A model generated the notes under the pieces. The model was not told the origin of the DNA and did no database searches. It saw nothing but the letters and a program-made list of their open reading frames with translations. A program made the position numbers and the translations under genes. This document shows, one piece after another, positions 1 to 64,000 of a stretch of DNA of 64,000 nt; the first letter of the stretch is position 1, and each line of letters begins with the position of its first letter. Origin of the DNA: Palleronia sp. THAF1 (GTDB lineage Bacteria; Pseudomonadota; Alphaproteobacteria; Rhodobacterales; Rhodobacteraceae); contig NZ_CP045420.1 in NCBI RefSeq assembly GCF_009363795.1, forward strand, positions 1,345,001 through 1,409,000. Reading direction: 5' to 3'.

Positions 1-687
1 GCCCGCCATGTCGGCGATCATGATGGCGCGGTTGGTGGCCTCGCCCTCGACCTGCGGCGGGCGGGAGTAGGCGTGCGCCTCGGGGCCGGTGTTGCCTTCG
101 GCCAGCAGCTTCGCCGACAGGTCCGCGACCACGTCACCGTTTTCGGCGTGGACCATGGCGATGGCGCCCAGTTCCGCAAGGCGCTGGAAGGAGGCGTACA
201 TCTCATCGTCCTGCACCATCAGCGCGCCCTTGTAGGCCATGAAGTGCTTGAAGGTGTTGATGCCGCGGTCCTTTACGACCGTTTCCATCTCGTCGAAGAC
301 CTGCTCGCCCCACCAGGTGACGGCCATGTGGAACGAGTAATCGCAGGCCGCGCAGCCCGACTTGTTGTCCCACATCTGAATGGCGTCGAGCAGGCCTTGG
401 CCGGGTGAGGGCAGGGCGAAGTCCACCACCATAGTTGTGCCGCCCGCGAGGGCTGCGCGTGTGCCAGAGGCGAAATCATCGGTGGAGTAGGTGCCCATGA
501 AGGGCATTTCCAGATGCGTATGCGGGTCGATCCCGCCGGGCATGACGTAGCAGCCGGTGGCGTCAAGTTCCTCGTCGCCCTTCAGGCCGGGGCCGATCTG
601 GGTGATCTTGCCGCCGTCGATCAGGACGTCTGCGGCGTAGGTCAGATCATGGGTGACGATGGTGCCGTTGCGGATGACGGTGGTCAT
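1..687 (-). CDS. hydA: dihydropyrimidinase / D-hydantoinase (C-terminus outside window)
   Basis: Cyclic amidohydrolase that opens the ring of dihydropyrimidines or hydantoins to N-carbamoyl amino acids in the cytosol. Only the first 229 residues are in the window; the gene runs off the left edge. The metal-binding HTH motif lies in GGIDPHTHLE at residues 51-60, the predicted carboxylated lysine is K154 in FMAYKG, and a further metal histidine is H181 in VHAENGD. It is the last visible gene of a minus-strand run whose upstream member is an N-carbamoyl amino acid hydrolase, the next enzyme of the reductive pyrimidine or hydantoin route. Family assignment is firm; whether uracil/thymine or hydantoins are the real substrate cannot be read from sequence. 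Confidence 0.93.
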   Translation of the reverse strand, partial: MTTVIRNGTIVTHDLTYAADVLIDGGKITQIGPGLKGDEELDATGCYVMPGGIDPHTHLEMPFMGTYSTDDFASGTRAALAGGTTMVVDFALPSPGQGLLDAIQMWDNKSGCAACDYSFHMAVTWWGEQVFDEMETVVKDRGINTFKHFMAYKGALMVQDDEMYASFQRLAELGAIAMVHAENGDVVADLSAKLLAEGNTGPEAHAYSRPPQVEGEATNRAIMIADMAG

Positions 688-697
688 TTTCTTTCCT

Positions 698-1024
698 TCA
701 TTTCACGCCAAAGCCTTTCGTAGCCCAAACCAGCCCAGAACCTATAATGAACAACGACAAAACTGGAAAGAACGCCAACCATGCGAATGTGCGCCATTCT
801 TCGATCGCGATGCTTTTCCTGCGCGCGGCGATGTGTGCGATCGCAATCTCTTTCAGCTGTTCTTCACCCAAACCGTCTCTGTCAATCGACACTTCAGGGA
901 TCGGTGCGTGGGATAGAAGTCTAGAGAACGTCGAAATGCTCGGGAGGGCGAGAAGCGAGACCACTACAATCCAAAACAAGCCGATCACCAGCCAAAGTCG
1001 AAAGAGCCCTTTCGACCAATTCAC
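698..1024 (-). CDS. small two-helix membrane protein in the hydantoin cluster
   Basis: A 108-residue protein of unknown function. It has two predicted membrane segments, at about residues 6-28 (rich in L, W, I, V) and about 78-102, joined by a charged loop of roughly 50 residues. I place the start at a GTG that overlaps the TGA stop of the upstream hydrolase (GTGA), with a purine-rich GGAGGG run just before it; no ATG is available near the N-terminus. It ends 10 bases before the hydantoinase start, so it is almost certainly co-transcribed. The position suggests a role tied to this pathway, for instance in membrane association or uptake, but nothing in the sequence shows an activity. Confidence 0.7.
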   Translation of the reverse strand: MNWSKGLFRLWLVIGLFWIVVVSLLALPSISTFSRLLSHAPIPEVSIDRDGLGEEQLKEIAIAHIAARRKSIAIEEWRTFAWLAFFPVLSLFIIGSGLVWATKGFGVK

Positions 1025-2274
1025 CCCTCCACCCCCGCCGTCTCCACCACCGCATGCAACAATACATCCGCCCCGGCCTTGGCCCAATCCTTCGTGATCT
1101 CTTCGGCTTCGTTGTGGGACAAACCATCGATGCAAGGGCACATGATCATAGCCGAGGGGGCGACGCGGTTGATCCAGCAGGCGTCGTGGCCAGCGCCGGA
1201 GATGATATCCATGTGCGAGTAGCCGAGGCGTTCGGCGGCTGATCGCACGGCGCCCACGCAATCTTCATCGAACGCCACCGGATCGAAGCCGCCGACCTTT
1301 TCGAAGTCGATTCCCAAACCCATGTCCTGCGCGATCTGCTGTCCTTCCTCGCGCAGGCGTTTCTCCATGTCCTCGATCACCGAGAGGTCGGGCGAACGGA
1401 AGTCCACGGTGAAGACCACCTTGCCGGGGATCACGTTGCGCGAGTTGGGGTAAACGTCGATGTGGCCCGCAGCCCCCACGGCATCGGGGGCGTGGGACAG
1501 GGCGATGCGTTCGACCGCCTCCAGCACGCGCGCCATGCCAAGGCCTGCGTTGCGGCGCATGGGCATGGGGGTAGAGCCTGTGTGGCTGTCCTTGCCGGTG
1601 ATCGTCACCTGCGTCCACGACAGGCCCTGACCGTGGGTGACGACGCCGATCTGGGTGTCCTCGGCCTCTAGGATCGGGCCCTGTTCGATGTGCAGCTCAA
1701 AAAAGGCGTGCATTTTGCGCGCGCCCACGGGTTCCTCGCCGCGCCAGCCGATACGGTCCAGCTCATCCCCGAAGCGGGCCCCGGCCGCGTCGGTGCGATG
1801 CTCGGCCCAGTCCTGATCGTGGACGCCCGCGAAGACGCCGGACGACAGCATGGCGGGGGCGAAGCGGGTGCCTTCCTCGTTCGTCCAGTTGGTGACGACG
1901 ATGGGGTGCTTGGTCTTCACGTTCAGGTCGTTCAGCGTGCGCACGATTTCCAGCCCGCCAAGGACGCCCAAAACTCCGTCGTATTTGCCACCCGTCGGCT
2001 GCGTGTCGAGGTGGCTGCCCACATAGACGGGCAGGGCGTCGGGGTCCGTGCCCTCGCGCCGGGCGAACATATTGCCCATGCTGTCCAGCCCCATGGTGCA
2101 GCCCGCCGCTTCGCACCACGACTGGAACAGCGCGCGACCTTCCGCATCGGCGTCGGTCAGCGTCTGGCGGTTGTTGCCGCCCGCGACGCCGGGGCCGATC
2201 TTGGCCATCTCCATCAAGCTGTCCCACAGGCGGTCGCCGTCGATCTGCATGTTCTGGCCGGGGGCGTCTGGCAT
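1021..2274 (-). CDS. hyuC: Zn-dependent N-carbamoyl-L-amino acid hydrolase / beta-ureidopropionase
   Basis: Amidase/hydantoinase/carbamoylase of the M20 peptidase family, 417 residues. It hydrolyses N-carbamoyl amino acids or ureidopropionate to the amino acid, CO2 and ammonia. Metal and catalytic signatures are GSHLDTQPTGGKYDG starting near residue 86, NEEGTRF at about 132-138, and FELHIEQGP in the middle of the chain. SGAGHDA lies near the C-terminus. An upstream in-frame start exists ten residues earlier, but the ATG at 2274 has an AGGA box about eight bases before it and gives the family N-terminus. It lies directly upstream of the membrane protein and the hydantoinase, so the cluster covers two successive steps. 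A promoter is visible just upstream. Confidence 0.92.
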   Translation of the reverse strand: MPDAPGQNMQIDGDRLWDSLMEMAKIGPGVAGGNNRQTLTDADAEGRALFQSWCEAAGCTMGLDSMGNMFARREGTDPDALPVYVGSHLDTQPTGGKYDGVLGVLGGLEIVRTLNDLNVKTKHPIVVTNWTNEEGTRFAPAMLSSGVFAGVHDQDWAEHRTDAAGARFGDELDRIGWRGEEPVGARKMHAFFELHIEQGPILEAEDTQIGVVTHGQGLSWTQVTITGKDSHTGSTPMPMRRNAGLGMARVLEAVERIALSHAPDAVGAAGHIDVYPNSRNVIPGKVVFTVDFRSPDLSVIEDMEKRLREEGQQIAQDMGLGIDFEKVGGFDPVAFDEDCVGAVRSAAERLGYSHMDIISGAGHDACWINRVAPSAMIMCPCIDGLSHNEAEEITKDWAKAGADVLLHAVVETAGVEG

Positions 2275-2576
2275 GGGCGCTGTCCTGTCGGTGGCTGTGC
2301 ACACGACGCTACCAGCGAAAGGAGGCCAGTCAAGACAAGCGCCGGAGGGATAGGCAAATGGCGCAAAATCGGGCGAGGTTCAAAACGCGATGCGCGATTC
2401 TCCAGCGGCAAGAGAGCGTTACAGCTCGGGCGCCATAGACACAGAGATCCAAATCGAAAGCGCTTCGCTTGGGGCTTCGGCGTTCTGTGTTGCAAGCCGT
2501 CAGGCCGGGTATGTCATAGGTCCTGTCGTCGGGACATTCTGAAAAGCCGGGCCAGCCCCATGACGGTCTGTTTCGA
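2275..2576. other. intergenic region between hyuC and ornithine cyclodeaminase
   Basis: Apart from the hyuC promoter at its left end, this stretch of about 300 bases shows no open frame with coding character, no strong terminator hairpin and no tRNA. It separates the arginine genes from the hydantoin genes, which run in the same direction but are probably separate units. Confidence 0.5.
2306..2333 (-). promoter_or_regulatory. promoter of the hydantoin/pyrimidine cluster
   Basis: On the minus strand, TTGACT (2333-2328) is followed by a 16-base spacer and TAGCGT (2311-2306). This is a housekeeping-like promoter whose start point would fall near 2299, about 25 bases before the hyuC ATG. Prediction from sequence only. 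Confidence 0.45.
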
Positions 2577-3626
2577 TCAGCGTTCCGCCGCCCGCATGAG
2601 CATACCGAACAGGTCGCGCGGGTCGTCAGGGTCGGCCAGAAGGTCCAACTCTTCGAATACGCCGGTCTCGCGCGCTTTCTTCAGCACGTACTTCAACGCC
2701 GAAAAGTCCTCGATCGCGAAGCCGACGCTGTCGAACAATGTGACTTGATCCACGCTTACGCGCCCCGGTGCAGTCCCGGCGATCACTTGCCACAGTTCAG
2801 TGACGGGAAAATCGTCGGCCACCTGCTGAATCTCGCCTTCGACCCGGGTCTGCGGCGGAAACTCCACGAAGACGTTCGAACGGCCAAGGATATCGCGGTG
2901 CAGTTCGGTCTTGCCCGGACAATCGCCACCGACGGCGTTAAGATGGACACCGGCGCCCAGCATGTTGTCGGTCAAAATCGTCGCGAATTGCTTGTCGGCG
3001 GTGCATGTGGTGACGATCTGCGCGCCGATCATCGCCTCTTCCGCCGACCCGCAGGACACGACATTCAGGCCGGTACCCGCAAGATTTCGCTCGACCTTGG
3101 CTGTCGCCGCCGGGTCGATATCCCAAAGCCGTACCGTGTCTATCCCAACGGTGCCCTTCATCGCCAGCGCCTGGAACTCTGCTTGCGCGCCGTTGCCGAT
3201 CATCGCCATGACGCGGGCATTCCTCGGCGCAAGCCACTTGGCCGCCATCGCACTGGTCGCCGCCGTGCGCAGGGCTGTCAGCACCGTCATCTCCGACAGC
3301 AGGACAGGGTAGCCGTTGTCTACCTCGGCCAGCAAGCCAAAGGCGGTAACGGTCTGGCGTCCCTGGGCCATGTTCTTGGGATGGCCGTTAACATATTTGA
3401 ACCCGTAGAGGTCTCCGTCCGACGTCGGCATCAATTCGATCACGCCGACATCGGAATGCGACGCGACGCGCGCCACCTTGTCAAAGCTCTCCCAACGGCG
3501 GAAATCGGCTTCTATGGCCTCGGCCAAGTCCGCCAGCATTGTCGTCAGCCCAACGCGATGCACCAGTCGCATCATGTCGGCCACCGAAACGAAAGGCACC
3601 ATGGCCAGCTTTCCAGGGGCGGTCAT
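2577..3626 (-). CDS. ornithine cyclodeaminase
   Basis: NAD-dependent enzyme of the ornithine cyclodeaminase/mu-crystallin family, 349 residues, converting L-ornithine to L-proline and ammonia. Features seen are the N-terminal substrate region with FVSVADMMRLVHRVG, the LLSEMTVLTALRTAATSAMAAK segment around residues 110-130, and the nucleotide-binding region with MIGNGAQAEFQA near 142. The family usually has GxGxQA here; GNGAQA fits. It overlaps the arginase gene by four bases (ATGA), so the pair turns arginine into ornithine plus urea and then into proline. The length is normal. The neighbouring arginase makes ornithine the likely substrate, rather than another member of this broad family. Confidence 0.93.
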   Translation of the reverse strand: MTAPGKLAMVPFVSVADMMRLVHRVGLTTMLADLAEAIEADFRRWESFDKVARVASHSDVGVIELMPTSDGDLYGFKYVNGHPKNMAQGRQTVTAFGLLAEVDNGYPVLLSEMTVLTALRTAATSAMAAKWLAPRNARVMAMIGNGAQAEFQALAMKGTVGIDTVRLWDIDPAATAKVERNLAGTGLNVVSCGSAEEAMIGAQIVTTCTADKQFATILTDNMLGAGVHLNAVGGDCPGKTELHRDILGRSNVFVEFPPQTRVEGEIQQVADDFPVTELWQVIAGTAPGRVSVDQVTLFDSVGFAIEDFSALKYVLKKARETGVFEELDLLADPDDPRDLFGMLMRAAER

Positions 3627-4540
3627 TGGAAGCTCCGCGTTGGGCGATCGAAGATGCGTTTACCCATCAAGGATGCTGTAAGGTCCACCATTAGCCGGGC
3701 TGTTCGGCCCCGTTCATCCAGCGCGGGGTTCAGCTCGACCAGATCAAGGGATGTCACCAGTCCGCTTTCCGACAGCATCTCCATCACCAGATGCGCCTCT
3801 CGGAACGTCGCGCCGCCGGGAACGGTGGTGCCAACGGCAGGTGCGATGGAAGGATCAAGAAAATCGACGTCGAGCGACACATGCAGGTCCACGTCACCCG
3901 CATCCGCGACCCGCGACAGGAAGGATCGCAGGGGAGCCGCAAATCCCGTTTCGTCGATGCTGCGCATGTCGTGCAAATCGGCCTGGCTGCTTTCAAGCCG
4001 GGTGCGTTCGCTGGGATCGACAGAGCGCAGACCCATCATGCTTATGTTTCCCAAGAAGACGGGGGCGGGCAGGGGGGTAAATCCGTCGAACCCGTCCTGC
4101 CCCGTGACATAGGCCACCGGCGTTCCGTGCAGGTTGCCGCTTTCCGTCGTGGCGGGCGTGTGGAAGTCGGTGTGCGCGTCGAGCCAAAGCACAAAGAACG
4201 CCCGGCCCCTGTCCGCCGCCCGCGCGGCCATTGCAGCAACGCTACCCAGCGCCAACGCGTGATCGCCGCCCATGAAAATCGGCAGCCCGTCAATGCCGCG
4301 CCCGGCGTCGATGAGCGTCTCGGTCCAAGCCGCCACCCGACCGGGGGCCACAAGATGCGGACGCCAGTCGTGCTGCACATCCGCGCCGGGCGTCAGATTG
4401 CCGATGTCGCGAACCGAATGACCCAAGCCTTCCAGCGTGGGTGCAAGGCCTGCGACGCGATAGGCGTCCGGCCCCATGATGCAGCCCGAGCGGGACTTGC
4501 CGCAATCCAAGGGCACTCCGATCAGCGTCACTTCAGCCAT
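3623..4540 (-). CDS. rocF: arginase
   Basis: Manganese ureohydrolase of 305 residues that splits arginine into ornithine and urea. The metal ligands are in GGDHA (residues 91-95), DAHTDFH (121-127) and SLDVDFLDP near residue 225, exactly the three motifs of the arginase/agmatinase family. It is the upstream partner of ornithine cyclodeaminase, which supports arginase over agmatinase or formimidoylglutamase. The ATG at 4540 follows an AAGGTG box. The DsbB-like gene ends only 45 bases upstream on the same strand, so read-through from it is possible. No arginine-responsive operator was recognised. Confidence 0.93.
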   Translation of the reverse strand: MAEVTLIGVPLDCGKSRSGCIMGPDAYRVAGLAPTLEGLGHSVRDIGNLTPGADVQHDWRPHLVAPGRVAAWTETLIDAGRGIDGLPIFMGGDHALALGSVAAMAARAADRGRAFFVLWLDAHTDFHTPATTESGNLHGTPVAYVTGQDGFDGFTPLPAPVFLGNISMMGLRSVDPSERTRLESSQADLHDMRSIDETGFAAPLRSFLSRVADAGDVDLHVSLDVDFLDPSIAPAVGTTVPGGATFREAHLVMEMLSESGLVTSLDLVELNPALDERGRTARLMVDLTASLMGKRIFDRPTRSFQ

Positions 4541-4585
4541 CTGCCAGCACCTTTATCGTTGGAAATACCCAAGCCGGCCAGGGGC

Positions 4586-5053
4586 CTAGCTGCGAAACGC
4601 CCGCGTCAAGGCAAGCGCCCAGAACCCGGCCAACACGAAAGACGCCACCGCGTTCCAGGACGCCATAGACAGCCCGGCAAAGGCCCAGGAAACGGCGTCG
4701 CACATGATGACCTTGTCCACCGTCTCGACCGACAGCATGTCCGCGCCGGACAGGCCCGACAGATCGCCGCCGCCCGAGCAAGAGGAAGGGCCGGGCCACC
4801 AGCCACGCTCGACGCCCGTATGATAGATGCCGATCCCGGCCGTGGTCAGGGCGGCAAGCGCGCCGAGAAGCGCCACCGGCCATCGCGCCCAGACGAAGGC
4901 GACCACGCCCAGTCCGATCGCCGCCCAATGGGGCCATCGCTGCCACAGGCACAGTTTGCAGGGGGCGTATCCAAGCGCTTGAAACACATAGGCTCCGGCC
5001 AGAAGCAGGGCGGAACCGGCCGCCGCCAGAAGCATCAGACGCCGCGCGGTCAT
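4586..5053 (-). CDS. dsbB: disulfide bond formation protein DsbB
   Basis: Inner-membrane quinone-linked oxidase that re-oxidises periplasmic DsbA, 155 residues. It carries the first redox pair as CKLC (C32, C35) and the second pair as C92 and C118, separated by a glycine/serine-rich periplasmic loop. Four hydrophobic helices are visible. The open frame continues far upstream, but the true start is the ATG at 5053, which overlaps the stop of the upstream membrane gene as ATGA and gives the conventional DsbB N-terminus. Two DsbA-fold proteins occur later in this window (54.6 and 61.2 kb), but neither is adjacent. Confidence 0.93.
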   Translation of the reverse strand: MTARRLMLLAAAGSALLLAGAYVFQALGYAPCKLCLWQRWPHWAAIGLGVVAFVWARWPVALLGALAALTTAGIGIYHTGVERGWWPGPSSCSGGGDLSGLSGADMLSVETVDKVIMCDAVSWAFAGLSMASWNAVASFVLAGFWALALTRAFRS

Positions 5054-5628
5054 AGGTATTTCACCGCGATGAAGCCGCCGACCAGAACGATGCAGAAGAC
5101 CACGAAGACCAAGCCCAAGCGGCGCTCGATGAAGTCGCGGATCGGCTCGCCGAAGGCACGCAGAAGCGCTGCAACCAAGAAGAATCGCAGTCCGCGTGCG
5201 ACGATGGATGCCACGATGAACACCGGCAGCGACAGGGCGGTGACGCCGGACAGTATGGTGATGACCTTGAACGGGAACGGCGTGACGCCCGCGATCAGCA
5301 CGGCCCAGGCACCGAATTCGTTGTAGCGCGCCTCGAACTCTCCGAAGTAGGCGTCCTTGCCGTAGAACTCCAGAACGGGCCGCCCGACCTGATCCATCAG
5401 GCCGTAGCCGATTCCGTAGCCGGCCAATCCCCCAAGCACTGACGATACCGTCGCCACGCCCGCGATCAGCCATGCACGGCGCGGGGTCGCAAGGATCATC
5501 GGGATCATCAACACATCAGGCGGGATCGGGAAGATGGACGATTCCACGAAGGCGACGACCGCCAGAACCCATAGGGCCTGTGGGTGGGAAGCCAGCGAAA
5601 GGGTCCAGTCGTAAAGGCGTCGTAGCAT
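5050..5628 (-). CDS. YqaA/DedA family (SNARE-associated-like) membrane protein
   Basis: Integral membrane protein of 192 residues resembling the YqaA branch of the DedA/VTT superfamily. It has a first helix followed by the FVESSIFPIPPDVL signature (acidic residue, then PIPPD), a glycine-rich second segment (GGLAGYGIGYG), a central amphipathic part, GVTPFPFKVITILSG, and C-terminal helices. Family members are linked to membrane lipid handling and envelope integrity; the exact substrate is unknown. An in-frame start 14 residues upstream exists, but the ATG at 5628 yields the usual MLRRLYDW-type N-terminus. It is coupled to dsbB by a four-base overlap. Confidence 0.82.
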   Translation of the reverse strand: MLRRLYDWTLSLASHPQALWVLAVVAFVESSIFPIPPDVLMIPMILATPRRAWLIAGVATVSSVLGGLAGYGIGYGLMDQVGRPVLEFYGKDAYFGEFEARYNEFGAWAVLIAGVTPFPFKVITILSGVTALSLPVFIVASIVARGLRFFLVAALLRAFGEPIRDFIERRLGLVFVVFCIVLVGGFIAVKYL

Positions 5629-5710
5629 GTTTGCGAAGGACCATGCGGCTTGGGCTGGGTCAAGCCGCAAAGCGGCGCTATGATCTGCCCGAACAGGTCA
5701 GGAGAGCGCG

Positions 5711-6568
5711 ATGCAGTGGCGGGGACGGCGGCAAAGCCGCAACATCGAAGATCGGCGCAGCCGGGGCGGCGGAAGCGGTGGCGCGCGTGTCGTGGGCGGC
5801 GGCAGCTTGGGCATCCTTGCCATCGTCGTGATCGGCTGGATCTTCGGGATCGACCTGACGCCGCTGTTGCAGGACGCCTCGGTCCAGCAGCCGCAAGGGG
5901 GCGGTCAAATCACCGCCGCCGATGAGGAACGCGCCCAGTTCGTCGCCGTCACCTTGGCAGATACCGAGGAAGTTTGGGCCGACGTCTTCGCCGAACAGGT
6001 GGGCCGACCCTACGACCCGGCGACCATGGTGCTGTTCAAAGGCGTCACCCAATCGCCCTGCGGCGGGGCCTCGGGCGCGTCGGGGCCGTTCTACTGCCCG
6101 GCGGATGAGAAAGCGTATCTGGATACGGACTTCTTCGTCACCATGGAGCGCCGTCTGGGCGCGGGTGGCGACTTCGCGGCGGCCTACGTCGTCGCACATG
6201 AGATCGCGCATCACGTGCAGGACGAGTTGGGCATTCTATCTGAAGCCAACGCCATTCGGCAGCGCGTGTCGGAACGCGAGGCGAACGCGATTTCCGTCAG
6301 GATCGAGCTTCAGGCCGATTGCTTCGCGGGCATCTGGGCGGCGAAGGCGGACGAACGCTTCGACTCACTGGACAAGGGCGATGTGGGAGAGGCGATGAAC
6401 GCCGCCAAGCAGATCGGCGACGACACGCTGCAACGCAACGCGGGCCGTGCGCCCAATCCGCATACCTTCACCCACGGCACGTCAGAGCAGCGCCAACGCT
6501 GGTTCGCGCGTGGCTTCGACACCGGCGACATGCGCGAATGCGATACGTTCAGCGCGGATCGGCTGTAG
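5711..6568 (+). CDS. neutral zinc metallopeptidase (YpfJ family)
   Basis: Membrane-anchored zinc peptidase of the putative neutral zinc metallopeptidase family, 285 residues. A basic N-terminus rich in R and G precedes one membrane helix at about residues 31-47, so the catalytic part should face the periplasm. The zinc motif is HEIAHH at 163-168 (HExxH), followed downstream by RIELQADCFAG, which supplies the third ligand region. A clear AGGAG box lies before the ATG. It is transcribed away from the YqaA-like gene and stands alone before mfd. The physiological substrate is unknown for the family. Confidence 0.9.
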   Translation: MQWRGRRQSRNIEDRRSRGGGSGGARVVGGGSLGILAIVVIGWIFGIDLTPLLQDASVQQPQGGGQITAADEERAQFVAVTLADTEEVWADVFAEQVGRPYDPATMVLFKGVTQSPCGGASGASGPFYCPADEKAYLDTDFFVTMERRLGAGGDFAAAYVVAHEIAHHVQDELGILSEANAIRQRVSEREANAISVRIELQADCFAGIWAAKADERFDSLDKGDVGEAMNAAKQIGDDTLQRNAGRAPNPHTFTHGTSEQRQRWFARGFDTGDMRECDTFSADRL

Positions 6569-6711
6569 TCGCAGCGCACATTTCAGTGGGACCCTGGCGC
6601 GCGTCCGGGGTTTCGTCGTGCCATCGCCATCATTCCCGAAATATGTGTCGCGGGCTGGCAGCGCCTCTGAACCGCATTGACACCCCCGCGCCACCCCTTA
6701 CCTGACGCGCC

Positions 6712-9700
6712 ATGCCAGACACCAAACGCATCTCGCTCGGCGGAGCACCCGAAGGCTTCGACGCCCATCTCGTCCTGTCCGAAGTCGGCAAGGCGGGGCA
6801 GGTCGTCCATGTCGCGCGCGACGACAAGCGGATGGCCGCGATGCAAGCCGCCTTGGCCTTCTTCGACCCCGGCCTGCCGGTTTTTACCTTCCCGGCGTGG
6901 GACTGCCTCCCCTATGACCGCGTCAGCCCGAACGCCGACATCTCGGCGCAGCGCATGGCGACGCTGGCCGCCCTGTGCCACGCGATGCCCAAACGGTTCG
7001 TCCTTTTGACCACGCTGAACGCCGCGACGCAAAAGGTGCCGCCCCGCGATACGGTGGCAGACGCCAGCTTCACCGCGACCGTTGGGTCGCGGCTGGATGA
7101 AGAAGGGCTGCGCAAGTTTCTGGTGCGTATGGGATTTACCCAAGCCCCCACCGTCATCGAACAGGGCGACTACGCGATCCGCGGCGGCATCATCGACGTC
7201 TGGCCGCCGGGTCACGACAGCCCCGTGCGCCTGGATCTGTTCGGCGATACGCTGGACGGCGCGCGCCGCTTCGATGCCGCGACCCAGCGCACCACCGACA
7301 AGCTGAAGGAAGTCGAACTTGCCCCGGTGTCAGAAGTCATTCTGGATGAGGCCGCCATCACCCGCTTTCGCCAGAACTACCGCATCGAATTCGGCGCGGC
7401 GGGCACCGACGATCCGCTGTACGAGGCCGTCAGCGCAGGCCGCAAACATGCGGGGATCGAGCACTGGCTGGGTTTCTTCCACGACAAGCTGGAGACGCTG
7501 TTCGACTACCTGCCCGATGCCGCGATCACGCTGGACGATCAGGTCACGCCTGCTCGGCTGGGGCGGTGGGACACCATCGCCGACCAATACGACAACCGCA
7601 AAGACGCGATGACGAAGAAGGGCCGCGTAGATTCCGTCTACAAGCCCGCACCGCCAGAGACGCTGTATCTGGACGATGCCGCGTGGGAGACGGCGATCAA
7701 GGGCCACCGTATCGTGCGCTTTCACCCGCTGGCACAGGCGACCGGCCCCGGTGTCGCAGATGCAGGTGGACGAATCGGGCGCAACTTCAGCCCCGAGCGT
7801 CAGCAGGAAAGCGTTAGCCTTTTCGGTGCGTTGGCCGATCATGTAAAGGCAAAGCGCAAAGATGGGCAGGTCATCGTCGCCAGCTATTCCGATGGCGCGC
7901 GCGAACGTCTGCAAGGTCTGCTGGAAGACGAGGATGTTGATGGCGCGACGCTGATCCGCGATTTCCGCGACGTGCCAGAAGGCAAAGGCGGCCTGCATCT
8001 CGTCGTCTGGGGGCTGGAGCACGGGTTCGAGGGCGCGATCGACGGCACGCATCTGACGGTGATCTCGGAACAGGACGTTCTGGGCGACCGGCTGGTGCGC
8101 AAGAGCCCCAAGCGCAAACGGGCCGAGAATTTCCTGACCGAAGCGCAGTCGCTCAGCCAAGGCGATCTGGTCGTTCACGTAGACCACGGTGTCGGGCGCT
8201 TTCAGGGGATGGAAGTCGTCACCGCCGCCGGTGCGGCCCACGAGTGCGTACTGATCGAGTATCAGGGCGGCGATCGCCTGTTCCTTCCCGTGGAAAACAT
8301 CGAACTGCTGTCCCGCTTCGGTCACGAAGAGGGGATGCTCGACAGGCTGGGCGGCGGTGCTTGGCAGTCGAAGAAGGCCAAGCTGAAGCAGCGCATCCGT
8401 GAAATCGCAGATCGCCTGATCCGCATCGCCGCCGAACGCCTGCTGCGCAAGGCCCCCGTGCTGGAGCCAGAGACCCACGCCTGGGAAGATTTCTCGGCCC
8501 GATTCCCGTACGAGGAGACTGAGGATCAGATGTCCGCCATCGAGGACGTGATGGCCGACCTTGGGTCCGGCACGCCCATGGACCGTCTGATCGTCGGCGA
8601 CGTGGGCTTCGGCAAGACAGAGGTCGCCATGCGCGCCGCCTTTATCGCCGCCATGTCGGGCGTGCAGGTCGCTGTTATCGCGCCGACCACACTGCTGGCG
8701 CGGCAGCACTACAAGTCCTTCGCTGACCGCTTCCGAGGATTCCCGGTGCAGGTCCGCCAACTGTCGCGCTTCGTATCCGACAAGGACGCCAAACTGACCC
8801 GCCAGGGCATCGCCGACGGCACCTGCGATATCGTCATCGGCACCCACGCGTTGCTAGCGAAATCGGTGAAGTTCAAGAATCTCGGCCTGCTGGTCATCGA
8901 CGAGGAACAGCGCTTCGGCGTGAACCACAAGGAACGGCTGAAGTCCCTACGAACGGACGTGCATGTCCTGACCCTGACCGCGACGCCGATCCCGCGCACG
9001 TTGCAGATGTCGCTGACTGGCGTGCGCGATCTGTCGATCATCGGTACGCCGCCCGTCGACCGCTTGGCCATCCGCACCTACGTGTCCGAGTTCGACGCGG
9101 TGACGATCCGCGAAGCCCTGTTGCGCGAACATTATCGCGGCGGGCAAAGTTTCCTCGTCGCTCCGCGCATCACCGACCTGACAGAGCTGGAAGAGTTCTT
9201 GAAGGAAGAGGTGCCGGAAATCAGCTACGTCTCGGCCAACGGTCAGATGGCGGCGGGAGAGCTCGATGACCGGATGAACGCCTTCTACGACGGCAAGTAT
9301 GATGTGCTTCTGGCGACGACCATCGTGGAATCGGGTCTTGATATCCCGACCGCGAATACGATGGTTGTGTGGCGCGCGGATATGTTCGGCCTTGCGCAGC
9401 TGTACCAGATTCGGGGTCGCGTCGGTCGCGCCAAGACGCGCGCCTACGCCTACATGACCACTAAGCCACGCACCAAGCTGACGCCGACCGCCGACAAGCG
9501 CCTGCGCGTTTTGGGGTCGCTGGACTCGCTGGGCGCCGGATTTACGCTTGCCAGCCAGGATTTGGATATCCGGGGCGCGGGCAACCTTGTTGGAGAGGAA
9601 CAGTCCGGCCAGATCCGGGAAGTGGGCTTCGAGTTGTATCAGTCGATGCTCGAGGAAACGATCTCCAAGCTGAAGTCCGGCGAACTCGAAGGCGCTATAG

Positions 9701-10191
9701 AGCTCGGCGACAGCGATTGGTCTCCGCAGATCAACCTTGGGGTTCCGGTCCTGATACCGGAAGATTACGTACCCGATCTGGATGTACGCCTTGGACTTTA
9801 CCGTCGCCTGTCCGACCTGACGACGAAGGTGGAACTGGAAGGCTTCGCCGCCGAACTGATCGACCGTTTCGGCGAACTCCCGCGCGAGGTGAACACTCTG
9901 CTGCTGGTCGTACGCATCAAGGCCGAATGCAAGAAGGCCGGGATCGCCAAGCTCGACGCCGGGCCGAAGGGCGTCACGATCCAGTTCCATAACGATAAGT
10001 TCGCCTCTCCCGAAGGGCTGGTGGCCTTCATCAAGGATCAGGACGGCGAGGCGAAGGTGAAGGACAACAAGATCATTGTCCGCCGCGACTGGACCAAGGA
10101 CAGCCAGAAGATCAAGGGCAGCTTCGCGGTGGCGCAGGAATTGGCGCGGCACGTTAGGTCTGAGAAGGAGAAGAGAGCAAAGGCAGGGTAG
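6712..10191 (+). CDS. mfd: transcription-repair coupling factor Mfd
   Basis: ATP-dependent translocase that removes RNA polymerase stalled at DNA lesions and recruits UvrA, 1159 residues, a normal length. Order of parts: UvrB-like N-terminal domains 1-3, the RNA-polymerase-interacting (CarD-like) domain starting near residue 478 with GDLVVHVDHGVGRF, then the RecG-like helicase with Walker A GDVGFGKT at 629-636 and the DEEQ box at 730-733. Next come motif VI-type arginines in YQIRGRVGRAKTRA, and the C-terminal TRCF domain. The ATG at 6712 gives a full N-terminus; no strong ribosome site precedes it. It appears to be a single-gene unit. Confidence 0.97.
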   Translation: MPDTKRISLGGAPEGFDAHLVLSEVGKAGQVVHVARDDKRMAAMQAALAFFDPGLPVFTFPAWDCLPYDRVSPNADISAQRMATLAALCHAMPKRFVLLTTLNAATQKVPPRDTVADASFTATVGSRLDEEGLRKFLVRMGFTQAPTVIEQGDYAIRGGIIDVWPPGHDSPVRLDLFGDTLDGARRFDAATQRTTDKLKEVELAPVSEVILDEAAITRFRQNYRIEFGAAGTDDPLYEAVSAGRKHAGIEHWLGFFHDKLETLFDYLPDAAITLDDQVTPARLGRWDTIADQYDNRKDAMTKKGRVDSVYKPAPPETLYLDDAAWETAIKGHRIVRFHPLAQATGPGVADAGGRIGRNFSPERQQESVSLFGALADHVKAKRKDGQVIVASYSDGARERLQGLLEDEDVDGATLIRDFRDVPEGKGGLHLVVWGLEHGFEGAIDGTHLTVISEQDVLGDRLVRKSPKRKRAENFLTEAQSLSQGDLVVHVDHGVGRFQGMEVVTAAGAAHECVLIEYQGGDRLFLPVENIELLSRFGHEEGMLDRLGGGAWQSKKAKLKQRIREIADRLIRIAAERLLRKAPVLEPETHAWEDFSARFPYEETEDQMSAIEDVMADLGSGTPMDRLIVGDVGFGKTEVAMRAAFIAAMSGVQVAVIAPTTLLARQHYKSFADRFRGFPVQVRQLSRFVSDKDAKLTRQGIADGTCDIVIGTHALLAKSVKFKNLGLLVIDEEQRFGVNHKERLKSLRTDVHVLTLTATPIPRTLQMSLTGVRDLSIIGTPPVDRLAIRTYVSEFDAVTIREALLREHYRGGQSFLVAPRITDLTELEEFLKEEVPEISYVSANGQMAAGELDDRMNAFYDGKYDVLLATTIVESGLDIPTANTMVVWRADMFGLAQLYQIRGRVGRAKTRAYAYMTTKPRTKLTPTADKRLRVLGSLDSLGAGFTLASQDLDIRGAGNLVGEEQSGQIREVGFELYQSMLEETISKLKSGELEGAIELGDSDWSPQINLGVPVLIPEDYVPDLDVRLGLYRRLSDLTTKVELEGFAAELIDRFGELPREVNTLLLVVRIKAECKKAGIAKLDAGPKGVTIQFHNDKFASPEGLVAFIKDQDGEAKVKDNKIIVRRDWTKDSQKIKGSFAVAQELARHVRSEKEKRAKAG

Positions 10192-10204
10192 GGCTTGATC
10201 AGAG

Positions 10205-10219
10205 TTAACCTTTCGTTAA
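10205..10219 (+). promoter_or_regulatory. CtrA-type box before the Excalibur gene
   Basis: TTAA at 10205-10208 and TTAA at 10216-10219 are separated by exactly seven bases, matching the TTAA-N7-TTAA site of the alphaproteobacterial cell-cycle regulator CtrA. The site is part of a tandem direct repeat of the 11-mer TTAACCTTTCG (10205-10215 and 10216-10226). It ends nine bases before the ATG at 10229. Confidence 0.45.
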
Positions 10220-10228
10220 CCTTTCGCC

Positions 10229-10477
10229 ATGTTCCGTACGATTCTCGTCTTGGCCTTCATCGCCGACCCCGCTTTCGCCGATCCCAAACCGTTGGCAGAG
10301 ACGGCCTTCGCACCGTTCCTGACAGCGCAGACGTTCAGTTGCTCGCGCAAGACCTGTGGTCAGATGCGATCCTGCGCAGAAGCCTGTCATGCTCTCGTTG
10401 TTTGCGGTGATACGGCACGCGACCGGGACCGCGACGGCATCCCTTGCGAGTCGATATGCGGCAACACACGCTGCTAA
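10229..10477 (+). CDS. secreted Excalibur calcium-binding domain protein
   Basis: An 82-residue protein with an N-terminal signal peptide (about residues 1-17, cut after AFA) and a cysteine-rich mature part. The C-terminus carries the Excalibur signature DRDRDGIPCESICG, a short EF-hand-like calcium loop bracketed by cysteines, so it is probably an exported, disulfide-bonded protein. Six cysteines precede or surround the loop. Its function is not known; Excalibur domains are often attached to cell-surface proteins or nucleases, but here the domain stands almost alone. It ends in a four-base CTAA shared with the stop of the convergent methyltransferase-like gene. A CtrA-type box lies directly upstream. 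Confidence 0.8.
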   Translation: MFRTILVLAFIADPAFADPKPLAETAFAPFLTAQTFSCSRKTCGQMRSCAEACHALVVCGDTARDRDRDGIPCESICGNTRC

Positions 10478-11016
10478 AAGAACCGGACACGCTTTCGATA
10501 ATCTGCATGTGCCGCCCCGTGCCGTCGGGCTAGCGCACGATCTTCAACCCAGCTTGCATAGCCCAGCGCCGCGCAGCCCGCCGCCGCTGCAATCAGAGAT
10601 GACGGCGCCGCGAACAGTAGCCCCAGCCCGATCAGGCTGACGATCTGGCCTGCGTATTGCGGGTGCCTCCGGTGTGCGTAGGACCCGGTCTTGACCAGCC
10701 CCACGTCCCAGCCACTCGTGCCGCCCAGCCCCAGATCCCAGATGCCGCGCCCTTGCACCCAGAAGGACAGCGCCGTCAGGGCCACGCCGCCAATGCCCCA
10801 GCGGAACCAAGCGGGCCATCCCAACAGGTTCCACGCCTCTGAACCTGCATTGATAAGGCCGACGTAGATCGCCGTGGTCAGGCCCCACGCCCAGATCGCT
10901 GATACCCAACCGCCGCGCCTTGGGGGCCAAATCTGCGCGATGCCGCGATCGGATACGAACAGAATCACGCCCCACGCGGCAGACGCGCCCAAAGACAGCA
11001 GCAGCCAGACGCTCAT
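10474..11016 (-). CDS. isoprenylcysteine carboxyl methyltransferase family membrane protein
   Basis: Membrane protein of 180 residues with about five hydrophobic segments and the ICMT/phospholipid-methyltransferase signature near the C-terminus: GSYAHRRHPQYAG followed by a helix, then WVEDRALARRHG and DYRKRV. In this family the RHPxY and E/R residues bind S-adenosylmethionine at the membrane. Bacterial members have few known substrates, so only the family can be named. A longer TTG start exists six codons upstream, but I chose the ATG at 11016. It lies last in the fabI-lysE-gpt minus-strand series, 67 bases after the phosphoribosyltransferase. Confidence 0.8.
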   Translation of the reverse strand: MSVWLLLSLGASAAWGVILFVSDRGIAQIWPPRRGGWVSAIWAWGLTTAIYVGLINAGSEAWNLLGWPAWFRWGIGGVALTALSFWVQGRGIWDLGLGGTSGWDVGLVKTGSYAHRRHPQYAGQIVSLIGLGLLFAAPSSLIAAAAGCAALGYASWVEDRALARRHGAAHADYRKRVRFF

Positions 11017-11083
11017 GGCTTCATCGTTCCGCAAATACCTCGGGTGAGCGGCGCAGCCGCGAGGGCAGAGCCCTGAAGTCCCA

Positions 11084-11605
11084 TCAATCGGTGCCGCGGT
11101 AGGGGGGCACGTATTGCAGGCCCATGTCCCAGGGGAAGAAGATCCACGTGTCCTGGCTGACCTCGGTGATGAAGGTATCCACCTGCGCGCGCCCCTTGGG
11201 TTTGGCGTAGACGGTGGCGAAATGCGCGTTCGGATAAAGCTCTCGCACCAGTTCCAGCGTGCGGCCCGAGTCGACCAGATCGTCGACCACCAGGATTCCG
11301 GAGCCGTCGCCCATCATCTCGGAATCTGGCGACTTCAGCACCTTGGCATGGCTTTGCGACTGATGATCGTAGGACTTCACGCTGATCGTATCGACGGTGC
11401 GGATGTCCAGTTCCCGCGCCACGATCATCGCAGGCGCCATGCCGCCGCGCGTGATCGCCACGACAGCACGCCAGCCACCGCCCTTGTCGCCCGCATCGCC
11501 ATCGGGGCCCATGCCATCCAGCCGCCACGCCAGCGCGCGGGCATCGCGGTGCAGCTGGTCCCAGCTGACGTGAAAGCCCTTCTCGTGGGGCAAGCGGTCG
11601 GTCAT
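11084..11605 (-). CDS. gpt: xanthine(-guanine) phosphoribosyltransferase
   Basis: Purine salvage enzyme that joins xanthine or guanine to PRPP, 173 residues. The PRPP-binding loop is [15 protein letters not shown], and the family-specific [15 protein letters not shown] tail is present at the C-terminus. [19 protein letters not shown] provides the pyrophosphate loop. The open frame extends upstream, but an AAGGAG box sits seven bases before the ATG at 11605 and settles the start. Eleven bases separate it from the LysE-type gene, so they are likely co-transcribed. The protein is slightly longer than the E. coli enzyme because of an insert around residues 30-45 rich in G and D. Confidence 0.92.
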
Positions 11606-11616
11606 GGCGGTCTCCT

Positions 11617-12231
11617 TTAAGTCAGTGCGACGCGCACACCCAGTGCGCCCAGTATGGTGCCCATCCCGCGATCCAGCCAGCCTTTCGCGCGCGTATAGAC
11701 CGCGCGCGGTCCAGGCAGTGAGAACAGGCGCGCGGTGATCAGATACCACGCCACCTCGACCCACAGGATATTAAACAGGACGATGGCCTTGTCCCCCAGC
11801 GTCGCCGTCAGTGGCACAAGGCCGACGAAGACAGCGCCGAAGAAGATGGCGGGCTTGGGGTTGGCCAGCTGCGCCAGCGTGCCCAGTCGGATCGCCGACC
11901 ACATGCCGCGCGGCGGTTGATTGGGCAGGGCGGTCGGCAGCGGCTCTGACGCGTGGCGCCACATCTGTACGCCCAGCCACAGCAGGAACAGACCGCCGCC
12001 GATTTTCAGGACGACGAAGAGGGGCGGCACGATCTGGAACAACAGGGCAAGGCCCAACAGCGCCGCCGCCGCCCAAAGCATCGCACCAATCCCGAACCCC
12101 AGCGCCAGCCCGGCGGCAGGGCGGAAGCCTTCGGACACAGCCGTGCGGATTTGCAGCACGAAGGATGGCCCCGGAGAGATCGCCGCGAGAAGATGGGCAA
12201 TCGCCACGCCGATGAAGGCCGCAAGGCTCAT
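11617..12231 (-). CDS. LysE/RhtB family amino-acid exporter
   Basis: Inner-membrane exporter of 204 residues with six predicted helices. The N-terminal family signature [24 protein letters not shown] (shown in part by SPGP at about 19-22) and the central NPKPAIFFG motif are both present, typical of LysE/RhtB translocators that export amino acids or related metabolites. The substrate cannot be inferred. It begins six bases after the fabI stop and is followed closely by gpt, so it belongs to the same minus-strand unit. An isolated ribosome site is not obvious, consistent with coupling to fabI translation. Confidence 0.88.
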
Positions 12232-12237
12232 CGCGGG

Positions 12238-13041
12238 TCAGTCACGAGTGATATCGGGCGCGTCGGGGTTCTTCATGCCGACAACATGGTAGCCCGAGTC
12301 CACATGCAGGATCTCTCCGGTCACGGCAGAGCCAAGGTCGGACAGCAGATAGAGCGCGGATTTGCCCACCTCTTCCTGCGTCACCGTCCGGCGCAGGGGA
12401 GAGTTGTATTCGTTCCACTTCATGATGTAGCGAAAATCGCCGATGCCGCTGGCAGCCAGCGTTTTGATCGTTCCCGCGCTGATGGCATTCACGCGGATAC
12501 CGTCGCGGCCAAGATCCTCGGCCATGTAGCGCACGCTGGCTTCCAATGCGGCCTTGGCCACGCCCATCACGTTATAATGCGGCATAACCTTTTCGGCGCC
12601 GTAGTAGGTCAGCGTCAGGGCCGATCCGCCGTCTGTCATCAGCTTTTCGGCGCGCTGCATCACGGCGGTGAACGAATAGCACGAGATATCCAGAGACATC
12701 TGGAAGTTCTCGCGGCTGGTGTCGACGTAGCGCCCACGCAGTTCGGATTTGTCCGAAAATCCAATGGCGTGGACGACGAAGTCGATCTTGCCCCAACGCT
12801 CTTTGATCTGATCGAACAGCGCATCCAGGCTGCCCATGTCGGCCACGTTGCATTCGACCAGAAAGTCGGAACCAACCTTTTCGGCGAGCGGGCCGACGCG
12901 CTTCTTCAGCGCCTCGCCTTGATACGAAAAGCACATCTCTGCGCCTTCGTCGGCCAGCGCCTTGGCGATGCCCCAGGCGATCGACTTGTCGTTCGCCAAC
13001 CCCATGATGAGGCCGCGTTTTCCTGCCATCATCCCCGCCAT
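12238..13041 (-). CDS. fabI: enoyl-[acyl-carrier-protein] reductase (NADH)
   Basis: Final reductase of fatty-acid elongation, 267 residues, short-chain dehydrogenase fold. It has the FabI-type nucleotide loop [16 protein letters not shown] near residue 14 instead of the classical SDR TGxxxGIG. The active site appears as [22 protein letters not shown] with the Tyr-x6-Lys arrangement, and [17 protein letters not shown] follows. The ATG at 13041 has GGAG eight bases upstream. It is the first gene of a four-gene minus-strand series and is divergent from pdxH over an 83-base gap that must hold both promoters. Confidence 0.95.
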
Positions 13042-13124
13042 GGTATCGCTCCGTCCTTGTGATCTCTGTTCCGGCGGGATTAGGCCATAGAGATAGAGTC
13101 ATCAAGAGCGACGGGAACACGGAC

Positions 13125-13730
13125 ATGACGCAGGGAACCAGCATATTTGGCGCAAGCGATCCGGTGGCACTGCTGCGCGACTGGATGGAGCGGGCCGCCA
13201 AGACCGAACCGAACGACCCCAACGCCATTGCGCTTGGCACGGTGGATGCGAATGGTCTGCCGAACGTGCGGATCGTTCTGCTGAAAGAGATCGAGGCGGA
13301 TGCCTTCGTCTTCTACACCAATTACGACAGCGCCAAGGGGCTAGAGTTGACGGCCAGCGGGCAGGCGGCCTTCGCGATCCACTGGAAGACCATGCGGCGT
13401 CAGGTTCGGGTGCGCGGCACGGTCGAGCGTGAGGACGGCGCACAAGCCGACGCCTATTATGCGTCCCGCGATCTGGGCTCACGTCTGGGAGCCTGGGCGT
13501 CCGAGCAGTCGCGTCCCTTGGCAGACCGGGCCACGTTGGAGGCGCGGGTGAAGGAAGCCGCAGATCGATTCGGCGACGCGCCGCCGCGTCCAGATCACTG
13601 GGGCGGGTTCCGCATTCGGCCCGTCGAGATCGAATTCTGGCAGGACGGTGAACACCGCCTTCACGACCGGGAACGCTGGGTAAAAATCAAGAACAATGAG
13701 CAATGGGATGTGAAAAGACTTTTTCCTTGA
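13125..13730 (+). CDS. pdxH: pyridoxamine 5'-phosphate oxidase
   Basis: FMN enzyme that makes pyridoxal 5'-phosphate from pyridoxine or pyridoxamine phosphate, 201 residues. FMN-binding and active-site segments are [46 protein letters not shown] and the C-terminal [15 protein letters not shown] with RLHDR. The open frame starts 22 codons earlier, but the ATG at 13125 gives the expected short N-terminus. The C-terminus ends RLFP where RLNP or RLYP is usual, a minor change. PLP users nearby include the Cys/Met enzyme at 39.7 kb, but no operon link is implied. Confidence 0.94.
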
Positions 13731-13760
13731 GCGATAATTGCGTAGACCTCCTCTATTGAT

Positions 13761-13783
13761 CGGCGGACGGGACAGGTCCGCCG
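13761..13783 (+). other. GC-rich hairpin in the cold-shock gene leader
   Basis: CGGCGGAC (13761-13768) pairs perfectly with GTCCGCCG (13776-13783) around a seven-base loop. No T run follows, so it is not a classical terminator. It sits 40 bases before the start of the cold-shock gene and could shape that mRNA leader, or end pdxH transcripts with Rho help. Confidence 0.45.
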
Positions 13784-13823
13784 TGACAGACAAGGGGCGA
13801 TAGAACGCTTCCACGGAGGACAT

Positions 13824-14423
13824 ATGCCTGACGACACATCTGAGGAATCTACCGTCCATTCAGGTCTGGTGAAGTGGTTCGACAGTACGAAAGGCTATGG
13901 TTTCGTCGTTTGCGAAGGCGTTGCACGCGATATTCTTCTTCACGCCAATGTGCTGCGCAACTTCGGCCAGAACAGTGTGGCAGACGGTGCCAAGGTGCGT
14001 CTGCGTGTGGTCGAGACCGACCGTGGTATTCAGGCACAGGAAGTTCTGGAAATCGAAGCGCCCGAATTCGAAGGCGCCGACGATGGCATGTCGCGCAGCC
14101 TGCCGTTCGACGAAACGCTCGTCGGTGGCGATCTGGAGCCGGCCCGCGTCAAATGGTTCGACCGCGCCAAGGGCTTCGGGTTTGCCAATGTCTTCGGTCT
14201 CGGCGAAGATGTATTCATCCACGTCGAGGTTCTGCGCCGGTCATCCCTGGCCGACCTGCAACCCGGCGAGGCGATCGCGATCCGCGTGGCCGAAGGCGCC
14301 CGTGGACGCTTGGCGACACAGGTGAACGCATGGGAACACGCAGTGGGCAATACCGGATTGGCGGAGCTTTCGGCCGAGACCGACAGCGTGGTCGAATTTC
14401 AGGGCCGCGAGGCTGCGGAGTAG
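13824..14423 (+). CDS. protein with two cold-shock domains
   Basis: Nucleic-acid-binding protein of 199 residues with two CSD copies. The first spans about residues 12-75 with GLVKWFDSTKGYGFVVCEG, and the second about 108-172 with ARVKWFDRAKGFGFANVFG and DVFIHVEVL. The RNP-1-like KGYGFV/KGFGFA and the RNP-2-like DVFIH are seen; the first copy has DILLH in the RNP-2 position. An acidic linker joins them. Such double-CSD proteins are common in alphaproteobacteria and act as RNA chaperones. A GGAGG box precedes the ATG. A hairpin lies in the leader, and the DUF192 gene overlaps its 3' end. Confidence 0.92.
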   Translation: MPDDTSEESTVHSGLVKWFDSTKGYGFVVCEGVARDILLHANVLRNFGQNSVADGAKVRLRVVETDRGIQAQEVLEIEAPEFEGADDGMSRSLPFDETLVGGDLEPARVKWFDRAKGFGFANVFGLGEDVFIHVEVLRRSSLADLQPGEAIAIRVAEGARGRLATQVNAWEHAVGNTGLAELSAETDSVVEFQGREAAE

Positions 14424-14881
14424 TCACGGCGTTTCTGGGCGTCGTCGCGTCCGCAGGGTTCGCAACAGCGCAATGCGCGCCTGAGTCTGTCGAACTGCGT
14501 GGCGATTGGGGAAAGGCCCGCTTCGCCGTCGATGTGGCCGATGATGATCGCGAACGCGCGCAAGGTCTGATGAACGTTGAATCGATGCCGACCATGCAGG
14601 GCATGTTGTTTGTCTACGAATCAGAACAACCCGCCAGCTTCTGGATGCGCAACACGCTGATCCCACTGGATATGTTGTTCATGGACGACAGCGGCACGAT
14701 CACTCACATCCATGAGAATGCCGTTCCGCTGGACGAGACACCGATCCCCGGCGGGGACAAGGTGCGCGCGGTGCTGGAGATCAACGGCGGGCTGTCCGCG
14801 CGTCTGGGGATCGAAGAGGGCACGGTGCTGCGTCACCCTGCGTTGCCGCAAGATGAAGCGGCATGGGCCTGCGGCAACTAA
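14330..14881 (+). CDS. DUF192 family exported protein
   Basis: Periplasmic protein with a DUF192 domain: FAVDVADDDRERAQGLMNVESMP and FWMRNTLIPLDMLFMD followed by VLEINGGL, all family hallmarks. The hydrophobic run VVTAFLGVVASAGFATAQ is a signal peptide core. No ATG, GTG or TTG lies close before that core in this frame. The nearest in-frame start is the ATG at 14330, which has an AGGTG box six bases upstream and gives a 48-residue leader with a long arginine-rich n-region. This start overlaps the cold-shock gene by 94 bases. A non-standard start near 14420-14435 is the alternative. The function of DUF192 is unknown. Confidence 0.75.
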   Translation: MGTRSGQYRIGGAFGRDRQRGRISGPRGCGVVTAFLGVVASAGFATAQCAPESVELRGDWGKARFAVDVADDDRERAQGLMNVESMPTMQGMLFVYESEQPASFWMRNTLIPLDMLFMDDSGTITHIHENAVPLDETPIPGGDKVRAVLEINGGLSARLGIEEGTVLRHPALPQDEAAWACGN

Positions 14882-14925
14882 AGTCGCTTTCCTTGAGCGA
14901 TCTTGCACGTTAGGACGGCGCACGT

Positions 14926-15002
<77 letters not shown>

Positions 15003-15189
15003 TTTTCACTATTCTCGTACGAAGCTTCAGGCGTGGCGTTACATGCCTTTGCACGGGTCGGAGATTCGGTGCCGATTCCGCTTTGCCTCTACCAGATGTA
15101 GTGATCATGTCGCAGTCGCCGCCCATGCATTGCGGGTGATCTGCCGAAGATTTGGGCACGCTCGCTAATTGTCCACCCTATACCGACCC

Positions 15190-15198
15190 TGTGGATAA
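15190..15198 (-). promoter_or_regulatory. DnaA box upstream of nrdJ
   Basis: TGTGGATAA on the plus strand is the exact complement of the consensus DnaA box TTATCCACA. It lies 280 bases before the nrdJ start. A single 9-mer can occur by chance, but the position before a ribonucleotide reductase gene is suggestive, since DnaA controls nrdAB in E. coli. Confidence 0.35.
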
Positions 15199-15289
15199 CT
15201 TCAGCCGCGACGCCTATCCTCAAGGGATTATTGCGGAAATGGCGGTCGGGTGGCGCGGCGAGGGAATCACTCGATCCCGTCAAGAAAAA

Positions 15290-15304
15290 TTAACGGTGTA
15301 TAAA
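15290..15304 (+). promoter_or_regulatory. near-consensus CtrA-like site upstream of nrdJ
   Basis: TTAA-N7-TAAA (15290-15304), one mismatch from TTAA-N7-TTAA. It lies in the AT-rich part of the nrdJ upstream region. Weak on its own. Confidence 0.25.
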
Positions 15305-15477
15305 CGCCAAAATTCGTTTGCGCCGATGGTGGCGACACGTCAAGTTGTGCGAACGAAACGGCAGACCACCACATTTTGTTATCCGGCGCATCCTCGCACA
15401 TAGCGGGTCCGAGCATCATGTGCGCCCGTCAGAGGCAGGGGTCGGCTTGGGCATTGGATATAAAGGGGCGCATACGC

Positions 15478-18400
15478 ATGAAAATCGATCGTAAGTTCAC
15501 CAAGGCCGGGCAGGACGCCTACGCCGCGCTGGAATTCACCACCACCGTCAGCGAGATTCGTAATCCCGACGGTACGGTCGTGTTCAAGAACGATGCGGTC
15601 GAAGTGCCCACAAGCTGGAGCCAGGTCGCCAGCGACGTCATCGCCCAGAAGTATTTCCGCAAGGCCGGCATCCCCGAAAAGCTGAAGCGCGTGAAGGAAA
15701 AGGGCGTGCCTGAATTTCTGTGGCGCTCTGTCCCTGATGGTGACTGCGCACGTGACGGCGAGTCGTCGGCCAAGCAGGTGTTCGACCGTCTGGCTGGTGC
15801 CTGGACCTACTGGGGCTGGAAGGGTGGGTACTTCACCACTGAAGAGGACGCGCAGGCCTATTTCGACGAGATGCGCTATATGCTGGCCACGCAAAAGGCT
15901 GCGCCGAACAGCCCGCAGTGGTTCAACACCGGTCTGCACTGGGCCTACGGCATCGACGGTCCCAGCCAGGGCCACCACTACGTGGACTGGCAGACAGGCG
16001 AGTTGACGGCCTCCAACTCCGCTTATGAGCATCCGCAGCCCCACGCCTGCTTCATTCAATCCGTATCCGATGACTTGGTGAACGATGGTGGCATCATGGA
16101 CCTGTGGGTCCGTGAAGCGCGCCTCTTCAAGTACGGCTCTGGCACGGGATCGAACTTCAGCCAGTTGCGAGGCGAGGGTGAGCCCCTGTCCGGCGGCGGC
16201 AAGTCTTCGGGCCTCATGGGCTTCCTGAAGATCGGTGACCGCGCGGCAGGCGCCATCAAGTCGGGCGGCACCACGCGCCGGGCGGCCAAGATGGTGATCT
16301 GTGACGCCGATCACCCCGATATCGAGAAGTTCATCAACTGGAAGGTCATCGAAGAGCAGAAGGTCGCGTCGCTCGTGGCCGGTTCCAAGCTGCACGCCCG
16401 TGAGCTAAACGGCATCTTCGCCGCCATCGCCGAGAACGCCGATCAGGGTGACGACCGTTACGATCCCAACGCCAACGCCGCGCTGAAGGCCGCGATCAAA
16501 TCCGCCAAGTCGGTTGCGATCCCGGAAACCTACATCAAGCGTGTGCTGGATTACGCCCGCCAAGGCTACACAAGCATCGAATTCCCGACCTACGATACTG
16601 ACTGGGACTCCGAAGCCTATTCCTCCGTCTCTGGCCAGAACTCCAACAACTCGATCCGCGTGACCGACGCGTTCCTCAAGGCCGTCAAGGACGATGCCGA
16701 CTGGGAACTGCTACGCCGCACCGATGGTTCTGTCGCCAAGACTCTGAAGGCCCGCGAATTGTGGGAGCAGGTCGGCCACGCCGCCTGGGCTTGCGCCGAC
16801 CCCGGCATTCAGTTCCACGACACGGTGAACGCCTGGCACACTTGCCCCGAAGACGGCCCGATCCGCGGCTCGAACCCGTGTTCGGAGTACATGTTCCTGG
16901 ACGACACGGCGTGTAACCTCGCCTCCATGAACCTGCTGACCTTCCTGAAGGACGGCGAGTTTCAGTCCGCCGACTACATGCACGCCACCCGCCTGTGGAC
17001 GATCACGCTGGAAATCAGCGTGATGATGGCGCAGTTCCCCTCGAAAGAGATCGCGCAGCGCAGCTACGACTTCCGCACCTTGGGTCTGGGCTATGCCAAC
17101 ATCGGCGGCCTGCTGATGAACATGGGCTACGGCTACGACAGCATCGAGGGTCGCGCCCTGTGCGGTGCGCTGACCGCGCTGATGACGGGCGTGTCCTACG
17201 CCACATCGGCCGAAATGGCGTCCGAGCTGGGCGCGTTCCCCGGCTACGCCAAGAACGCCGAGCACATGCTGCGCGTCATCCGCAATCACCGTACAGCGGC
17301 CCACGGCAAGACCGACGGTTACGAAGGACTGGACGTGAAGCCGGTCGCTTTGGACCACGCCGACTGCCCCGATGCGTCCTTGATTGAGCTGGCCACCAGC
17401 GCCTGGGACGAGGCTTTGGCCTTGGGTGAGCAGCACGGCTACCGCAACGCTCAGGTATCGGTCATCGCGCCCACGGGTACCATCGGCCTGGTGATGGATT
17501 GCGACACCACGGGAATCGAGCCAGACTTTGCGCTGGTGAAGTTCAAGAAGTTGGCCGGTGGCGGCTACTTCAAGATCATCAACCGCTCTGTCCCTGCCGC
17601 TTTGGAAAAGCTGGGCTACGGCTCTGCCCAGATCGAAGAGATGGTCGCCTACGCCGTCGGTCACGCCAGCATGGGTAACGCACCGGGCATCAACCACACC
17701 TCTCTGATCGGTCACGGCTTCGGAGAGGCCGAGATCAAGGCGATCGAGGCCGCGCTGCCTACCGCGTTCGACATCAAGTTCGTCTTCAACCAGTGGACGC
17801 TGGGCGAAGAGTTCTGCACCAAGACGCTGGGCATCCCGGTTGCCAAGCTGAACGACCCGTCGTTCAACCTGCTGCAGCACCTTGGTTTCTCGAAGGCCGA
17901 CATCGACGCTGCGAACACACACGTCTGCGGGGCGATGACGCTGGAAGGCGCACCGCATCTTGATCCCAAGCACTACCACGTGTTCGATTGCGCCAACGCC
18001 TGCGGCAAGATCGGCAAGCGGTATCTGTCCGTCGAAAGCCACATCCATATGATGGCGGCGGCGCAGTCGTTCATCTCTGGTGCGATCTCGAAGACGATCA
18101 ACATGCCGAACTCGGCCACGGTCGAGGATTGCCAGAAGGCCTATGAGCTGTCGTGGTCTCTGGGCACCAAGGCCAACGCGCTGTACCGCGACGGCTCGAA
18201 GCTGTCGCAGCCGCTGGCCTCGGCCCTGATCGACGACGACGATGAGGCCGAAGAGGTTCTGGCCACCGGCACCGCGCAGGAAAAGGCGCAGGTGCTGGCC
18301 GAAAAGATCGTCGAGAAGATCATCTACAAGGAAGTCGCGCAGGCCCGCGAAAAGCTGCCCGAGCGGCGTCGTGGCTACACCCAGAAGGCCATCGTCGGCG

Positions 18401-19098
18401 GGCACAAGGTCTATCTGCGCACCGGCGAGTACAAGGACGGCAAGCTGGGCGAGATCTTCATCGACATGCACAAGGAAGGTGCTGGCTTCCGGGCAATGAT
18501 GAACAACTTCGCCATCGCGGTGTCGGTCGGTCTGCAATACGGCGTGCCGCTGGAAGAGTTCGTGGATGCCTTCACCTTCACCCGTTTTGAGCCGGCGGGC
18601 ATGGTACAGGGCAACGAGGCGATCAAGAACGCGACCTCAATCCTCGACTATATCTTCCGCGAGCTGGCCGTGTCCTACCTGGACCGTTCCGATCTGGCCC
18701 ATGTGAAGCCCGAAGGTCAGTCCTTCGACGACCTTGGCCGGGGCGAGGAAGAGGGCAAGCGCAACTTCACCGAGGTTTCGGGATCGGACGGATCGTCCCC
18801 GCTGGACGTGCTGCGTCAGGTCGCATCCTCCGGCTACCTGCGGGGCCGTGCTCCGAAAGAGCTGGTCGTGATGCAAAACGGGGTGCGCAAGGCGGTGTCG
18901 CTGACGGACGGCGAGGCGGCGACCCTGTCCTCGCTGGAAACCTCGACCGCCACCATCGCGCAGGTCGACCCCCGCGCGAAGGCCAAGATGCAAGGTTACG
19001 AGGGCGACCCCTGCGGCGAGTGCGGCAACTACACGTTGGTGCGCAACGGCACCTGCATGAAGTGCAACACCTGCGGCGGCACGAGCGGGTGTAGCTGA
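15478..19098 (+). CDS. nrdJ: adenosylcobalamin-dependent (class II) ribonucleotide reductase
   Basis: Oxygen-independent reductase making deoxyribonucleotides with coenzyme B12, 1206 residues, the long form of class II. Seen in order: the N-terminal region with [13 protein letters not shown] near residue 190 (first active-site cysteine), [20 protein letters not shown], the catalytic loop [16 protein letters not shown] near residue 465, and [21 protein letters not shown]. The C-terminal cysteine tail is [15 protein letters not shown] and CNTCGG. The tail shuttles electrons from thioredoxin. The frame is open upstream, but [13 protein letters not shown] at 15478 is the family start, with AAGGGG before it. 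No B12 riboswitch is visible. The next gene starts on the base after its stop. Confidence 0.97.
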
Positions 19099-19497
19099 AT
19101 GACGCAGAAATATAAGCCGAGTGCTATACTCATCGAGGGCTGTACAAACACGACGATCCGTAATGTCAGGGCTTTTGGCTTCGAGAAGATTGTTGAATTA
19201 GTTGATAGCGACGATACTTCTGTTTCGCGTATTCACGGAGTAAACTGCGTGTATGCCGTTACTGCAAAGAATTCCAACCGGATCGAAATATCCGAGGTTC
19301 GTCTTCTAGATCAATTCCCGCAGCTCGGGTACTTCACCGAAAAAGAGCGTGAAGAAATCATCGCCGTACTGGTAAGCACGACTCCCGAGACAGTCGCTTC
19401 AGAACTGGAGCGTCGCGGTTATCGCGAGAAATCAGGATGGTCGCATGTTCAGTCTTGGGCTGAACTCGCAGCTCAATTCATCGAACTATTTCAGTAA
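19099..19497 (+). CDS. orphan protein with beta-helix-like repeats
   Basis: A 132-residue protein that I do not recognise. Residues about 8-70 contain short strands with regularly spaced I/V and N/T/S positions (AILIEGCTNTTIRNV, then VSRIHGVNCVYAV and NRIEISEVRLL), which is the look of a right-handed parallel beta-helix of three or four coils. The rest is helical and charged (TEKEREEIIAVL, SELERRGYREK). There is no signal peptide. The ATG directly follows the nrdJ TGA, and no separate ribosome site is visible. Base composition is clearly AT-richer than its neighbours, with frequent rare-type codons such as ATA and GTA. This suggests later acquisition rather than a role with nrdJ. Confidence 0.65.
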   Translation: MTQKYKPSAILIEGCTNTTIRNVRAFGFEKIVELVDSDDTSVSRIHGVNCVYAVTAKNSNRIEISEVRLLDQFPQLGYFTEKEREEIIAVLVSTTPETVASELERRGYREKSGWSHVQSWAELAAQFIELFQ

Positions 19498-19583
19498 ACA
19501 AGTATGCGGAACACAGAACGCGGATCAGGGCGCAGGCAGAACGCATCACGAGCAGTCAACGAGTGATTCTGATCGGCGAAACT

Positions 19584-19608
19584 GGGGGGCCAATCGGCCC
19601 CCCATTTT
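19584..19608. terminator. intrinsic terminator between the nrdJ unit and glgX
   Basis: GGGGGGCC (19584-19591) and GGCCCCCC (19596-19603) form a perfect eight-pair stem with an AATC loop, followed on the plus strand by ATTTT. It begins a few bases beyond the glgX stop on the other strand, so it probably serves both convergent units. Confidence 0.75.
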
Positions 19609-21608
19609 CATGTCGGCTCCAGCACCGCCACCGTCTGCCAGCCCATCGAAAAGGTATTATCCGACAGTGTTGTCGTGTCCGGCTCTGACTCGAACGCAAG
19701 GGTCCAGTTTCCGTCCGGCAGGACCAGTTCCATATCGTCACCGCCGTTCACCGCGATCAGCACGCGATCGTTGTCATGAGACATATCCATTACGAACGGC
19801 TCGCCCGTATCGGTCCAGTCGGCATCCGCCATCGCCTCGCCATCCGCACCGCGCCAGACAATCTGCACCCCGTCGAACTTCCATCCCGACAGCATCGGCA
19901 TCCGGCGGCGCAGCGCCGTCAGTTGTGCGACTGTTTCGATCAGCTCGGGCTGGGCGTGCCAACGTGTCCAGCCGATCTCGTTGTCCTGCGCATAGGCGTT
20001 GTTGTTGCCATCTTGACTGTTGCCCATCTCATCGCCCGCCAGCAGCATCGGCACACCGCGCGAGAGCATCAGCGTGGACAGCATCGCACGGACCCGGCGC
20101 AGGCGAGAGGCGGTGACGCCCTCATCCTCGGTCGGGCCTTCGACACCCATGTTGTCCGACAGGTTGTTGCCGTGGCCATCGCGGTTGTCTTCGCCATTCG
20201 CAATGTTGTGCTTTTTGTTGTAGGAGACCGTGTCCCACAGCGTGAAGCCGTCATGGGCCGCCACGAAATTGACTGACGACGTCGCGGGCCGGTTCGAGTG
20301 GTCGAACTGCACCGGGCTGCCCGACAGGCGTTCGGCCAAAGCGCCCTTGATCCCGTCGCTGCGCTTCCAGAAAGCGCGGGTGTCGTCGCGAAACTTGTCG
20401 TTCCACTCCCGGAAGGGCCACGGAAAACCGCCGACCTGATAGCCGCCGTCGCCGATATCCCAAGGCTCTGCGATGAGTTTGACGCCTGACAGAACCGGGT
20501 CTTGGCGGATCGCAGCGAAAAAGCCGCCCTCACGCTCGAACCCCGTCGCTTCGCGGCCCAAGGTGGACGCAAGGTCGAAGCGGAAACCGTCGACGTGCAT
20601 CTCTTCGACCCAATAACGCAGCGAATCCAAAACCATGCGCAGGACCATGGGGTGCGCCACGTTCACCGTATTTCCCGTTCCTGTCACATCGTAGACGTAG
20701 CGCGGATCGTCGCCGTGCAGGTAGTAGGTCGCATTGTCGATGCCCCGGAACGACAGGGTGGGCCCGAGTTCCGAGCCTTCGGCGGTATGGTTGTAGACGA
20801 CGTCCAGAATCACCTCGATCCCGGCCTCGTGGAACCGCTTTACGGCGTCCTTGATCTCTCCCCACGCGCCGGTCTTCAGGTAGCGGCGTTCGGGGGCGAA
20901 GAAGTTGAGCGTGTTGTAGCCCCAGTAGTTCGTCAGGTCCTTCTCGATCAGGTGACGGTCCTGCAGGAAGGCATGGACCGGCAGCAGTTCGATGGCCGTC
21001 ACGCCAAGGGTCTTCAAGTGCTGGATCATCGTGTCACTGGCGAGACCGGCGAAGGTGCCGCGGATGTCTTCGGGGACATCCTCGTTCAGCATGGTCAACC
21101 CGCGCACGTGCGCCTCGTAGATCACCGTCTCGGACCACGGCGTCTCTAGTGCGGCATCGGCGTCCCAATCATAGGCGGGATCGGTCACGAAGGCCTTCGG
21201 CACGTATGGCGCGCTGTCGCGATCGTCGAAGGTCGTGTCATCGCCGGTTTCGACTTGATAGCCGAACAGCGCGTCATGCCACTGCACCGTGCCGTCAAGC
21301 TGCCGCGCATAGGGGTCGATCAGAAGTTTGTGGGGATTGAAGCGATGGCCGCGTTCCGGCGCGTAGGGGCCGTGGACGCGGTAGCCGTAACGCTGGCCGG
21401 GGCCGACGTTCGGCAAATAGCCGAACCATACGCCGCCTTCCATCATCGGCAGGTCCAGCCGCGTCTCGGTGTCGCCATCGTCGAACAGACACAGTTCAAC
21501 CCGTTCTGCGTGCTCGCTGAACAGCGCGAAGTTCGTGCCGCTGCCGTCGAACGACGCGCCAAGCTTATTGGGTGACGCGGCGGATGCGTCGAAAGAGAAT
21601 GATGTCAC
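19608..21608 (-). CDS. glgX: glycogen debranching enzyme GlgX
   Basis: Family GH13 isoamylase-type enzyme of 666 residues that removes short branches from glycogen. The N-terminal CBM48-like domain (LGASFDGSGTNFALFSEHAERVEL in part) precedes the barrel. Catalytic elements are the Asp nucleophile in DGFRFDLAS, the Glu acid in LIAEPWDIG and the third acid in FVAAHDGFTLWD, with the GlgX hallmark NGEDNRDGHGNN. The start MTSFSF fits the family. It follows glgC by 46 bases on the same strand. The synthase glgA and branching enzyme glgB, which usually accompany these two genes, are absent from the visible neighbourhood. Confidence 0.94.
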   Translation of the reverse strand: MTSFSFDASAASPNKLGASFDGSGTNFALFSEHAERVELCLFDDGDTETRLDLPMMEGGVWFGYLPNVGPGQRYGYRVHGPYAPERGHRFNPHKLLIDPYARQLDGTVQWHDALFGYQVETGDDTTFDDRDSAPYVPKAFVTDPAYDWDADAALETPWSETVIYEAHVRGLTMLNEDVPEDIRGTFAGLASDTMIQHLKTLGVTAIELLPVHAFLQDRHLIEKDLTNYWGYNTLNFFAPERRYLKTGAWGEIKDAVKRFHEAGIEVILDVVYNHTAEGSELGPTLSFRGIDNATYYLHGDDPRYVYDVTGTGNTVNVAHPMVLRMVLDSLRYWVEEMHVDGFRFDLASTLGREATGFEREGGFFAAIRQDPVLSGVKLIAEPWDIGDGGYQVGGFPWPFREWNDKFRDDTRAFWKRSDGIKGALAERLSGSPVQFDHSNRPATSSVNFVAAHDGFTLWDTVSYNKKHNIANGEDNRDGHGNNLSDNMGVEGPTEDEGVTASRLRRVRAMLSTLMLSRGVPMLLAGDEMGNSQDGNNNAYAQDNEIGWTRWHAQPELIETVAQLTALRRRMPMLSGWKFDGVQIVWRGADGEAMADADWTDTGEPFVMDMSHDNDRVLIAVNGGDDMELVLPDGNWTLAFESEPDTTTLSDNTFSMGWQTVAVLEPT

Positions 21609-21654
21609 TGTGCCGTCCCTGAAAGAATGATCAGAGCGACAACGCTTATCACGC

Positions 21655-22731
21655 CTAAGGGTTTCCGCGCCGCAGCATTTCCGGTGTGACCAGCCACGTG
21701 CCTTTTTCGGTGCGTCTGAAGCGGTCCGCGTCGCTGCGAAAGCCCATTCCGATCATCGTGCCGAAGGGGATGACGGCGCCAGGGGCGACGATGCAATCCT
21801 GAAGGATTGAGCCTTTCGACACGAACGCACCCTGCATGATAAGGCTGTCTTGGCAGTCCCGACGGCTGCTTGCGGACTGGTCGGGCAGGGGAAAGGGCGC
21901 GTCTGGACCCATGAAATCGAGCGCCGCGTGCCGCAGTGCGTCAAGCGTGCCCACGTCGCGCCAGTAGAAGGGGGCAAGGTCCGCCGGGGTATGCGCAAAA
22001 GCACGCCCCTCCAGAATCATCTCTGGCAGAATGTCATGGCCAAAATCGAGGCCATCGGGATGGTCGATCAGTAGGGCCCGCAGCGTTTCCCACTTGAAGA
22101 CATACAGCCCCATGCTGGCCAAGGACTGACCCGGCGCATTCGGAGCTTCCGGCGGCCTTGCAGGCTTTTCCAGAAAGCGGGTGATCCGCCTGGTGCGGTC
22201 CGTATCCAGCACGCCGAATGCGGTGGCCTCGGCTTGCGGGACCAGATCGACGGCGACTGTCACATCCGCTTCCGAGCGGCGATGGTCGGCAATCATGTCA
22301 GTGTAGTCCATTCGGTAGACGTGGTCCGCCGCCAGCACCACCACGTCGCGCGGGGCGATCGCGTCGATCTCCGGGATCAGCATCCGCACCGCATCCGCCG
22401 TGCCGCGTGCACCCTTCGTAACACTTGCGATGTCCGGGGCGTGGCGGAGGCCGACGTGAACCTTGTCGGCCCAACGACCCATCAGATGCTGGTTCAACTC
22501 GTCCGGGCGATACTGTGTCGCCACGAGTATCTGATACATCCCACTGCGCACCACGTTGTCCATCGTGAAATCCACGATCCGCGTTTGGCCGACAAAGGGT
22601 ACGGCGGGCTTGCAGGTGGCATCCGTCAGTTCGTGCAATCGGGACCCTTGGCCCCCGGCAAGAAGGATCGGCAGAACGCCATCCGACACGTTTTGAATGC
22701 CCGAACGGGCGATGAGAGACGACAGTCCCAC
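21655..22731 (-). CDS. glgC: glucose-1-phosphate adenylyltransferase (short form)
   Basis: Makes ADP-glucose for glycogen synthesis. The N-terminal nucleotidyltransferase motif LLAGGQGSRL with CKPAVPF is clear, as are the DHVYRMDY active-site segment, FLEKP, and the SMGLYVF glucose-1-phosphate region. A C-terminal left-handed beta-helix follows. The length is 358 residues with the GTG start at 22731, about 60 short of typical bacterial GlgC. I chose that GTG because GGGGGAGGA lies just before it; another GTG eight codons upstream has no such site. The shorter C-terminal domain may change allosteric control. A cupin/dehalogenase pair lies 74 bases upstream on the same strand. Confidence 0.87.
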   Translation of the reverse strand: MGLSSLIARSGIQNVSDGVLPILLAGGQGSRLHELTDATCKPAVPFVGQTRIVDFTMDNVVRSGMYQILVATQYRPDELNQHLMGRWADKVHVGLRHAPDIASVTKGARGTADAVRMLIPEIDAIAPRDVVVLAADHVYRMDYTDMIADHRRSEADVTVAVDLVPQAEATAFGVLDTDRTRRITRFLEKPARPPEAPNAPGQSLASMGLYVFKWETLRALLIDHPDGLDFGHDILPEMILEGRAFAHTPADLAPFYWRDVGTLDALRHAALDFMGPDAPFPLPDQSASSRRDCQDSLIMQGAFVSKGSILQDCIVAPGAVIPFGTMIGMGFRSDADRFRRTEKGTWLVTPEMLRRGNP

Positions 22732-22805
22732 GCGATCCTCCCCCGGCACACACACGCCGGAATTGCACTACGAAAGGAGAGGTCGCCAAAGCCGGGACGG
22801 TTCCA

Positions 22806-23225
22806 TCACTTTGGAATCGTGAAGCTATCCTTTGCCAACTCGAACCCGTCAAATCGGAAGCCCGGACTGACTGTACAGCCAACCAGCGTGTAGTCCCCAA
22901 TGGTGCGCGCCGCCTGCCAGTGGTGGGCGGGAACGATGATCTGCGGCACCATGCCAGCGGCAAGATCGGGGCCAAGGGTATGGTCCTGCGCGGGACCGGC
23001 GTCGGTTTCGGACATCGACAGGATCAGTGGCGCGCCGGCGTAGAAGTGCCAGATCTCGACGGCATCGACGCGGTGCCAATGGCTGCTTTCTCCCGCCTTC
23101 AGCAGGAAGTAGATGCAGGTGCCGCTAGGCCGACCATCGCCCTCGGCCTCCCACGTCTGACGGTAGTGGCCGCCCTCTGGGTGCGGCTGCAGGGATAGAT
23201 GCGCGATGATCTCTTCTGCGGTCAT
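22806..23225 (-). CDS. DUF985 cupin-fold protein
   Basis: A 139-residue single-domain protein of the DUF985 (cupin_5) family. The opening LQPHPEGGHYRQTW is the family signature, and the cupin strands carry SSHWHRVDAVEIWHFYAGAPL with clustered histidines that can bind a metal. PGFRFDGFELA near the C-terminus is also typical. The biochemical role is unsettled; some relatives have been proposed to act on sugars or thiol compounds. The ATG at 23225 overlaps the dehalogenase stop by four bases (ATGA), so the two are translated together. The open frame continues upstream, but without family similarity. Confidence 0.85.
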   Translation of the reverse strand: MTAEEIIAHLSLQPHPEGGHYRQTWEAEGDGRPSGTCIYFLLKAGESSHWHRVDAVEIWHFYAGAPLILSMSETDAGPAQDHTLGPDLAAGMVPQIIVPAHHWQAARTIGDYTLVGCTVSPGFRFDGFELAKDSFTIPK

Positions 23226-23905
23226 GGGAGCATCTCCGATAGCGTGACGAAGTCGGGCGCGACCGCGTCCCAATCGCCGGTCGGCTCCAAGTCGTCCGCC
23301 TGGTCGGGGCCGTATTCCGTTGGGCGTGGCACGAAGGCTGTGCGCAAACCCGCGTCGCCCGCGGCATGCAGATCGCCGTTATGCGCCGCAACCATCATCA
23401 CGCGCTCTGGCGGAAGGCGCAACGCAGCGCAGGAGGCCAGATAGACCTGCGCCTTGGGCTTGTAATCCTGCGCGATCTCTGCGCCCAAAATGCAGTCCCA
23501 CGGTAGGCCCGCGTGGCGGGCAAGGCGGGTCATCAAGGCGATGGACCCGTTCGAACAGGGAGCGATGATCCGTCTTGCGCGCATGGCGGTCAGCCCCGGA
23601 ACGGTGTCGGGCCAAGGGGTCAGGCGTTCCCACGCGTTCGTCAGGGTGTCAGGATCGGCGCAGTTCAGATCGAAACGGTCCAATACCCGATCCAGATTTT
23701 CGCGGTGCAGCACCTCCAGCGGAACGTATCCCCGCCCGCCGTCTCGTACCCGGCGCATGGCGGGATCGTATTCCGCGCGCCACGCCAGCGCGACTGCCAT
23801 GCCATCCGTACCGGGGATCGCGCTTGCGACTTCCGCAGCCACAGGCGTCAACCAGTCCACGCAGGTGCCGAAGACGTCGAAGATAAGGGCGTCGATCTGG
23901 CTCAC
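23222..23905 (-). CDS. haloacid dehalogenase, type II
   Basis: HAD-superfamily hydrolase of 227 residues, subclass of L-2-haloacid dehalogenases. Motif I FDVFGTCVDW holds the nucleophilic Asp near residue 10, motif II is CSNGS, motif III the lysine in DYKPKAQVY, and motif IV AAHNGDLHAAG. True dehalogenation is the family assignment; related proteins can act on other small 2-substituted acids. I place the start at the GTG at 23905, preceded by GAGAG, because the frame before it codes for no family sequence. It forms a coupled pair with the DUF985 cupin. Fifty-eight bases separate it from the divergent PRC-barrel gene. Confidence 0.87.
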   Translation of the reverse strand: MSQIDALIFDVFGTCVDWLTPVAAEVASAIPGTDGMAVALAWRAEYDPAMRRVRDGGRGYVPLEVLHRENLDRVLDRFDLNCADPDTLTNAWERLTPWPDTVPGLTAMRARRIIAPCSNGSIALMTRLARHAGLPWDCILGAEIAQDYKPKAQVYLASCAALRLPPERVMMVAAHNGDLHAAGDAGLRTAFVPRPTEYGPDQADDLEPTGDWDAVAPDFVTLSEMLP

Positions 23906-23963
23906 GGGAACTCTCGCTGCTGTGACGCTGTTGGCTGTCGACACATATTTCAAGGATGTTCCC

Positions 23964-24449
23964 ATGTTCCGCAATGCTCTCTTCGCCATCGCCCTGACGC
24001 TTCCCGCATCCGTGGCCATGGCCCAATCCGACTCGACCGCGTCAGACCCGAGCGCTTCCGACACCACCCAGATGGAAGAAGCCCAAACCGACGTCGCGCA
24101 GACCAAGGAAATGTCCCCCCTGACAGCCGGCATGCTGGAAGATGCAGACGTTGTCTCGCTAGAGGGCAATTACGACGTGCAGATGTGGGAGAACGCTGAT
24201 CCGCTGAGCACCATGATCGCCGATCTGACGCGCATCGGCGGGGTCGAGGACGTGATGATCGACACGCAAGGCACGATCCTTGGCCTTACCACCGATGTCG
24301 GTGGCTTTCTGGGCATCGGCGAAAGCACTGTGATGATCCCGCTGGAAGACCTGCGCCTCATCCGCTCCAGCGCGGAAAGCGATGATGTCACGGTCATCAC
24401 CCGCCTAAGCCGTGAGCAGCTCGAAAACCTTGAGCCGATGAACGACTAA
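23964..24449 (+). CDS. exported PRC-barrel domain protein
   Basis: A 161-residue protein with a signal peptide (about residues 1-20, AMAQ cleavage region) and an acidic, Ser/Thr-rich linker. The single PRC-barrel domain spans about residues 70-150, with GGVEDVMIDTQGTILGLTTDVGGFLGIGESTVMIP in pieces. PRC barrels in exported proteins of this order are of unknown role and are often stress-related; electron-transfer use as in photosynthetic reaction centres is not implied. An AAGGA box lies seven bases before the ATG. Its stop shares four bases (CTAA) with that of the convergent acetyltransferase gene. Confidence 0.8.
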   Translation: MFRNALFAIALTLPASVAMAQSDSTASDPSASDTTQMEEAQTDVAQTKEMSPLTAGMLEDADVVSLEGNYDVQMWENADPLSTMIADLTRIGGVEDVMIDTQGTILGLTTDVGGFLGIGESTVMIPLEDLRLIRSSAESDDVTVITRLSREQLENLEPMND

Positions 24450-25048
24450 AGCAACGGCACGAACGGTGCGGCGTCTTCCTCCAATACCCCCAAAGCGCGG
24501 GGATCGGGGAAGATGCGCACCTCTCGCCGCGTTGGTTTGAAGCCGTTGCGCATGTAGAAGCGCAGCGCAGTCGGACTGTCGAGCGTGCAGGTATTCAGGT
24601 GCACCGCCTCGATGGCCTGCTCGAACAGCATGGTCTGTATGTAGGACATCAGCCACGACCCGGTGCCCTTGCCGATGGCTTGCGGCGTCAGGCCGAAGAA
24701 GCTGATTTCCGGATTCAGCGGATCGCGCTGGTCCAGCTCGACCATGCCAAGAGGCGCACCGTCGCCTTCTACGGTGAACAGCGTTACGTCCGGGTCCAGC
24801 AGGATCTGCACCAGCGCGTCATCCTCCAACAGAAGTCGGGACGTCCACAGCCAGTCGCGCCCGATCATCTTGAACAACTCGCGGTAGACTCCCGGTTCGA
24901 TCCGGTTCTCGCGCTTCAGTGTCACCCCGTCGGGGCGCGGTTTCAGCGCCACCGGTGTGTCGCAGGACAGATGGGTGACCACGACGGCCAACTGGCCCTT
25001 CGGCACTGCATAGCTGCCATCGGTCAGGGGGCGGGGGGCGATGTCCAT
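24446..25048 (-). CDS. GNAT family N-acetyltransferase
   Basis: Acetyl-CoA-dependent acetyltransferase of 200 residues. The central and C-terminal parts show the GNAT fold: GMVELDQRDPLNPEISFFGL leads into the acetyl-CoA loop with AIGKGTGSWLM (Q/RxxGxG/A-like), then VHLNTCTLDSPTALRFYMRNGF, the usual helix with N and Y residues. The substrate is unknown. It is divergent from the MFS exporter and convergent, with overlap, with the PRC-barrel gene. Confidence 0.85.
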   Translation of the reverse strand: MDIAPRPLTDGSYAVPKGQLAVVVTHLSCDTPVALKPRPDGVTLKRENRIEPGVYRELFKMIGRDWLWTSRLLLEDDALVQILLDPDVTLFTVEGDGAPLGMVELDQRDPLNPEISFFGLTPQAIGKGTGSWLMSYIQTMLFEQAIEAVHLNTCTLDSPTALRFYMRNGFKPTRREVRIFPDPRALGVLEEDAAPFVPLL

Positions 25049-25157
25049 GCGGTCTCCTTTCGGCTTGGCTGCTTAGCCTAGCGCAGGGTCGATGGGCGTC
25101 CATGCGCGACGGCGGGGAAGGGCCGTGGTAGAGAGCGCCATATTTGCCGGAGCAATC

Positions 25158-26585
25158 ATGTCAGACCCTTTGCCGCCGCCATGCACCGATCCTGCGGGCG
25201 TGGCCGCACAATCTGCCGCCGCGATGAATACGCGCGGCACTTTGATCGCAACGGTCGTCGGGTCGAGCCTGGCGTTCATCGTTGGATCCATCGTCAACGT
25301 GGCGCTGCCCCGGATGCAGGCAGAGTTCGGCACCGGTCCCACTGGCGCGCAGTGGATCGTGAACGCTTACCTGCTGCCACTGGGGGCGCTGGTGTTGATC
25401 GGCGGCGCGCTCGGCGATCGGTACGGGCGGCGGCGTATCTTTCTGACAGGTCTGGCCGTGTTCACGCTGGCCTGTGGGTTGTGTGCGGTGGCATGGAGCT
25501 TTCCGGTTCTGCTGGCGGGCAGGGCGCTGGAAGGGGTGGGCGCCGCGATGTTCGCGCCCACATCGCTTGCGATCATTGCAGACGGTTTCCACGGCAAGGC
25601 GCGTGGCGCTGCTATCGGGACATGGGCCGCATCGGGGGCTGCGGCTGGGGCGCTGGCACCCCTGATCGGCGGGCTGATCGTAGATTCGGCAGGCTGGCGA
25701 TGGGCCTTCGGCGCCATCATCCCGGTCGCCGCCTTCGCGTTCTGGCAGGCGTGGCGGTCCGTTCGGGAAAGCCGCGCGCCGTCAGATGACCGTGCGCCGC
25801 TGGACCTGCGGGGCGCAGGACTGTCTGGCGCCGGCCTGTTGGCAACGATCTGGGCGTTGATCGCACTGCCCGAACGCGGGGCGACGTTTGTGGTGCTGGC
25901 CGCGCTGTGCCTCGGCTTGGCGCTGCTGGCGGCCTTTGTCGCGGTAGAGCATCGTTTGGGCGACCGCGCGATGATGCCGCTCGCCCTGTTCGCCCGGCCC
26001 ACCTTCGCGGGCCTCTCGCTGTTGACGCTGTTTCTCTACGCCGCGCTTGGAGGGCTGCTGGTGTTGCTGCCCTATACGCTGATCTCGGAACTCGACTACA
26101 GCGCCACCCAAGCCGGGGCGGCGATCCTGCCGTTCCCGCTGGTGTTGGGGCTACTCTCTCGCACGGTCGGCGGCGCACTGGCGGATCGGTTCGGGCCGCG
26201 TGCGCTGTTGATCGCGGGATCGCTGATGGTGACGGTGGGCTTCGCGCTGTTCGCTGCCGTGCCACCCGACAGCGTCGTCTACTGGCAGCACCTTTTGCCA
26301 CCGTTGCTGGTGTTGGCCCTTGGGATGGCCGCGTCCGTGGCGCCACTGACGACAGCTGTGCTGAATAGTGCAGGCGCGCGGTTTACGGGCGTGGCGTCTG
26401 GGGTGAACAACGCGATCAGCCGTGTCGCAGGCCTGACCGCGACGGCGCTTCTGGGGCTGGTGTTGATCGGATCCGCGGAGAACCTGCTGGTGGGATTCGC
26501 CGCCGCCGCATGGGTTGGCGTCGCACTGGCATTGGCGAGCGCGGCAGCCGCGGTCTTCATGGTCGGTGACGACGCGGCAGAGTAA
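25158..26585 (+). CDS. MFS transporter, DHA2 (EmrB/QacA) family
   Basis: Drug:proton antiporter of 475 residues with about fourteen membrane helices. Motif A-like GALGDRYGRRRIFLTG sits between helices 2 and 3, and an antiporter motif C-like RALEGVGAAMFAPTSLAII follows. The N-terminal IVGSIVNVALPRMQAEFGTG is typical of DHA2 exporters. There is no EmrA-type partner next to it, so it may work as a single-component pump. The frame is open further upstream, but the ATG at 25158 has GGAG six bases before it. The substrate cannot be inferred. Confidence 0.9.
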   Translation: MSDPLPPPCTDPAGVAAQSAAAMNTRGTLIATVVGSSLAFIVGSIVNVALPRMQAEFGTGPTGAQWIVNAYLLPLGALVLIGGALGDRYGRRRIFLTGLAVFTLACGLCAVAWSFPVLLAGRALEGVGAAMFAPTSLAIIADGFHGKARGAAIGTWAASGAAAGALAPLIGGLIVDSAGWRWAFGAIIPVAAFAFWQAWRSVRESRAPSDDRAPLDLRGAGLSGAGLLATIWALIALPERGATFVVLAALCLGLALLAAFVAVEHRLGDRAMMPLALFARPTFAGLSLLTLFLYAALGGLLVLLPYTLISELDYSATQAGAAILPFPLVLGLLSRTVGGALADRFGPRALLIAGSLMVTVGFALFAAVPPDSVVYWQHLLPPLLVLALGMAASVAPLTTAVLNSAGARFTGVASGVNNAISRVAGLTATALLGLVLIGSAENLLVGFAAAAWVGVALALASAAAAVFMVGDDAAE

Positions 26586-26590
26586 GGTGA

Positions 26591-26614
26591 CGCCCCGGCG
26601 GATTGACCGGGGCG
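26591..26614. terminator. hairpin between the MFS gene and enolase
   Basis: CGCCCCGG (26591-26598) pairs with CCGGGGCG (26607-26614) around an eight-base loop. It lies between two convergent genes, close to both stops. Neither strand has a T run, so it is a weak or Rho-assisted terminator. Confidence 0.5.
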
Positions 26615-26620
26615 CAGCGT

Positions 26621-27904
<1,284 letters not shown>

Positions 27905-27927
27905 CTAAGATGGGTGTTAGCGCAGGA

Positions 27928-28821
27928 CTACCGCGCCGTGCGAGAGAATGGAACAATGCGGCGCACCTGTCTTTCGCGCCAGATCGCGTAAAGCCCCGCG
28001 CTGACCACGATGGCCGCACCGATCAGGGTCAGCGCGTCGGGGCGTTCGCCCAGAAGCGTCGTGCCGATGGCGAGAGCGAAGATCAGGCGGGTGTAGCGAA
28101 AGGGGATGACGGCGGACACGTCGCCGAGCCGGGTCGCCGCTGTCAGCACTGCGTATCCGAAAACGCCAAGCACCGTCGCGAAGCCTGCGGCACGCCAAGC
28201 CGTAACGCCGGCGTCCAATGAGACACCGCCCGGCACCATGAGCACGGCGCTGACGACGGACAGAAGAGCATAGGCCCAGAACGACAGTTGGACGGTCGAA
28301 ATACGGCGGGGAATGCGGCGAGAGACGACGTCGCGCGTGGCCAAGCCCATGGCCGCGACGAGGGCGAGCAACGCTGGCGGCCGGAACCCTTCGAACCCCG
28401 GGCGCAGGATCAGAAGCACTCCGAACAGGCCGACGAGAACGGCCAGCCAGCGTCGCCAGCCCACCGTTTCACCTAGCCAGATCGCAGCGCCTGCGGTCAC
28501 GAAGATCGGTGTGGCTTGCAGGATCGCGGCGGCGAGCGACAGTGGGATCAAGGACAACGCCGTGATGAAGCAGACGGTGGCGACGATCTCTGCCCCGTTG
28601 CGTGCGGCGACGCCGGGCAGCAGCAGATCACGTGAGATCAAGGGCATACCGCGCGCCAGGCAGATCGACCCGAAGATGAAGGCGCCGCCCACCGACAGGA
28701 CGAACAGGACCTGCATCGCAGGCATGCCCGCCGTCGCGATCTTGATGAAGAAATCCTCTGTCGCGAAGAGCGCCATGGAAAGCACCATGAAGAGCATCGC
28801 GCGCATATTTTCGGGGTTCAT
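27928..28821 (-). CDS. EamA (DMT) family transporter
   Basis: Drug/metabolite transporter of 297 residues with ten predicted helices arranged as two EamA repeats. The first is near residues 9-140 (with ATEDFFIKIATAGMPAMQ and LAAAILQATPIF), and the second about 150-285 (with TRLGDVSAVIPFRYTRLIF and LTLIGAAIVVSAGLY). Exporters of this type move amino acids, nucleosides or other metabolites; the cargo is not visible. Two ATGs compete: the one at 28821 has GGAG nine bases upstream, whereas 28827 would have it only one base away, so I chose the former. Confidence 0.88.
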   Translation of the reverse strand: MNPENMRAMLFMVLSMALFATEDFFIKIATAGMPAMQVLFVLSVGGAFIFGSICLARGMPLISRDLLLPGVAARNGAEIVATVCFITALSLIPLSLAAAILQATPIFVTAGAAIWLGETVGWRRWLAVLVGLFGVLLILRPGFEGFRPPALLALVAAMGLATRDVVSRRIPRRISTVQLSFWAYALLSVVSAVLMVPGGVSLDAGVTAWRAAGFATVLGVFGYAVLTAATRLGDVSAVIPFRYTRLIFALAIGTTLLGERPDALTLIGAAIVVSAGLYAIWRERQVRRIVPFSRTAR

Positions 28822-28934
28822 CGGCATGCTCCGCGGGGCGTTGACGCAGGGCTAGTGCATCGCGTCAGGTTTGGACAGCGCGCGTGGTGACTATGAGACT
28901 GGGTATTTGGGAAAAGCAAAGAGTGAGGCGTGGA

Positions 28935-29756
28935 TCAGAGGAGAAGCCTACCTGCCATGACGCGAACGGCGTGTCCCGCGATGGTGACGCCGGCAGTGTC
29001 GGCTGTGGCGTCGATGCGTGAGGGGCGACCCATGTCTTCGCCTTGTAGGATCGTCAGGTCGAGCGGTGCGCCATCCGCAAGATGCATTGCTAGTGCGGCG
29101 GCGGCAGAGCCAGTGGCGGGGTCCTCCGGGATGTTGTCCAAAGGCGCGAACATGCGGGCGTGAGTCGTATCGCCATCGCGGACGTAGGCGTAGACGGCGA
29201 AGTCGAAGGACGTGGGATAGCGGGCGTGCGCCTCGCGAAAGGCGGCAATGTCGGTGTCACAGCGCGAGAGCGTGGTGCGGTCGGGCAGGGGCGACATGGT
29301 GAAGGGCAGACCGACCGATACGGTGATGCACGGGCCGACGCTGCCGGGTGGCAGCATCAGGCAGCGGGCGACGAGGTCTGGTTCAGGGTGGTGCAAGGTT
29401 TCAAGCGTAGTCTCGCGCCGAAAACTGGCATGGCCGTTTCTGACATGAGCGGCGATGTCGCCCGCCGTGACGCGCAGGGTCAGCTCGGACGGCGCGCCTG
29501 CGTCATGCAATGCAACCGCCGTGCCGATCAGGGGGTGGCCCGCGAAGGGCACTTCCTGAGTGGGCGTGAAGATGCGGACGCCGGGTCGCGTCGTATCCTC
29601 ACCCGGATAGACGAAGGTCGTTTCCGAGAAATTGAACTCTCGCGCGATCTTCTGCAGCGCGGCTTCGGAAAGGGCGCGCGCGTCCGGGATCACGGCAAGC
29701 GGATTGCCCCCGAACGCGGCGTCGGTGAAGACGTCGTAGACCGCGTAGGCGGTCAA
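28935..29756 (-). CDS. PhzF family isomerase-like protein
   Basis: Diaminopimelate-epimerase-fold protein of 273 residues in the PhzF family. VFTDAAFGGNPLAV at the N-terminus, the EFNFSETTFVYP segment with the conserved glutamate, TPTQEVPFAGHPLIGTA, and EDPATGSAAAALA near the C-terminus are all hallmarks. There are no other phenazine genes around it, so phenazine production is not implied; stand-alone PhzF proteins are widespread and usually uncharacterised. The ATG overlaps the stop of the DUF533 gene by four bases, so it is co-transcribed with it. Confidence 0.88.
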   Translation of the reverse strand: MTAYAVYDVFTDAAFGGNPLAVIPDARALSEAALQKIAREFNFSETTFVYPGEDTTRPGVRIFTPTQEVPFAGHPLIGTAVALHDAGAPSELTLRVTAGDIAAHVRNGHASFRRETTLETLHHPEPDLVARCLMLPPGSVGPCITVSVGLPFTMSPLPDRTTLSRCDTDIAAFREAHARYPTSFDFAVYAYVRDGDTTHARMFAPLDNIPEDPATGSAAAALAMHLADGAPLDLTILQGEDMGRPSRIDATADTAGVTIAGHAVRVMAGRLLL

Positions 29757-30439
29757 ATGGTGTAGAGCGGCGGCTTGCCTTGCGCCTGGTGGATCTCGTT
29801 CACCGTCAGTTGATCCAGCTTCAGCGCTTTGGCCAGACGGTCCAGATGCTCGGCCTCGGCGCGGTTGTCAGGCTCGATGGCGACGACGGATGCCGTGTAA
29901 ACCTCGACCTCGTGGCCCTTGGGCGTGTCACGGGCCAGGCTTTCGGGGTTCACCGGATCAGCCATCTGCTTTTGCACAAAGGCGATTTCATGGCTGTCGC
30001 TGTCGCCAATCACTTCCATCAGCGTGGCGCGCTCTTGCTCGTCGATCTCGCCATCCGCCCGCGCGGCCTGGATCATCGCGCGGATCATCAAGCCAGAGAC
30101 TTGCTCTTCCTCGGGGGTGTCCTCGGGCGTGTCGGCAGTGCTGTCGAGCAGACCTTTCATGCGGTCCGATCCGGCAGCGCCGCCCGAAAGCCCGGCCAAT
30201 CCGCCCAGAAGACCGCCGAGGGAGTTCGACCCACCCGCGCCGCCGGTCGCATCGCCGGACATGCCCAACTGGCCGAGAAGGCCACCAAGGCCACCGCCCT
30301 GTCCGCCTTGGCCACCTGTGTTGGCCTTGGCCAGCTTGTCCTTGATCCCGGACATGCCGCCGGATTTCTGAAACGCCTGCACGCCCTTGGCGGCGGCGAA
30401 TGCGAGTGCCATCTTCACGGCCATGTTCTTCAACGACAT
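29753..30439 (-). CDS. DUF533 family protein (TerB-like domain)
   Basis: A 228-residue protein. The N-terminus has a short hydrophobic segment (MALAFAAAKG), then a low-complexity Gly-rich linker around residues 43-90 (repeats of GGLGGLLG and GGAGG types). The C-terminal part, about 110-225, is a helical DUF533/TerB-like domain with MIRAMIQAARADGEIDEQERATLM and ALKLDQLTVNEIHQ. The DxxxDxxE pattern in ADGEIDEQE resembles the acidic site of tellurite-resistance TerB. YebE of E. coli belongs to this family. The role is unknown. It is translated together with phzF. Confidence 0.82.
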   Translation of the reverse strand: MSLKNMAVKMALAFAAAKGVQAFQKSGGMSGIKDKLAKANTGGQGGQGGGLGGLLGQLGMSGDATGGAGGSNSLGGLLGGLAGLSGGAAGSDRMKGLLDSTADTPEDTPEEEQVSGLMIRAMIQAARADGEIDEQERATLMEVIGDSDSHEIAFVQKQMADPVNPESLARDTPKGHEVEVYTASVVAIEPDNRAEAEHLDRLAKALKLDQLTVNEIHQAQGKPPLYTI

Positions 30440-30491
30440 CTATGCGGTCTCCATTGAAACGGTCCCGCTATATCTGGGTCATCCGGCCGCA

Positions 30492-32093
30492 TTAACAAGT
30501 GCGTGAAAGGCGGGAGAGCAAGGCCTCGGCGTTCAGATCCGCCACCGATCCGGCGATCTGGCCCCGTGGTTGATAAAGTCGGGTGGCGCAGTAGGCGTCG
30601 GCCACTGGCGCGGATGCGGTTTCGATAAGGGTCGCGGCTGTCAGCAACGTGGCAAGGCGTTCCACGTAAAGGCGTGCGAGTGCTTCTTGTGGTGCGCCGG
30701 GGAAGTCTGTTCGGAACTGGCTTAGTGCGGCATCAAAGGTCCGATCGGCACCTGCGGGGGCATCCAGCGCGGCCCACAGGGCATCGCGCGCGGCGTCGTC
30801 CTTGGCCAGCGTGCGCAAGATGTCCAGGCAGATCACGTTACCGGAGCCTTCCCAAATGCCGTTCAGCGGGGCTTCTCGATATAGCATCGGCATCGGCGTA
30901 TCTTCGACGTAGCCCATGCCCCCCAGCACTTCCATCGCCTCGGCCACGACCGGGCCGCACCGCTTGTTGGACAGGAACTTCGCCAGTGCCACGCCCGCGC
31001 GGGCCAAAGGGGCGTCTTCGTCGAAGGCGCGCGCGATCCGCAGGCCCAAGGCCGTGGCCCCTTCCAGATCGAGCGCGAGGTCGGCCAGCACCTGCCGCAT
31101 CAGCGGCTGATCGATCAAGCGGCGCTGGAACGTGCGGCGGCCTTCGACCCAGTGCATCGCTTCTGCCAGAGCCGCGCGCATCAGGCCAACGGGAGCCATG
31201 GCGGTATCGAGGCGCGTGTGGTGAACCATGCGGATGATGGCATTCACGCCACGCCCCGGTTCGCCGACCAGCAGCGCACGAGCGCCGTGAAATTCTATCT
31301 CGGCGCTGGCATTGGCACGGTTTCCCAGCTTGTCCTTCAGGCGCATCAGATGAATGGCGTTGCGGGTATTGTCTTCCAGCCAACGAGGGACAAGGAAACA
31401 AGTCAGCCCGTCGTCCGTCTGCGCCAGCGTCAGGAAGCCGTCGGACATGGGCGCAGAGCAGAACCATTTGTGGCCGGTCAGCCGCCAGGCGTTGCCGTCC
31501 GGCTCGGCGCGGGTGGTGTTGGCGCGCACGTCCGATCCGCCCTGCTTTTCGGTCATCGCCATGCCCATCGTCGCGGCGCGTTTGGCGGACAACGGCGCGA
31601 TCGCCGAGTCGTAGTCAGGGGTGGCCAGCTTGTCGGCCCAGTCATCAAATCCGGTAGCCTGCAGGGCCGGGATGGCGGCGTAAGTCATCGTCATCGGGCA
31701 GCAGGTGCCCGGCTCGATCTGGCTCAACAGCGCGACCATGGCTGCATGGGTCACGTGACCGCCGCGCGCGCCCGACCACGGGTGGGCGGCGTAGCCATGG
31801 GACAGGCCCAGGCGCATGAGGTCGTGGTAAGCCGGATGAAACCGCACCTCGTCGAGCCGTGCGCCGGTGCGGTAGAAAATCAGGGCCTCGGGCGGGTGCT
31901 GGCGGGCATCCCGTCCGGTCTGCCAATGACCTGCCAGGGCACCGCCGAAGCGGGCGAGGTGGTCCAGGTCACCGCCTTGGGCGCGCACGTGATCGGCCAG
32001 AATGGGGTCGTCGGTGAAGGGATCGCGATCCACGGGCGCACCCGGCTGGTTGTCGACCGTGTGGGTCGCAAGCTGATTTTGCGGCTGGATCAT
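30492..32093 (-). CDS. aidB: acyl-CoA dehydrogenase, AidB-like
   Basis: FAD-dependent acyl-CoA dehydrogenase superfamily protein of 533 residues, the length of the AidB branch, which is longer than the roughly 380 of ordinary members. AidB-type features are the long N-terminal domain, GMAMTEKQGGSDVRANTTRA, LTGHKWFCSAPMSD, RRTFQRRLIDQPLMRQVLADL and EVLGGMGYVEDTPMPMLYREAPLNGIWEGSGNV. In E. coli AidB belongs to the adaptive response to alkylation and binds DNA; in other bacteria relatives act as isovaleryl-type dehydrogenases. There is no ada or alkB gene nearby, so a DNA-protection role is not supported by context. Confidence 0.88.
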   Translation of the reverse strand: MIQPQNQLATHTVDNQPGAPVDRDPFTDDPILADHVRAQGGDLDHLARFGGALAGHWQTGRDARQHPPEALIFYRTGARLDEVRFHPAYHDLMRLGLSHGYAAHPWSGARGGHVTHAAMVALLSQIEPGTCCPMTMTYAAIPALQATGFDDWADKLATPDYDSAIAPLSAKRAATMGMAMTEKQGGSDVRANTTRAEPDGNAWRLTGHKWFCSAPMSDGFLTLAQTDDGLTCFLVPRWLEDNTRNAIHLMRLKDKLGNRANASAEIEFHGARALLVGEPGRGVNAIIRMVHHTRLDTAMAPVGLMRAALAEAMHWVEGRRTFQRRLIDQPLMRQVLADLALDLEGATALGLRIARAFDEDAPLARAGVALAKFLSNKRCGPVVAEAMEVLGGMGYVEDTPMPMLYREAPLNGIWEGSGNVICLDILRTLAKDDAARDALWAALDAPAGADRTFDAALSQFRTDFPGAPQEALARLYVERLATLLTAATLIETASAPVADAYCATRLYQPRGQIAGSVADLNAEALLSRLSRTC

Positions 32094-32119
32094 CGACGCC
32101 CCCGATGTGGTGCGGACTT

Positions 32120-32193
32120 TGGAGCGGGTGAAGGGAATCGAACCCTCGTATTCAGCTTGGGAAGCTGCTGCTCTACCATTGAGCTACACCCGC
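32120..32193 (-). tRNA. tRNA-Gly (anticodon CCC)
   Basis: A 74-base tRNA on the minus strand: acceptor GCGGGTG pairs with the segment before CTCCA, the D arm is GCTC/GAGC, and the anticodon loop is TTCCCAA with anticodon CCC. The T arm is AGGGTTCGATTCCCT and CCA is encoded. The first anticodon-stem pair is a G-A mismatch, otherwise the form resembles E. coli glyU. Confidence 0.95.
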
Positions 32194-32263
32194 GTCGGGA
32201 TGTGCTTATCGCCGGTGTGGGCTTCGCACAAGAGCGGCTGGTGTGGCTTGGCTGCGAAAGCGG

Positions 32264-32293
32264 CAAGGCCCGCTGCGATGACAACGGGCCTTG
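32264..32293. terminator. hairpin downstream of the fasciclin gene
   Basis: CAAGGCCCG (32264-32272) pairs with CGGGCCTTG (32285-32293) around a 12-base loop, starting 26 bases after the fasciclin stop on the minus strand. No T run follows, so efficiency is uncertain. Confidence 0.5.
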
Positions 32294-32318
32294 AGCATTC
32301 AGCATAACGCAAAGTGCG

Positions 32319-33380
32319 TTAGCGCGGCATCAGAACGCCGTCGACCACGTGAATCACGCCATTCCCGGCCATGCGATCCGCCGCAACAATGCGCTGGATC
32401 GTGCCGTTTTCATCGAAGACGGCAGGCGGGTCAGAGCGCATCTGGATCGAAATGGCGTCGCCGGACAGGGTGGTCAGATCGACGAAACCGTCCCTTTGCC
32501 GCGCGCTGGCCAGATCGGCGGCGGTCAGCGTGCCGGGGACCGCGTGGGCCAGCAGAAGGGCGCTCAGCGCGTCACCCGACGGCAGGGCGCTAGCCGCCTC
32601 GAACGCGGCATCGTTCGGTGCGAAGATCGTGATGGGGTCGGGGCCGGACAAGGCATCGACCAGACCAGCCGCTTCCACGGCAGCGGCGAGTTGCGTCAAG
32701 TCGTCGGCCCCGGCGATCACATCAACCAACGTGTCGTCCGCGTTCCCGGCTGTCATCGGGTTGTCGGTGCGCATGCCATCTTCGGTGACCTCTGCCTCGC
32801 CCTCGATGCTCAAGGCGGCTTCTTCGGGCAACAGGACGGAGTCGATCACGTGGATCACGCCGTTCAATTGTTCGACATCGCGGATCGATACGCGAGCGAC
32901 GGTGCCGCGCGGATCAGTCAGGGTCAGAGTGTCGCCATCCATCGCGAAGGTCACGTTGCAGCCGCCCACTGTTCCCATGGTGGTCGAGCCTTCCTCGGCC
33001 ATGGCGCGCTGGATATCCGCGCGCATCATGTCGGCAGCGATCACATGGCAGGTCAGGATCTTCTGCAGATCATCCAGGTTTTGCGGCAACAGCAACGTCT
33101 CGACGGTGCCGTCGGGCAAGGCGGCGAATGCGGAATCGACCGGGGCGAAGACGGTGAAGGGACCGGGGCCGGTCAGCGTATCCACAAGTCCTGCGGCCTG
33201 AACCGCGGCCACAAGCGTCGTGTGATCGGCCGAATTCACGGCGTTTCCCACGATGGTCTTCTCGGGCGACATCTCTGCACCACCGACAATCGGCAATCCA
33301 TTGGGTCCGGTTTCCTGCTCTTGCGCGAACGCAGGCAGTGCGGCCAGGCAAAGGCCAAAGGGAATGAGGGCAAGTCGCAT
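32319..33380 (-). CDS. secreted protein with two fasciclin (FAS1) domains
   Basis: Exported protein of 353 residues with a signal peptide (about 1-19, ending FAQ). The first FAS1 domain spans about residues 40-185 (LVAAVQAAGLVDTL, GPFTVFAPVDSAFAALP, and NGVIHVIDSVLLPEE). The second spans about 215-350 (LAAAVEAAGLVDALSG, ITIFAPNDAAFEA, and NGVIHVVDGVLMPR). An acidic linker joins them. FAS1 domains usually mediate adhesion at the cell surface; the first copy contains an inserted CNVTF segment with two cysteines. No anchor or LPXTG-like signal is present, so it is probably periplasmic or released. Confidence 0.9.
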   Translation of the reverse strand: MRLALIPFGLCLAALPAFAQEQETGPNGLPIVGGAEMSPEKTIVGNAVNSADHTTLVAAVQAAGLVDTLTGPGPFTVFAPVDSAFAALPDGTVETLLLPQNLDDLQKILTCHVIAADMMRADIQRAMAEEGSTTMGTVGGCNVTFAMDGDTLTLTDPRGTVARVSIRDVEQLNGVIHVIDSVLLPEEAALSIEGEAEVTEDGMRTDNPMTAGNADDTLVDVIAGADDLTQLAAAVEAAGLVDALSGPDPITIFAPNDAAFEAASALPSGDALSALLLAHAVPGTLTAADLASARQRDGFVDLTTLSGDAISIQMRSDPPAVFDENGTIQRIVAADRMAGNGVIHVVDGVLMPR

Positions 33381-33440
33381 GAGAGGCTCCCGTTCTGGTG
33401 CATTCGTCTTTCCAGTTACGTAGATCGCCGGTTGAAAGTT

Positions 33441-34022
33441 TCACCTTCGGGTATCGTTGCGCCGCGCGGCGCGCCACGCGGTCCAGTCTTCTGGTGTATC
33501 CAGATCGGTGACGGCAGCGTCGCCCGGCAGGGGCACAAAGATCGGGTCATGCAGAAAGGTACGCGCGCCGGTGTCGCCCCTCAGTTCACCGAAACGCGCA
33601 ACCAGAGATGCCGGAAACAGAACGGGTTGACCGGGTACGCCAGCTTCGGACGTCGCGCGTACCGGACGCGTGCCATCGCGGGCGGCGATCAAAGCTCCCA
33701 TGTGTGCGGTCGTAATTTCGGGCATATCGCCGAGGCAAATCAAAAGATCGGTGGTCACGTGCTGGAGCGCCCGGAAGGATGCAGACATGCCTGTGTCTGC
33801 GTCGGGAATGGAGATGATCGTTACATCCAATCCATCCAGCGCAGATCTTCGTTTGACGGCATCGGTGGGTATGGTGACGATGACCGGAAAGCCGGTCTCC
33901 AAACCGCGCTGTGCCAGCACGCGCAAAAGTGGCAGGCCGTCCACGGGTTCCAGTAACTTGTCGCCGCCACGCATCCGGCTGCCAGAACCGGCCCCGAGGA
34001 TCGCGATTGTCAGCCTATTCAT
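33441..34022 (-). CDS. MobA-like nucleotidyltransferase
   Basis: NTP transferase domain protein of 193 residues. The N-terminal ILGAGSGSRMRGGDKLLEPVDGLPLL is the MobA/MocA-type nucleotide and magnesium loop, and LLICLGDMPEITTAHM provides the second metal site. Relatives make molybdenum cofactor cytosine or guanine dinucleotide. Context does not confirm this: no molybdoenzyme gene is adjacent. The canonical LAAGxSxRMG is replaced by GAGSGSRMRG, a mild variation. The start at 34022 gives the family N-terminus but has no clear ribosome site. The region upstream holds unusual hairpins. Confidence 0.8.
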   Translation of the reverse strand: MNRLTIAILGAGSGSRMRGGDKLLEPVDGLPLLRVLAQRGLETGFPVIVTIPTDAVKRRSALDGLDVTIISIPDADTGMSASFRALQHVTTDLLICLGDMPEITTAHMGALIAARDGTRPVRATSEAGVPGQPVLFPASLVARFGELRGDTGARTFLHDPIFVPLPGDAAVTDLDTPEDWTAWRAARRNDTRR

Positions 34023-34083
34023 GGCGCAACAAAGCGTCACCCGCGCCGGGAACCCATTGTCCGACTCGGTGTTGGTCAAGTGA

Positions 34084-34232
34084 CGAATGGCTCTGCCGGG
34101 GCACAAGGTCGTTGCTTTCCGCAACGAAGGTTCTGCTCCCCGTAGATCTCCGACCCTGTCCCGGTCGGTTTGCCCCCGGCGCCGCGTCTTTGGCGGTCTC
34201 GACTTGTCCCGGTCGAGATCGCCTTTTTCTTT
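34084..34232 (+). ncRNA. candidate structured RNA ending in an intrinsic terminator
   Basis: Three perfect or near-perfect hairpins follow each other on the plus strand: CGTTGC/GCAACG (34110-34126), CCGACC/GGTCGG (34150-34168) and a 12-pair stem 34192-34203 with 34212-34223 containing one G-T pair. The last is followed by TTTTT, C and TTT, a classical terminator. The 11-mer TGTCCCGGTCG is repeated exactly at 34157-34167 and 34205-34215, each forming loop plus 3' stem side. No plus-strand protein gene lies upstream, so the terminator needs an explanation; a small RNA is one. No convincing promoter was found, and the left boundary is a guess. Confidence 0.4.
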
Positions 34233-34246
34233 GCCAGTGTCGGCGC

Positions 34247-35248
34247 TCAGTCGCCCTGACCATGCGATCCACGCTCGCGGTAAGGGGTCGTCTGGTAATG
34301 CGCGCGGTAGCACTTCGAGAAATGCGACGGAGAAGTGAATCCGCAGGCCAGCGCCACGTTGATGACGCTCATGTCGGTTTGCATCAGCAGATTGCGCGCA
34401 CGGCCTAGGCGCAGCTCCATGTAGTAGCGTTTCGGGCTGCGATTCAGGTAGCGCCGGAACAGGCGTTCGAGCTGGCGAGTGGACAGTCCGACCTCTGTCG
34501 CCAGCGTGGCGGGGCTGATCGGTTCTTCGATATAGGCTTCCATCCGCTGGATGACCTGCGCCAGCTTCGGGTGCCGCACGCCGATGCGGGTCGGCGTAGA
34601 CAGGCGCTGCTGGTCCTGATCCGTGCGGATGGATGAATAAATCAACTGGTCGGCCACCGCGTTGGCGATATCCTCTCCCTGATCCCGTGCAATCAAGCGC
34701 AACATCAGGTCGATGGATGCCGTGCCGCCCGCCGTTGTCATACGATTGCCATCAATGCAGAAAACGCGTCGGGTCAGTTCGACGTCGTCGAATTCTTCTG
34801 CGAACCCGTCCTGATTTTCCCAGTGGATCGTCGCGCGCTTGTCTTCCAGCAGACCCGCGCGGGCCAGCGTGACAGCAGCCGTGCACAACCCGCCAATCAC
34901 CGATCCACGCCGCGCCTCGCGCCGCAACCAGTTTAGAACGCGCTTGCTGGAGGCTTCGGCCACGTCGATCCCGCCGCAGACCAAAATGGTCGCATCGCGC
35001 GGCGGATCGCCCAGATCGTCGTCCAGAGTGAAGGTCACGCCGGCCGAACAGGTCTTGGTCTCACCGCCGTCGCCGGTCAGCGACCATGTATAGAGAGTGC
35101 TACCCGCCACACGGTTGGCGATGCGCAGGCATTCGACCGCTCCGGAAAAGCTGAGCAGGCTGAACCGGTCGAGCAGCAGAAATGTCACATGCCGCACGGC
35201 ACCCTCGGCCAAAGGCGCACGACTGACGGGAGAGGCGGATTGCGGCAA
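34247..35248 (-). CDS. GlxA family AraC-type transcriptional regulator
   Basis: Regulator of 333 residues with an N-terminal DJ-1/PfpI-like amidase-fold domain (about 20-190; VTFLLLDRFSLLSFSGAVE, VIGGLCTAAVTLARAG with the nucleophile-elbow cysteine, and AGGTASIDLML). The C-terminal AraC helix-turn-helix pair lies at about 225-325 (LATEVGLSTRQLERLFRRYL and INVALACGFTSPSHFSKCYR). Members control catabolism of quaternary amines, arginine and similar compounds. Neighbours do not identify the target. It is divergent from the DAHP synthase gene. Confidence 0.9.
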   Translation of the reverse strand: MPQSASPVSRAPLAEGAVRHVTFLLLDRFSLLSFSGAVECLRIANRVAGSTLYTWSLTGDGGETKTCSAGVTFTLDDDLGDPPRDATILVCGGIDVAEASSKRVLNWLRREARRGSVIGGLCTAAVTLARAGLLEDKRATIHWENQDGFAEEFDDVELTRRVFCIDGNRMTTAGGTASIDLMLRLIARDQGEDIANAVADQLIYSSIRTDQDQQRLSTPTRIGVRHPKLAQVIQRMEAYIEEPISPATLATEVGLSTRQLERLFRRYLNRSPKRYYMELRLGRARNLLMQTDMSVINVALACGFTSPSHFSKCYRAHYQTTPYRERGSHGQGD

Positions 35249-35402
35249 GGGCAGGGTCCTTCGCGGAAATATCGGCGGACGGAACCATCAAACGCGGTCT
35301 GCCGCAAGAGCGTGAGAAAGCGGCCCGAACGGATTTGCAAGCCGGGCGGGGCGTGCGTATAGCTGATCGCCGAACAGATTGACGGGGATAGGACCGATGC
35401 AG

Positions 35403-36773
35403 ATGTCCGGAATTGAAAGCTGGCGCGACAAAGAGCGGATCCAGATGCCGGTCTATACCGACACGGCTGCGCTGAACGCCGTTGAAGCACAGTTGCGTGG
35501 TCTGCCGCCGTTGGTCTTCGCGGATGAGGCGCGACGTCTGCGGTCAGAATTGGCCGCCGTCAGCCGTGGAGAAGCGTTCTTGCTGCAGGGCGGCGATTGC
35601 GCCGAAAGCTTCGAGCAGTTCGGCCAGAGCCAGGTGCAGGATTTCTTCAAGGTCATGCTGCAGATGGCCATGGTTCTGACTTATGGCGCCAAGGTGCCCG
35701 TGGTGAAGGTCGGCCGTATCGCGGGCCAGTTCGCCAAGCCGCGTTCGGCCCCGACCGAAACGGTCGATGGCGTCGAGCTGCCCAGCTACCGTGGTGACAT
35801 CATCAACGGTTTCGATTTCGACGAAGCGTCCCGCATCCCCGATCCGAACCGCATGATCGAGGCCTACACCCAGGCCGCGGCAACGCTGAACCTGCTGCGT
35901 GGGTTCGCGCGCGGGGGCTTTGCCGACATCAACAAGGTCCACCAGTGGACGCTGGACTTCACCGCCGAGGATAAGGCCGAAGCCTACCGCGGGATCGCCG
36001 ATGCGCTTCAGGACACGCTGGACTTCATCAAGGCTGCTGGCCTGAGCCCGCGCAAGGCGGAAGAACTGGCGACCGTGGATTTCTACACCAGCCATGAAGG
36101 TCTGCTGCTTGAGTATGAAGAGGCGTTGACTCGTGTCGATCCGCGCAGCGGAGAGCTTGTCGCAGGGTCCGGCCATCTGATCTGGATCGGTGACCGCACA
36201 CGTCAGCCTGACGGCGCACATGTGGATTTCTGCTCCAAAGTGATGAACCCCATCGGCCTGAAGTGCGGTCCGACCACCAGCGCCGAGGATCTGAAGGTTC
36301 TGGTCGACAAGCTGATGAACGGTAAGCTGGACGACGCGGGCCGCTTGATGCTGATCACGCGTTTCGGGGCCGAAAAGGTGGACGAGCATCTGCCCCGGCT
36401 GATCGAGACTGTGCAAGAGATGGGCGCACAGGTCGTCTGGACCTGCGATCCAATGCACGGAAACACGATCAAGTCCGCCTCCGGTTACAAGACCCGTCCG
36501 TTCGAGGATGTGCTGGGCGAGGTGCAGGCGTTCTTCCGTGTCCATCAGGATGCGGGCACCGTTCCGGGCGGCGTGCATTTCGAGATGACCGGTCAGGACG
36601 TGACCGAATGCACCGGCGGTTTGCGTGCTCTGACGGACGAGGATCTGTCGGACCGTTACCACACGGCCTGCGATCCCCGCTTGAACGCCGATCAGGCGCT
36701 GGAACTGGCGTTCTTGGTCAACCAGCTGATGCGTGAAGGCCGTGGGAACGTGAAGGCGGCGGCGCGCGCCTGA
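35403..36773 (+). CDS. class II 3-deoxy-7-phosphoheptulonate (DAHP) synthase
   Basis: First enzyme of the shikimate pathway, joining phosphoenolpyruvate and erythrose 4-phosphate. The protein has 456 residues with the plant/actinobacterial type II sequence: LLQGGDCAESFEQF, KVGRIAGQFAKPRS, RGDIINGFDFDEASR, GHLIWIGDRTRQPDGAHVDF, GLKCGPTTSAEDL, WTCDPMHGNTI and HFEMTGQDVTECTGG. Several in-frame starts exist; I prefer the ATG at 35403, nine bases after AGGA, while 35397 is the alternative. It is unlinked to aroQ at 49.5 kb, the only other shikimate gene here. Confidence 0.95.
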   Translation: MSGIESWRDKERIQMPVYTDTAALNAVEAQLRGLPPLVFADEARRLRSELAAVSRGEAFLLQGGDCAESFEQFGQSQVQDFFKVMLQMAMVLTYGAKVPVVKVGRIAGQFAKPRSAPTETVDGVELPSYRGDIINGFDFDEASRIPDPNRMIEAYTQAAATLNLLRGFARGGFADINKVHQWTLDFTAEDKAEAYRGIADALQDTLDFIKAAGLSPRKAEELATVDFYTSHEGLLLEYEEALTRVDPRSGELVAGSGHLIWIGDRTRQPDGAHVDFCSKVMNPIGLKCGPTTSAEDLKVLVDKLMNGKLDDAGRLMLITRFGAEKVDEHLPRLIETVQEMGAQVVWTCDPMHGNTIKSASGYKTRPFEDVLGEVQAFFRVHQDAGTVPGGVHFEMTGQDVTECTGGLRALTDEDLSDRYHTACDPRLNADQALELAFLVNQLMREGRGNVKAAARA

Positions 36774-36920
36774 TTTGGTGCCGGTGGCGATCTGGCTGTG
36801 ATGAGCCGGATCGCGCCGGTGACAAGTGGGCAACCGCTTTCACGAGATATGAGAACACGCGCAGCTTGCAATTAAAGCTACGAGTGGTCTTGGATCAATG
36901 CGGCTTTACCCACGCGCGAT

Positions 36921-37565
36921 CTAACTTATAACCCGGAACCCCTGGCGGCGGCGCAGAACCTCGCGCGCCCGGTCGGCCGTCTCAAAATCGGGTTCGCCTC
37001 TCGGCTCGATAACGGCGCGCAATTTGCGATCGACGCATTGCAACGCGCGGCGGGACTCTCCGCAGATCTCAAACCGTGTCATCGCACCTGTCGCACCTTG
37101 CGGCAGTGTCACGAACCCCAGACCAAGCCTTACATCACCGTCGCGATCACGAAGCGGCAGCAGGATCAGCGATGCCCGGTTGCGCTTGCGAAAGGTGCTG
37201 CGTGGACCGGCAAGGCCCAATTCGATGCGGGCGGGCTGCTCGAACAGCGCAAGGGTCGCATCGCCCAGCCAGTCGCGCGACGGCGGCACGACAAGGGTGG
37301 ACAGCGGCATGCCGCGCAGATCGTGTCCGGGAAGCGCCGTGATGCGCTGCCCGGCCAGCCGGATCCGCGCCTGTCGCGGGGCGATACGCTCGATCAGAAG
37401 CATCCGGTCAAGGCAGGACGCAATGGCGTTCGGGTCAAGATCGGCACGGTCGGGCACATCGCGTGACCCGCCGATGGCGCGCCAATGCGCTTCCAGTTTG
37501 GCGCGGTCCGGATCGGCCAAGCCATCTGCTTGTGTCAGTCTTATGATCTTGTCGTCATGTTTCAT
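36921..37565 (-). CDS. PAS domain-containing protein (PAS_5 type)
   Basis: A 214-residue protein with one PAS-like domain at about residues 25-150 of the type found in many Rhodobacterales proteins. HWRAIGGSRDVPDRADLDP is followed by the MLLIERIAPRQARIRLAGQRI strand region and GMPLSTLVVPPSRD. No histidine kinase, GGDEF or helix-turn-helix output domain follows; the C-terminus is basic. It may sense a ligand and act through a partner. The start is the ATG at 37565, three codons inside the longest frame. It is divergent from yicC over a 130-base gap. Confidence 0.7.
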   Translation of the reverse strand: MKHDDKIIRLTQADGLADPDRAKLEAHWRAIGGSRDVPDRADLDPNAIASCLDRMLLIERIAPRQARIRLAGQRITALPGHDLRGMPLSTLVVPPSRDWLGDATLALFEQPARIELGLAGPRSTFRKRNRASLILLPLRDRDGDVRLGLGFVTLPQGATGAMTRFEICGESRRALQCVDRKLRAVIEPRGEPDFETADRAREVLRRRQGFRVIS

Positions 37566-37695
37566 CACCCGCACCCCTGCAAGCGCGGTCTTGCGGTGGT
37601 ATCTTTACCGCGAAGCCGCCATCATCCCCACAACGTGGAAATAGCATGGCGGCTCCAAGATTACCGCCCCTTTACTTAGCAAGAGGTTAACGCCG

Positions 37696-38574
37696 ATGAC
37701 CCAGTCGATGACCGGATTCGCCAGTGCCACCGGGGCGCACGACGGTTGGAGCTGGTCGTGGGAGGTGCGGTCGGTCAACGGCAAGGGCCTTGATCTGCGG
37801 TTGCGCCTTCCCGACTGGATCGGCGAGCTCGAGGCCGGGGTGCGTGCTCGTCTTCAGGCCGCCTTGTCACGGGGGAACGTCACCTGTGCGCTAAGACTGG
37901 ATCGCGATACACAGGGCGGCATGGACCGGGATGCCGTGCAGGCCGCCATCCGTCAAATCGCGGCGATCGAGGATATGGCCGCCGAGATGGGGCACCCGCT
38001 GACGCCCGTGCGCGCCATTGACCTGATGGGTATGCGCGGCGCGCCGTCGAAGCTGGATGAGAGTGCCGAGGCGGCTTTGCGCGACGCGCTTCTGGCGCAA
38101 CTGGATGCAGAAGTCATGCCGGCTTTCGTCGACAGCCGCTCGGCAGAAGGACAGGCGCTGGACGCCATCCTGATGGGGCAGGTGGATCGCATCGCCGACC
38201 TGACCACCCGCGCCGCGACCGCCGCGACAGAGCGCGCGGCGGGGCAGGGGAACGCCCTGCGGGCCGCCATCGCGCGCATCAGCCCAGAGATTGCGGTCGA
38301 CGAAGGGAGATTGGCGCAAGAGCTTGCCCTGTTGGCTGTGAAACAGGATGTCACGGAAGAACTGGACCGTCTTGGCGCCCATGTGGAGGCTGCGAAAGAG
38401 CTGATCCGCGGCGAAGGACCCAAGGGACGCAAGCTCGACTTCCTGATGCAGGAGTTCAATCGTGAGGCGAACACGCTGTGCGCGAAGTCCCAAGACGCCG
38501 CTCTGACGGCCATCGGACTTGACCTCAAAACCGCGATAGATCAGTTGCGCGAGCAGGTTCAGAACGTGGAGTGA
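37696..38574 (+). CDS. YicC family protein
   Basis: A 292-residue member of the YicC/YloC family, which includes endoribonucleases in E. coli and B. subtilis. The N-terminus [13 protein letters not shown] and [18 protein letters not shown] are the family signature. The C-terminal DUF1732 part has [25 protein letters not shown], whose E-N-C-K residues are strongly conserved, and ends VEQVQNVE-like. An AGAGG box precedes the ATG at 37696. It is followed four bases later by gmk, the same pairing seen in many proteobacteria. Confidence 0.93.
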
Positions 38575-38578
38575 TCCG

Positions 38579-39223
38579 GTGCCAAAGACCCGCCGCGGCC
38601 TTCTCATCATCCTTTCCTCGCCCTCCGGTGCGGGTAAGACGACGCTCGCACGTCGGCTGATGGCGTGGGACCCGTCGCTGAAGTTTTCCGTGTCTGCCAC
38701 GACCCGCGCGCCGCGCACGGGTGAGCAGGAGGGCCGCGAATACTACTTCCGCGATCGCACCGAATTCGAGCGTATGGTCGAACGTGGCCAGATGCTGGAG
38801 CACGCAGAAGTGTTCGGAAACCTGTATGGCTCTCCTGTCGGCCCGGTGGATCAGGCCATCGGCGCGGGTCAGGACGTTTTGTTCGACGTGGATTGGCAGG
38901 GCGGCCAGCAGATCCGCAACTCGGTCCTTGGCAAGCACACACTGTCGATGTTCATCCTGCCGCCGTCGATCGCCGAGCTGGAACGTCGCTTGCGCGAGCG
39001 GGGGCAGGACAGTGACGAGGTGATCCAAGCCCGGATGCACAAAAGCCGGGACGAGATAAGCCATTGGCCGGAATACGATTATGTTTTGGTGAACGATGAT
39101 CTGGACGAGACCGAAGCGCGCCTGCGCACTATCATACAAGCCGAACGCCTGCGCATTTCGCAGCAGCCGGGGCTGGTGGACGCGGTGCGCCAACTGAACA
39201 CGGAATTCGAGGATTATGCATGA
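38579..39223 (+). CDS. gmk: guanylate kinase
   Basis: Phosphorylates GMP to GDP, 214 residues. The P-loop is [10 protein letters not shown] at 13-22; GMP-binding residues are in [21 protein letters not shown]; and the LID and core segments are [11 protein letters not shown] and [13 protein letters not shown]. The start is a GTG at 38579 with GGAG eight bases before it; no ATG fits the family N-terminus. It is four bases after yicC and overlaps the carbonic anhydrase gene by ATGA, so at least four genes here form one unit. Confidence 0.96.
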
Positions 39224-39741
39224 TCTACGACTTGGGCGGACACACCCCGATGCTGGACGACGCGGCGTGGGTCGCGCCAGACGCGAACGTCATCGGTAAG
39301 GTCATTCTACGTGCGCGGTCGAGCGTGTGGTTCGGCGCGACCCTGCGCGGCGACAATGAAGAGATCGTGGTGGGCGAAGGCAGCAACGTGCAGGAAAACT
39401 GCGTGCTGCACACCGATATGGGCTATCCGTTGACCATCGGCACGGATTGCACCATCGGCCACAAGGCAATGCTGCATGGCTGCACCATCGGTGACGAGAC
39501 GCTGATCGGCATGGGGGCGACGGTGCTGAACGGGGCCAAGATCGGACGCAATTGCCTGATCGGGGCAGGGGCCATGGTGACGGAAGGCAAGGTGATCCCC
39601 GATGGCTCTATGGTGCTGGGCGCACCGGGGAAGGTTGTGAAAGAGCTGGATGATCAGGCGATCCAGATGCTGAAGGCCAGCGCGCTGAGCTACCAGAAGA
39701 ACGCCGAACGCTTCGCCCGCGACCTGACGGCGCTGTCATGA
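39220..39741 (+). CDS. gamma-class carbonic anhydrase family protein
   Basis: Left-handed beta-helix protein of 173 residues, homologous to YrdA/PaaY and gamma carbonic anhydrases. Hexapeptide-repeat coils run from about residue 15 to 130. The metal histidines are in [15 protein letters not shown] and [16 protein letters not shown] (HxxxxH pattern), as in metal-binding members. The typical [13 protein letters not shown] and [10 protein letters not shown] ends are present. Carbonic anhydrase activity is possible but many such proteins are inactive or have other substrates. Its ATG overlaps the gmk stop, and its own stop overlaps the next start. Confidence 0.88.
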
Positions 39742-40979
39742 GCGTTCTGTCCAAGTTTTTCGGTCGCCGCGACACGCCGAAAGCGCTGCCCGCACCCGAT
39801 CCCGCGCCACCTGCGACCGCCGTGCGTCGCATGGCGTGGCCCGACGGCACGGGCCGCGCGGTGGGTACGCCGTTGCAACCTTCGGTCGTCTACGGAGCCG
39901 AAAGCCCCGATGCGCTGGATGCGATCTACGAAGGCCGCGAAACTGGCTTCACCTATGCGCGCGAGGCGCATCCGAACGCAGCGCTGCTGGCTGCGAAGGT
40001 GGACGCTTTGGAGGGCCTTTCGGGCGGTATCGCCACCGGCTCCGGTATGGCGGCAGTCTCTTGCGCGATTATGGGGCTTGTGGAGGCGGGCGATCACGTC
40101 ATCGGCGGCGACCAGCTGTACGGGCGCAGCCTGCGGATGATGACGGACGAGTTGCCGCGCATGGGCGTGGCGACCACCCGCGTCGATCCCACAAATGCGG
40201 CCGCGGTGAAGGCAGCGATCCGGCCGGAGACCAAGTTGATCCTCGTCGAGGTCGTGTCGAACCCTACGCTGCGCATTGCCGATATCGACGGCATCGCGGC
40301 TGTCGCGAAAGAGGCGGGCATCTTGCTGGTGGTGGACAACACCTTCACCACCCCGCGCGGCATCCGGCCCGCGAGGCACGGTGCGGATATTGTGATCCAC
40401 TCGGTCACCAAGCTGCTGGCGGGCCATTCCGACGCGACACTGGGCTATGTTTGCGCCACCGATCCTGCCCTGAATGAGCGGATGCGCGTTTTTGCCGTTA
40501 CGCTGGGTCTGACGGCCAGCCCCTTCGACTGCTGGCTGGCCGAGCGCGGTATCTTCACGTTCGAAATGCGCTATGACCGGGCAGAGGCGAGCGCCGCGCT
40601 ATTGGCCGATCACATCGCCGATCTGCCGGGCGTCACCAAGGTGCTGTATCCCGGTCGTGCGGATCATCCCGACCATGCCCGCGCGCAAACCCTGCTGAAG
40701 GGGCGCAACGGCAATATGGTAACGTTCGAAGTGGCAGGCGGGCGCGAGGCGGCGAACCGTCTGGTCCGCGCCGCACCCAACATCGCCTTCGCGCCGACGC
40801 TGGGGGATGTGGCCACGACGCTTAGCCATCCTGCCACGTCCTCTCACCGTGGTCTGACGCCAGAGGGGCGCGCCGAGCTGGGTTTGTCCGAAGGGTCGTT
40901 CCGCGTGTCCGTCGGGATGGAGCCGCCGGAGCTTTTGTGCGCCGAGTTCGAGGCCGCGATCCGGGCGGCGCAGGGGTAG
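39738..40979 (+). CDS. Cys/Met metabolism PLP-dependent enzyme
   Basis: Fold-type I PLP enzyme of 413 residues in the cystathionine synthase/lyase and methionine gamma-lyase family. The PLP-binding lysine lies in [14 protein letters not shown] near residue 223; the Asp contact is in VVDNTFTTP, and the [22 protein letters not shown] segment with LYGRSLRMM surrounds the phosphate. The sequence [15 protein letters not shown] replaces the usual YSRxxNPT. Which of cystathionine gamma-synthase, O-acylhomoserine sulfhydrylase or a lyase this is cannot be settled. It lies between the carbonic anhydrase gene and phoR with almost no spacing. Confidence 0.87.
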
Positions 40980-40982
40980 GGG

Positions 40983-41996
40983 ATGCTGGCCGTCGATCTG
41001 ATCGCGGCCCTTCCCGGCCCGGTGCTGGTGATCGGCCCGACCCAACGGATCGAGGCTGCAAACTCGGCCGCGGCCGCGCTGATCGGCGACGCTTTGATCG
41101 GGCGGCACTACGTGGCCGTTCTGCGCCAGCCTGCCGTCGCCGATGCGATTGAAGCTGCACTGCGTGATGGAACGCGGACCGAGACGCGGTTTCTGGGTCG
41201 GCGACAAGAGACCGACACCACTTGGTCCGTCAGCGTCCAGCGCGCCGGGCCGCGTGTCGTCGTGGCCTTCGAAGACCGCACGGCCGCAGAGGAAGCCGGT
41301 CAGATCCGGCGCGACTTCGTGGCGAACGTCAGCCACGAGTTGAAGACACCCCTCACAGCGCTGATCGGTTTCATCGAAACACTACGCGGCCCCGCGCGCG
41401 ACGATGTGGCCGCTCGCGACCGGTTCCTGGGCATCATGGAGCGCGAGGCACAGCGCATGAACCGGCTGGTCTCGGACCTTCTGTCGCTCAGCCGTGTCGA
41501 GACCGAAGAAAGGGTCCGCCCGCGTCAGGACGTGGATGTGACGATGATCCTTAGGGGGGTTGTTACTCTTCTGCGGCCCCTGGCTGAGGAAAAGAAAATA
41601 AAGCTCGTTTTCGATCCACCCGGTCCCGCCACTGTGCAAGGCGACGCGGATCAGCTGCGGCAGGTGTTCTCGAACCTCGTGGAGAACGCGATCAAATATG
41701 GCGGCTCGCGGGTCGAGCTGCGACTGGCAGAGCGCAGCCAGATCGCCGATCTGCGCCGTTCAGGTGTGGTTGTGGATGTGATCGATGATGGTCCGGGAAT
41801 CGACGGAATCCACGTTCCGCGCCTGACAGAACGGTTCTACCGCGTGGACACCCATCGCTCTCGCGAAGTGGGTGGCACCGGTCTTGGGCTGGCTATCGTA
41901 AAGCATATCGTGTCGCGCCACCGCGGGCGATTTCGGGTCGCCTCGACGCTCGGCGAAGGCAGCGTCTTCACTGTTTACCTGCCGCGCGAGAATTGA
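40983..41996 (+). CDS. phoR: phosphate regulon sensor histidine kinase PhoR (no membrane helix)
   Basis: Histidine kinase of 337 residues that should phosphorylate PhoB when phosphate is scarce. An N-terminal PAS-like segment (about 10-100) precedes the H box FVANVSHELKTPL with the phospho-acceptor H118. The N box is QVFSNLVENAIKYGG, and the G boxes are DDGPGIDG and GGTGLGLAIVKHIV. Unlike E. coli PhoR there is no hydrophobic N-terminal segment long enough for a membrane anchor, so it is probably cytosolic or bound through PhoU/Pst. Only three bases separate it from the preceding PLP enzyme gene, so it may be read from that operon. Confidence 0.92.
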   Translation: MLAVDLIAALPGPVLVIGPTQRIEAANSAAAALIGDALIGRHYVAVLRQPAVADAIEAALRDGTRTETRFLGRRQETDTTWSVSVQRAGPRVVVAFEDRTAAEEAGQIRRDFVANVSHELKTPLTALIGFIETLRGPARDDVAARDRFLGIMEREAQRMNRLVSDLLSLSRVETEERVRPRQDVDVTMILRGVVTLLRPLAEEKKIKLVFDPPGPATVQGDADQLRQVFSNLVENAIKYGGSRVELRLAERSQIADLRRSGVVVDVIDDGPGIDGIHVPRLTERFYRVDTHRSREVGGTGLGLAIVKHIVSRHRGRFRVASTLGEGSVFTVYLPREN

Positions 41997-42013
41997 TGCG
42001 GGCAGGGCGGTAA

Positions 42014-42057
42014 TTGTCATCAATCTGTTACGTTCACGTTACATAACTGTTTTGTAT
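42014..42057 (+). promoter_or_regulatory. Pho box and promoter of pstS
   Basis: Three seven-base repeats occur at an 11-base period: TTGTCAT (42014-42020), CTGTTAC (42025-42031) and ACGTTAC (42036-42042). The first two match the PhoB consensus CTGTCAT/CTGTCAC with two and one differences. TTGTAT at 42052-42057 is the likely -10, nine bases after the last repeat, as in PhoB-activated promoters lacking a -35 box. Confidence 0.7.
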
Positions 42058-42123
42058 CCCGCGTAGTGACGCGGCAAGGTCACCGAAAAGGGGCCGAATC
42101 GAATGACACAGACAGGAGCTTCC

Positions 42124-43170
42124 ATGTCCTTCGCAAAAACCACCGCATCCTTCGCCATCCTGGCCGCCGCCGCCACCGCTGCGTCCGCTCAAGGCCGCGA
42201 GCAGGTGCAGGTCGCCGGATCTTCGACCGTGCTGCCCTACGCCAACATCGTCGCCGAAGCCTTTGGCGAATCGACCGAATTCCCGACACCGGTCATCCAG
42301 TCTGGTGGTTCTTCCGCCGGTCTGAAGCTGTTCTGCGAAGGCGTGGGTGAAAACACCATCGACATCGCGAATGCTTCCCGCGCGATCCGTGACTCCGAGA
42401 TCGAGACCTGTGCCGCCAACGGCGTGAACGACATCATCGAAGTGCGCATCGGTTATGACGGCATCGTCTTCGCCAGCCAGACCGACGGCCCCGAGTTCTC
42501 TGCTTTCGAGCCCGAGCAGTGGTACAACGCCCTGGCCGCCGAGATCCCGATGGACGGTGAGATGGTCGCGAACCCGAACACCAACTGGACGGACGTCGAC
42601 GACAGCCTGCCCGACGCCGAGATCCTGGCCTTCATCCCCGGCACCAAGCACGGCACGCGTGAAGTCTTCGAAGAGAAGGTTTTGCTGCAGGGTTGCGAAG
42701 ACTCCGGCGCGATGGAAACCATGATGTCCGACATGGGCATGGACGAAGATGCCGCCGAAGCCGCCTGCATGTCCGTCCGCACCGACGGTGCGTCCGTGGA
42801 CATCGACGGCGACTACACCGAGACGCTGGCCCGCATCGAGAGCGATCCCAACGGCGTGGGCGTGTTCGGTCTGTCCTTCTACGAGAACAACACCAGCGTT
42901 CTGAAGGTCGCGACCATGGGCGGCGTGTCGCCCTCGACCGAGACGATCGCTTCGGGTGAGTATCCCGTGTCTCGTCCGCTCTACTTCTACATCAAGAAGG
43001 CCCACATCGGCGTGATCCCCGGCGTCAAGGAATACGCCGCGTTCTTCGTGTCCGATCAGGTTGCTGGTCAGGGCGGTCCGCTCGCCGACTACGGCCTGAC
43101 GCCGGATCCGGAGCTGGCCGCGACGCAGGAGAAGATCGCGAACGAAACCACGATGTCTTCGGGCTCGTAA
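42124..43170 (+). CDS. pstS: phosphate ABC transporter substrate-binding protein
   Basis: Periplasmic high-affinity phosphate receptor of 348 residues. A signal peptide covers about residues 1-22 (ending ASA before QGREQVQV). Phosphate-contact segments are VAGSSTVLPYANIVAEAFG and ESTEFPTPVIQSGGSSAG near the N-terminus, then IANASRAIRDSE and the FIPGTKHGTRE segment. An AGGAG box six bases before the ATG at 42124 sets the start; a longer frame begins seven codons earlier. A Pho box lies upstream and a hairpin follows the gene, which would favour high PstS levels over the membrane subunits. Confidence 0.95.
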   Translation: MSFAKTTASFAILAAAATAASAQGREQVQVAGSSTVLPYANIVAEAFGESTEFPTPVIQSGGSSAGLKLFCEGVGENTIDIANASRAIRDSEIETCAANGVNDIIEVRIGYDGIVFASQTDGPEFSAFEPEQWYNALAAEIPMDGEMVANPNTNWTDVDDSLPDAEILAFIPGTKHGTREVFEEKVLLQGCEDSGAMETMMSDMGMDEDAAEAACMSVRTDGASVDIDGDYTETLARIESDPNGVGVFGLSFYENNTSVLKVATMGGVSPSTETIASGEYPVSRPLYFYIKKAHIGVIPGVKEYAAFFVSDQVAGQGGPLADYGLTPDPELAATQEKIANETTMSSGS

Positions 43171-43188
43171 GCCAAGCCTCGTGAACCG

Positions 43189-43217
43189 AAGGGCGGCCCC
43201 ACCGACGGGCCGCCCTT
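43189..43217 (+). terminator. attenuating hairpin between pstS and pstC
   Basis: AAGGGCGGCCC (43189-43199) pairs with GGGCCGCCCTT (43207-43217) across a seven-base loop, followed by CCCTTTG. It lies 18 bases after pstS and before pstC. Such intercistronic hairpins stabilise the binding-protein mRNA and reduce read-through. Confidence 0.65.
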
Positions 43218-43250
43218 CCCTTTGAAGACCGACTGAACCAAGAGGTCGTG

Positions 43251-44711
43251 ATGTCCGTCCCACTTATTCTGATCGTTCTGGCCGGCCTTGCGATCCTTGG
43301 CTTCGTGCTGGGCCGCCGCCGGTCTGTGCAACTGGTGGACGGAGACGCGCGCCGCCTGCACTCGCGCCCGAACTACCACGGCACCAGCGTTGCTTTGGCC
43401 GCTGTCGTGCCTGCCTTCCTGGTGCTGCTTGGTTGGTTGTTGATCCAGCCGATTTTCATCGAAAGCCGGGTCGCTGCCGACTTTCCCGAGGACGCCATTC
43501 CCGAAGGGTCCACCATCGGCTTGGTGATGGGGGACGTGAACCGCCTTGCCGCCGGGCTGCAAACCCTGCGACAGACCGGGGCGCTGACGCGACAGGAGAT
43601 TGTCAATCTCAACGCGGGCGAGGACGATATCCGCGGTCGATTGGGGTCCATCGGACTGGCATTGGGCTCGGACGTGTCGCCCGCGACGCTGGAAGCCGCG
43701 CGCCAGATGCGGCTGACCGAAGATACTGGCCGATTGGCAATGACGGTCGTCGTACTGGCCCTGGCTGCCGCTGGTTTCGGCTTTGTGCTGTCGCGTATCT
43801 CGGCTGACGGACGCGCGCGCAACACAGTTGAATCCGTGATCCGCGTGTTGCTGATGCTGGCCGCCACCGTCGCGATCCTGACGACCGTGGGCATCATCGC
43901 ATCCATGCTGTTCGAGACGATCAACTTCTTCGGGCAATATCCGATCACCGAATTCTTCTTCGGCACCAACTGGGCGCCGAACTTCCGCGGCAACTCTGAC
44001 CTGGGCATCATTCCGCTTCTGTGGGGCACGATGTATATCTCGCTGATCGCGCTCTTGGTGGCCGTACCGGTGGGCTTGTTCTCGGCCATCTACCTGTCGG
44101 AATACGCCAGCCCCACCCTGCGCGGGATCGCCAAGCCGTTGATCGAGGTTCTGGCGGGCATCCCCACCATCGTGTACGGCCTCTTCGCCTTGCTCGTCGT
44201 CGGCCCGATGCTGCGCGACTACTTCGCACAGCCGCTGGGGCTGGGATCGTCCGGATCGTCGGTGATGACCGCCGGTCTTGTGATGGGCATCATGCTGATC
44301 CCCTTCGTATCTTCCTTGTCGGACGATATCATCTCTGCCGTGCCGCAATCCATGCGCGACGGTTCTCTGGGGCTGGGCGCCACGAAAGCCGAAACGATCC
44401 GTCAGGTCGTCGTGCCCGCAGCGCTGCCCGGCATCGTGGGCGCGGTCCTGCTGGCCGCATCGCGCGCTATCGGTGAGACCATGATCGTCGTGCTGGGGGC
44501 AGGGGCCGCGGCACGCCTGTCGCTGAACCCGTTCGAAGCGATGACCACTGTCACCGTCAAAATCGTCAGCCAGTTGACGGGCGATACCAACTTCGCCAGT
44601 CCCGAAACGCTTGTCGCCTTCGCCCTGGGTTTGACCCTGTTCGTCATCACGCTGGGGCTAAACGTTCTCGCCCTGATCATTGTGCGCCGCTACCGGGAGC
44701 AATATGAATGA
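43251..44711 (+). CDS. pstC: phosphate ABC transporter permease PstC (long form)
   Basis: Inner-membrane permease of 486 residues, against about 320 in E. coli. An extra N-terminal part of roughly 170 residues with two or three added helices and a periplasmic segment (DAIPEGSTIGLVMGDVNRLA, TRQEIVNLNAGEDDI) precedes the standard core. The core starts near residue 190 (FFGQYPITEFFFGTNWAP) and contains the ABC-permease EAA-like loop SLGLGATKAETIRQVVVPAALPGI. Large PstC forms are usual in alphaproteobacteria. The ATG at 43251 has AGAGG five bases upstream. It overlaps pstA by four bases. Confidence 0.94.
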   Translation: MSVPLILIVLAGLAILGFVLGRRRSVQLVDGDARRLHSRPNYHGTSVALAAVVPAFLVLLGWLLIQPIFIESRVAADFPEDAIPEGSTIGLVMGDVNRLAAGLQTLRQTGALTRQEIVNLNAGEDDIRGRLGSIGLALGSDVSPATLEAARQMRLTEDTGRLAMTVVVLALAAAGFGFVLSRISADGRARNTVESVIRVLLMLAATVAILTTVGIIASMLFETINFFGQYPITEFFFGTNWAPNFRGNSDLGIIPLLWGTMYISLIALLVAVPVGLFSAIYLSEYASPTLRGIAKPLIEVLAGIPTIVYGLFALLVVGPMLRDYFAQPLGLGSSGSSVMTAGLVMGIMLIPFVSSLSDDIISAVPQSMRDGSLGLGATKAETIRQVVVPAALPGIVGAVLLAASRAIGETMIVVLGAGAAARLSLNPFEAMTTVTVKIVSQLTGDTNFASPETLVAFALGLTLFVITLGLNVLALIIVRRYREQYE

Positions 44712-46042
44712 CCGATATTCCTGACAGCCGCGGCACCTCTACCACGCTGCTGGAACCCGACACCCGCACCAAAAAGCGCAATGCGGCAGAGGCCCGGTTC
44801 AAGGCCTACGGTCTGGGCGCGATCTGCATCGGCCTGCTGGCGCTGGTGCTTCTGCTGGCCTCTATCTTCTATCGCGGTCTGCCGGCCTTCTGGCAGGCGA
44901 CACTGACCCTTGACGTGCCGCTGACCGAGCAAACGCTGGATCCCGCTGGCAATCGCAATCTGGAGGATATTCGTAGGGTTATCACCTTCGGCTATGCCGG
45001 CCTGATCGAAGACGCGATGACGAACAAGATCGAAGAGCTGGGCATCGACATCGAAGGGCTGACCAACCCCGAAGACATCATTTCCGGTTCTGCCGCTGCA
45101 CAGGTGCGCCGCTTTGTGCTGGCCAATCCCGATCGGATCGGCACGACAGAGACGTTCACATTCTACGCCACCAGCCGGGTCGACCAATACTACAAAGGCG
45201 CTGTGACGATGGAAACGGCGTCCCGCGACAGCCAGATTTCGGTCGAGCAGTTGCAACTTGCGGACGCCTTGCAGGACGAGGGCGCGCTGGGACGGTCGTT
45301 CAACAGGGCCTTCATCACCGGCCCCGATGCATCCGACACCCGGGCGGAGTCAGCGGGCCTTGGGGTGGCCATCATCGGTTCCGCTTACATGATGCTGATC
45401 GTGCTGGCCTTGGCTCTTCCGATCGGGGTCGCCGCGTCGATCTATCTGGAAGAGTTCGCGCCCACGAACCGGCTGACGGATATCATCGAGGTCAACATCT
45501 CGAACCTCGCCGCGGTGCCCTCCATCGTGTTCGGCATCCTTGGCCTTGCGATCTTCATCAACTTCGCCGGACTGCCGCAATCCGCGCCTGTCGTGGGTGG
45601 CCTTGTGCTGACACTTATGACCCTGCCCACGATCATCATCTCAACCCGCGCATCGCTAAAATCGGTGCCGCCGTCGATCCGGGATGCGGCGCTGGGGGTA
45701 GGAGCATCAAAGATGCAATCGGTGTTCCACCACGTTCTGCCGCTGGCCGGTCCCGGTATCCTGACCGGCACGATCATCGGGCTGGCGCAAGCCTTGGGCG
45801 AAACCGCGCCGCTTCTGCTGATCGGCATGGTGGCCTTCGTCACCGAATACCCGGACGCACCGCCCGAAGGCTTCTTCGATCCGGCGACGGCCTTGCCCGT
45901 GCAGGTCTACAACTGGACACAGCGCGCCGATCCGGCCTTCGCCGAACGCGCCAGCGGAGCGATCATCGTGCTGTTGGTCTTCCTTGCCATCATGAACATT
46001 ACCGCAATCTTGCTACGCCGCCGCTTCGAGCGCCGCTGGTAA
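44708..46042 (+). CDS. pstA: phosphate ABC transporter permease PstA (DUF3333 form)
   Basis: Second permease subunit, 444 residues versus about 300 in E. coli. A DUF3333-like N-terminal extension (about 1-225) includes a membrane helix around 37-58 and a long periplasmic part. The core begins with GVAIIGSAYMMLIVLALALPIGVAASIYLEEFAP and holds the coupling loop DAALGVGASKMQSVFHHVLPLAGPGI. Both permeases carry matched extensions, so they probably form an enlarged periplasmic face. The ATG overlaps the pstC stop as ATGA. pstB follows after an AGGAG site. Confidence 0.94.
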   Translation: MTDIPDSRGTSTTLLEPDTRTKKRNAAEARFKAYGLGAICIGLLALVLLLASIFYRGLPAFWQATLTLDVPLTEQTLDPAGNRNLEDIRRVITFGYAGLIEDAMTNKIEELGIDIEGLTNPEDIISGSAAAQVRRFVLANPDRIGTTETFTFYATSRVDQYYKGAVTMETASRDSQISVEQLQLADALQDEGALGRSFNRAFITGPDASDTRAESAGLGVAIIGSAYMMLIVLALALPIGVAASIYLEEFAPTNRLTDIIEVNISNLAAVPSIVFGILGLAIFINFAGLPQSAPVVGGLVLTLMTLPTIIISTRASLKSVPPSIRDAALGVGASKMQSVFHHVLPLAGPGILTGTIIGLAQALGETAPLLLIGMVAFVTEYPDAPPEGFFDPATALPVQVYNWTQRADPAFAERASGAIIVLLVFLAIMNITAILLRRRFERRW

Positions 46043-46060
46043 TCCCGAAAGGAGACACCG

Positions 46061-46858
46061 ATGAAGGACATGCACGCGGAAGAAAGAGCAACCACAATGA
46101 ACGATGTGAAAATCAAGACCGAAAGCGTAGATGTCTACTACGGTCAGAACCACGCCATCAAAGACGTGAATATCGAGATCAAGGACAAGACGGTCACGTC
46201 CTTCATCGGGCCGTCGGGTTGCGGCAAATCCACCTTTTTGCGGTGCCTGAACCGGATGAACGACACGATCGACATCGCCCGCATCGAAGGGCTGATCAAG
46301 ATTGACGGTCAAGACATCTACGACGACCGGATCGACCCCGTGCAACTACGCGCCAAGGTCGGGATGGTGTTTCAAAAGCCGAACCCGTTCCCGAAGTCGA
46401 TCTACGATAACGTAGCCTACGGCCCCAAGATTCACGGCCTTGCCAAGAACAAGGAAGAGCTGGACGAGATCGTCGAGACCTCTCTGCGTCGTGCTGCCAT
46501 CTGGGACGAGGTAAAGGACCGTCTGGATGCGTCCGGCACAGGTCTGTCGGGCGGTCAGCAACAGCGCCTGTGTATTGCCCGCGCCGTGGCGACCAGCCCC
46601 GAAGTTCTGTTGATGGACGAGCCATGCTCGGCGCTTGACCCCATCGCCACCAGCCAGGTCGAAGAGCTGATCGACGAGTTGCGCGGCAGTTATTCGGTCG
46701 TCATCGTGACACACTCGATGCAGCAAGCCGCCCGCGTCAGCCAGAAGACGGCATTTTTCCACCTGGGCGATATGGTGGAATACGGCGAGACAGACGACAT
46801 TTTCACCAATCCGCAGGACCCGCGGACCGAACGTTACATTACCGGCCGGATCGGCTGA
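46061..46858 (+). CDS. pstB: phosphate ABC transporter ATP-binding protein
   Basis: Cytosolic ATPase of the Pst transporter, 265 residues. Walker [10 protein letters not shown] lies at residues 50-58, the ABC signature LSGGQQQRL near 165, Walker [14 protein letters not shown] follows, and the switch histidine is in [10 protein letters not shown]. The Q-loop [14 protein letters not shown] is the PstB form. The ATG at 46061 has AGGAG six bases upstream; an internal ATG twelve codons later is a weaker choice. phoU begins ten bases after the stop. Confidence 0.96.
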
Positions 46859-46868
46859 GGAGATTTCC

Positions 46869-47582
46869 ATGAATGAAGGTCAACACATCGTATCGTCCTT
46901 CGACCGCGATCTTGAGTCGTTGCAGGCCACGGTGATGAAGATGGGCGGTCTGGTCGAGGCCGCCATCGCCGATGCCGCGCGCTCTCTGGAAACCCGCGAC
47001 GAGGAACTGGCAATGTCAGTGCGCGATGCGGATAAGCGGATCGACGCGCTGGAAGAGCAGGTCAACGAAGAGGCCGCCCGCATCGTCGCCGTGCGCGCGC
47101 CGATTGCCAGCGACATGCGACTGGTGCTGTCGGTCATCAAGATCGGCACCAATCTGGAGCGTATCGGGGACTACGCGAAGAACTTGGCCAAGCGGACGGG
47201 CGTTCTGGTCACGCTGCCAACGATCGACGGGGCACCGCAGTCAATCCGCCGCATGGCTCGCGAAGTGGAAGCCATGCTGCACGACGTGCTGGACGCCTAC
47301 ATCCAGCGCGACGCCGACCTGGCCCGAACTGTCCGCGCCCGCGACGAAGACGTCGACCAGATGTATACCGCCATCTTCCGTGAATTTCTGACCTTCATGA
47401 TGGAAGACCCGCGCAACATCACCGCCTGCATGCACCTGCATTTCATCGCCAAGAACATCGAGCGGATGGGCGATCACGTCACTTCCATTGCCGATCAGGT
47501 GATCTACTCGGTCGAGGGTGCGGTACCCGATGAACCGCGGCCTAAGGCGGATCGCACATCGCTGGAAGGCATGAAGGAGTAG
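46869..47582 (+). CDS. phoU: phosphate transport system regulator PhoU
   Basis: Helical protein of 237 residues that links Pst transport to PhoR and keeps the Pho regulon off when phosphate is plentiful. It contains two PhoU repeats of three helices each: MKMGGLVEAAIADAARSLETRD and RIGDYAKNLAKR in the first, and YIQRDADLARTVRARDEDVDQMY with RMGDHVTSIADQ in the second. The metal-binding E/DxxxD positions are conserved. A GGAG box precedes the ATG. Because PhoR here lacks a membrane anchor, PhoU may be its main contact with the transporter. Confidence 0.95.
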   Translation: MNEGQHIVSSFDRDLESLQATVMKMGGLVEAAIADAARSLETRDEELAMSVRDADKRIDALEEQVNEEAARIVAVRAPIASDMRLVLSVIKIGTNLERIGDYAKNLAKRTGVLVTLPTIDGAPQSIRRMAREVEAMLHDVLDAYIQRDADLARTVRARDEDVDQMYTAIFREFLTFMMEDPRNITACMHLHFIAKNIERMGDHVTSIADQVIYSVEGAVPDEPRPKADRTSLEGMKE

Positions 47583-47587
47583 GGGGC

Positions 47588-48274
47588 ATGGCGCCTGCGC
47601 CGCATGTGTTGATCGTCGAGGATGAGGCCTCTCAACGTGAGATCCTCGCCTACAATCTTGAGGCCGAAGGGTTCGCGGTCAGTCGTGCCGAAACAGGTGA
47701 CGAAGCGCTGACGATGTTCGCTGAAACTGCGCCGGATATCGTGGTGCTGGACTGGATGCTGCCCGGCGTGTCGGGAATCGAAATCTGTCGCCAGCTCAAG
47801 CGGCGCGGTGATGCGAAGTCCGTCCCCATCATCATGCTGTCTGCCCGGACGGAAGAAACCGACCGCGTGCGCGGACTGGAAACTGGCGCCGATGACTATG
47901 TCACCAAGCCATATTCCGTCGCCGAACTGATGGCGCGGGTGCGCGCGCAACTGCGCCGCAGTCGGCCGGTGACCGTTGGTGAAGTGTTGGAGTTCGACGG
48001 CATCCGTCTTGATCCCGAAACGCATCGTGCATTCCGCGAAAGCACCGAGTTGAAGCTGGGTCCGACAGAGTTTCGCTTGCTGGCCACGTTGATGGAAAAG
48101 CCCGGTCGCGTCTGGTCGCGCGAGAAGCTGTTGGATCGGGTGTGGGGCAGGGACATCTACGTGGACAGTCGCACGGTCGATGTACATGTGGGGCGGCTGC
48201 GCAAAGCCCTTGGCGTGCCCGCAATGCCCGATCCGATCCGCACCGTGCGGGGCGCGGGATATAGCATCGGGTAA
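47588..48274 (+). CDS. phoB: phosphate regulon response regulator PhoB
   Basis: OmpR-type response regulator of 228 residues. The receiver domain (about 5-120) has the acidic pair ED at 11-12, the phospho-acceptor D55 in VVLDWMLPG, and K in VTKPY. The winged-helix DNA-binding domain (about 130-228) carries LKLGPTEFRLLATLMEKPGRVWSREKLL and SRTVDVHVGRLRKAL. It would bind the Pho box before pstS. It is the last gene of the pst-phoU-phoB series, while phoR lies before pstS, an arrangement common in alphaproteobacteria. Confidence 0.96.
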   Translation: MAPAPHVLIVEDEASQREILAYNLEAEGFAVSRAETGDEALTMFAETAPDIVVLDWMLPGVSGIEICRQLKRRGDAKSVPIIMLSARTEETDRVRGLETGADDYVTKPYSVAELMARVRAQLRRSRPVTVGEVLEFDGIRLDPETHRAFRESTELKLGPTEFRLLATLMEKPGRVWSREKLLDRVWGRDIYVDSRTVDVHVGRLRKALGVPAMPDPIRTVRGAGYSIG

Positions 48275-48312
48275 CGCCGGAACATCGCGGCGACTTGACG
48301 CGTTCGTGAAGC

Positions 48313-49398
48313 ATGGAAACAGAGCAAACGAAACGCCTGCGCGGCGCCGCGCACATCTCTCTTGTGATCGGCGGCATCGTGATCACGTGCTGGGCGCTTT
48401 ATATTGCAGAGTTCGTTTTTGCGCCCACAGTCCTTGCTCTGGTGTTCGGTGTGGTTTTGTCACCGCTGTCAGACACCTGCGAGCGCCTGGGCGTGCCGCG
48501 CTTCCTGTCGGCGCTGATCGGCCTGATCCTGACGCTGCTATTGATTGTCGTCGTCGCCAGTCTGGCTCTCCCGGCGGTCATTCGACTGATCGAGGCGTGG
48601 CCGGTCATTCTAGAGGAAACGCGCGCCTTCATATACGGCTTTCAAGCCACATTGCAGGGCATCGAAAGTGCTGGCCAAGAGGTGCAGGAGGCCATCGGTG
48701 CGGCAGAGGGAGCATCCGGTGAGGAGGGCGATTCTGGTGAGTCGGGCGGCATGTCGCTGCCCAGCACAACCGACGCGCTGTTTCTTGCGCCGTCGGTGCT
48801 GGGCCAGACGATCACCTTCGCAGGCGTTCTGTTCTTCTTCCTGCTGGGACGGTCAGAGATTTACGCATGGCTCGCACAGCACGTCGCGCCGGTTGGCCGC
48901 GAGAAGGAAACCGCGCGTCGCCTGAAGTTGGCTGAACGCGAGGTCGCGCGTTACTTCCTGACGATCACGCTGGTCAACCTTGGCTTTGGCATCTGCGTCG
49001 TCATTGCGATGACGCTGGTGGGCGTGCCGTCGGCATTGTTGTGGGGCTTGGCCACGGCACTGTTGAACTTCGTTCTGTATCTAGGGCCGGCCATCGTATT
49101 CTGCGCGCTGATGCTGACAGGCATGGTCATGTTCGACGGCGGCTACTCTGTCGTTCCGGCGCTTGTGTTCCTCATGCTGAACATGGTTGAGGCTCAGTTC
49201 GTCACGCCATCCGCGATCGGTCGCACAATGCAGGTGAACCCGTTGCTGGTGTTCTTGGCGCTGGTGTTCTTCCTGTGGCTATGGGGACCAATTGGCGGCT
49301 TCGTCGCCATTCCGTTGCTGCTATGGGCGCTGACACTGACCCGCGAAATCAGCAATACACGAAGGGACTTGCGCGACGAAGTAGATGCCGCGTCTTAA
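48313..49398 (+). CDS. AI-2E (PerM) family permease
   Basis: Membrane protein of 361 residues in the AI-2E transporter superfamily, with about seven helices. The N-terminal pair of helices (about 12-50) is followed by LVFGVVLSPLSDTCERLGVPRFLSAL, then a cytosolic/periplasmic coiled region. The C-terminal helices contain LWGLATALLNFVLYLGPAI and EAQFVTPSAIGRTMQVNPLLVFLAL, the family signature. An acidic Gly/Ser/Glu-rich insert around residues 132-148 is unusual. Family members include putative quorum-signal exporters and Na+/H+ antiporters, so the cargo is open. It begins 38 bases after phoB. Confidence 0.85.
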   Translation: METEQTKRLRGAAHISLVIGGIVITCWALYIAEFVFAPTVLALVFGVVLSPLSDTCERLGVPRFLSALIGLILTLLLIVVVASLALPAVIRLIEAWPVILEETRAFIYGFQATLQGIESAGQEVQEAIGAAEGASGEEGDSGESGGMSLPSTTDALFLAPSVLGQTITFAGVLFFFLLGRSEIYAWLAQHVAPVGREKETARRLKLAEREVARYFLTITLVNLGFGICVVIAMTLVGVPSALLWGLATALLNFVLYLGPAIVFCALMLTGMVMFDGGYSVVPALVFLMLNMVEAQFVTPSAIGRTMQVNPLLVFLALVFFLWLWGPIGGFVAIPLLLWALTLTREISNTRRDLRDEVDAAS

Positions 49399-49416
49399 CT
49401 GTCACCGAACATATGC

Positions 49417-49446
49417 TTTACATAATCATGATTACTGGACTTATAG
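49417..49446 (+). promoter_or_regulatory. AT-rich promoter with palindromic operator before aroQ
   Basis: TTTACA (49417-49422) and TTATAG (49441-49446) are 18 bases apart. The spacer begins with the perfect 12-base palindrome TAATCATGATTA (49423-49434), a candidate repressor site. The start point would lie about 85 bases before aroQ. Confidence 0.4.
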
Positions 49447-49540
49447 AACTCGAACGGGTGCGCGCTGTTGAATAGCGTTGGGCTTGCCAAAGCAGCCCCC
49501 CCGCGCCACCACGGCACTGCAACTGATGAAGGTCTCTGCA

Positions 49541-49975
49541 ATGCCGCGTATCCTGATCCTGAATGGTCCGAACCTGAACCTCTTGGGCAAGCGCCAACCC
49601 GACATCTACGGCCACGAGACGCTGGACGATGTGATCGCCGATTGTCGAACGCTGGGCGCCGAACTGGGTTTGGAGATCAACGCGCAGCAGTCGAACCACG
49701 AAGGCGCATTGGTCGATCTGATCCAGGCCGCGCGGCAGGATGCGGATGGTATCGTCATCAATCCCGGCGCTTACTCCCATACGTCCATCGCGATCCTGGA
49801 TGCGCTCAACGCCTTCGACGGGCGTGTGATCGAGGTGCACATCTCGAACATTCACGCGCGAGAGGCGTTTCGCCATCATTCGCATGTTTCGGCGCGCGCC
49901 GACGCTGTGATCGCCGGATGCGGCACGCAGGGCTACGCCTTCGCGCTGCACCGGTTGGCGAAATTGCTGAGCTGA
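49541..49975 (+). CDS. aroQ: 3-dehydroquinate dehydratase, type II
   Basis: Shikimate pathway enzyme of 144 residues. The N-terminus [22 protein letters not shown] places the catalytic tyrosine at position 23 with the arginine in the mobile loop. [29 protein letters not shown] and [14 protein letters not shown] complete the active site, with its histidine in IHARE. The frame is open upstream, but MPRILIL at 49541 is the family start, with AAGG eight bases before it. It ends just before a terminator shared with tsf. No biotin carboxyl carrier gene, its frequent neighbour, follows. Confidence 0.95.
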
Positions 49976-49998
49976 ACCTGACCTGATGACAAATGAAA

Positions 49999-50024
49999 AA
50001 GGGCGCCCCGACCGGAGCGCCCTT
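49999..50024. terminator. terminator between aroQ and tsf
   Basis: AAGGGCGC (49999-50006) pairs with GCGCCCTT (50017-50024) around a ten-base loop. The A-rich run before it gives a T run on the minus strand, so it ends tsf transcripts well and aroQ transcripts at the TTCCCTGTTTG side. Confidence 0.65.
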
Positions 50025-50047
50025 CCCTGTTTGTGGTCTGGCGGGTG

Positions 50048-50923
50048 TTAGCCCTTTGCGGCCTTGGCCACCTCGGCCGCGAAGTCTTCCTTCTCGACCG
50101 TGATGCCTTCGCCGACTTCCATGCGCACGAAGCCGGTGACGGTGATGCCGGCTTCTTTCGCGGCGGCAGCGACGGTCAAGTCGGGGTTCACGACGAAGGA
50201 TTGGTTCTCCAGCGTGATCTCGGCCAGGTATTTCTTCATGCGGCCTTCGATCATCTTCTCGATGACCTGCTCGGGCTTGCCGGACTCGCGCGCGATGTCC
50301 ATCTGCACGGCTTTTTCTTTCTCGACGATGGCCGGGTCCAGATCGTTCTCGTTCAGTGCGGCCGGGTTCACGGCGGCGACGTGCATGGCGATTTGACGAG
50401 CCGTCGCTGCGTCGTCGCCGGTGAAGGCCACCAGAACGCCGATCTTGCCCATGCCATCGGTCGCGGCATTGTGGACGTAGGCCACGACGTTGTCACCGGA
50501 CAGCTTTTCCATGCGGCGCAGGGTCATGTTCTCGCCGATCTTGGCGATGGCGGTCGTAATGGCTTCCTTCACGGGCTTGCCACCCATGTCGGCCTCGGCG
50601 AGTGACTCGACGCTGTCCACGGTCACGGCCACATCGGCGATGCCGCTGACCAACGACTGGAATTCGGCGTTCTTGGCAACGAAGTCGGTCTCGGAATTCA
50701 CTTCGACCGCGACGCCCATGCCACCGTCGACCTTGACGGCCACGAGGCCCTCGGCCGCGGTGCGGTCAGACTTCTTGGCGGCTTTGGCGAGGCCCTTGGT
50801 GCGCAGCCAGTCAACGGCCTTGTCCATGTCGCCGTCGTTCTCTGTCAGCGCCTTCTTGGCGTCCATCATGCCCGCGCCGGTGGATTCGCGGAGCTTTTTC
50901 ACGTCTGCTGCGGTGATCGCCAT
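50048..50923 (-). CDS. tsf: translation elongation factor Ts
   Basis: Guanine nucleotide exchange factor for EF-Tu, 291 residues. The UBA-like N-terminus [42 protein letters not shown] (seen in pieces), the [16 protein letters not shown] core motif and the C-terminal dimer region are all present. GGAGAG lies before the ATG at 50923. It is the second gene of the rpsB-tsf unit, 81 bases after rpsB, the near-universal bacterial pairing. Confidence 0.97.
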
Positions 50924-51004
50924 ATCAGGCTCTCCTCGTGTGATTCAGGTGTCAATCTTGGGGGCAGGCCCCTGCCCGCCCCCTGTAAGCTCGAGTCGTG
51001 ACGC

Positions 51005-51871
51005 TTACGCGTCGCTCTTGGGCTTGTTGTCCAGATCGTAGGGCGCATCCTTGGCAATAGCGTCGTCCGACACAGCCTCGGTCGAGACGTCCAGAGTCTC
51101 TTCGGCGTTGGCGGGCGTCTCCAGGATCTCTTCCTCGACCGGGGCTTCTTCCATCGCACCCATATCGACACCGGCGGCGTCCATTTGGGCGGACATGCCG
51201 TCAAGTGCGGCACGGGCGGCCAGGTCACAGTACAGCTGGATCGCGCGGGCGGCGTCGTCGTTACCGGGGATTACGTAGTCGATGCCATCGGGCGGGCAGT
51301 TTGTGTCGACGATGGCGACGACGGGGATGCCGAGCTTCTTGGCTTCGAGGATGGCGAGGTCTTCCTTGTTCACGTCGATGACGAACAGAAGATCCGGCAC
51401 ACCGCCCATTTCGCGGATGCCGCCCAAGGAAGCTTGCAGCTTGGCCTGGTCCCGCTCCATCGACAGACGCTCACGCTTGGTGAGGCCACCGGCGCCTTCG
51501 GCCATTTTCTCGTCGATCTCGCGCAGGCGAGCGATGGACTTGGAGACGGTCTGCCAGTTGGTCAGCGTGCCGCCCAGCCAGCGGTGGTTCATGTAGTACT
51601 GGGCGCAACGCTCTGCGGCGTCGGCGATGGGCTTTTGGGCCTGACGCTTGGTGCCGACGAACAGGATGCGGCCGTTCTTCGCGACGGTGTCGCGGATGAC
51701 CTGCAGCGCCTGGTCCAGCATGGGGACGGTCTGCGTCAGGTCAAGAATGTGGATGCCGTTGCGGTCACCGTAGATGTACTGGCCCATACGGGGATTCCAG
51801 CGTTGGGTCTGGTGACCAAAGTGCACGCCCGCTTCAAGAAGCTGGCGCAGCGAAAACTCGGGAAGAGCCAT
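51005..51871 (-). CDS. rpsB: 30S ribosomal protein S2 with acidic C-terminal tail
   Basis: Ribosomal protein S2 of 288 residues. The body carries [39 protein letters not shown] and [25 protein letters not shown], all S2 signatures. Residues about 233-288 form an extra acidic tail rich in E, A and D ([18 protein letters not shown] in part), absent from E. coli S2 but frequent in alphaproteobacteria. AGGA lies eight bases before the ATG at 51871. A promoter about 115 bases upstream drives the rpsB-tsf unit. Confidence 0.97.
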
Positions 51872-51990
51872 CGTTGTATTCCTTTTCCGGTTTCAATCCT
51901 CGGCGCGGTCTTGAACGGGATTGCCCGAACCGGTGGACGAACGGGGATGTCTCCCCCGACCGCCCGGACCACGCCTGTGAAGTGCTCGCG

Positions 51991-52019
51991 CCATTACGCC
52001 TGTTGCGCGGCGGTTGCAA
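51991..52019 (-). promoter_or_regulatory. rpsB promoter
   Basis: On the minus strand TTGCAA (52019-52014) is followed by a 17-base spacer and TAATGG (51996-51991). The start would be near 51985, giving an rpsB leader of about 110 bases. The TTGCAA -35 form recurs at the small-RNA candidate near 57.2 kb. Confidence 0.5.
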
Positions 52020-52097
52020 GCGTTCGGCCATGAGTATTTGTGAAAACAAAGAAAGGGGGCCTTGCCCTGCCGCGCCCCCTGCCCCAATCAGTCGGCC

Positions 52098-52976
52098 ATG
52101 ACGCGCATTCTTTGTATCGGATCGGTCCTGTGGGACGTGGTGGGACGCACGCCGGCGCATATGGCGCTTGGCGCGGATGTGCCGGGGCATATCGTGCGCA
52201 TTCCGGGCGGCGTGGCGCTGAACATCGCCATGGGTCTGCGGCGCATGGGGGTGGATTGTGCGTTGTTGTCCGCTGTGGGGCGCGATGTGGAGGGCGAGAC
52301 GCTGCTGGCGGATGCCGCGCGGCGCGGCATAAACGTGGCGCATGTCTATGTGTCCGACGATCTTCCGACCGACACTTATATGGCGATCGAGGGCGGCAAT
52401 GGTCTGATCGCGGCCATAGCGGATGCGCATTCGCTGGAACGCGCTGGCGCGAAGATCTTGGAGCCGCTGGTGGATGGGCGTGTTGCGTCGGGCGATTTCA
52501 CGGGGATCGCGGCGTTGGATGGAAACCTGTCCGAAACACTGTTGTCCGAGATCGCTTCGGGGCCGTGGCTGGGCCGCGCCGATCTGCGCGTGGCGCCCGC
52601 CTCGCCCGGCAAGGCGTTGCGGCTGGCGCCACTGCTCGGTGTGCCGGGCGCGACCTTCTACCTGAACCGTGAGGAAGCAGGGCTTTTACTGGGCACTCCG
52701 GTTCGGACAGCCGCCGAGGGGGCGGAAGAATTGGGCCGTCGCGGCGCCGCGCGGGTGTTGGTCACAGACGGTGGTGCGGATGCCGCCATGGCGTCCGGCG
52801 GGCGGGTACTGACCGCGACGCCGCCTGAGGTCATGGTCACGCGGGTGACGGGCGCGGGCGACACCTTCATGGCCGCGCATATCGCCGCTGAAACGCGCGG
52901 TGCGACGGCCGAGATGGCGTTGGAGGCCGGTCTTCGGGCCGCAGCGCAATATGTTTCTGGAGATGTAAGCCAATGA
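52098..52976 (+). CDS. psuK: pseudouridine kinase (PfkB family)
   Basis: Ribokinase-fold sugar kinase of 292 residues. ILCIGSVLWDVVGRTP opens the fold, VRIPGGVALNIAMGLRRMG is PfkB signature 1, and TRVTGAGDTFMAAHIAAE is signature 2 with the catalytic Asp. Because psuG overlaps its stop, the substrate is very probably pseudouridine, phosphorylated at the 5' position. The start at 52098 fits the family; upstream in-frame codons add only an unrelated Cys/Pro-rich stretch. It is divergent from rpsB. Confidence 0.92.
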   Translation: MTRILCIGSVLWDVVGRTPAHMALGADVPGHIVRIPGGVALNIAMGLRRMGVDCALLSAVGRDVEGETLLADAARRGINVAHVYVSDDLPTDTYMAIEGGNGLIAAIADAHSLERAGAKILEPLVDGRVASGDFTGIAALDGNLSETLLSEIASGPWLGRADLRVAPASPGKALRLAPLLGVPGATFYLNREEAGLLLGTPVRTAAEGAEELGRRGAARVLVTDGGADAAMASGGRVLTATPPEVMVTRVTGAGDTFMAAHIAAETRGATAEMALEAGLRAAAQYVSGDVSQ

Positions 52977-53908
52977 ACGGACCGATGGAGCTGACAGACG
53001 AGGTGCGCTCCGCATTGCAGGCGGGCGATCCGGTGGTCGCGTTGGAGTCCACAATCATAACGCACGGAATGCCGTGGCCGCAGAACGTCGAAATGGCGCG
53101 CGCCGTCGAGGGCGAAATACGCGCGTACGGCGCAACGCCCGCCACCATCGCGGTGATCGACGGCACGTTGCACGTCGGGCTGGACGAAGCGCGGCTGGAA
53201 GCTTTGGCGCAGGCCGAGGATGTGTCGAAGCTCAGCCGCGCCGACCTGCCCGTTTGCATCGCGACCGGGGGCACCGGGGCGACCACCGTTGCCGCCACGA
53301 TGATTGCCGCGCGTCTTGCGGGAATTGAAACCTTTGCCACGGGCGGCATCGGCGGCGTTCATCGCGGCGCAGAGCTGTCGTTCGACGTGTCCGCCGATCT
53401 GCAGGAACTGGCGCAGACGCATGTGACGGTGGTCGCGGCCGGGGCGAAGGCGATCCTTGACCTGCCGAAGACGTGGGAGGTGCTGGAAACGCTCGGCGTG
53501 CCAGTCATCGCGGTGGGCCAAGACGACCTGCCGGCCTTCTGGTCGCGCCACTCTCCCTATCCCGCGCCCCTGCGCCTGGACACGGCTGGCGATATCGCCG
53601 CGTCGCATGTCATGCGCGGGGCCATGGGTGTGCCGGGTGGTCAGTTGATCGCCAACCCCATCCCGCAGACAGACGAGATTGCCGCCGACGTTCTGGCCCC
53701 GGTCATAGAGCAGGCACTTGCAGAGGCAGCCGCGCAGGGCATCGCCGCCAAATCGGTCACGCCCTTCCTGCTGGCGCGGATTTTCGAGCTGACGGATGGG
53801 GCATCGCTGCAAGCGAATATCGCTCTGGTGCTGAACAATGCACGTCTGGCCGCCGGGATCGCCCATGAGATCAGCGCGATCCGTGCGCAAGTGGCACGAC
53901 AGGCATAA
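52973..53908 (+). CDS. psuG: pseudouridine-5'-phosphate glycosidase
   Basis: Cleaves the C-C bond of pseudouridine 5'-phosphate to uracil and ribose 5-phosphate, 311 residues. Family motifs seen are VALESTIITHGMPWPQN with the manganese and base contacts, IAVIDGTLHVGL, IATGGTGATTVAATM and FATGGIGGVHRGAE, VVAAGAKAILDLPKT with the Schiff-base-like lysine, and NPIPQTDEI. It overlaps psuK by ATGA. The uracil released could feed the reductive route suggested at 1-2.3 kb. No pseudouridine transporter gene is next to the pair. Confidence 0.95.
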   Translation: MNGPMELTDEVRSALQAGDPVVALESTIITHGMPWPQNVEMARAVEGEIRAYGATPATIAVIDGTLHVGLDEARLEALAQAEDVSKLSRADLPVCIATGGTGATTVAATMIAARLAGIETFATGGIGGVHRGAELSFDVSADLQELAQTHVTVVAAGAKAILDLPKTWEVLETLGVPVIAVGQDDLPAFWSRHSPYPAPLRLDTAGDIAASHVMRGAMGVPGGQLIANPIPQTDEIAADVLAPVIEQALAEAAAQGIAAKSVTPFLLARIFELTDGASLQANIALVLNNARLAAGIAHEISAIRAQVARQA

Positions 53909-53949
53909 GGCGCGTTGCCCATGGGTCCGGCCCGGCCTATCTACACGCC

Positions 53950-54639
53950 ATGAGCCTGAACCCCGATCCCAAGCCACGCCGCGCCCGTCCCTTCGCCCGT
54001 CTCCGGGCGAACTTCCTGACGGGACTGGTCGTCATCGCGCCCATCGGCCTGACGATCTGGCTGATCTGGTCGGTGATCGGCTGGGTCGATGGTTTCGTGC
54101 TGCCTTTCGTGCCCAACCGTTTCAAGCCGGAGCAATACATCGGAATCAACCTGCGCGGCGTGGGCGTGATCTTCTTCTTCGTCTTCACCGTCGTGATCGG
54201 CTGGCTGGCGAAGGGGTACATCGGTCGCTGGGTGCTACGCGTCGGAGAGAACCTTGTGAATCGCACGCCGATCGTGCGAACGGTTTATTCGGGCATCAAG
54301 CAGATCGCCGAGACGGTCTTCGCGCAGTCGGATTCGAATTTCGACAAGGCGGTCCTGATCGAGTATCCGCGCAAGGGCATCTGGGCTATCGCCTTCGTAT
54401 CCACGGGCGCGAAGGGAGAGATCGCGGACGCCATCCCAACCCACGACGGCAAGGCAGCCGTATTCCTTCCCACGACGCCGAATCCCACATCTGGATTTCT
54501 GTTGTTCGTGCCGATGTCGGAATTGATCGAGCTGGAGATGTCGGTAGAGGATGCGGCGAAGTTGGTGATCTCGGCCGGGCTGGTCTATCCGAACGAGAAG
54601 GACCCCAGCGTTCCGAAGGACAAGATCGCGGCAGAGTAG
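53950..54639 (+). CDS. DUF502 family membrane protein
   Basis: A 229-residue membrane protein with two N-terminal helices, about residues 24-48 (FLTGLVVIAPIGLTIWLIWSV) and 67-90 (GVGVIFFFVFTVVIGWLA). A soluble part follows, containing RTPIVRTVYSGIKQIAETVF, YPRKGIWAIAFVS and PTTPNPTSGFLLFVP, the DUF502 signatures. Its function is unknown; plant relatives (COV1/LCV) act in membrane trafficking. A basic N-terminus rich in R and P precedes the first helix. It begins 41 bases after psuG on the same strand and may be transcribed with it. Confidence 0.88.
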   Translation: MSLNPDPKPRRARPFARLRANFLTGLVVIAPIGLTIWLIWSVIGWVDGFVLPFVPNRFKPEQYIGINLRGVGVIFFFVFTVVIGWLAKGYIGRWVLRVGENLVNRTPIVRTVYSGIKQIAETVFAQSDSNFDKAVLIEYPRKGIWAIAFVSTGAKGEIADAIPTHDGKAAVFLPTTPNPTSGFLLFVPMSELIELEMSVEDAAKLVISAGLVYPNEKDPSVPKDKIAAE

Positions 54640-54642
54640 CCG

Positions 54643-55170
54643 TCAGACGATCCTGGTCAGCCAGTCATCCACGCTGTCACCACTTTCGATATCTTCGCGC
54701 AGAAACCCGTTCACCAAGACGCTTGGTGAGGAATGGATGCCGTTCTGACGGGCATACTTCGTATGCGCCTTGACGGTGTCCGCCAGTTCGGGCCAGTCAA
54801 AGGCAACGGCCAGCGATAACCTACTGTGACTTTCGATCCGTTCGATGATGTCGTTTGGCGTGGCGGCACGATTTGGGCCGCCTGCATGATCCGTGAAGGC
54901 ATAGCTTTCGCGGTGTGCGAAGACCGCCCCAAGCGTATCCCACGCCGCCTCCGCCCCGTGTTCCGCCCAAGCAGCTATGATGCAACGTGTGACCAGGGGT
55001 GAGTTCAGGTGCCACGGTTGAGAGTGCAGCCACAGGCGCACGGTCAGCGCGCCATCGGATCGGTCCAGCAAACTATCCAGCTTACCGAAGGCCTTGGACG
55101 AAAACGGACACGTCGGTTCCAGGAACCATTCGACCAGCGTGTCGCCCTGCCCTTTCTGTAGGAACTCCAT
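54643..55170 (-). CDS. DsbA-like thioredoxin-fold protein with CxxS site
   Basis: A 175-residue thioredoxin-fold protein resembling cytosolic DsbA-family proteins (Thioredoxin_4 type). The usual CxxC is CPFS (EPTCPFSSKAFG, near residues 21-24), so the resolving cysteine is missing. The cis-proline loop is present as HSSPSVLVNG. No signal peptide is visible. A CxxS site favours a glutathione- or substrate-linked isomerase or reductase over a disulfide oxidase. GGAGG lies five bases before the ATG at 55170, preferable to two start codons just upstream. It is 11 bases after the patatin gene and is likely co-transcribed. Confidence 0.8.
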   Translation of the reverse strand: MEFLQKGQGDTLVEWFLEPTCPFSSKAFGKLDSLLDRSDGALTVRLWLHSQPWHLNSPLVTRCIIAAWAEHGAEAAWDTLGAVFAHRESYAFTDHAGGPNRAATPNDIIERIESHSRLSLAVAFDWPELADTVKAHTKYARQNGIHSSPSVLVNGFLREDIESGDSVDDWLTRIV

Positions 55171-55181
55171 CATCACCTCCG

Positions 55182-56192
55182 TCAGTCGTACATTTCTGCA
55201 AGATCGACGCTGGAGCGTACGTTCACATCGTCCAGATGCGCATCAATGAAACGATCCGCCGCTATGCGCCCGGCGGCGAACAGCCGTTCGACCAGAATCG
55301 CAGAGGGGACCATCTTGGTCGCGACCGACAACTCGCGCATTAGCTCATCGTCGGCGATCATGTGAACGTTGATGTAGCTCATCGTGCCTTCGGTCAGTCG
55401 CCCATCCTCGATCAGACGTTGCACGAAACGGATCGCGCGCAGGTCACGTAAAAGACTAGAATTGAACGATATCTCGTTGATGCGATTCTGGATTTCCTGC
55501 GCCGTGTAAGGCAGCTTGTCCCGTTCCAGCGGGTTGATGTTCACGATGACGATGTCGTCGGGCAGATGCGGCTCGTACAGCGGGAACAGAGCGGGGTTGC
55601 CGGTGTAGCCGCCGTCCCAATAGGCCTCTCCGGCGATCTCGACGGCCTTGAACACGGTGGGCAGGCAGGCGGAGGCCATAAGAGACTCTGGCGTGACATC
55701 TTCGCCCGTGAATACCCGGATCTTGCCCGTGCGCACATTGGTGGCGCAGACGTGCAGTTCCGGGCCGTCCTTGGCGCAGACATCGTCGAACTTCATGTCG
55801 TGGACGATCCCGTCGAGCGGATTTCGGTAGAACGGCCCGAAGCTATACGGGGATGTGGCTTGTGCGAACAAATCGCCCCACCCGGCCGTCGCCTCCAGAC
55901 TGCGTGCGATGGTGTTCGTGGCTGGCGCCCAGGGGGACATCCAGGCGGCGATCTTGAAATCCCGCACGCCCAAAACACGCGCCCACAGCCACGCTAGGTT
56001 GGCGCGCGCCCCGTCGCGTCCGCCGGTCGCCATGCCGGCCTTGAACGCTGCCCCGTTCAATGCCCCGGCAGAGGTGCCGCTGATGCCCGCGATTTCCAGC
56101 TTCTCGCAATCCAACAGGCGGTCCAGTACGCCCCAGGTGAACGCGCCATGGGCGCCGCCGCCCTGAAGCGCCATGTTGATCTTCTTGACCAC
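55182..56192 (-). CDS. patatin-like phospholipase
   Basis: Lipid acyl hydrolase of 336 residues with a Ser-Asp dyad. ALQGGGAHGAFTWGVLDRLL is the oxyanion loop, GISGTSAGALNGA contains the nucleophilic serine (GxSxG) near residue 42, and WDGGYTGNPALFP carries the catalytic Asp (DGG). The C-terminal third has the polyester/PHA-type NINPLERDKLPYTAQEIQNRINEI segment. The start is taken as the GTG at 56192 (VKKINMALQ), since upstream frame sequence is unrelated. It sits ten bases after the 3-hydroxybutyrate dehydrogenase gene, which hints at storage-polymer or lipid turnover, but the substrate is unproven. Confidence 0.88.
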   Translation of the reverse strand: MVKKINMALQGGGAHGAFTWGVLDRLLDCEKLEIAGISGTSAGALNGAAFKAGMATGGRDGARANLAWLWARVLGVRDFKIAAWMSPWAPATNTIARSLEATAGWGDLFAQATSPYSFGPFYRNPLDGIVHDMKFDDVCAKDGPELHVCATNVRTGKIRVFTGEDVTPESLMASACLPTVFKAVEIAGEAYWDGGYTGNPALFPLYEPHLPDDIVIVNINPLERDKLPYTAQEIQNRINEISFNSSLLRDLRAIRFVQRLIEDGRLTEGTMSYINVHMIADDELMRELSVATKMVPSAILVERLFAAGRIAADRFIDAHLDDVNVRSSVDLAEMYD

Positions 56193-56202
56193 GACCCGCG
56201 CC

Positions 56203-56976
56203 CTACCGCGCCGTCCAGCCGCCATCCACGCTGATGGTGGTGCCGGTGATCTGCGCCGCATCGTCCGAGCACAGGAACCTGGCAACGCCGCCCAGTTGCT
56301 CGACGGTGGCGAAGTCCTTGGAGGGCTGACGTTCCAGGATGACTTCCTTGATCGCCGTCTCACGGTCCATGTCGTATTTCTCCATCGTGTCGGGGATCTG
56401 GCTCTCGACCAGCGGCGTCATCACGTAACCCGGACAGATAGCGTTGGCGGTGATCGGGTCCTGCGCGGTTTCCAGTGCCACAACCTTGGTCATACCGACG
56501 ACGCCATGCTTGGCGGCGACGTAGGCCGACTTGTAGGGCGACGCGCGCAGGCCATGGGCCGAGGCGAGGTTGATGATCCGTCCCCATCCATTTTTGCGCA
56601 TCATCGGCACCGCGACGGCGCTGGTGTGGAAGGCCGAGGACAACATGATCGCGATGATCGCATCCCATTTGGCCGTCGGAAAATCCTCGATCGCGGCAAC
56701 GTGCTGGATACCCGCGTTGTTCATCAGAATGTCGCAGCGACCGGCCTTTTCGATCAGGGCGCGCGCCTCGTCGCCGTTCGACAGGTCGGCCTTGATGTAG
56801 CGCGCAGTGACTCCGTGTTCCTTGGCGATGTCTTCGGCAAGCTGGTGATCCTCGTCGCGGTCGGTGAACGAGTTCAGCACCACGTCCGCACCGGCCTTTG
56901 CCAGTTCATGTACGACCCCCAGCCCGATGCCAGAGTTCGATCCGGTGACGACGGCGGTTTTGCCTTTGAGTGACAT
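56203..56976 (-). CDS. bdhA: 3-hydroxybutyrate dehydrogenase
   Basis: Short-chain dehydrogenase of 257 residues oxidising 3-hydroxybutyrate to acetoacetate. TGSNSGIGLGVVHELAKAGADV is the NAD site, NNAGIQHVAAIEDFP and the Ser/Tyr/Lys set in NLASAHGLRASPYKSAYVAAKHG (seen in parts) form the active site. The insert ESQIPDTMEKYDMDRETAIKEVILERQPSKDF matches bacterial 3-hydroxybutyrate dehydrogenases closely. AAGGAG lies before the ATG at 56976; the frame upstream of it is not family-like. It starts the bdhA-patatin-DsbA-like unit. The candidate small RNA and its terminator lie just upstream. Confidence 0.92.
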   Translation of the reverse strand: MSLKGKTAVVTGSNSGIGLGVVHELAKAGADVVLNSFTDRDEDHQLAEDIAKEHGVTARYIKADLSNGDEARALIEKAGRCDILMNNAGIQHVAAIEDFPTAKWDAIIAIMLSSAFHTSAVAVPMMRKNGWGRIINLASAHGLRASPYKSAYVAAKHGVVGMTKVVALETAQDPITANAICPGYVMTPLVESQIPDTMEKYDMDRETAIKEVILERQPSKDFATVEQLGGVARFLCSDDAAQITGTTISVDGGWTAR

Positions 56977-57082
56977 TGTGATCTCCTTCGCTGTTGCGGC
57001 TGAACCTAGATGCTGCGACTGCGAATGCGAGAGGGTGTTGCCAGTCAATCGCGCGGACAGCCTTCAAGCCGATCGAGTGCGC

Positions 57083-57160
57083 GCAAAAAAAACGCCCGCA
57101 CGAGGCGGGCGTTAAGTCATTGAGGCAGGTTTCATACAGGCAAGAAACCTATCGAGCAGT
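57083..57160 (-). ncRNA. candidate small RNA, about 75-80 bases
   Basis: On the minus strand a predicted start near 57160 is followed by a first hairpin GGTTTC...GAAACC (57149-57128), a short single-stranded part and then a nine-pair stem, AACGCCCGC with GCGGGCGTT (57113-57105 and 57099-57091). The loop has five bases and eight T residues (57092-57085) follow. This is an excellent intrinsic terminator. No open frame of useful length lies inside. Upstream on the minus strand there is only the divergent start region of the solute-binding gene, so the terminator needs a short local transcript. The size, two-hairpin layout and U tail are those of an Hfq-type small RNA. Confidence 0.6.
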
Positions 57161-57166
57161 GCCCCT

Positions 57167-57194
57167 TACATACGCCGATTCGGGGAAATTGCAA
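57167..57194 (-). promoter_or_regulatory. promoter of the small-RNA candidate
   Basis: Minus strand: TTGCAA (57194-57189), 16-base spacer, TATGTA (57172-57167). The start would be seven bases on, near 57160. The -35 sequence is the same as that proposed for rpsB. Confidence 0.45.
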
Positions 57195-57203
57195 ATGATT
57201 AAG

Positions 57204-57233
57204 TTGAAAACCGGGGGGTTACCCCACTAACCT
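57204..57233 (+). promoter_or_regulatory. promoter of the solute-binding protein gene
   Basis: TTGAAA (57204-57209) and TAACCT (57228-57233) are 18 bases apart on the plus strand. The spacer contains GGGG-TTA-CCCC, a small inverted repeat that could be an operator. It is back to back with the small-RNA promoter. Confidence 0.4.
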
Positions 57234-57268
57234 CATCCCAAAGCAACACAAACACGAGCGGTCTTGAA

Positions 57269-59086
57269 ATGATGTTCTCTTCCAAAGCGAGCTTACGTAG
57301 CGTCGCATTCGCCTGCGCCATGACAGGCTTGCCCGGCGTGATTCTGGCTGAACCGATGCACGGCGTCGCCATGTTCGGCGACCCCGCGTTGGAGCCGGGG
57401 TTCAACGGCCTGCCGCACGCCAACCCCGATGCGCCACAGGGCGGCAGGATCGTGGCGGGCGAAGTCGGGTCGTTCGACAGTCTGAACCCACACATCCTGA
57501 AGGGTAACGCCCCGTGGATGCTACGCTTTCTGGCCTACGAGTCGCTGATGGGCCGCAACTACGACGAGCCGTTCTCACTATACGGATTGCTGGCCGAAAC
57601 CATCGAGGTGGCCGACGACGGCTCTTGGGTGGAGTTCCAGCTGCGTCCCGAAGCCCGCTTTTCCGACGGCTCTCCGGTCACGCCGGAGGATGTGTTGTGG
57701 TCGTACGAGACCCTTGGGACCGAAGGCCATCCACGCTACCGCGGGGCGTGGGCCAAGGTCGAATCCGCCGAGCAAGTGGGCGAGCGTGGCGTGCGTTTCA
57801 CCTTCAACGTGAACGACCGTGAGCTTGCGTTGATCATGGGAATGCGTCCGATCCTGAAAAAAGCGCAGTGGGATGGGCTGGATTTCGCCGATTCGAACCT
57901 TGACGAAATCCCGATTTCATCCGCGCCCTACACGGTGTCCGACTACGAGGCGGGCCGATTCGTCACCCTGACCCGCAACCCCGATTACTGGGGTGCGGAC
58001 GTGCCCTTCATGCAGGGGCAAGCGAACCTTGATGAAATCCGGATGGAGTTCTACGGCGACTCGACCGCCATGACAGAGGCGTTCAAGGGCGGCGCGCTGA
58101 CCACCATGCGCGAGACCAACGCCGAACGCTGGGCCACCCAGTACGACTTCCCGCGCGTCCAATCCGGCGAGGTGGTTAAGTCCGAGATCGAACACCAGCG
58201 CCCCTCTGGCATCGTCGGTCTGGCGATGAATACCCGCGAAGCGCCCTTTGACGACTGGCGTGTGCGAGAGGCGATGATCCAGGCGTTCAACTTCGAGTTT
58301 GCCAACCAAGTGCTGAACGGCGGCAAGCTGCCCCGGATCACCTCTTACTTCTCCAACTCCGAGCTTGGCATGTCGCACGACGCCGCGACGGGCCGCGTTG
58401 CGGAATTGCTGGAACCCTACGCGCAGGACCTGCTGCCCGGCACCATCGAAGGCTACGCGCTTCCCGTAAGCGACGGCACAGAGCGTAACCGCGGCAACGC
58501 CCGCCGCGCCGTGGGTCTGCTGGAAGAAGCGGGCTACACCATCGGCGATGGCGGCGTGTTGCGCGGTGAGGATGGCGCGGCACTGAAATTCGATATCCTT
58601 CTGCAGCAGGGATCGAACGAAAGCCAACAAGTCACGGACCTTTTCGTCGGTGCATTGGGTCGGCTTGGGATCACGCCCACGATCACGGTCGTGGACAGCG
58701 CGCAGTTTACCGAACGCACCAACCGCTTCGATTTCGACATGACGTGGTATCAACGCGGCCTGTCGCTGTCTCCCGGCAACGAACAGCTTCTGTATTGGGG
58801 CGCCGACGCCGCCGATCAGGAGGGCAGCCGCAACTGGATGGGTGTTAAATCCCCTGCCATCGACGGTCTGGTCCAGACGATGCTGTCGTCCGAAGACAAA
58901 GATGACTACGTCGCCGCCGTTCGCGCGCTGGACCGCGTGCTGACCGCCGGGCGCTACGTCATCCCGGTCTGGTACAACCCCGTCAGCTATATCGCCCATG
59001 ACGCCAGCCTGAAGTTCCCGGACCAACTGCCTGCCTACGGCGACTGGTTCACGTGGCAGCCCGATTTCTGGTGGTATGAAGAATGA
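57269..59086 (+). CDS. extracellular solute-binding protein, family 5 (peptide type)
   Basis: Periplasmic substrate receptor of the oligopeptide ABC class, 605 residues. A signal peptide covers about residues 1-27. Family segments are GGRIVAGEVGSFDSLNPHIL, YESLMGRNYDEPFSLYGLLAE, DGSPVTPEDVLWSYETLG and VSDYEAGRFVTLTRNPDYW. The GxxxRxWR-like closing region found in YejA/murein-peptide and nickel-type relatives is weak. It resembles the YejA-like subgroup. The permease and ATPase genes that should accompany it are not adjacent on the right side; the next gene is a small lipoprotein. ATG at 57269 and 57272 compete. Confidence 0.9.
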   Translation: MMFSSKASLRSVAFACAMTGLPGVILAEPMHGVAMFGDPALEPGFNGLPHANPDAPQGGRIVAGEVGSFDSLNPHILKGNAPWMLRFLAYESLMGRNYDEPFSLYGLLAETIEVADDGSWVEFQLRPEARFSDGSPVTPEDVLWSYETLGTEGHPRYRGAWAKVESAEQVGERGVRFTFNVNDRELALIMGMRPILKKAQWDGLDFADSNLDEIPISSAPYTVSDYEAGRFVTLTRNPDYWGADVPFMQGQANLDEIRMEFYGDSTAMTEAFKGGALTTMRETNAERWATQYDFPRVQSGEVVKSEIEHQRPSGIVGLAMNTREAPFDDWRVREAMIQAFNFEFANQVLNGGKLPRITSYFSNSELGMSHDAATGRVAELLEPYAQDLLPGTIEGYALPVSDGTERNRGNARRAVGLLEEAGYTIGDGGVLRGEDGAALKFDILLQQGSNESQQVTDLFVGALGRLGITPTITVVDSAQFTERTNRFDFDMTWYQRGLSLSPGNEQLLYWGADAADQEGSRNWMGVKSPAIDGLVQTMLSSEDKDDYVAAVRALDRVLTAGRYVIPVWYNPVSYIAHDASLKFPDQLPAYGDWFTWQPDFWWYEE

Positions 59087-59244
59087 TCATGCGTCTCGCA
59101 CTCTGCGCAGCCCTCGTGGCCTTGGCGGGCTGCGCCGTTGTTCGCGTCCCCGTCAAGGTCGTCGGAACGACCGCCGGGGTCGCAACGAAGGCGGTCGGCA
59201 GCACGATCATGGCGGTGACCACCGACGCACATCACTGGGACTGA
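59083..59244 (+). CDS. 53-residue lipoprotein
   Basis: A very small protein whose ATG overlaps the stop of the binding-protein gene (ATGA). The first 18 residues are a lipoprotein signal peptide ending in the lipobox LAGC, so the mature, lipid-modified part is only about 36 residues, rich in V, T and G and ending DAHHWD. A second ATG two codons later is possible. It is unrecognised. Translational coupling suggests it is made with the binding protein. The TTAGVATKAVGSTIMAV stretch is weakly hydrophobic and might lie on the membrane. Confidence 0.65.
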   Translation: MIMRLALCAALVALAGCAVVRVPVKVVGTTAGVATKAVGSTIMAVTTDAHHWD

Positions 59245-59300
59245 CGGAACCGCGCCCGTCGCACTGCATTGGCCCTGCAACAGACACAGGAGCAGACCCC

Positions 59301-59699
59301 ATGCAGTGGAACGCCGTTCAATCCAACTGGCCCGCCTTCACGGAAGCGCTGATGCAGCACTTCCCCGATGCGCAGGAAAACGACTTGCTGGCGTTGGAAG
59401 GCAATCGTGACGCGTTGGTCGACTACATCGCCAAGGTGCAGGGCGTCGAACGGGCCGAGGCCGACCGGCAGGTCGGCGAGTGGATGCAGGGCGCGGTGCC
59501 TGCCGATGTTGCGATGGACGAGACCCGCGATGGCGACAACATCCGGGCCTCTGCCGCACACATCCCCGTCGGTGAAGACGTTTATTCCGGCGACAAGGAT
59601 TTCGGCGACGACCAGGCGGCCGAGCCGCCCGTTGGTCGCGAGGTCGGTGAGGGTCAGGACCCCGAGCCGCCCATCGGTCGCCGCGACGACCGGTCCTGA
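59301..59699 (+). CDS. CsbD-like stress protein with proline-rich tail
   Basis: A 132-residue protein. Residues about 1-62 fit the CsbD/YjbJ fold: MQWNAVQSNWPAFTEALMQH, then DLLALEGNRDALVDYIAKVQGV and AEADRQVGEW. The usual pattern has a tryptophan near the start, DD/NDLL..xG.rd.L and a final EW. The second half is acidic and disordered-looking, with two copies of EPP-[V/I]-GR around residues 107-130. CsbD proteins respond to general stress but their function is unknown. AGGAG lies eight bases before the ATG at 59301. Confidence 0.72.
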   Translation: MQWNAVQSNWPAFTEALMQHFPDAQENDLLALEGNRDALVDYIAKVQGVERAEADRQVGEWMQGAVPADVAMDETRDGDNIRASAAHIPVGEDVYSGDKDFGDDQAAEPPVGREVGEGQDPEPPIGRRDDRS

Positions 59700-59756
59700 A
59701 CGATACGTGGGGGCGTCAGAGATTGCGCCCCCGCCGCCCGCCGTTAATCTGCGGGC

Positions 59757-61220
59757 ATGACCCTGCCCCCCTGCCCTTTACCGTTCAACATGGCCGCCCA
59801 CGTGCTGGCCCATGCCGCATCACAGCCCGATGCGCCTGCGCTGATCGCCATCGGCGACACAACGTGGAGCTTCGTTCAGTTGGAACGCGCTGTGCGCGGC
59901 ACTGCCACCGGTTTTCTGAACGTCGATCTGCGCCCCGGCGATCGCGTCTTACTGCGTCTTGGGAATACCGTCGATTTCCCTATCGCCTACCTCGGTGCCA
60001 TTGCGGCGGGTCTCGTGCCCGCCCCGACCTCTGCTCAGCTTGGCAGGTCCGAGATCACCCCGATGGCACAGGCACTTGCTCCCGCGCTGATCGTCCAGGC
60101 ACCGGACGTGGCCGCTCCTGAACTTCCGGGCGTTCCGGTCATAGCTCCAGATGCGCTGCGACAGATGCGTGATCTGCCCCCCGCCGACTGGCACATGGGC
60201 GACCCGAACCGCCCCGGTTACATCGTCTTCACTTCTGGCACCGGCGCCGTTCCGCGCGGAGTAGTTCACGCGCACCGCGCCGTTTGGGCGCGGCAATCCG
60301 GGGTCGCCCACTGGGCCGACATGCGCGCGACGGACCGCGTTCTGCACGCGGGTGCGTTCAACTGGACCTACACGCTGGGCACGGGGTTAATGGACCCGTG
60401 GAGCGTCGGCGCGACCGCCATTATCCCTGAAAGCGGAACGGCACCGGAGGCTCTGCCCGCATTGTTGGCGGACTACGGCGCGACAATATTCGCAGCCGTT
60501 CCAGGCGTTTACCGTCGAATCTTGAAGTCTGCGCCCGCGCCGATGCCAAGTCTGCGGCACGGCCTGTCCGCTGGAGAAAAGTTGCCCGACGCCATCCGCG
60601 CAGATTGGCGTCAGGCTACCGGGACCGACATCCATGAAGCCTACGGCCAAAGCGAGTGCTCGACCTTCATTTCCGGTGGGCCTTCTGCCCCCGCGCCGCC
60701 TGACACATTGGGACGCGCGCAACCCGGTCGGCGGGTGGCCGTGCTGGATGGCGATGACACACCGGCACCCGTGAACACTCCCGGTGATCTGGCCATCTCG
60801 ACTTATGATCCGGGGTTGATGCTGGGCTACCTGAACGCGCCGTCGCTGGAGGGCGATTGGAGGCGCACGGGCGATGTGGCCTCGATCGACGCAGAGGGAT
60901 GGATCACCTACCTTGGCCGCTCGGACGATGTGATGACGGCGGGTGGCTACCGCGTCTCACCACTGGAGGTCGAAGCCGCCGCCCTGACCTGCCCCGGCGT
61001 GCAGGAAGCCGCCGCCTATGAGCATCAGGTCAAGCCCGGCGTGCGTATCATCGCACTCGCCTACCGCGCCGATACCGATCTGGACGCAGCCCTGCTCGCG
61101 CATTGCACCGAACGGCTGGCCCGTTACAAACAGCCCCGCGCCGTGTTCCGCCGGGACACGATCCCGAAGAATCCCAATGGCAAGGTCCTGCGCCGCGCCT
61201 TGCGAGAGGAAACGCCATGA
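59757..61220 (+). CDS. acyl-CoA synthetase / AMP-binding protein
   Basis: Adenylate-forming enzyme of 487 residues, closest in look to benzoate- and short-chain acyl-CoA ligases. The P-loop-like core is YIVFTSGTGAVPRGVVHAH, slightly changed from TSGTTGxPK. The EAYGQSECSTFIS motif, the hinge RTGDVASIDAEGWITYLGRSDD and the C-terminal catalytic lysine in PKNPNGKVLRR are all present. The substrate acid is unknown. It is about 30 residues shorter than many relatives. The DsbA/FrnE-like gene overlaps its stop by four bases. Confidence 0.88.
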   Translation: MTLPPCPLPFNMAAHVLAHAASQPDAPALIAIGDTTWSFVQLERAVRGTATGFLNVDLRPGDRVLLRLGNTVDFPIAYLGAIAAGLVPAPTSAQLGRSEITPMAQALAPALIVQAPDVAAPELPGVPVIAPDALRQMRDLPPADWHMGDPNRPGYIVFTSGTGAVPRGVVHAHRAVWARQSGVAHWADMRATDRVLHAGAFNWTYTLGTGLMDPWSVGATAIIPESGTAPEALPALLADYGATIFAAVPGVYRRILKSAPAPMPSLRHGLSAGEKLPDAIRADWRQATGTDIHEAYGQSECSTFISGGPSAPAPPDTLGRAQPGRRVAVLDGDDTPAPVNTPGDLAISTYDPGLMLGYLNAPSLEGDWRRTGDVASIDAEGWITYLGRSDDVMTAGGYRVSPLEVEAAALTCPGVQEAAAYEHQVKPGVRIIALAYRADTDLDAALLAHCTERLARYKQPRAVFRRDTIPKNPNGKVLRRALREETP

Positions 61221-61843
61221 AACTGGATATCCTGTCCGACCCGATCTGCCCGTGGTGCTACATCGGTAAGGCGAACCTGGACGCGGCGCTGCTGGAACGC
61301 CCCGGCCATCCGTTCCGCGTCGAATGGCATCCGTTCCAGCTGAACCCCGACATGCCCGCGGGCGGCATGGATCGGCGCGCGTATCTGGAAGGTAAGTTCG
61401 GCGGCAAGGATGGCGCGGTGCGGGCCTATGCGCCGGTGATTGAGGCGGCAGAGAAAGCAGGTCTGACCATCGCCTTCGACAAGATCGAGCGCACGCCCAA
61501 TACGCTGGACGCCCATCGCCTGATTTACTGGGCCGGCGTCGAAGGCCGTCAGACCGCCGCCGTGTCACGGCTGTTCGAGGCATACTTCATAGAAGGTCTC
61601 GATATCGGCGATCATGCGGTGCTGGTCGAAATTGCACGCGCCATCGAGATGGACGCCGATGTGACCTCCCGCCTTCTGGCGACCGACGCCGACGCGCAGG
61701 ACATCCGGGACCGCGATGCCCACGCGCGCGAGCGCGGAGTGCAAGGCGTGCCGATGTTCATCGTGGGCGAGCGCCATGCGTTGCCCGGTGCTCAGCCCCC
61801 CGATTTGTGGCGGCAGGTGCTGGACGAAGTGACGGCCTCTTAA
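61217..61843 (+). CDS. DsbA family oxidoreductase (FrnE type)
   Basis: A 208-residue cytosolic DsbA-fold protein with SDPICPWCYIG near the N-terminus (CPWC, the FrnE/YwbO type), the EWHPFQLNPDMP segment, and the cis-proline loop GVQGVPMFIVGE. It has the long helical insertion of the 2-hydroxychromene-2-carboxylate isomerase relatives. FrnE-like proteins act as thiol-disulfide isomerases in oxidative stress. The ATG at 61217 overlaps the acyl-CoA synthetase stop, with GAGAGGAA before it. The frame is open upstream inside that gene, which is a shadow. Confidence 0.9.
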   Translation: MKLDILSDPICPWCYIGKANLDAALLERPGHPFRVEWHPFQLNPDMPAGGMDRRAYLEGKFGGKDGAVRAYAPVIEAAEKAGLTIAFDKIERTPNTLDAHRLIYWAGVEGRQTAAVSRLFEAYFIEGLDIGDHAVLVEIARAIEMDADVTSRLLATDADAQDIRDRDAHARERGVQGVPMFIVGERHALPGAQPPDLWRQVLDEVTAS

Positions 61844-61910
61844 GACGAGCCGGAACTCACGCGTCACGCTTCTGTTATCTCTCAGTACGTTATGAGTTTG
61901 CGGAGGTTCC

Positions 61911-63515
61911 ATGGGAGAAGCGCAATTTTCACTGGCCTGGATCGATTACCTGATCGTGGCCGCGTATTTCATCGGGATCATCGCCCACGGTCTTTACGTT
62001 TCCCGCAAGCGAGGCGGTGAATCAGACGATTATTTCTTGGCGGGTCGGAACCTCGGCTGGTTTGTGATCGGCTTTTCGCTATTCGCGTCAAACATGTCGG
62101 GATCCAGCTTTGTCGGCCTGATGGGCGGCGCCTATGCGAACGGCGTTGCGATCTACAATTACGAGTGGACCGCCGCCATCGTACTGATCGCCTTCGCGAT
62201 CTTCATCCTGCCCAGCTATCTACGCGCCCGCGTCGCCACCACGCCCGAGTTCCTAGAGCTGCGATACGACGTACGCTCGCGCAAGGCATATTCGTTGTTC
62301 ACCATCCTCGCCGTGATGTTGATCGACGTGGCGGGCGCGCTTTATGCGGGCGGTTTGGTGATCGCCAACACCTTCAGTTTCCTGAACATATGGACCGCCG
62401 CCGCAGTTCTGGCTCTGATCGCTGGCATCTATACCGTGCTGGGCGGCCTGGCCGCTGTCGTTGTGACCGACACCGTTCAGTCGATCCTGCTGATCATCGG
62501 CGGTCTGATCATCTTCGTGCTCGGCATGAACGAGATCGGCGGCTGGTCAGAGATCTGGACCGATGTGCCAGACGCCAAGCAGCATCTCATCCTGCCCGTT
62601 ACCAACGATTTCACGCCGTGGCACGGCCTGTGGGGCGTGACGCTGCTGTCGTTCTACCTGTGGACGATGAATCAATTCGTGGCGCAGCGCACGCTGGCCG
62701 CAAAGGACCTGCGCAATGGTCAGATCGGCGCGCTCTTCGCCGGTTTCCTGAAGCTGCCCAACATCTTCATCATGATCATCCCCGGCATCATCGCGCTCAA
62801 GCTGTATCCTGAGTTGGAAACGCCCGACCTTGCCTTTCCGAAGATGGCCTTCGAGTTGATGCCCATCGGCCTGCGCGGATTAATAATGGCGGCGCTGATC
62901 GCGGCGATCATGTCGTCGGTGGACTCTGCGGCGACGGCGCTGTCGTCGTTGGTGGTCAAGGATTTCGTCCAGCCCGCCAAGCCTGACTGGTCCGAACAAA
63001 AGCTGGTGCGCATCGGCCAAATCGCGACGGGCGGCTTTCTGATCTTCGCTGCCCTCTACGCACCGCTGATCGGCTCCTTCGACTCTCTGTTCGGCTATTT
63101 CCAATCGTCGCTCAGCTACATCGTGCCGACGATCGTGGCGACCTACATGGTCGGCCTTTCGGTGAAATGGTCCAACGGTAGCGGCGCATTCTGGACGATC
63201 ATCGGCGGTCTGGTCGTGGGCATTCCGACCTTCATCCTGAAGGAAGTGACCGGCGTGTGGGAAAGCATCGGACTGCCCGACCTGCACTACACCGTCATGG
63301 GGTCGATCTTGTTTTTCGTCGGCATTGCCACGAACCTAGCGATTTCGGCGGCCACCCGGCAACCGAACAAGGAAGGCGTGGACGCGTTGGTCTGGTCCGC
63401 CGACGAGACCAAAGAGATCTTTGGCCAAATCGGCAGCCCGTGGTACTTCAGTCCGCTTCTGTGGTCCGTGGCGCTGGCCATCGCGACGACCGGCTTCCTA
63501 GTCTGGCTGTGGTGA
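61911..63515 (+). CDS. sodium:solute symporter (SSS family)
   Basis: Membrane protein of 534 residues with about fourteen helices in the SSS family, in the sodium/glucose (SGLT-like) branch. GGESDDYFLAGRNLGWFVIGFSLFASNMSGSSFVGLMGGAYANG (seen in parts) is the first signature, and LRGLIMAALIAAIMSSVDSAATALSSLVVKD holds the sodium-site serines. The sugar-specific contacts cannot be judged reliably, so substrate remains open; a sugar or polyol is likely from the branch. It is followed by a hairpin and a convergent dienelactone hydrolase gene. Confidence 0.92.
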   Translation: MGEAQFSLAWIDYLIVAAYFIGIIAHGLYVSRKRGGESDDYFLAGRNLGWFVIGFSLFASNMSGSSFVGLMGGAYANGVAIYNYEWTAAIVLIAFAIFILPSYLRARVATTPEFLELRYDVRSRKAYSLFTILAVMLIDVAGALYAGGLVIANTFSFLNIWTAAAVLALIAGIYTVLGGLAAVVVTDTVQSILLIIGGLIIFVLGMNEIGGWSEIWTDVPDAKQHLILPVTNDFTPWHGLWGVTLLSFYLWTMNQFVAQRTLAAKDLRNGQIGALFAGFLKLPNIFIMIIPGIIALKLYPELETPDLAFPKMAFELMPIGLRGLIMAALIAAIMSSVDSAATALSSLVVKDFVQPAKPDWSEQKLVRIGQIATGGFLIFAALYAPLIGSFDSLFGYFQSSLSYIVPTIVATYMVGLSVKWSNGSGAFWTIIGGLVVGIPTFILKEVTGVWESIGLPDLHYTVMGSILFFVGIATNLAISAATRQPNKEGVDALVWSADETKEIFGQIGSPWYFSPLLWSVALAIATTGFLVWLW

Positions 63516-63516
63516 T

Positions 63517-63541
63517 CCGGCCGCTTCGAAAACGCGGCCGG
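63517..63541. terminator. hairpin between the symporter and dienelactone hydrolase genes
   Basis: CCGGCCGC (63517-63524) pairs with GCGGCCGG (63534-63541) around a nine-base loop, just after the symporter stop and before the stop of the convergent gene. No clear T run follows on either strand. Confidence 0.55.
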
Positions 63542-63552
63542 AGCAGTCTTGA

Positions 63553-64000
63553 TCAGGCTGTCTGCGCGACGAATTCATCGAAGAAGTTGATTGTCCGCTC
63601 CCACGCCAACAATGCGGCATCTTCGTCGTAGCGGGGTGTCGTGTCGTTGTGAAAGCCGTGGTTCACGTCCGGGTAGAAGTGCACACTGAACTGCTTGCCA
63701 TTCTCTTCCAGCGCCTCGGCATAGGGCGCCCACCCTTCGTTGATGCGCTCGTCCAGGCCAGCATAGTGGATCATCAACGGCGCTTGGATGGCTGGCACCT
63801 CTGACGCTTCGGGCTGGCGACCATAGAACGGCGCCGATGCGGCCAGGTCCGGGTAGGCCACTGCCAAAGCATTGCAGACGCCGCCACCGTAACAGAAGCC
63901 CACGACACCGACGCGGCCCGTGCTGTCCTCATGGTCGCGCAGGAACTCGAATGCGTTGAAGAAGTCTTGCATCAAAGCGCCGCCATCCAGTTCGCGCTGC
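63553..64000 (-). CDS. dienelactone hydrolase family protein (N-terminus outside window)
   Basis: Alpha/beta hydrolase; the last 148 or so codons are in the window and the 5' end lies beyond its right edge. The nucleophile elbow is GFCYGGG with a cysteine nucleophile, as in dienelactone hydrolases. The Asp is in HYAGLDERINEGW and the His in NHGFHND, completing the Cys-Asp-His triad. Members hydrolyse dienelactones from aromatic ring cleavage or related esters; the exact substrate is not evident. An in-frame ATG at 63975 exists but the homologous sequence continues upstream of it. Confidence 0.88.
   Translation of the reverse strand, partial: QRELDGGALMQDFFNAFEFLRDHEDSTGRVGVVGFCYGGGVCNALAVAYPDLAASAPFYGRQPEASEVPAIQAPLMIHYAGLDERINEGWAPYAEALEENGKQFSVHFYPDVNHGFHNDTTPRYDEDAALLAWERTINFFDEFVAQTA

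Follow-up and report, generated by a model that had tools for sequence, protein, structure and literature searches.

A small RNA (sRNA) gene conserved throughout the sampled Rhodobacteraceae was found on the minus strand of the window, the 64,000-nt stretch of the Palleronia sp. THAF1 genome analysed here. The RNA is probably a trans-acting regulator which is transcribed from its own promoter, pairs in two blocks with the 5' leader of the division and cell-wall (dcw, mraZ-ftsZ) operon and thereby regulates that operon. Its anatomy, its family-wide conservation and a conserved complementarity at one further genomic place are established by the sequences compared below.

Anatomy and promoter of the small RNA gene

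The features of the locus are collected in Table 1. The elements TTGCAA (57194-57189) and TATGTA (57172-57167) lie on the minus strand with a 16-nt spacer, as the initial annotation of this DNA had proposed. A simple sigma-70 scan gave this promoter no score; identical promoter positions are conserved family-wide. An alignment of 158 distinct regions upstream of homologues places TATAAA at -12 to -7 and TTGG at -35 to -32, and this conserved profile favours the A of ACTGC (57160) as the start of the sRNA, close to where it had been predicted. Further upstream, at -50 to -36, the profile contains TTTCAAACTTTTAGC, an imperfect dyad (CAAAC-N5-GCTTG, centre near -40) which is degenerate in the window's genome and in some of its relatives. 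It is possibly an UP element or an activator site.

Table 1. Features of the sRNA locus and adjoining genes, in window coordinates.
Feature	Position	Strand	Evidence
Small RNA, 76 nt, 5' ACUGCUCGAUAGGUUUCUUGCCUGUAUGAAACCUGCCUCAAUGACUUAACGCCCGCCUCGUGCGGGCGUUUUUUUU	57085..57160	-	Fold z -3.7; found in 36/36 and 196/196 genomes; covariance model R1 101 bits here
-10 element TATGTA (family consensus TATAAA at -12..-7)	57167..57172	-	158-region promoter profile
-35 element TTGCAA (family consensus CTTGGA, ~-36..-31; TTGG -35..-32)	57189..57194	-	Promoter profile
Upstream promoter element, consensus TTTCAAACTTTTAGC, ~-50..-36, degenerate here	57196..57210	-	0.5-1.7 bits/column
5' pairing segment CUGCUCG (sRNA nt 2-8), complement of dcw-leader CGAGCAG	57153..57159	-	Exact CGAGCAG in 33/48 leaders; also R. 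sphaeroides
Invariant hairpin 1, UAGGUUUC/GAAACCUG, 10-nt loop	57126..57151	-	7/8 pairs never vary
Main pairing segment (sRNA nt 18-39), UUGCCUGUAUGAAACCUGCCUC, antisense to dcw-leader island AGGTTTCATACAGGCA	57122..57143	-	Pairing and conservation analyses
Intrinsic terminator stem-loop; U tail 57092-57085	57091..57113	-	9-bp stem; both-side changes in 8/9 pairs
Divergent neighbour, SBP_bac_5 extracellular solute-binding protein	57269..59086	+	Pfam PF00496 E 7e-64; 148/156 testable loci
Same-strand downstream neighbour bdhA, 3-hydroxybutyrate dehydrogenase	56203..56976	-	TIGR01963 355 bits, cut-off 307

The predicted fold of the 76-nt RNA, comprising two hairpins, beats 200 of 200 dinucleotide shuffles. 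Both hairpins were recognised by the initial annotation, the upstream one as a GGTTTC/GAAACC stem and the downstream one as a nine-pair stem followed by eight T residues, and both are present as described. The U tail is 6-10 nt long among homologues, with at least six U in every one, and is compatible with Hfq binding. The free-standing promoter, the compensatory changes in the terminator, this U tail and a conservation far exceeding that of the neighbours together make a small RNA, possibly Hfq-dependent as first suggested, a well-supported reading of the locus. Two features of the general class of trans-acting base-pairing sRNAs are found here: the RNA is short and non-coding, with its own promoter and intrinsic terminator, as judged from sequence and conservation, and its complementarity to a distantly encoded RNA, the dcw leader, is conserved.

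Conservation across the Rhodobacteraceae

A 221-bp query recovered a homologue from all 36 Rhodobacteraceae genomes of a first sample and from none of 24 genomes belonging to other families of the class. With a 75-nt query, all 196 good-quality genomes drawn from the order, representing 87 genera, yielded a homologue, and a pattern scan matched at least 118 named contigs, including those of Paracoccus, Ruegeria, Roseobacter, Celeribacter, Sulfitobacter and Neomegalonema. This conservation (36/36 and 196/196 genomes) excludes a chance origin of the motifs. When 142 genomes of the class were searched with the covariance model, only the two included family genomes matched, at about 100 bits; the remaining genomes scored about 30 bits or less, and those inspected were without the core.

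Nucleotides 1-40 of the sRNA are essentially invariant, as only four of the 40 positions ever vary, each in one to three of 189 matched loci (a count which includes repeat fetches of one genome). The scan pattern fixed most of nt 14-39 and left nt 1-13 free; these 13 nucleotides, 5' of the fixed pattern, are invariant in all matches. The terminator stem behaves differently from the upstream stem. Among 45 sequences, eight of its nine pairs show changes on both sides and 94.6% of cells are paired; both-side changes over the whole structure amount to 63 cells, against 16 in shuffles. In hairpin 1, seven of the eight pairs are fixed and the other shows one U-A to U-G change, so that the invariance of this hairpin leaves its pairing without covariation support. 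The expectation, voiced in the initial annotation, that stems outside the terminator would be conserved thus holds for the invariant upstream stem, but compensatory changes are confined to the terminator.

Predicted pairing with the dcw leader

The invariant core of the sRNA is antisense to a conserved island, AGGTTTCATACAGGCA, in the 5' leader of the dcw operon. The island or a near match lies about 200 nt upstream of mraZ in relatives, and variable stretches flank it on either side (site 1). A search of 36 genomes for this 16-mer, allowing at most one mismatch, found it at the sRNA locus of each of the 22 family genomes; a second copy was present in 15 of these 22, always in the mraZ leader, and no occurrence elsewhere was found in the 36 genomes. 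The reversed 16-mer gave two matches in the same genomes, and by our estimate about 0.1 matches per genome are expected by chance at this stringency. Downstream (3') of site 1 stands a conserved leader hairpin with CGAGCAGACATCCCCCCAGGTG, whose CGAGCAG complements the 5' end of the sRNA; exact CGAGCAG follows site 1 in 33 of 48 leaders and is missing or altered in the other 15.

Pairing energies were calculated with duplexfold, which ignores internal structure. On this measure the mraZ leader reaches a median z of -3.9 in 51 genomes, 38 of which beat all 60 dinucleotide shuffles, versus a median of -0.25 (30 genomes) for the 5' region of the divergent peptide-type binding protein; the initial annotation had named the mRNA of that protein as a potential target, a suggestion which these values disfavour. 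The bdhA side gave a median z of 0.0 (30 genomes), and mraZ leaders from four other families gave -0.7 to +1.4 relative to single-base shuffles. The longest perfect complement between sRNA and leader has a median of 13 nt and extends up to 18 nt, compared to 6 (maximum 11) in shuffles. Site 1 is predicted to be unpaired at 0.56 versus an average of 0.42, and the ends and loop of the sRNA at 0.85-0.89.

The site in the window's own genome has diverged and retains 8+5+5 bp in addition to the 7-bp 5' block (-41.9 kcal/mol, z -3.3). A few lineages, e.g. G017, G030, G021 and L152, have a diverged or unrecognised site 1; their sRNA core is unchanged except for one base in G030. As the sRNA hardly varies, it and the leader show no clear compensatory change. 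The sRNA is also more conserved than the dcw leader alone requires, and other targets may therefore exist.

Two further observations concern these sequences. The leader hairpin loop GCGAGCAGACATCCCCCCAGGTG (dcw leaders L182-L201 and L239-L266), which contains a C-run, is nearly invariant in most genomes, exceeding the needs of a 7-bp pairing. A weaker match to the sRNA model (36.9 bits) occurs in the window's own genome at L044, minus strand, ~1501-1580 (G000:C1:2896014-2896076, minus). It reads CACTGCCTGTAGGTACGACCTACCTCAA... and then a terminator, lies directly after a same-strand ORF and near a ClpB-like gene, and was not found in 21 family relatives. Its segment TGCCTGTAGG pairs over 10 bp with the diverged dcw-leader site of this genome, CCTACAGGCA, and the match is possibly a paralogue with a matched target change.

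Relation to UpsM, StsR and other known RNAs

The dcw leader of R. sphaeroides yields an sRNA of 206 nt, UpsM (RSs0682), which RNase E shortens to 130 nt (PMC5089854, PMC6238624). UpsM arises through partial termination upstream of mraZ (PMC5089854), is the most abundant sRNA of the exponential phase and accounts for most of the Hfq-bound RNA (PMC8307010, PMC5089854); it is also subject to an unexplained effect of RNase III (PMC11354728). The RNase E cut has been mapped at genome position 694,720 (PMC6238624). One of our genomes, G088, appears to be R. sphaeroides 2.4.1 or a very close strain, given its seven contigs, an exact StsR probe sequence and an mraZ position which fits the published coordinates. 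In this genome the cut falls at UpsM nt 76/77, between the two sites for the present sRNA at nt 45-63 and 98-106. UpsM is a predicted partner or target of the present sRNA and not its homologue.

The sole sRNA linked to UpsM in the literature searched is StsR (formerly RSs0827), a 72-nt orphan sRNA with its own terminator. It binds both UpsM and the 5' leader of the dcw operon, stimulates cleavage by RNase E and reduces the amount of dcw mRNA (PMC8307010, PMC11354728). Identity with StsR, attractive by size and target, was rejected on locus and sequence: the StsR probe sequence (p-0827, from PMC3688512) maps to G088:C4:858073 and the present sRNA to G088:C4:1443996, so that one genome carries both as different genes. 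With at most one mismatch, the 20-nt probe sequence occurs in two of 394 family genomes, and the present sRNA in all those sampled. Like StsR, the present sRNA is predicted to pair with UpsM and the dcw leader, but at other positions; the predicted pairing of StsR lies close to the start of mraZ, and a similar GGGACAGTGAA stretch occurs at the beginning of UpsM. StsR is transcribed by RpoHI/RpoHII; the promoter consensus of the present sRNA is CTTGGA for the -35 and TATAAA for the -10 element. The present sRNA, though a different RNA, may thus act in the manner of StsR.

None of the Rfam families scores as high as its threshold. The best weak matches, Hrs13, suhB/mmgR and asX2, have mainly the terminator layout in common with the present RNA and were rejected. 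The alphaproteobacterial mmgR/suhB (RF00519) is of similar size and layout and aligns weakly over the full length, but membership was discounted at 23.5 bits versus a cut-off of 41, with two other loci in the same genome scoring equally or better. EcpR1 of Sinorhizobium meliloti, likewise an alphaproteobacterial sRNA, modulates cell-cycle progression (PMC4414408); it is set apart by its different order and target set. Interpolation along the chromosome suggests a number of about RSs1366 for the present RNA, and RSs1365-RSs1370 were not found in the literature searched. Orphans make up 38 of 79 R. sphaeroides sRNAs (PMC8625941), and the present RNA may already be among the unnamed ones.

Alternative explanations

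Several readings draw on the neighbouring genes, which were surveyed at 161 loci (a few genomes being counted twice). Some of these loci have neither the solute-binding protein (SBP) gene nor bdhA as a neighbour, so neither is required, and the sRNA does not overlap the transporter gene, which is divergent. A patatin-like phospholipase gene (PF01734, 55182-56363) directly follows bdhA on the same strand, an order kept in many relatives. The sRNA might be a transcription attenuator or riboswitch-like leader of bdhA, which lies on the same strand with its start codon about 110 nt beyond the terminator and is found downstream in 121 of 150 testable loci. Yet the RNA is unchanged in the 29 loci without bdhA, the spacer between them varies from about 40 to 305 nt, and the invariant part matches a target in trans. 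Persistence of the RNA where bdhA is absent makes this gene a poor explanation, and we hold the attenuator to be very improbable. Somewhat less remote, but still improbable, is regulation by the sRNA directed chiefly at other mRNAs recognised through short seeds, e.g. transporter mRNAs including that of the divergent SBP. This gene adjoins the sRNA in 148 of 156 loci, and its 5' region attains a pairing z of -2.8 in the window's own genome; across the 30 genomes compared above, however, that region pairs at chance level, and the RNA is unchanged where the SBP gene does not adjoin. A small coding RNA is barely credible. An internal reading frame (ATG AAA CCT GCC TCA ...) can be read directly as MKPASMT in the window's genome, but its third codon positions are invariant while its length varies (MKPAS*, MKPASIT* or a run-on into the terminator), its ATG is lost in one homologue, and it starts at the loop and stem of the hairpin.

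A further reading reverses the roles within the same RNA pair: UpsM may act as a sponge which titrates the sRNA away from other mRNA targets. The abundance of UpsM in the exponential phase and its dominance of Hfq-bound RNA (PMC8307010, PMC5089854) would suit such a role, as would an sRNA core more conserved than the leader site. Against this, no other site at one mismatch or fewer over 16 nt was found in 36 genomes, and the leader site lies within the dcw mRNA itself, so that binding must meet the mRNA too. We regard the sponge as unlikely.

Proposed mechanism and significance

In the favoured reading, direct regulation of the dcw operon, nt 18-39 of the sRNA would pair with the island AGGTTTCATACAGGCA of the leader, which in R. 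sphaeroides corresponds to UpsM nt 45-63, and nt 2-8 with CGAGCAG, there UpsM nt 98-106. Most likely, this pairing would remodel the leader and lead to cleavage by RNase E, or by RNase III within the long duplex; it may additionally, or instead, alter read-through at the UpsM terminator. Either route would adjust the amount of mraZ-ftsZ mRNA. We infer expression of the sRNA, its encounter with the leader inside the cell, the action of one of these nucleases and, as the net outcome, repression. A long perfect duplex between sRNA and leader would be a natural RNase III substrate, and we suggest the pairing as a possible reason for the unexplained effect of this enzyme on UpsM (PMC11354728).

The proposal points to a single gene for deletion and a single base-pairing block for exchange, which any laboratory strain of Rhodobacter or Ruegeria would allow. 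R. sphaeroides is the one species in which direct control of the dcw operon by an RNA, StsR, is documented (PMC8307010, PMC11354728). Being present family-wide, with an invariant core which matches the leader, the sRNA described here could serve throughout the family as a partner of the long dcw leader, itself unexplained. Since its conserved part is a near-perfect complement to the start of the division-gene mRNA, it probably helps to control cell division. Whether this ultraconserved RNA, carried by essentially every member of the family, is dedicated to the dcw leader/UpsM as its single partner, and represents an ancestral division control point of the Rhodobacteraceae that was later supplemented by the narrower circuit of StsR, is a proposition to which we would give even chances.
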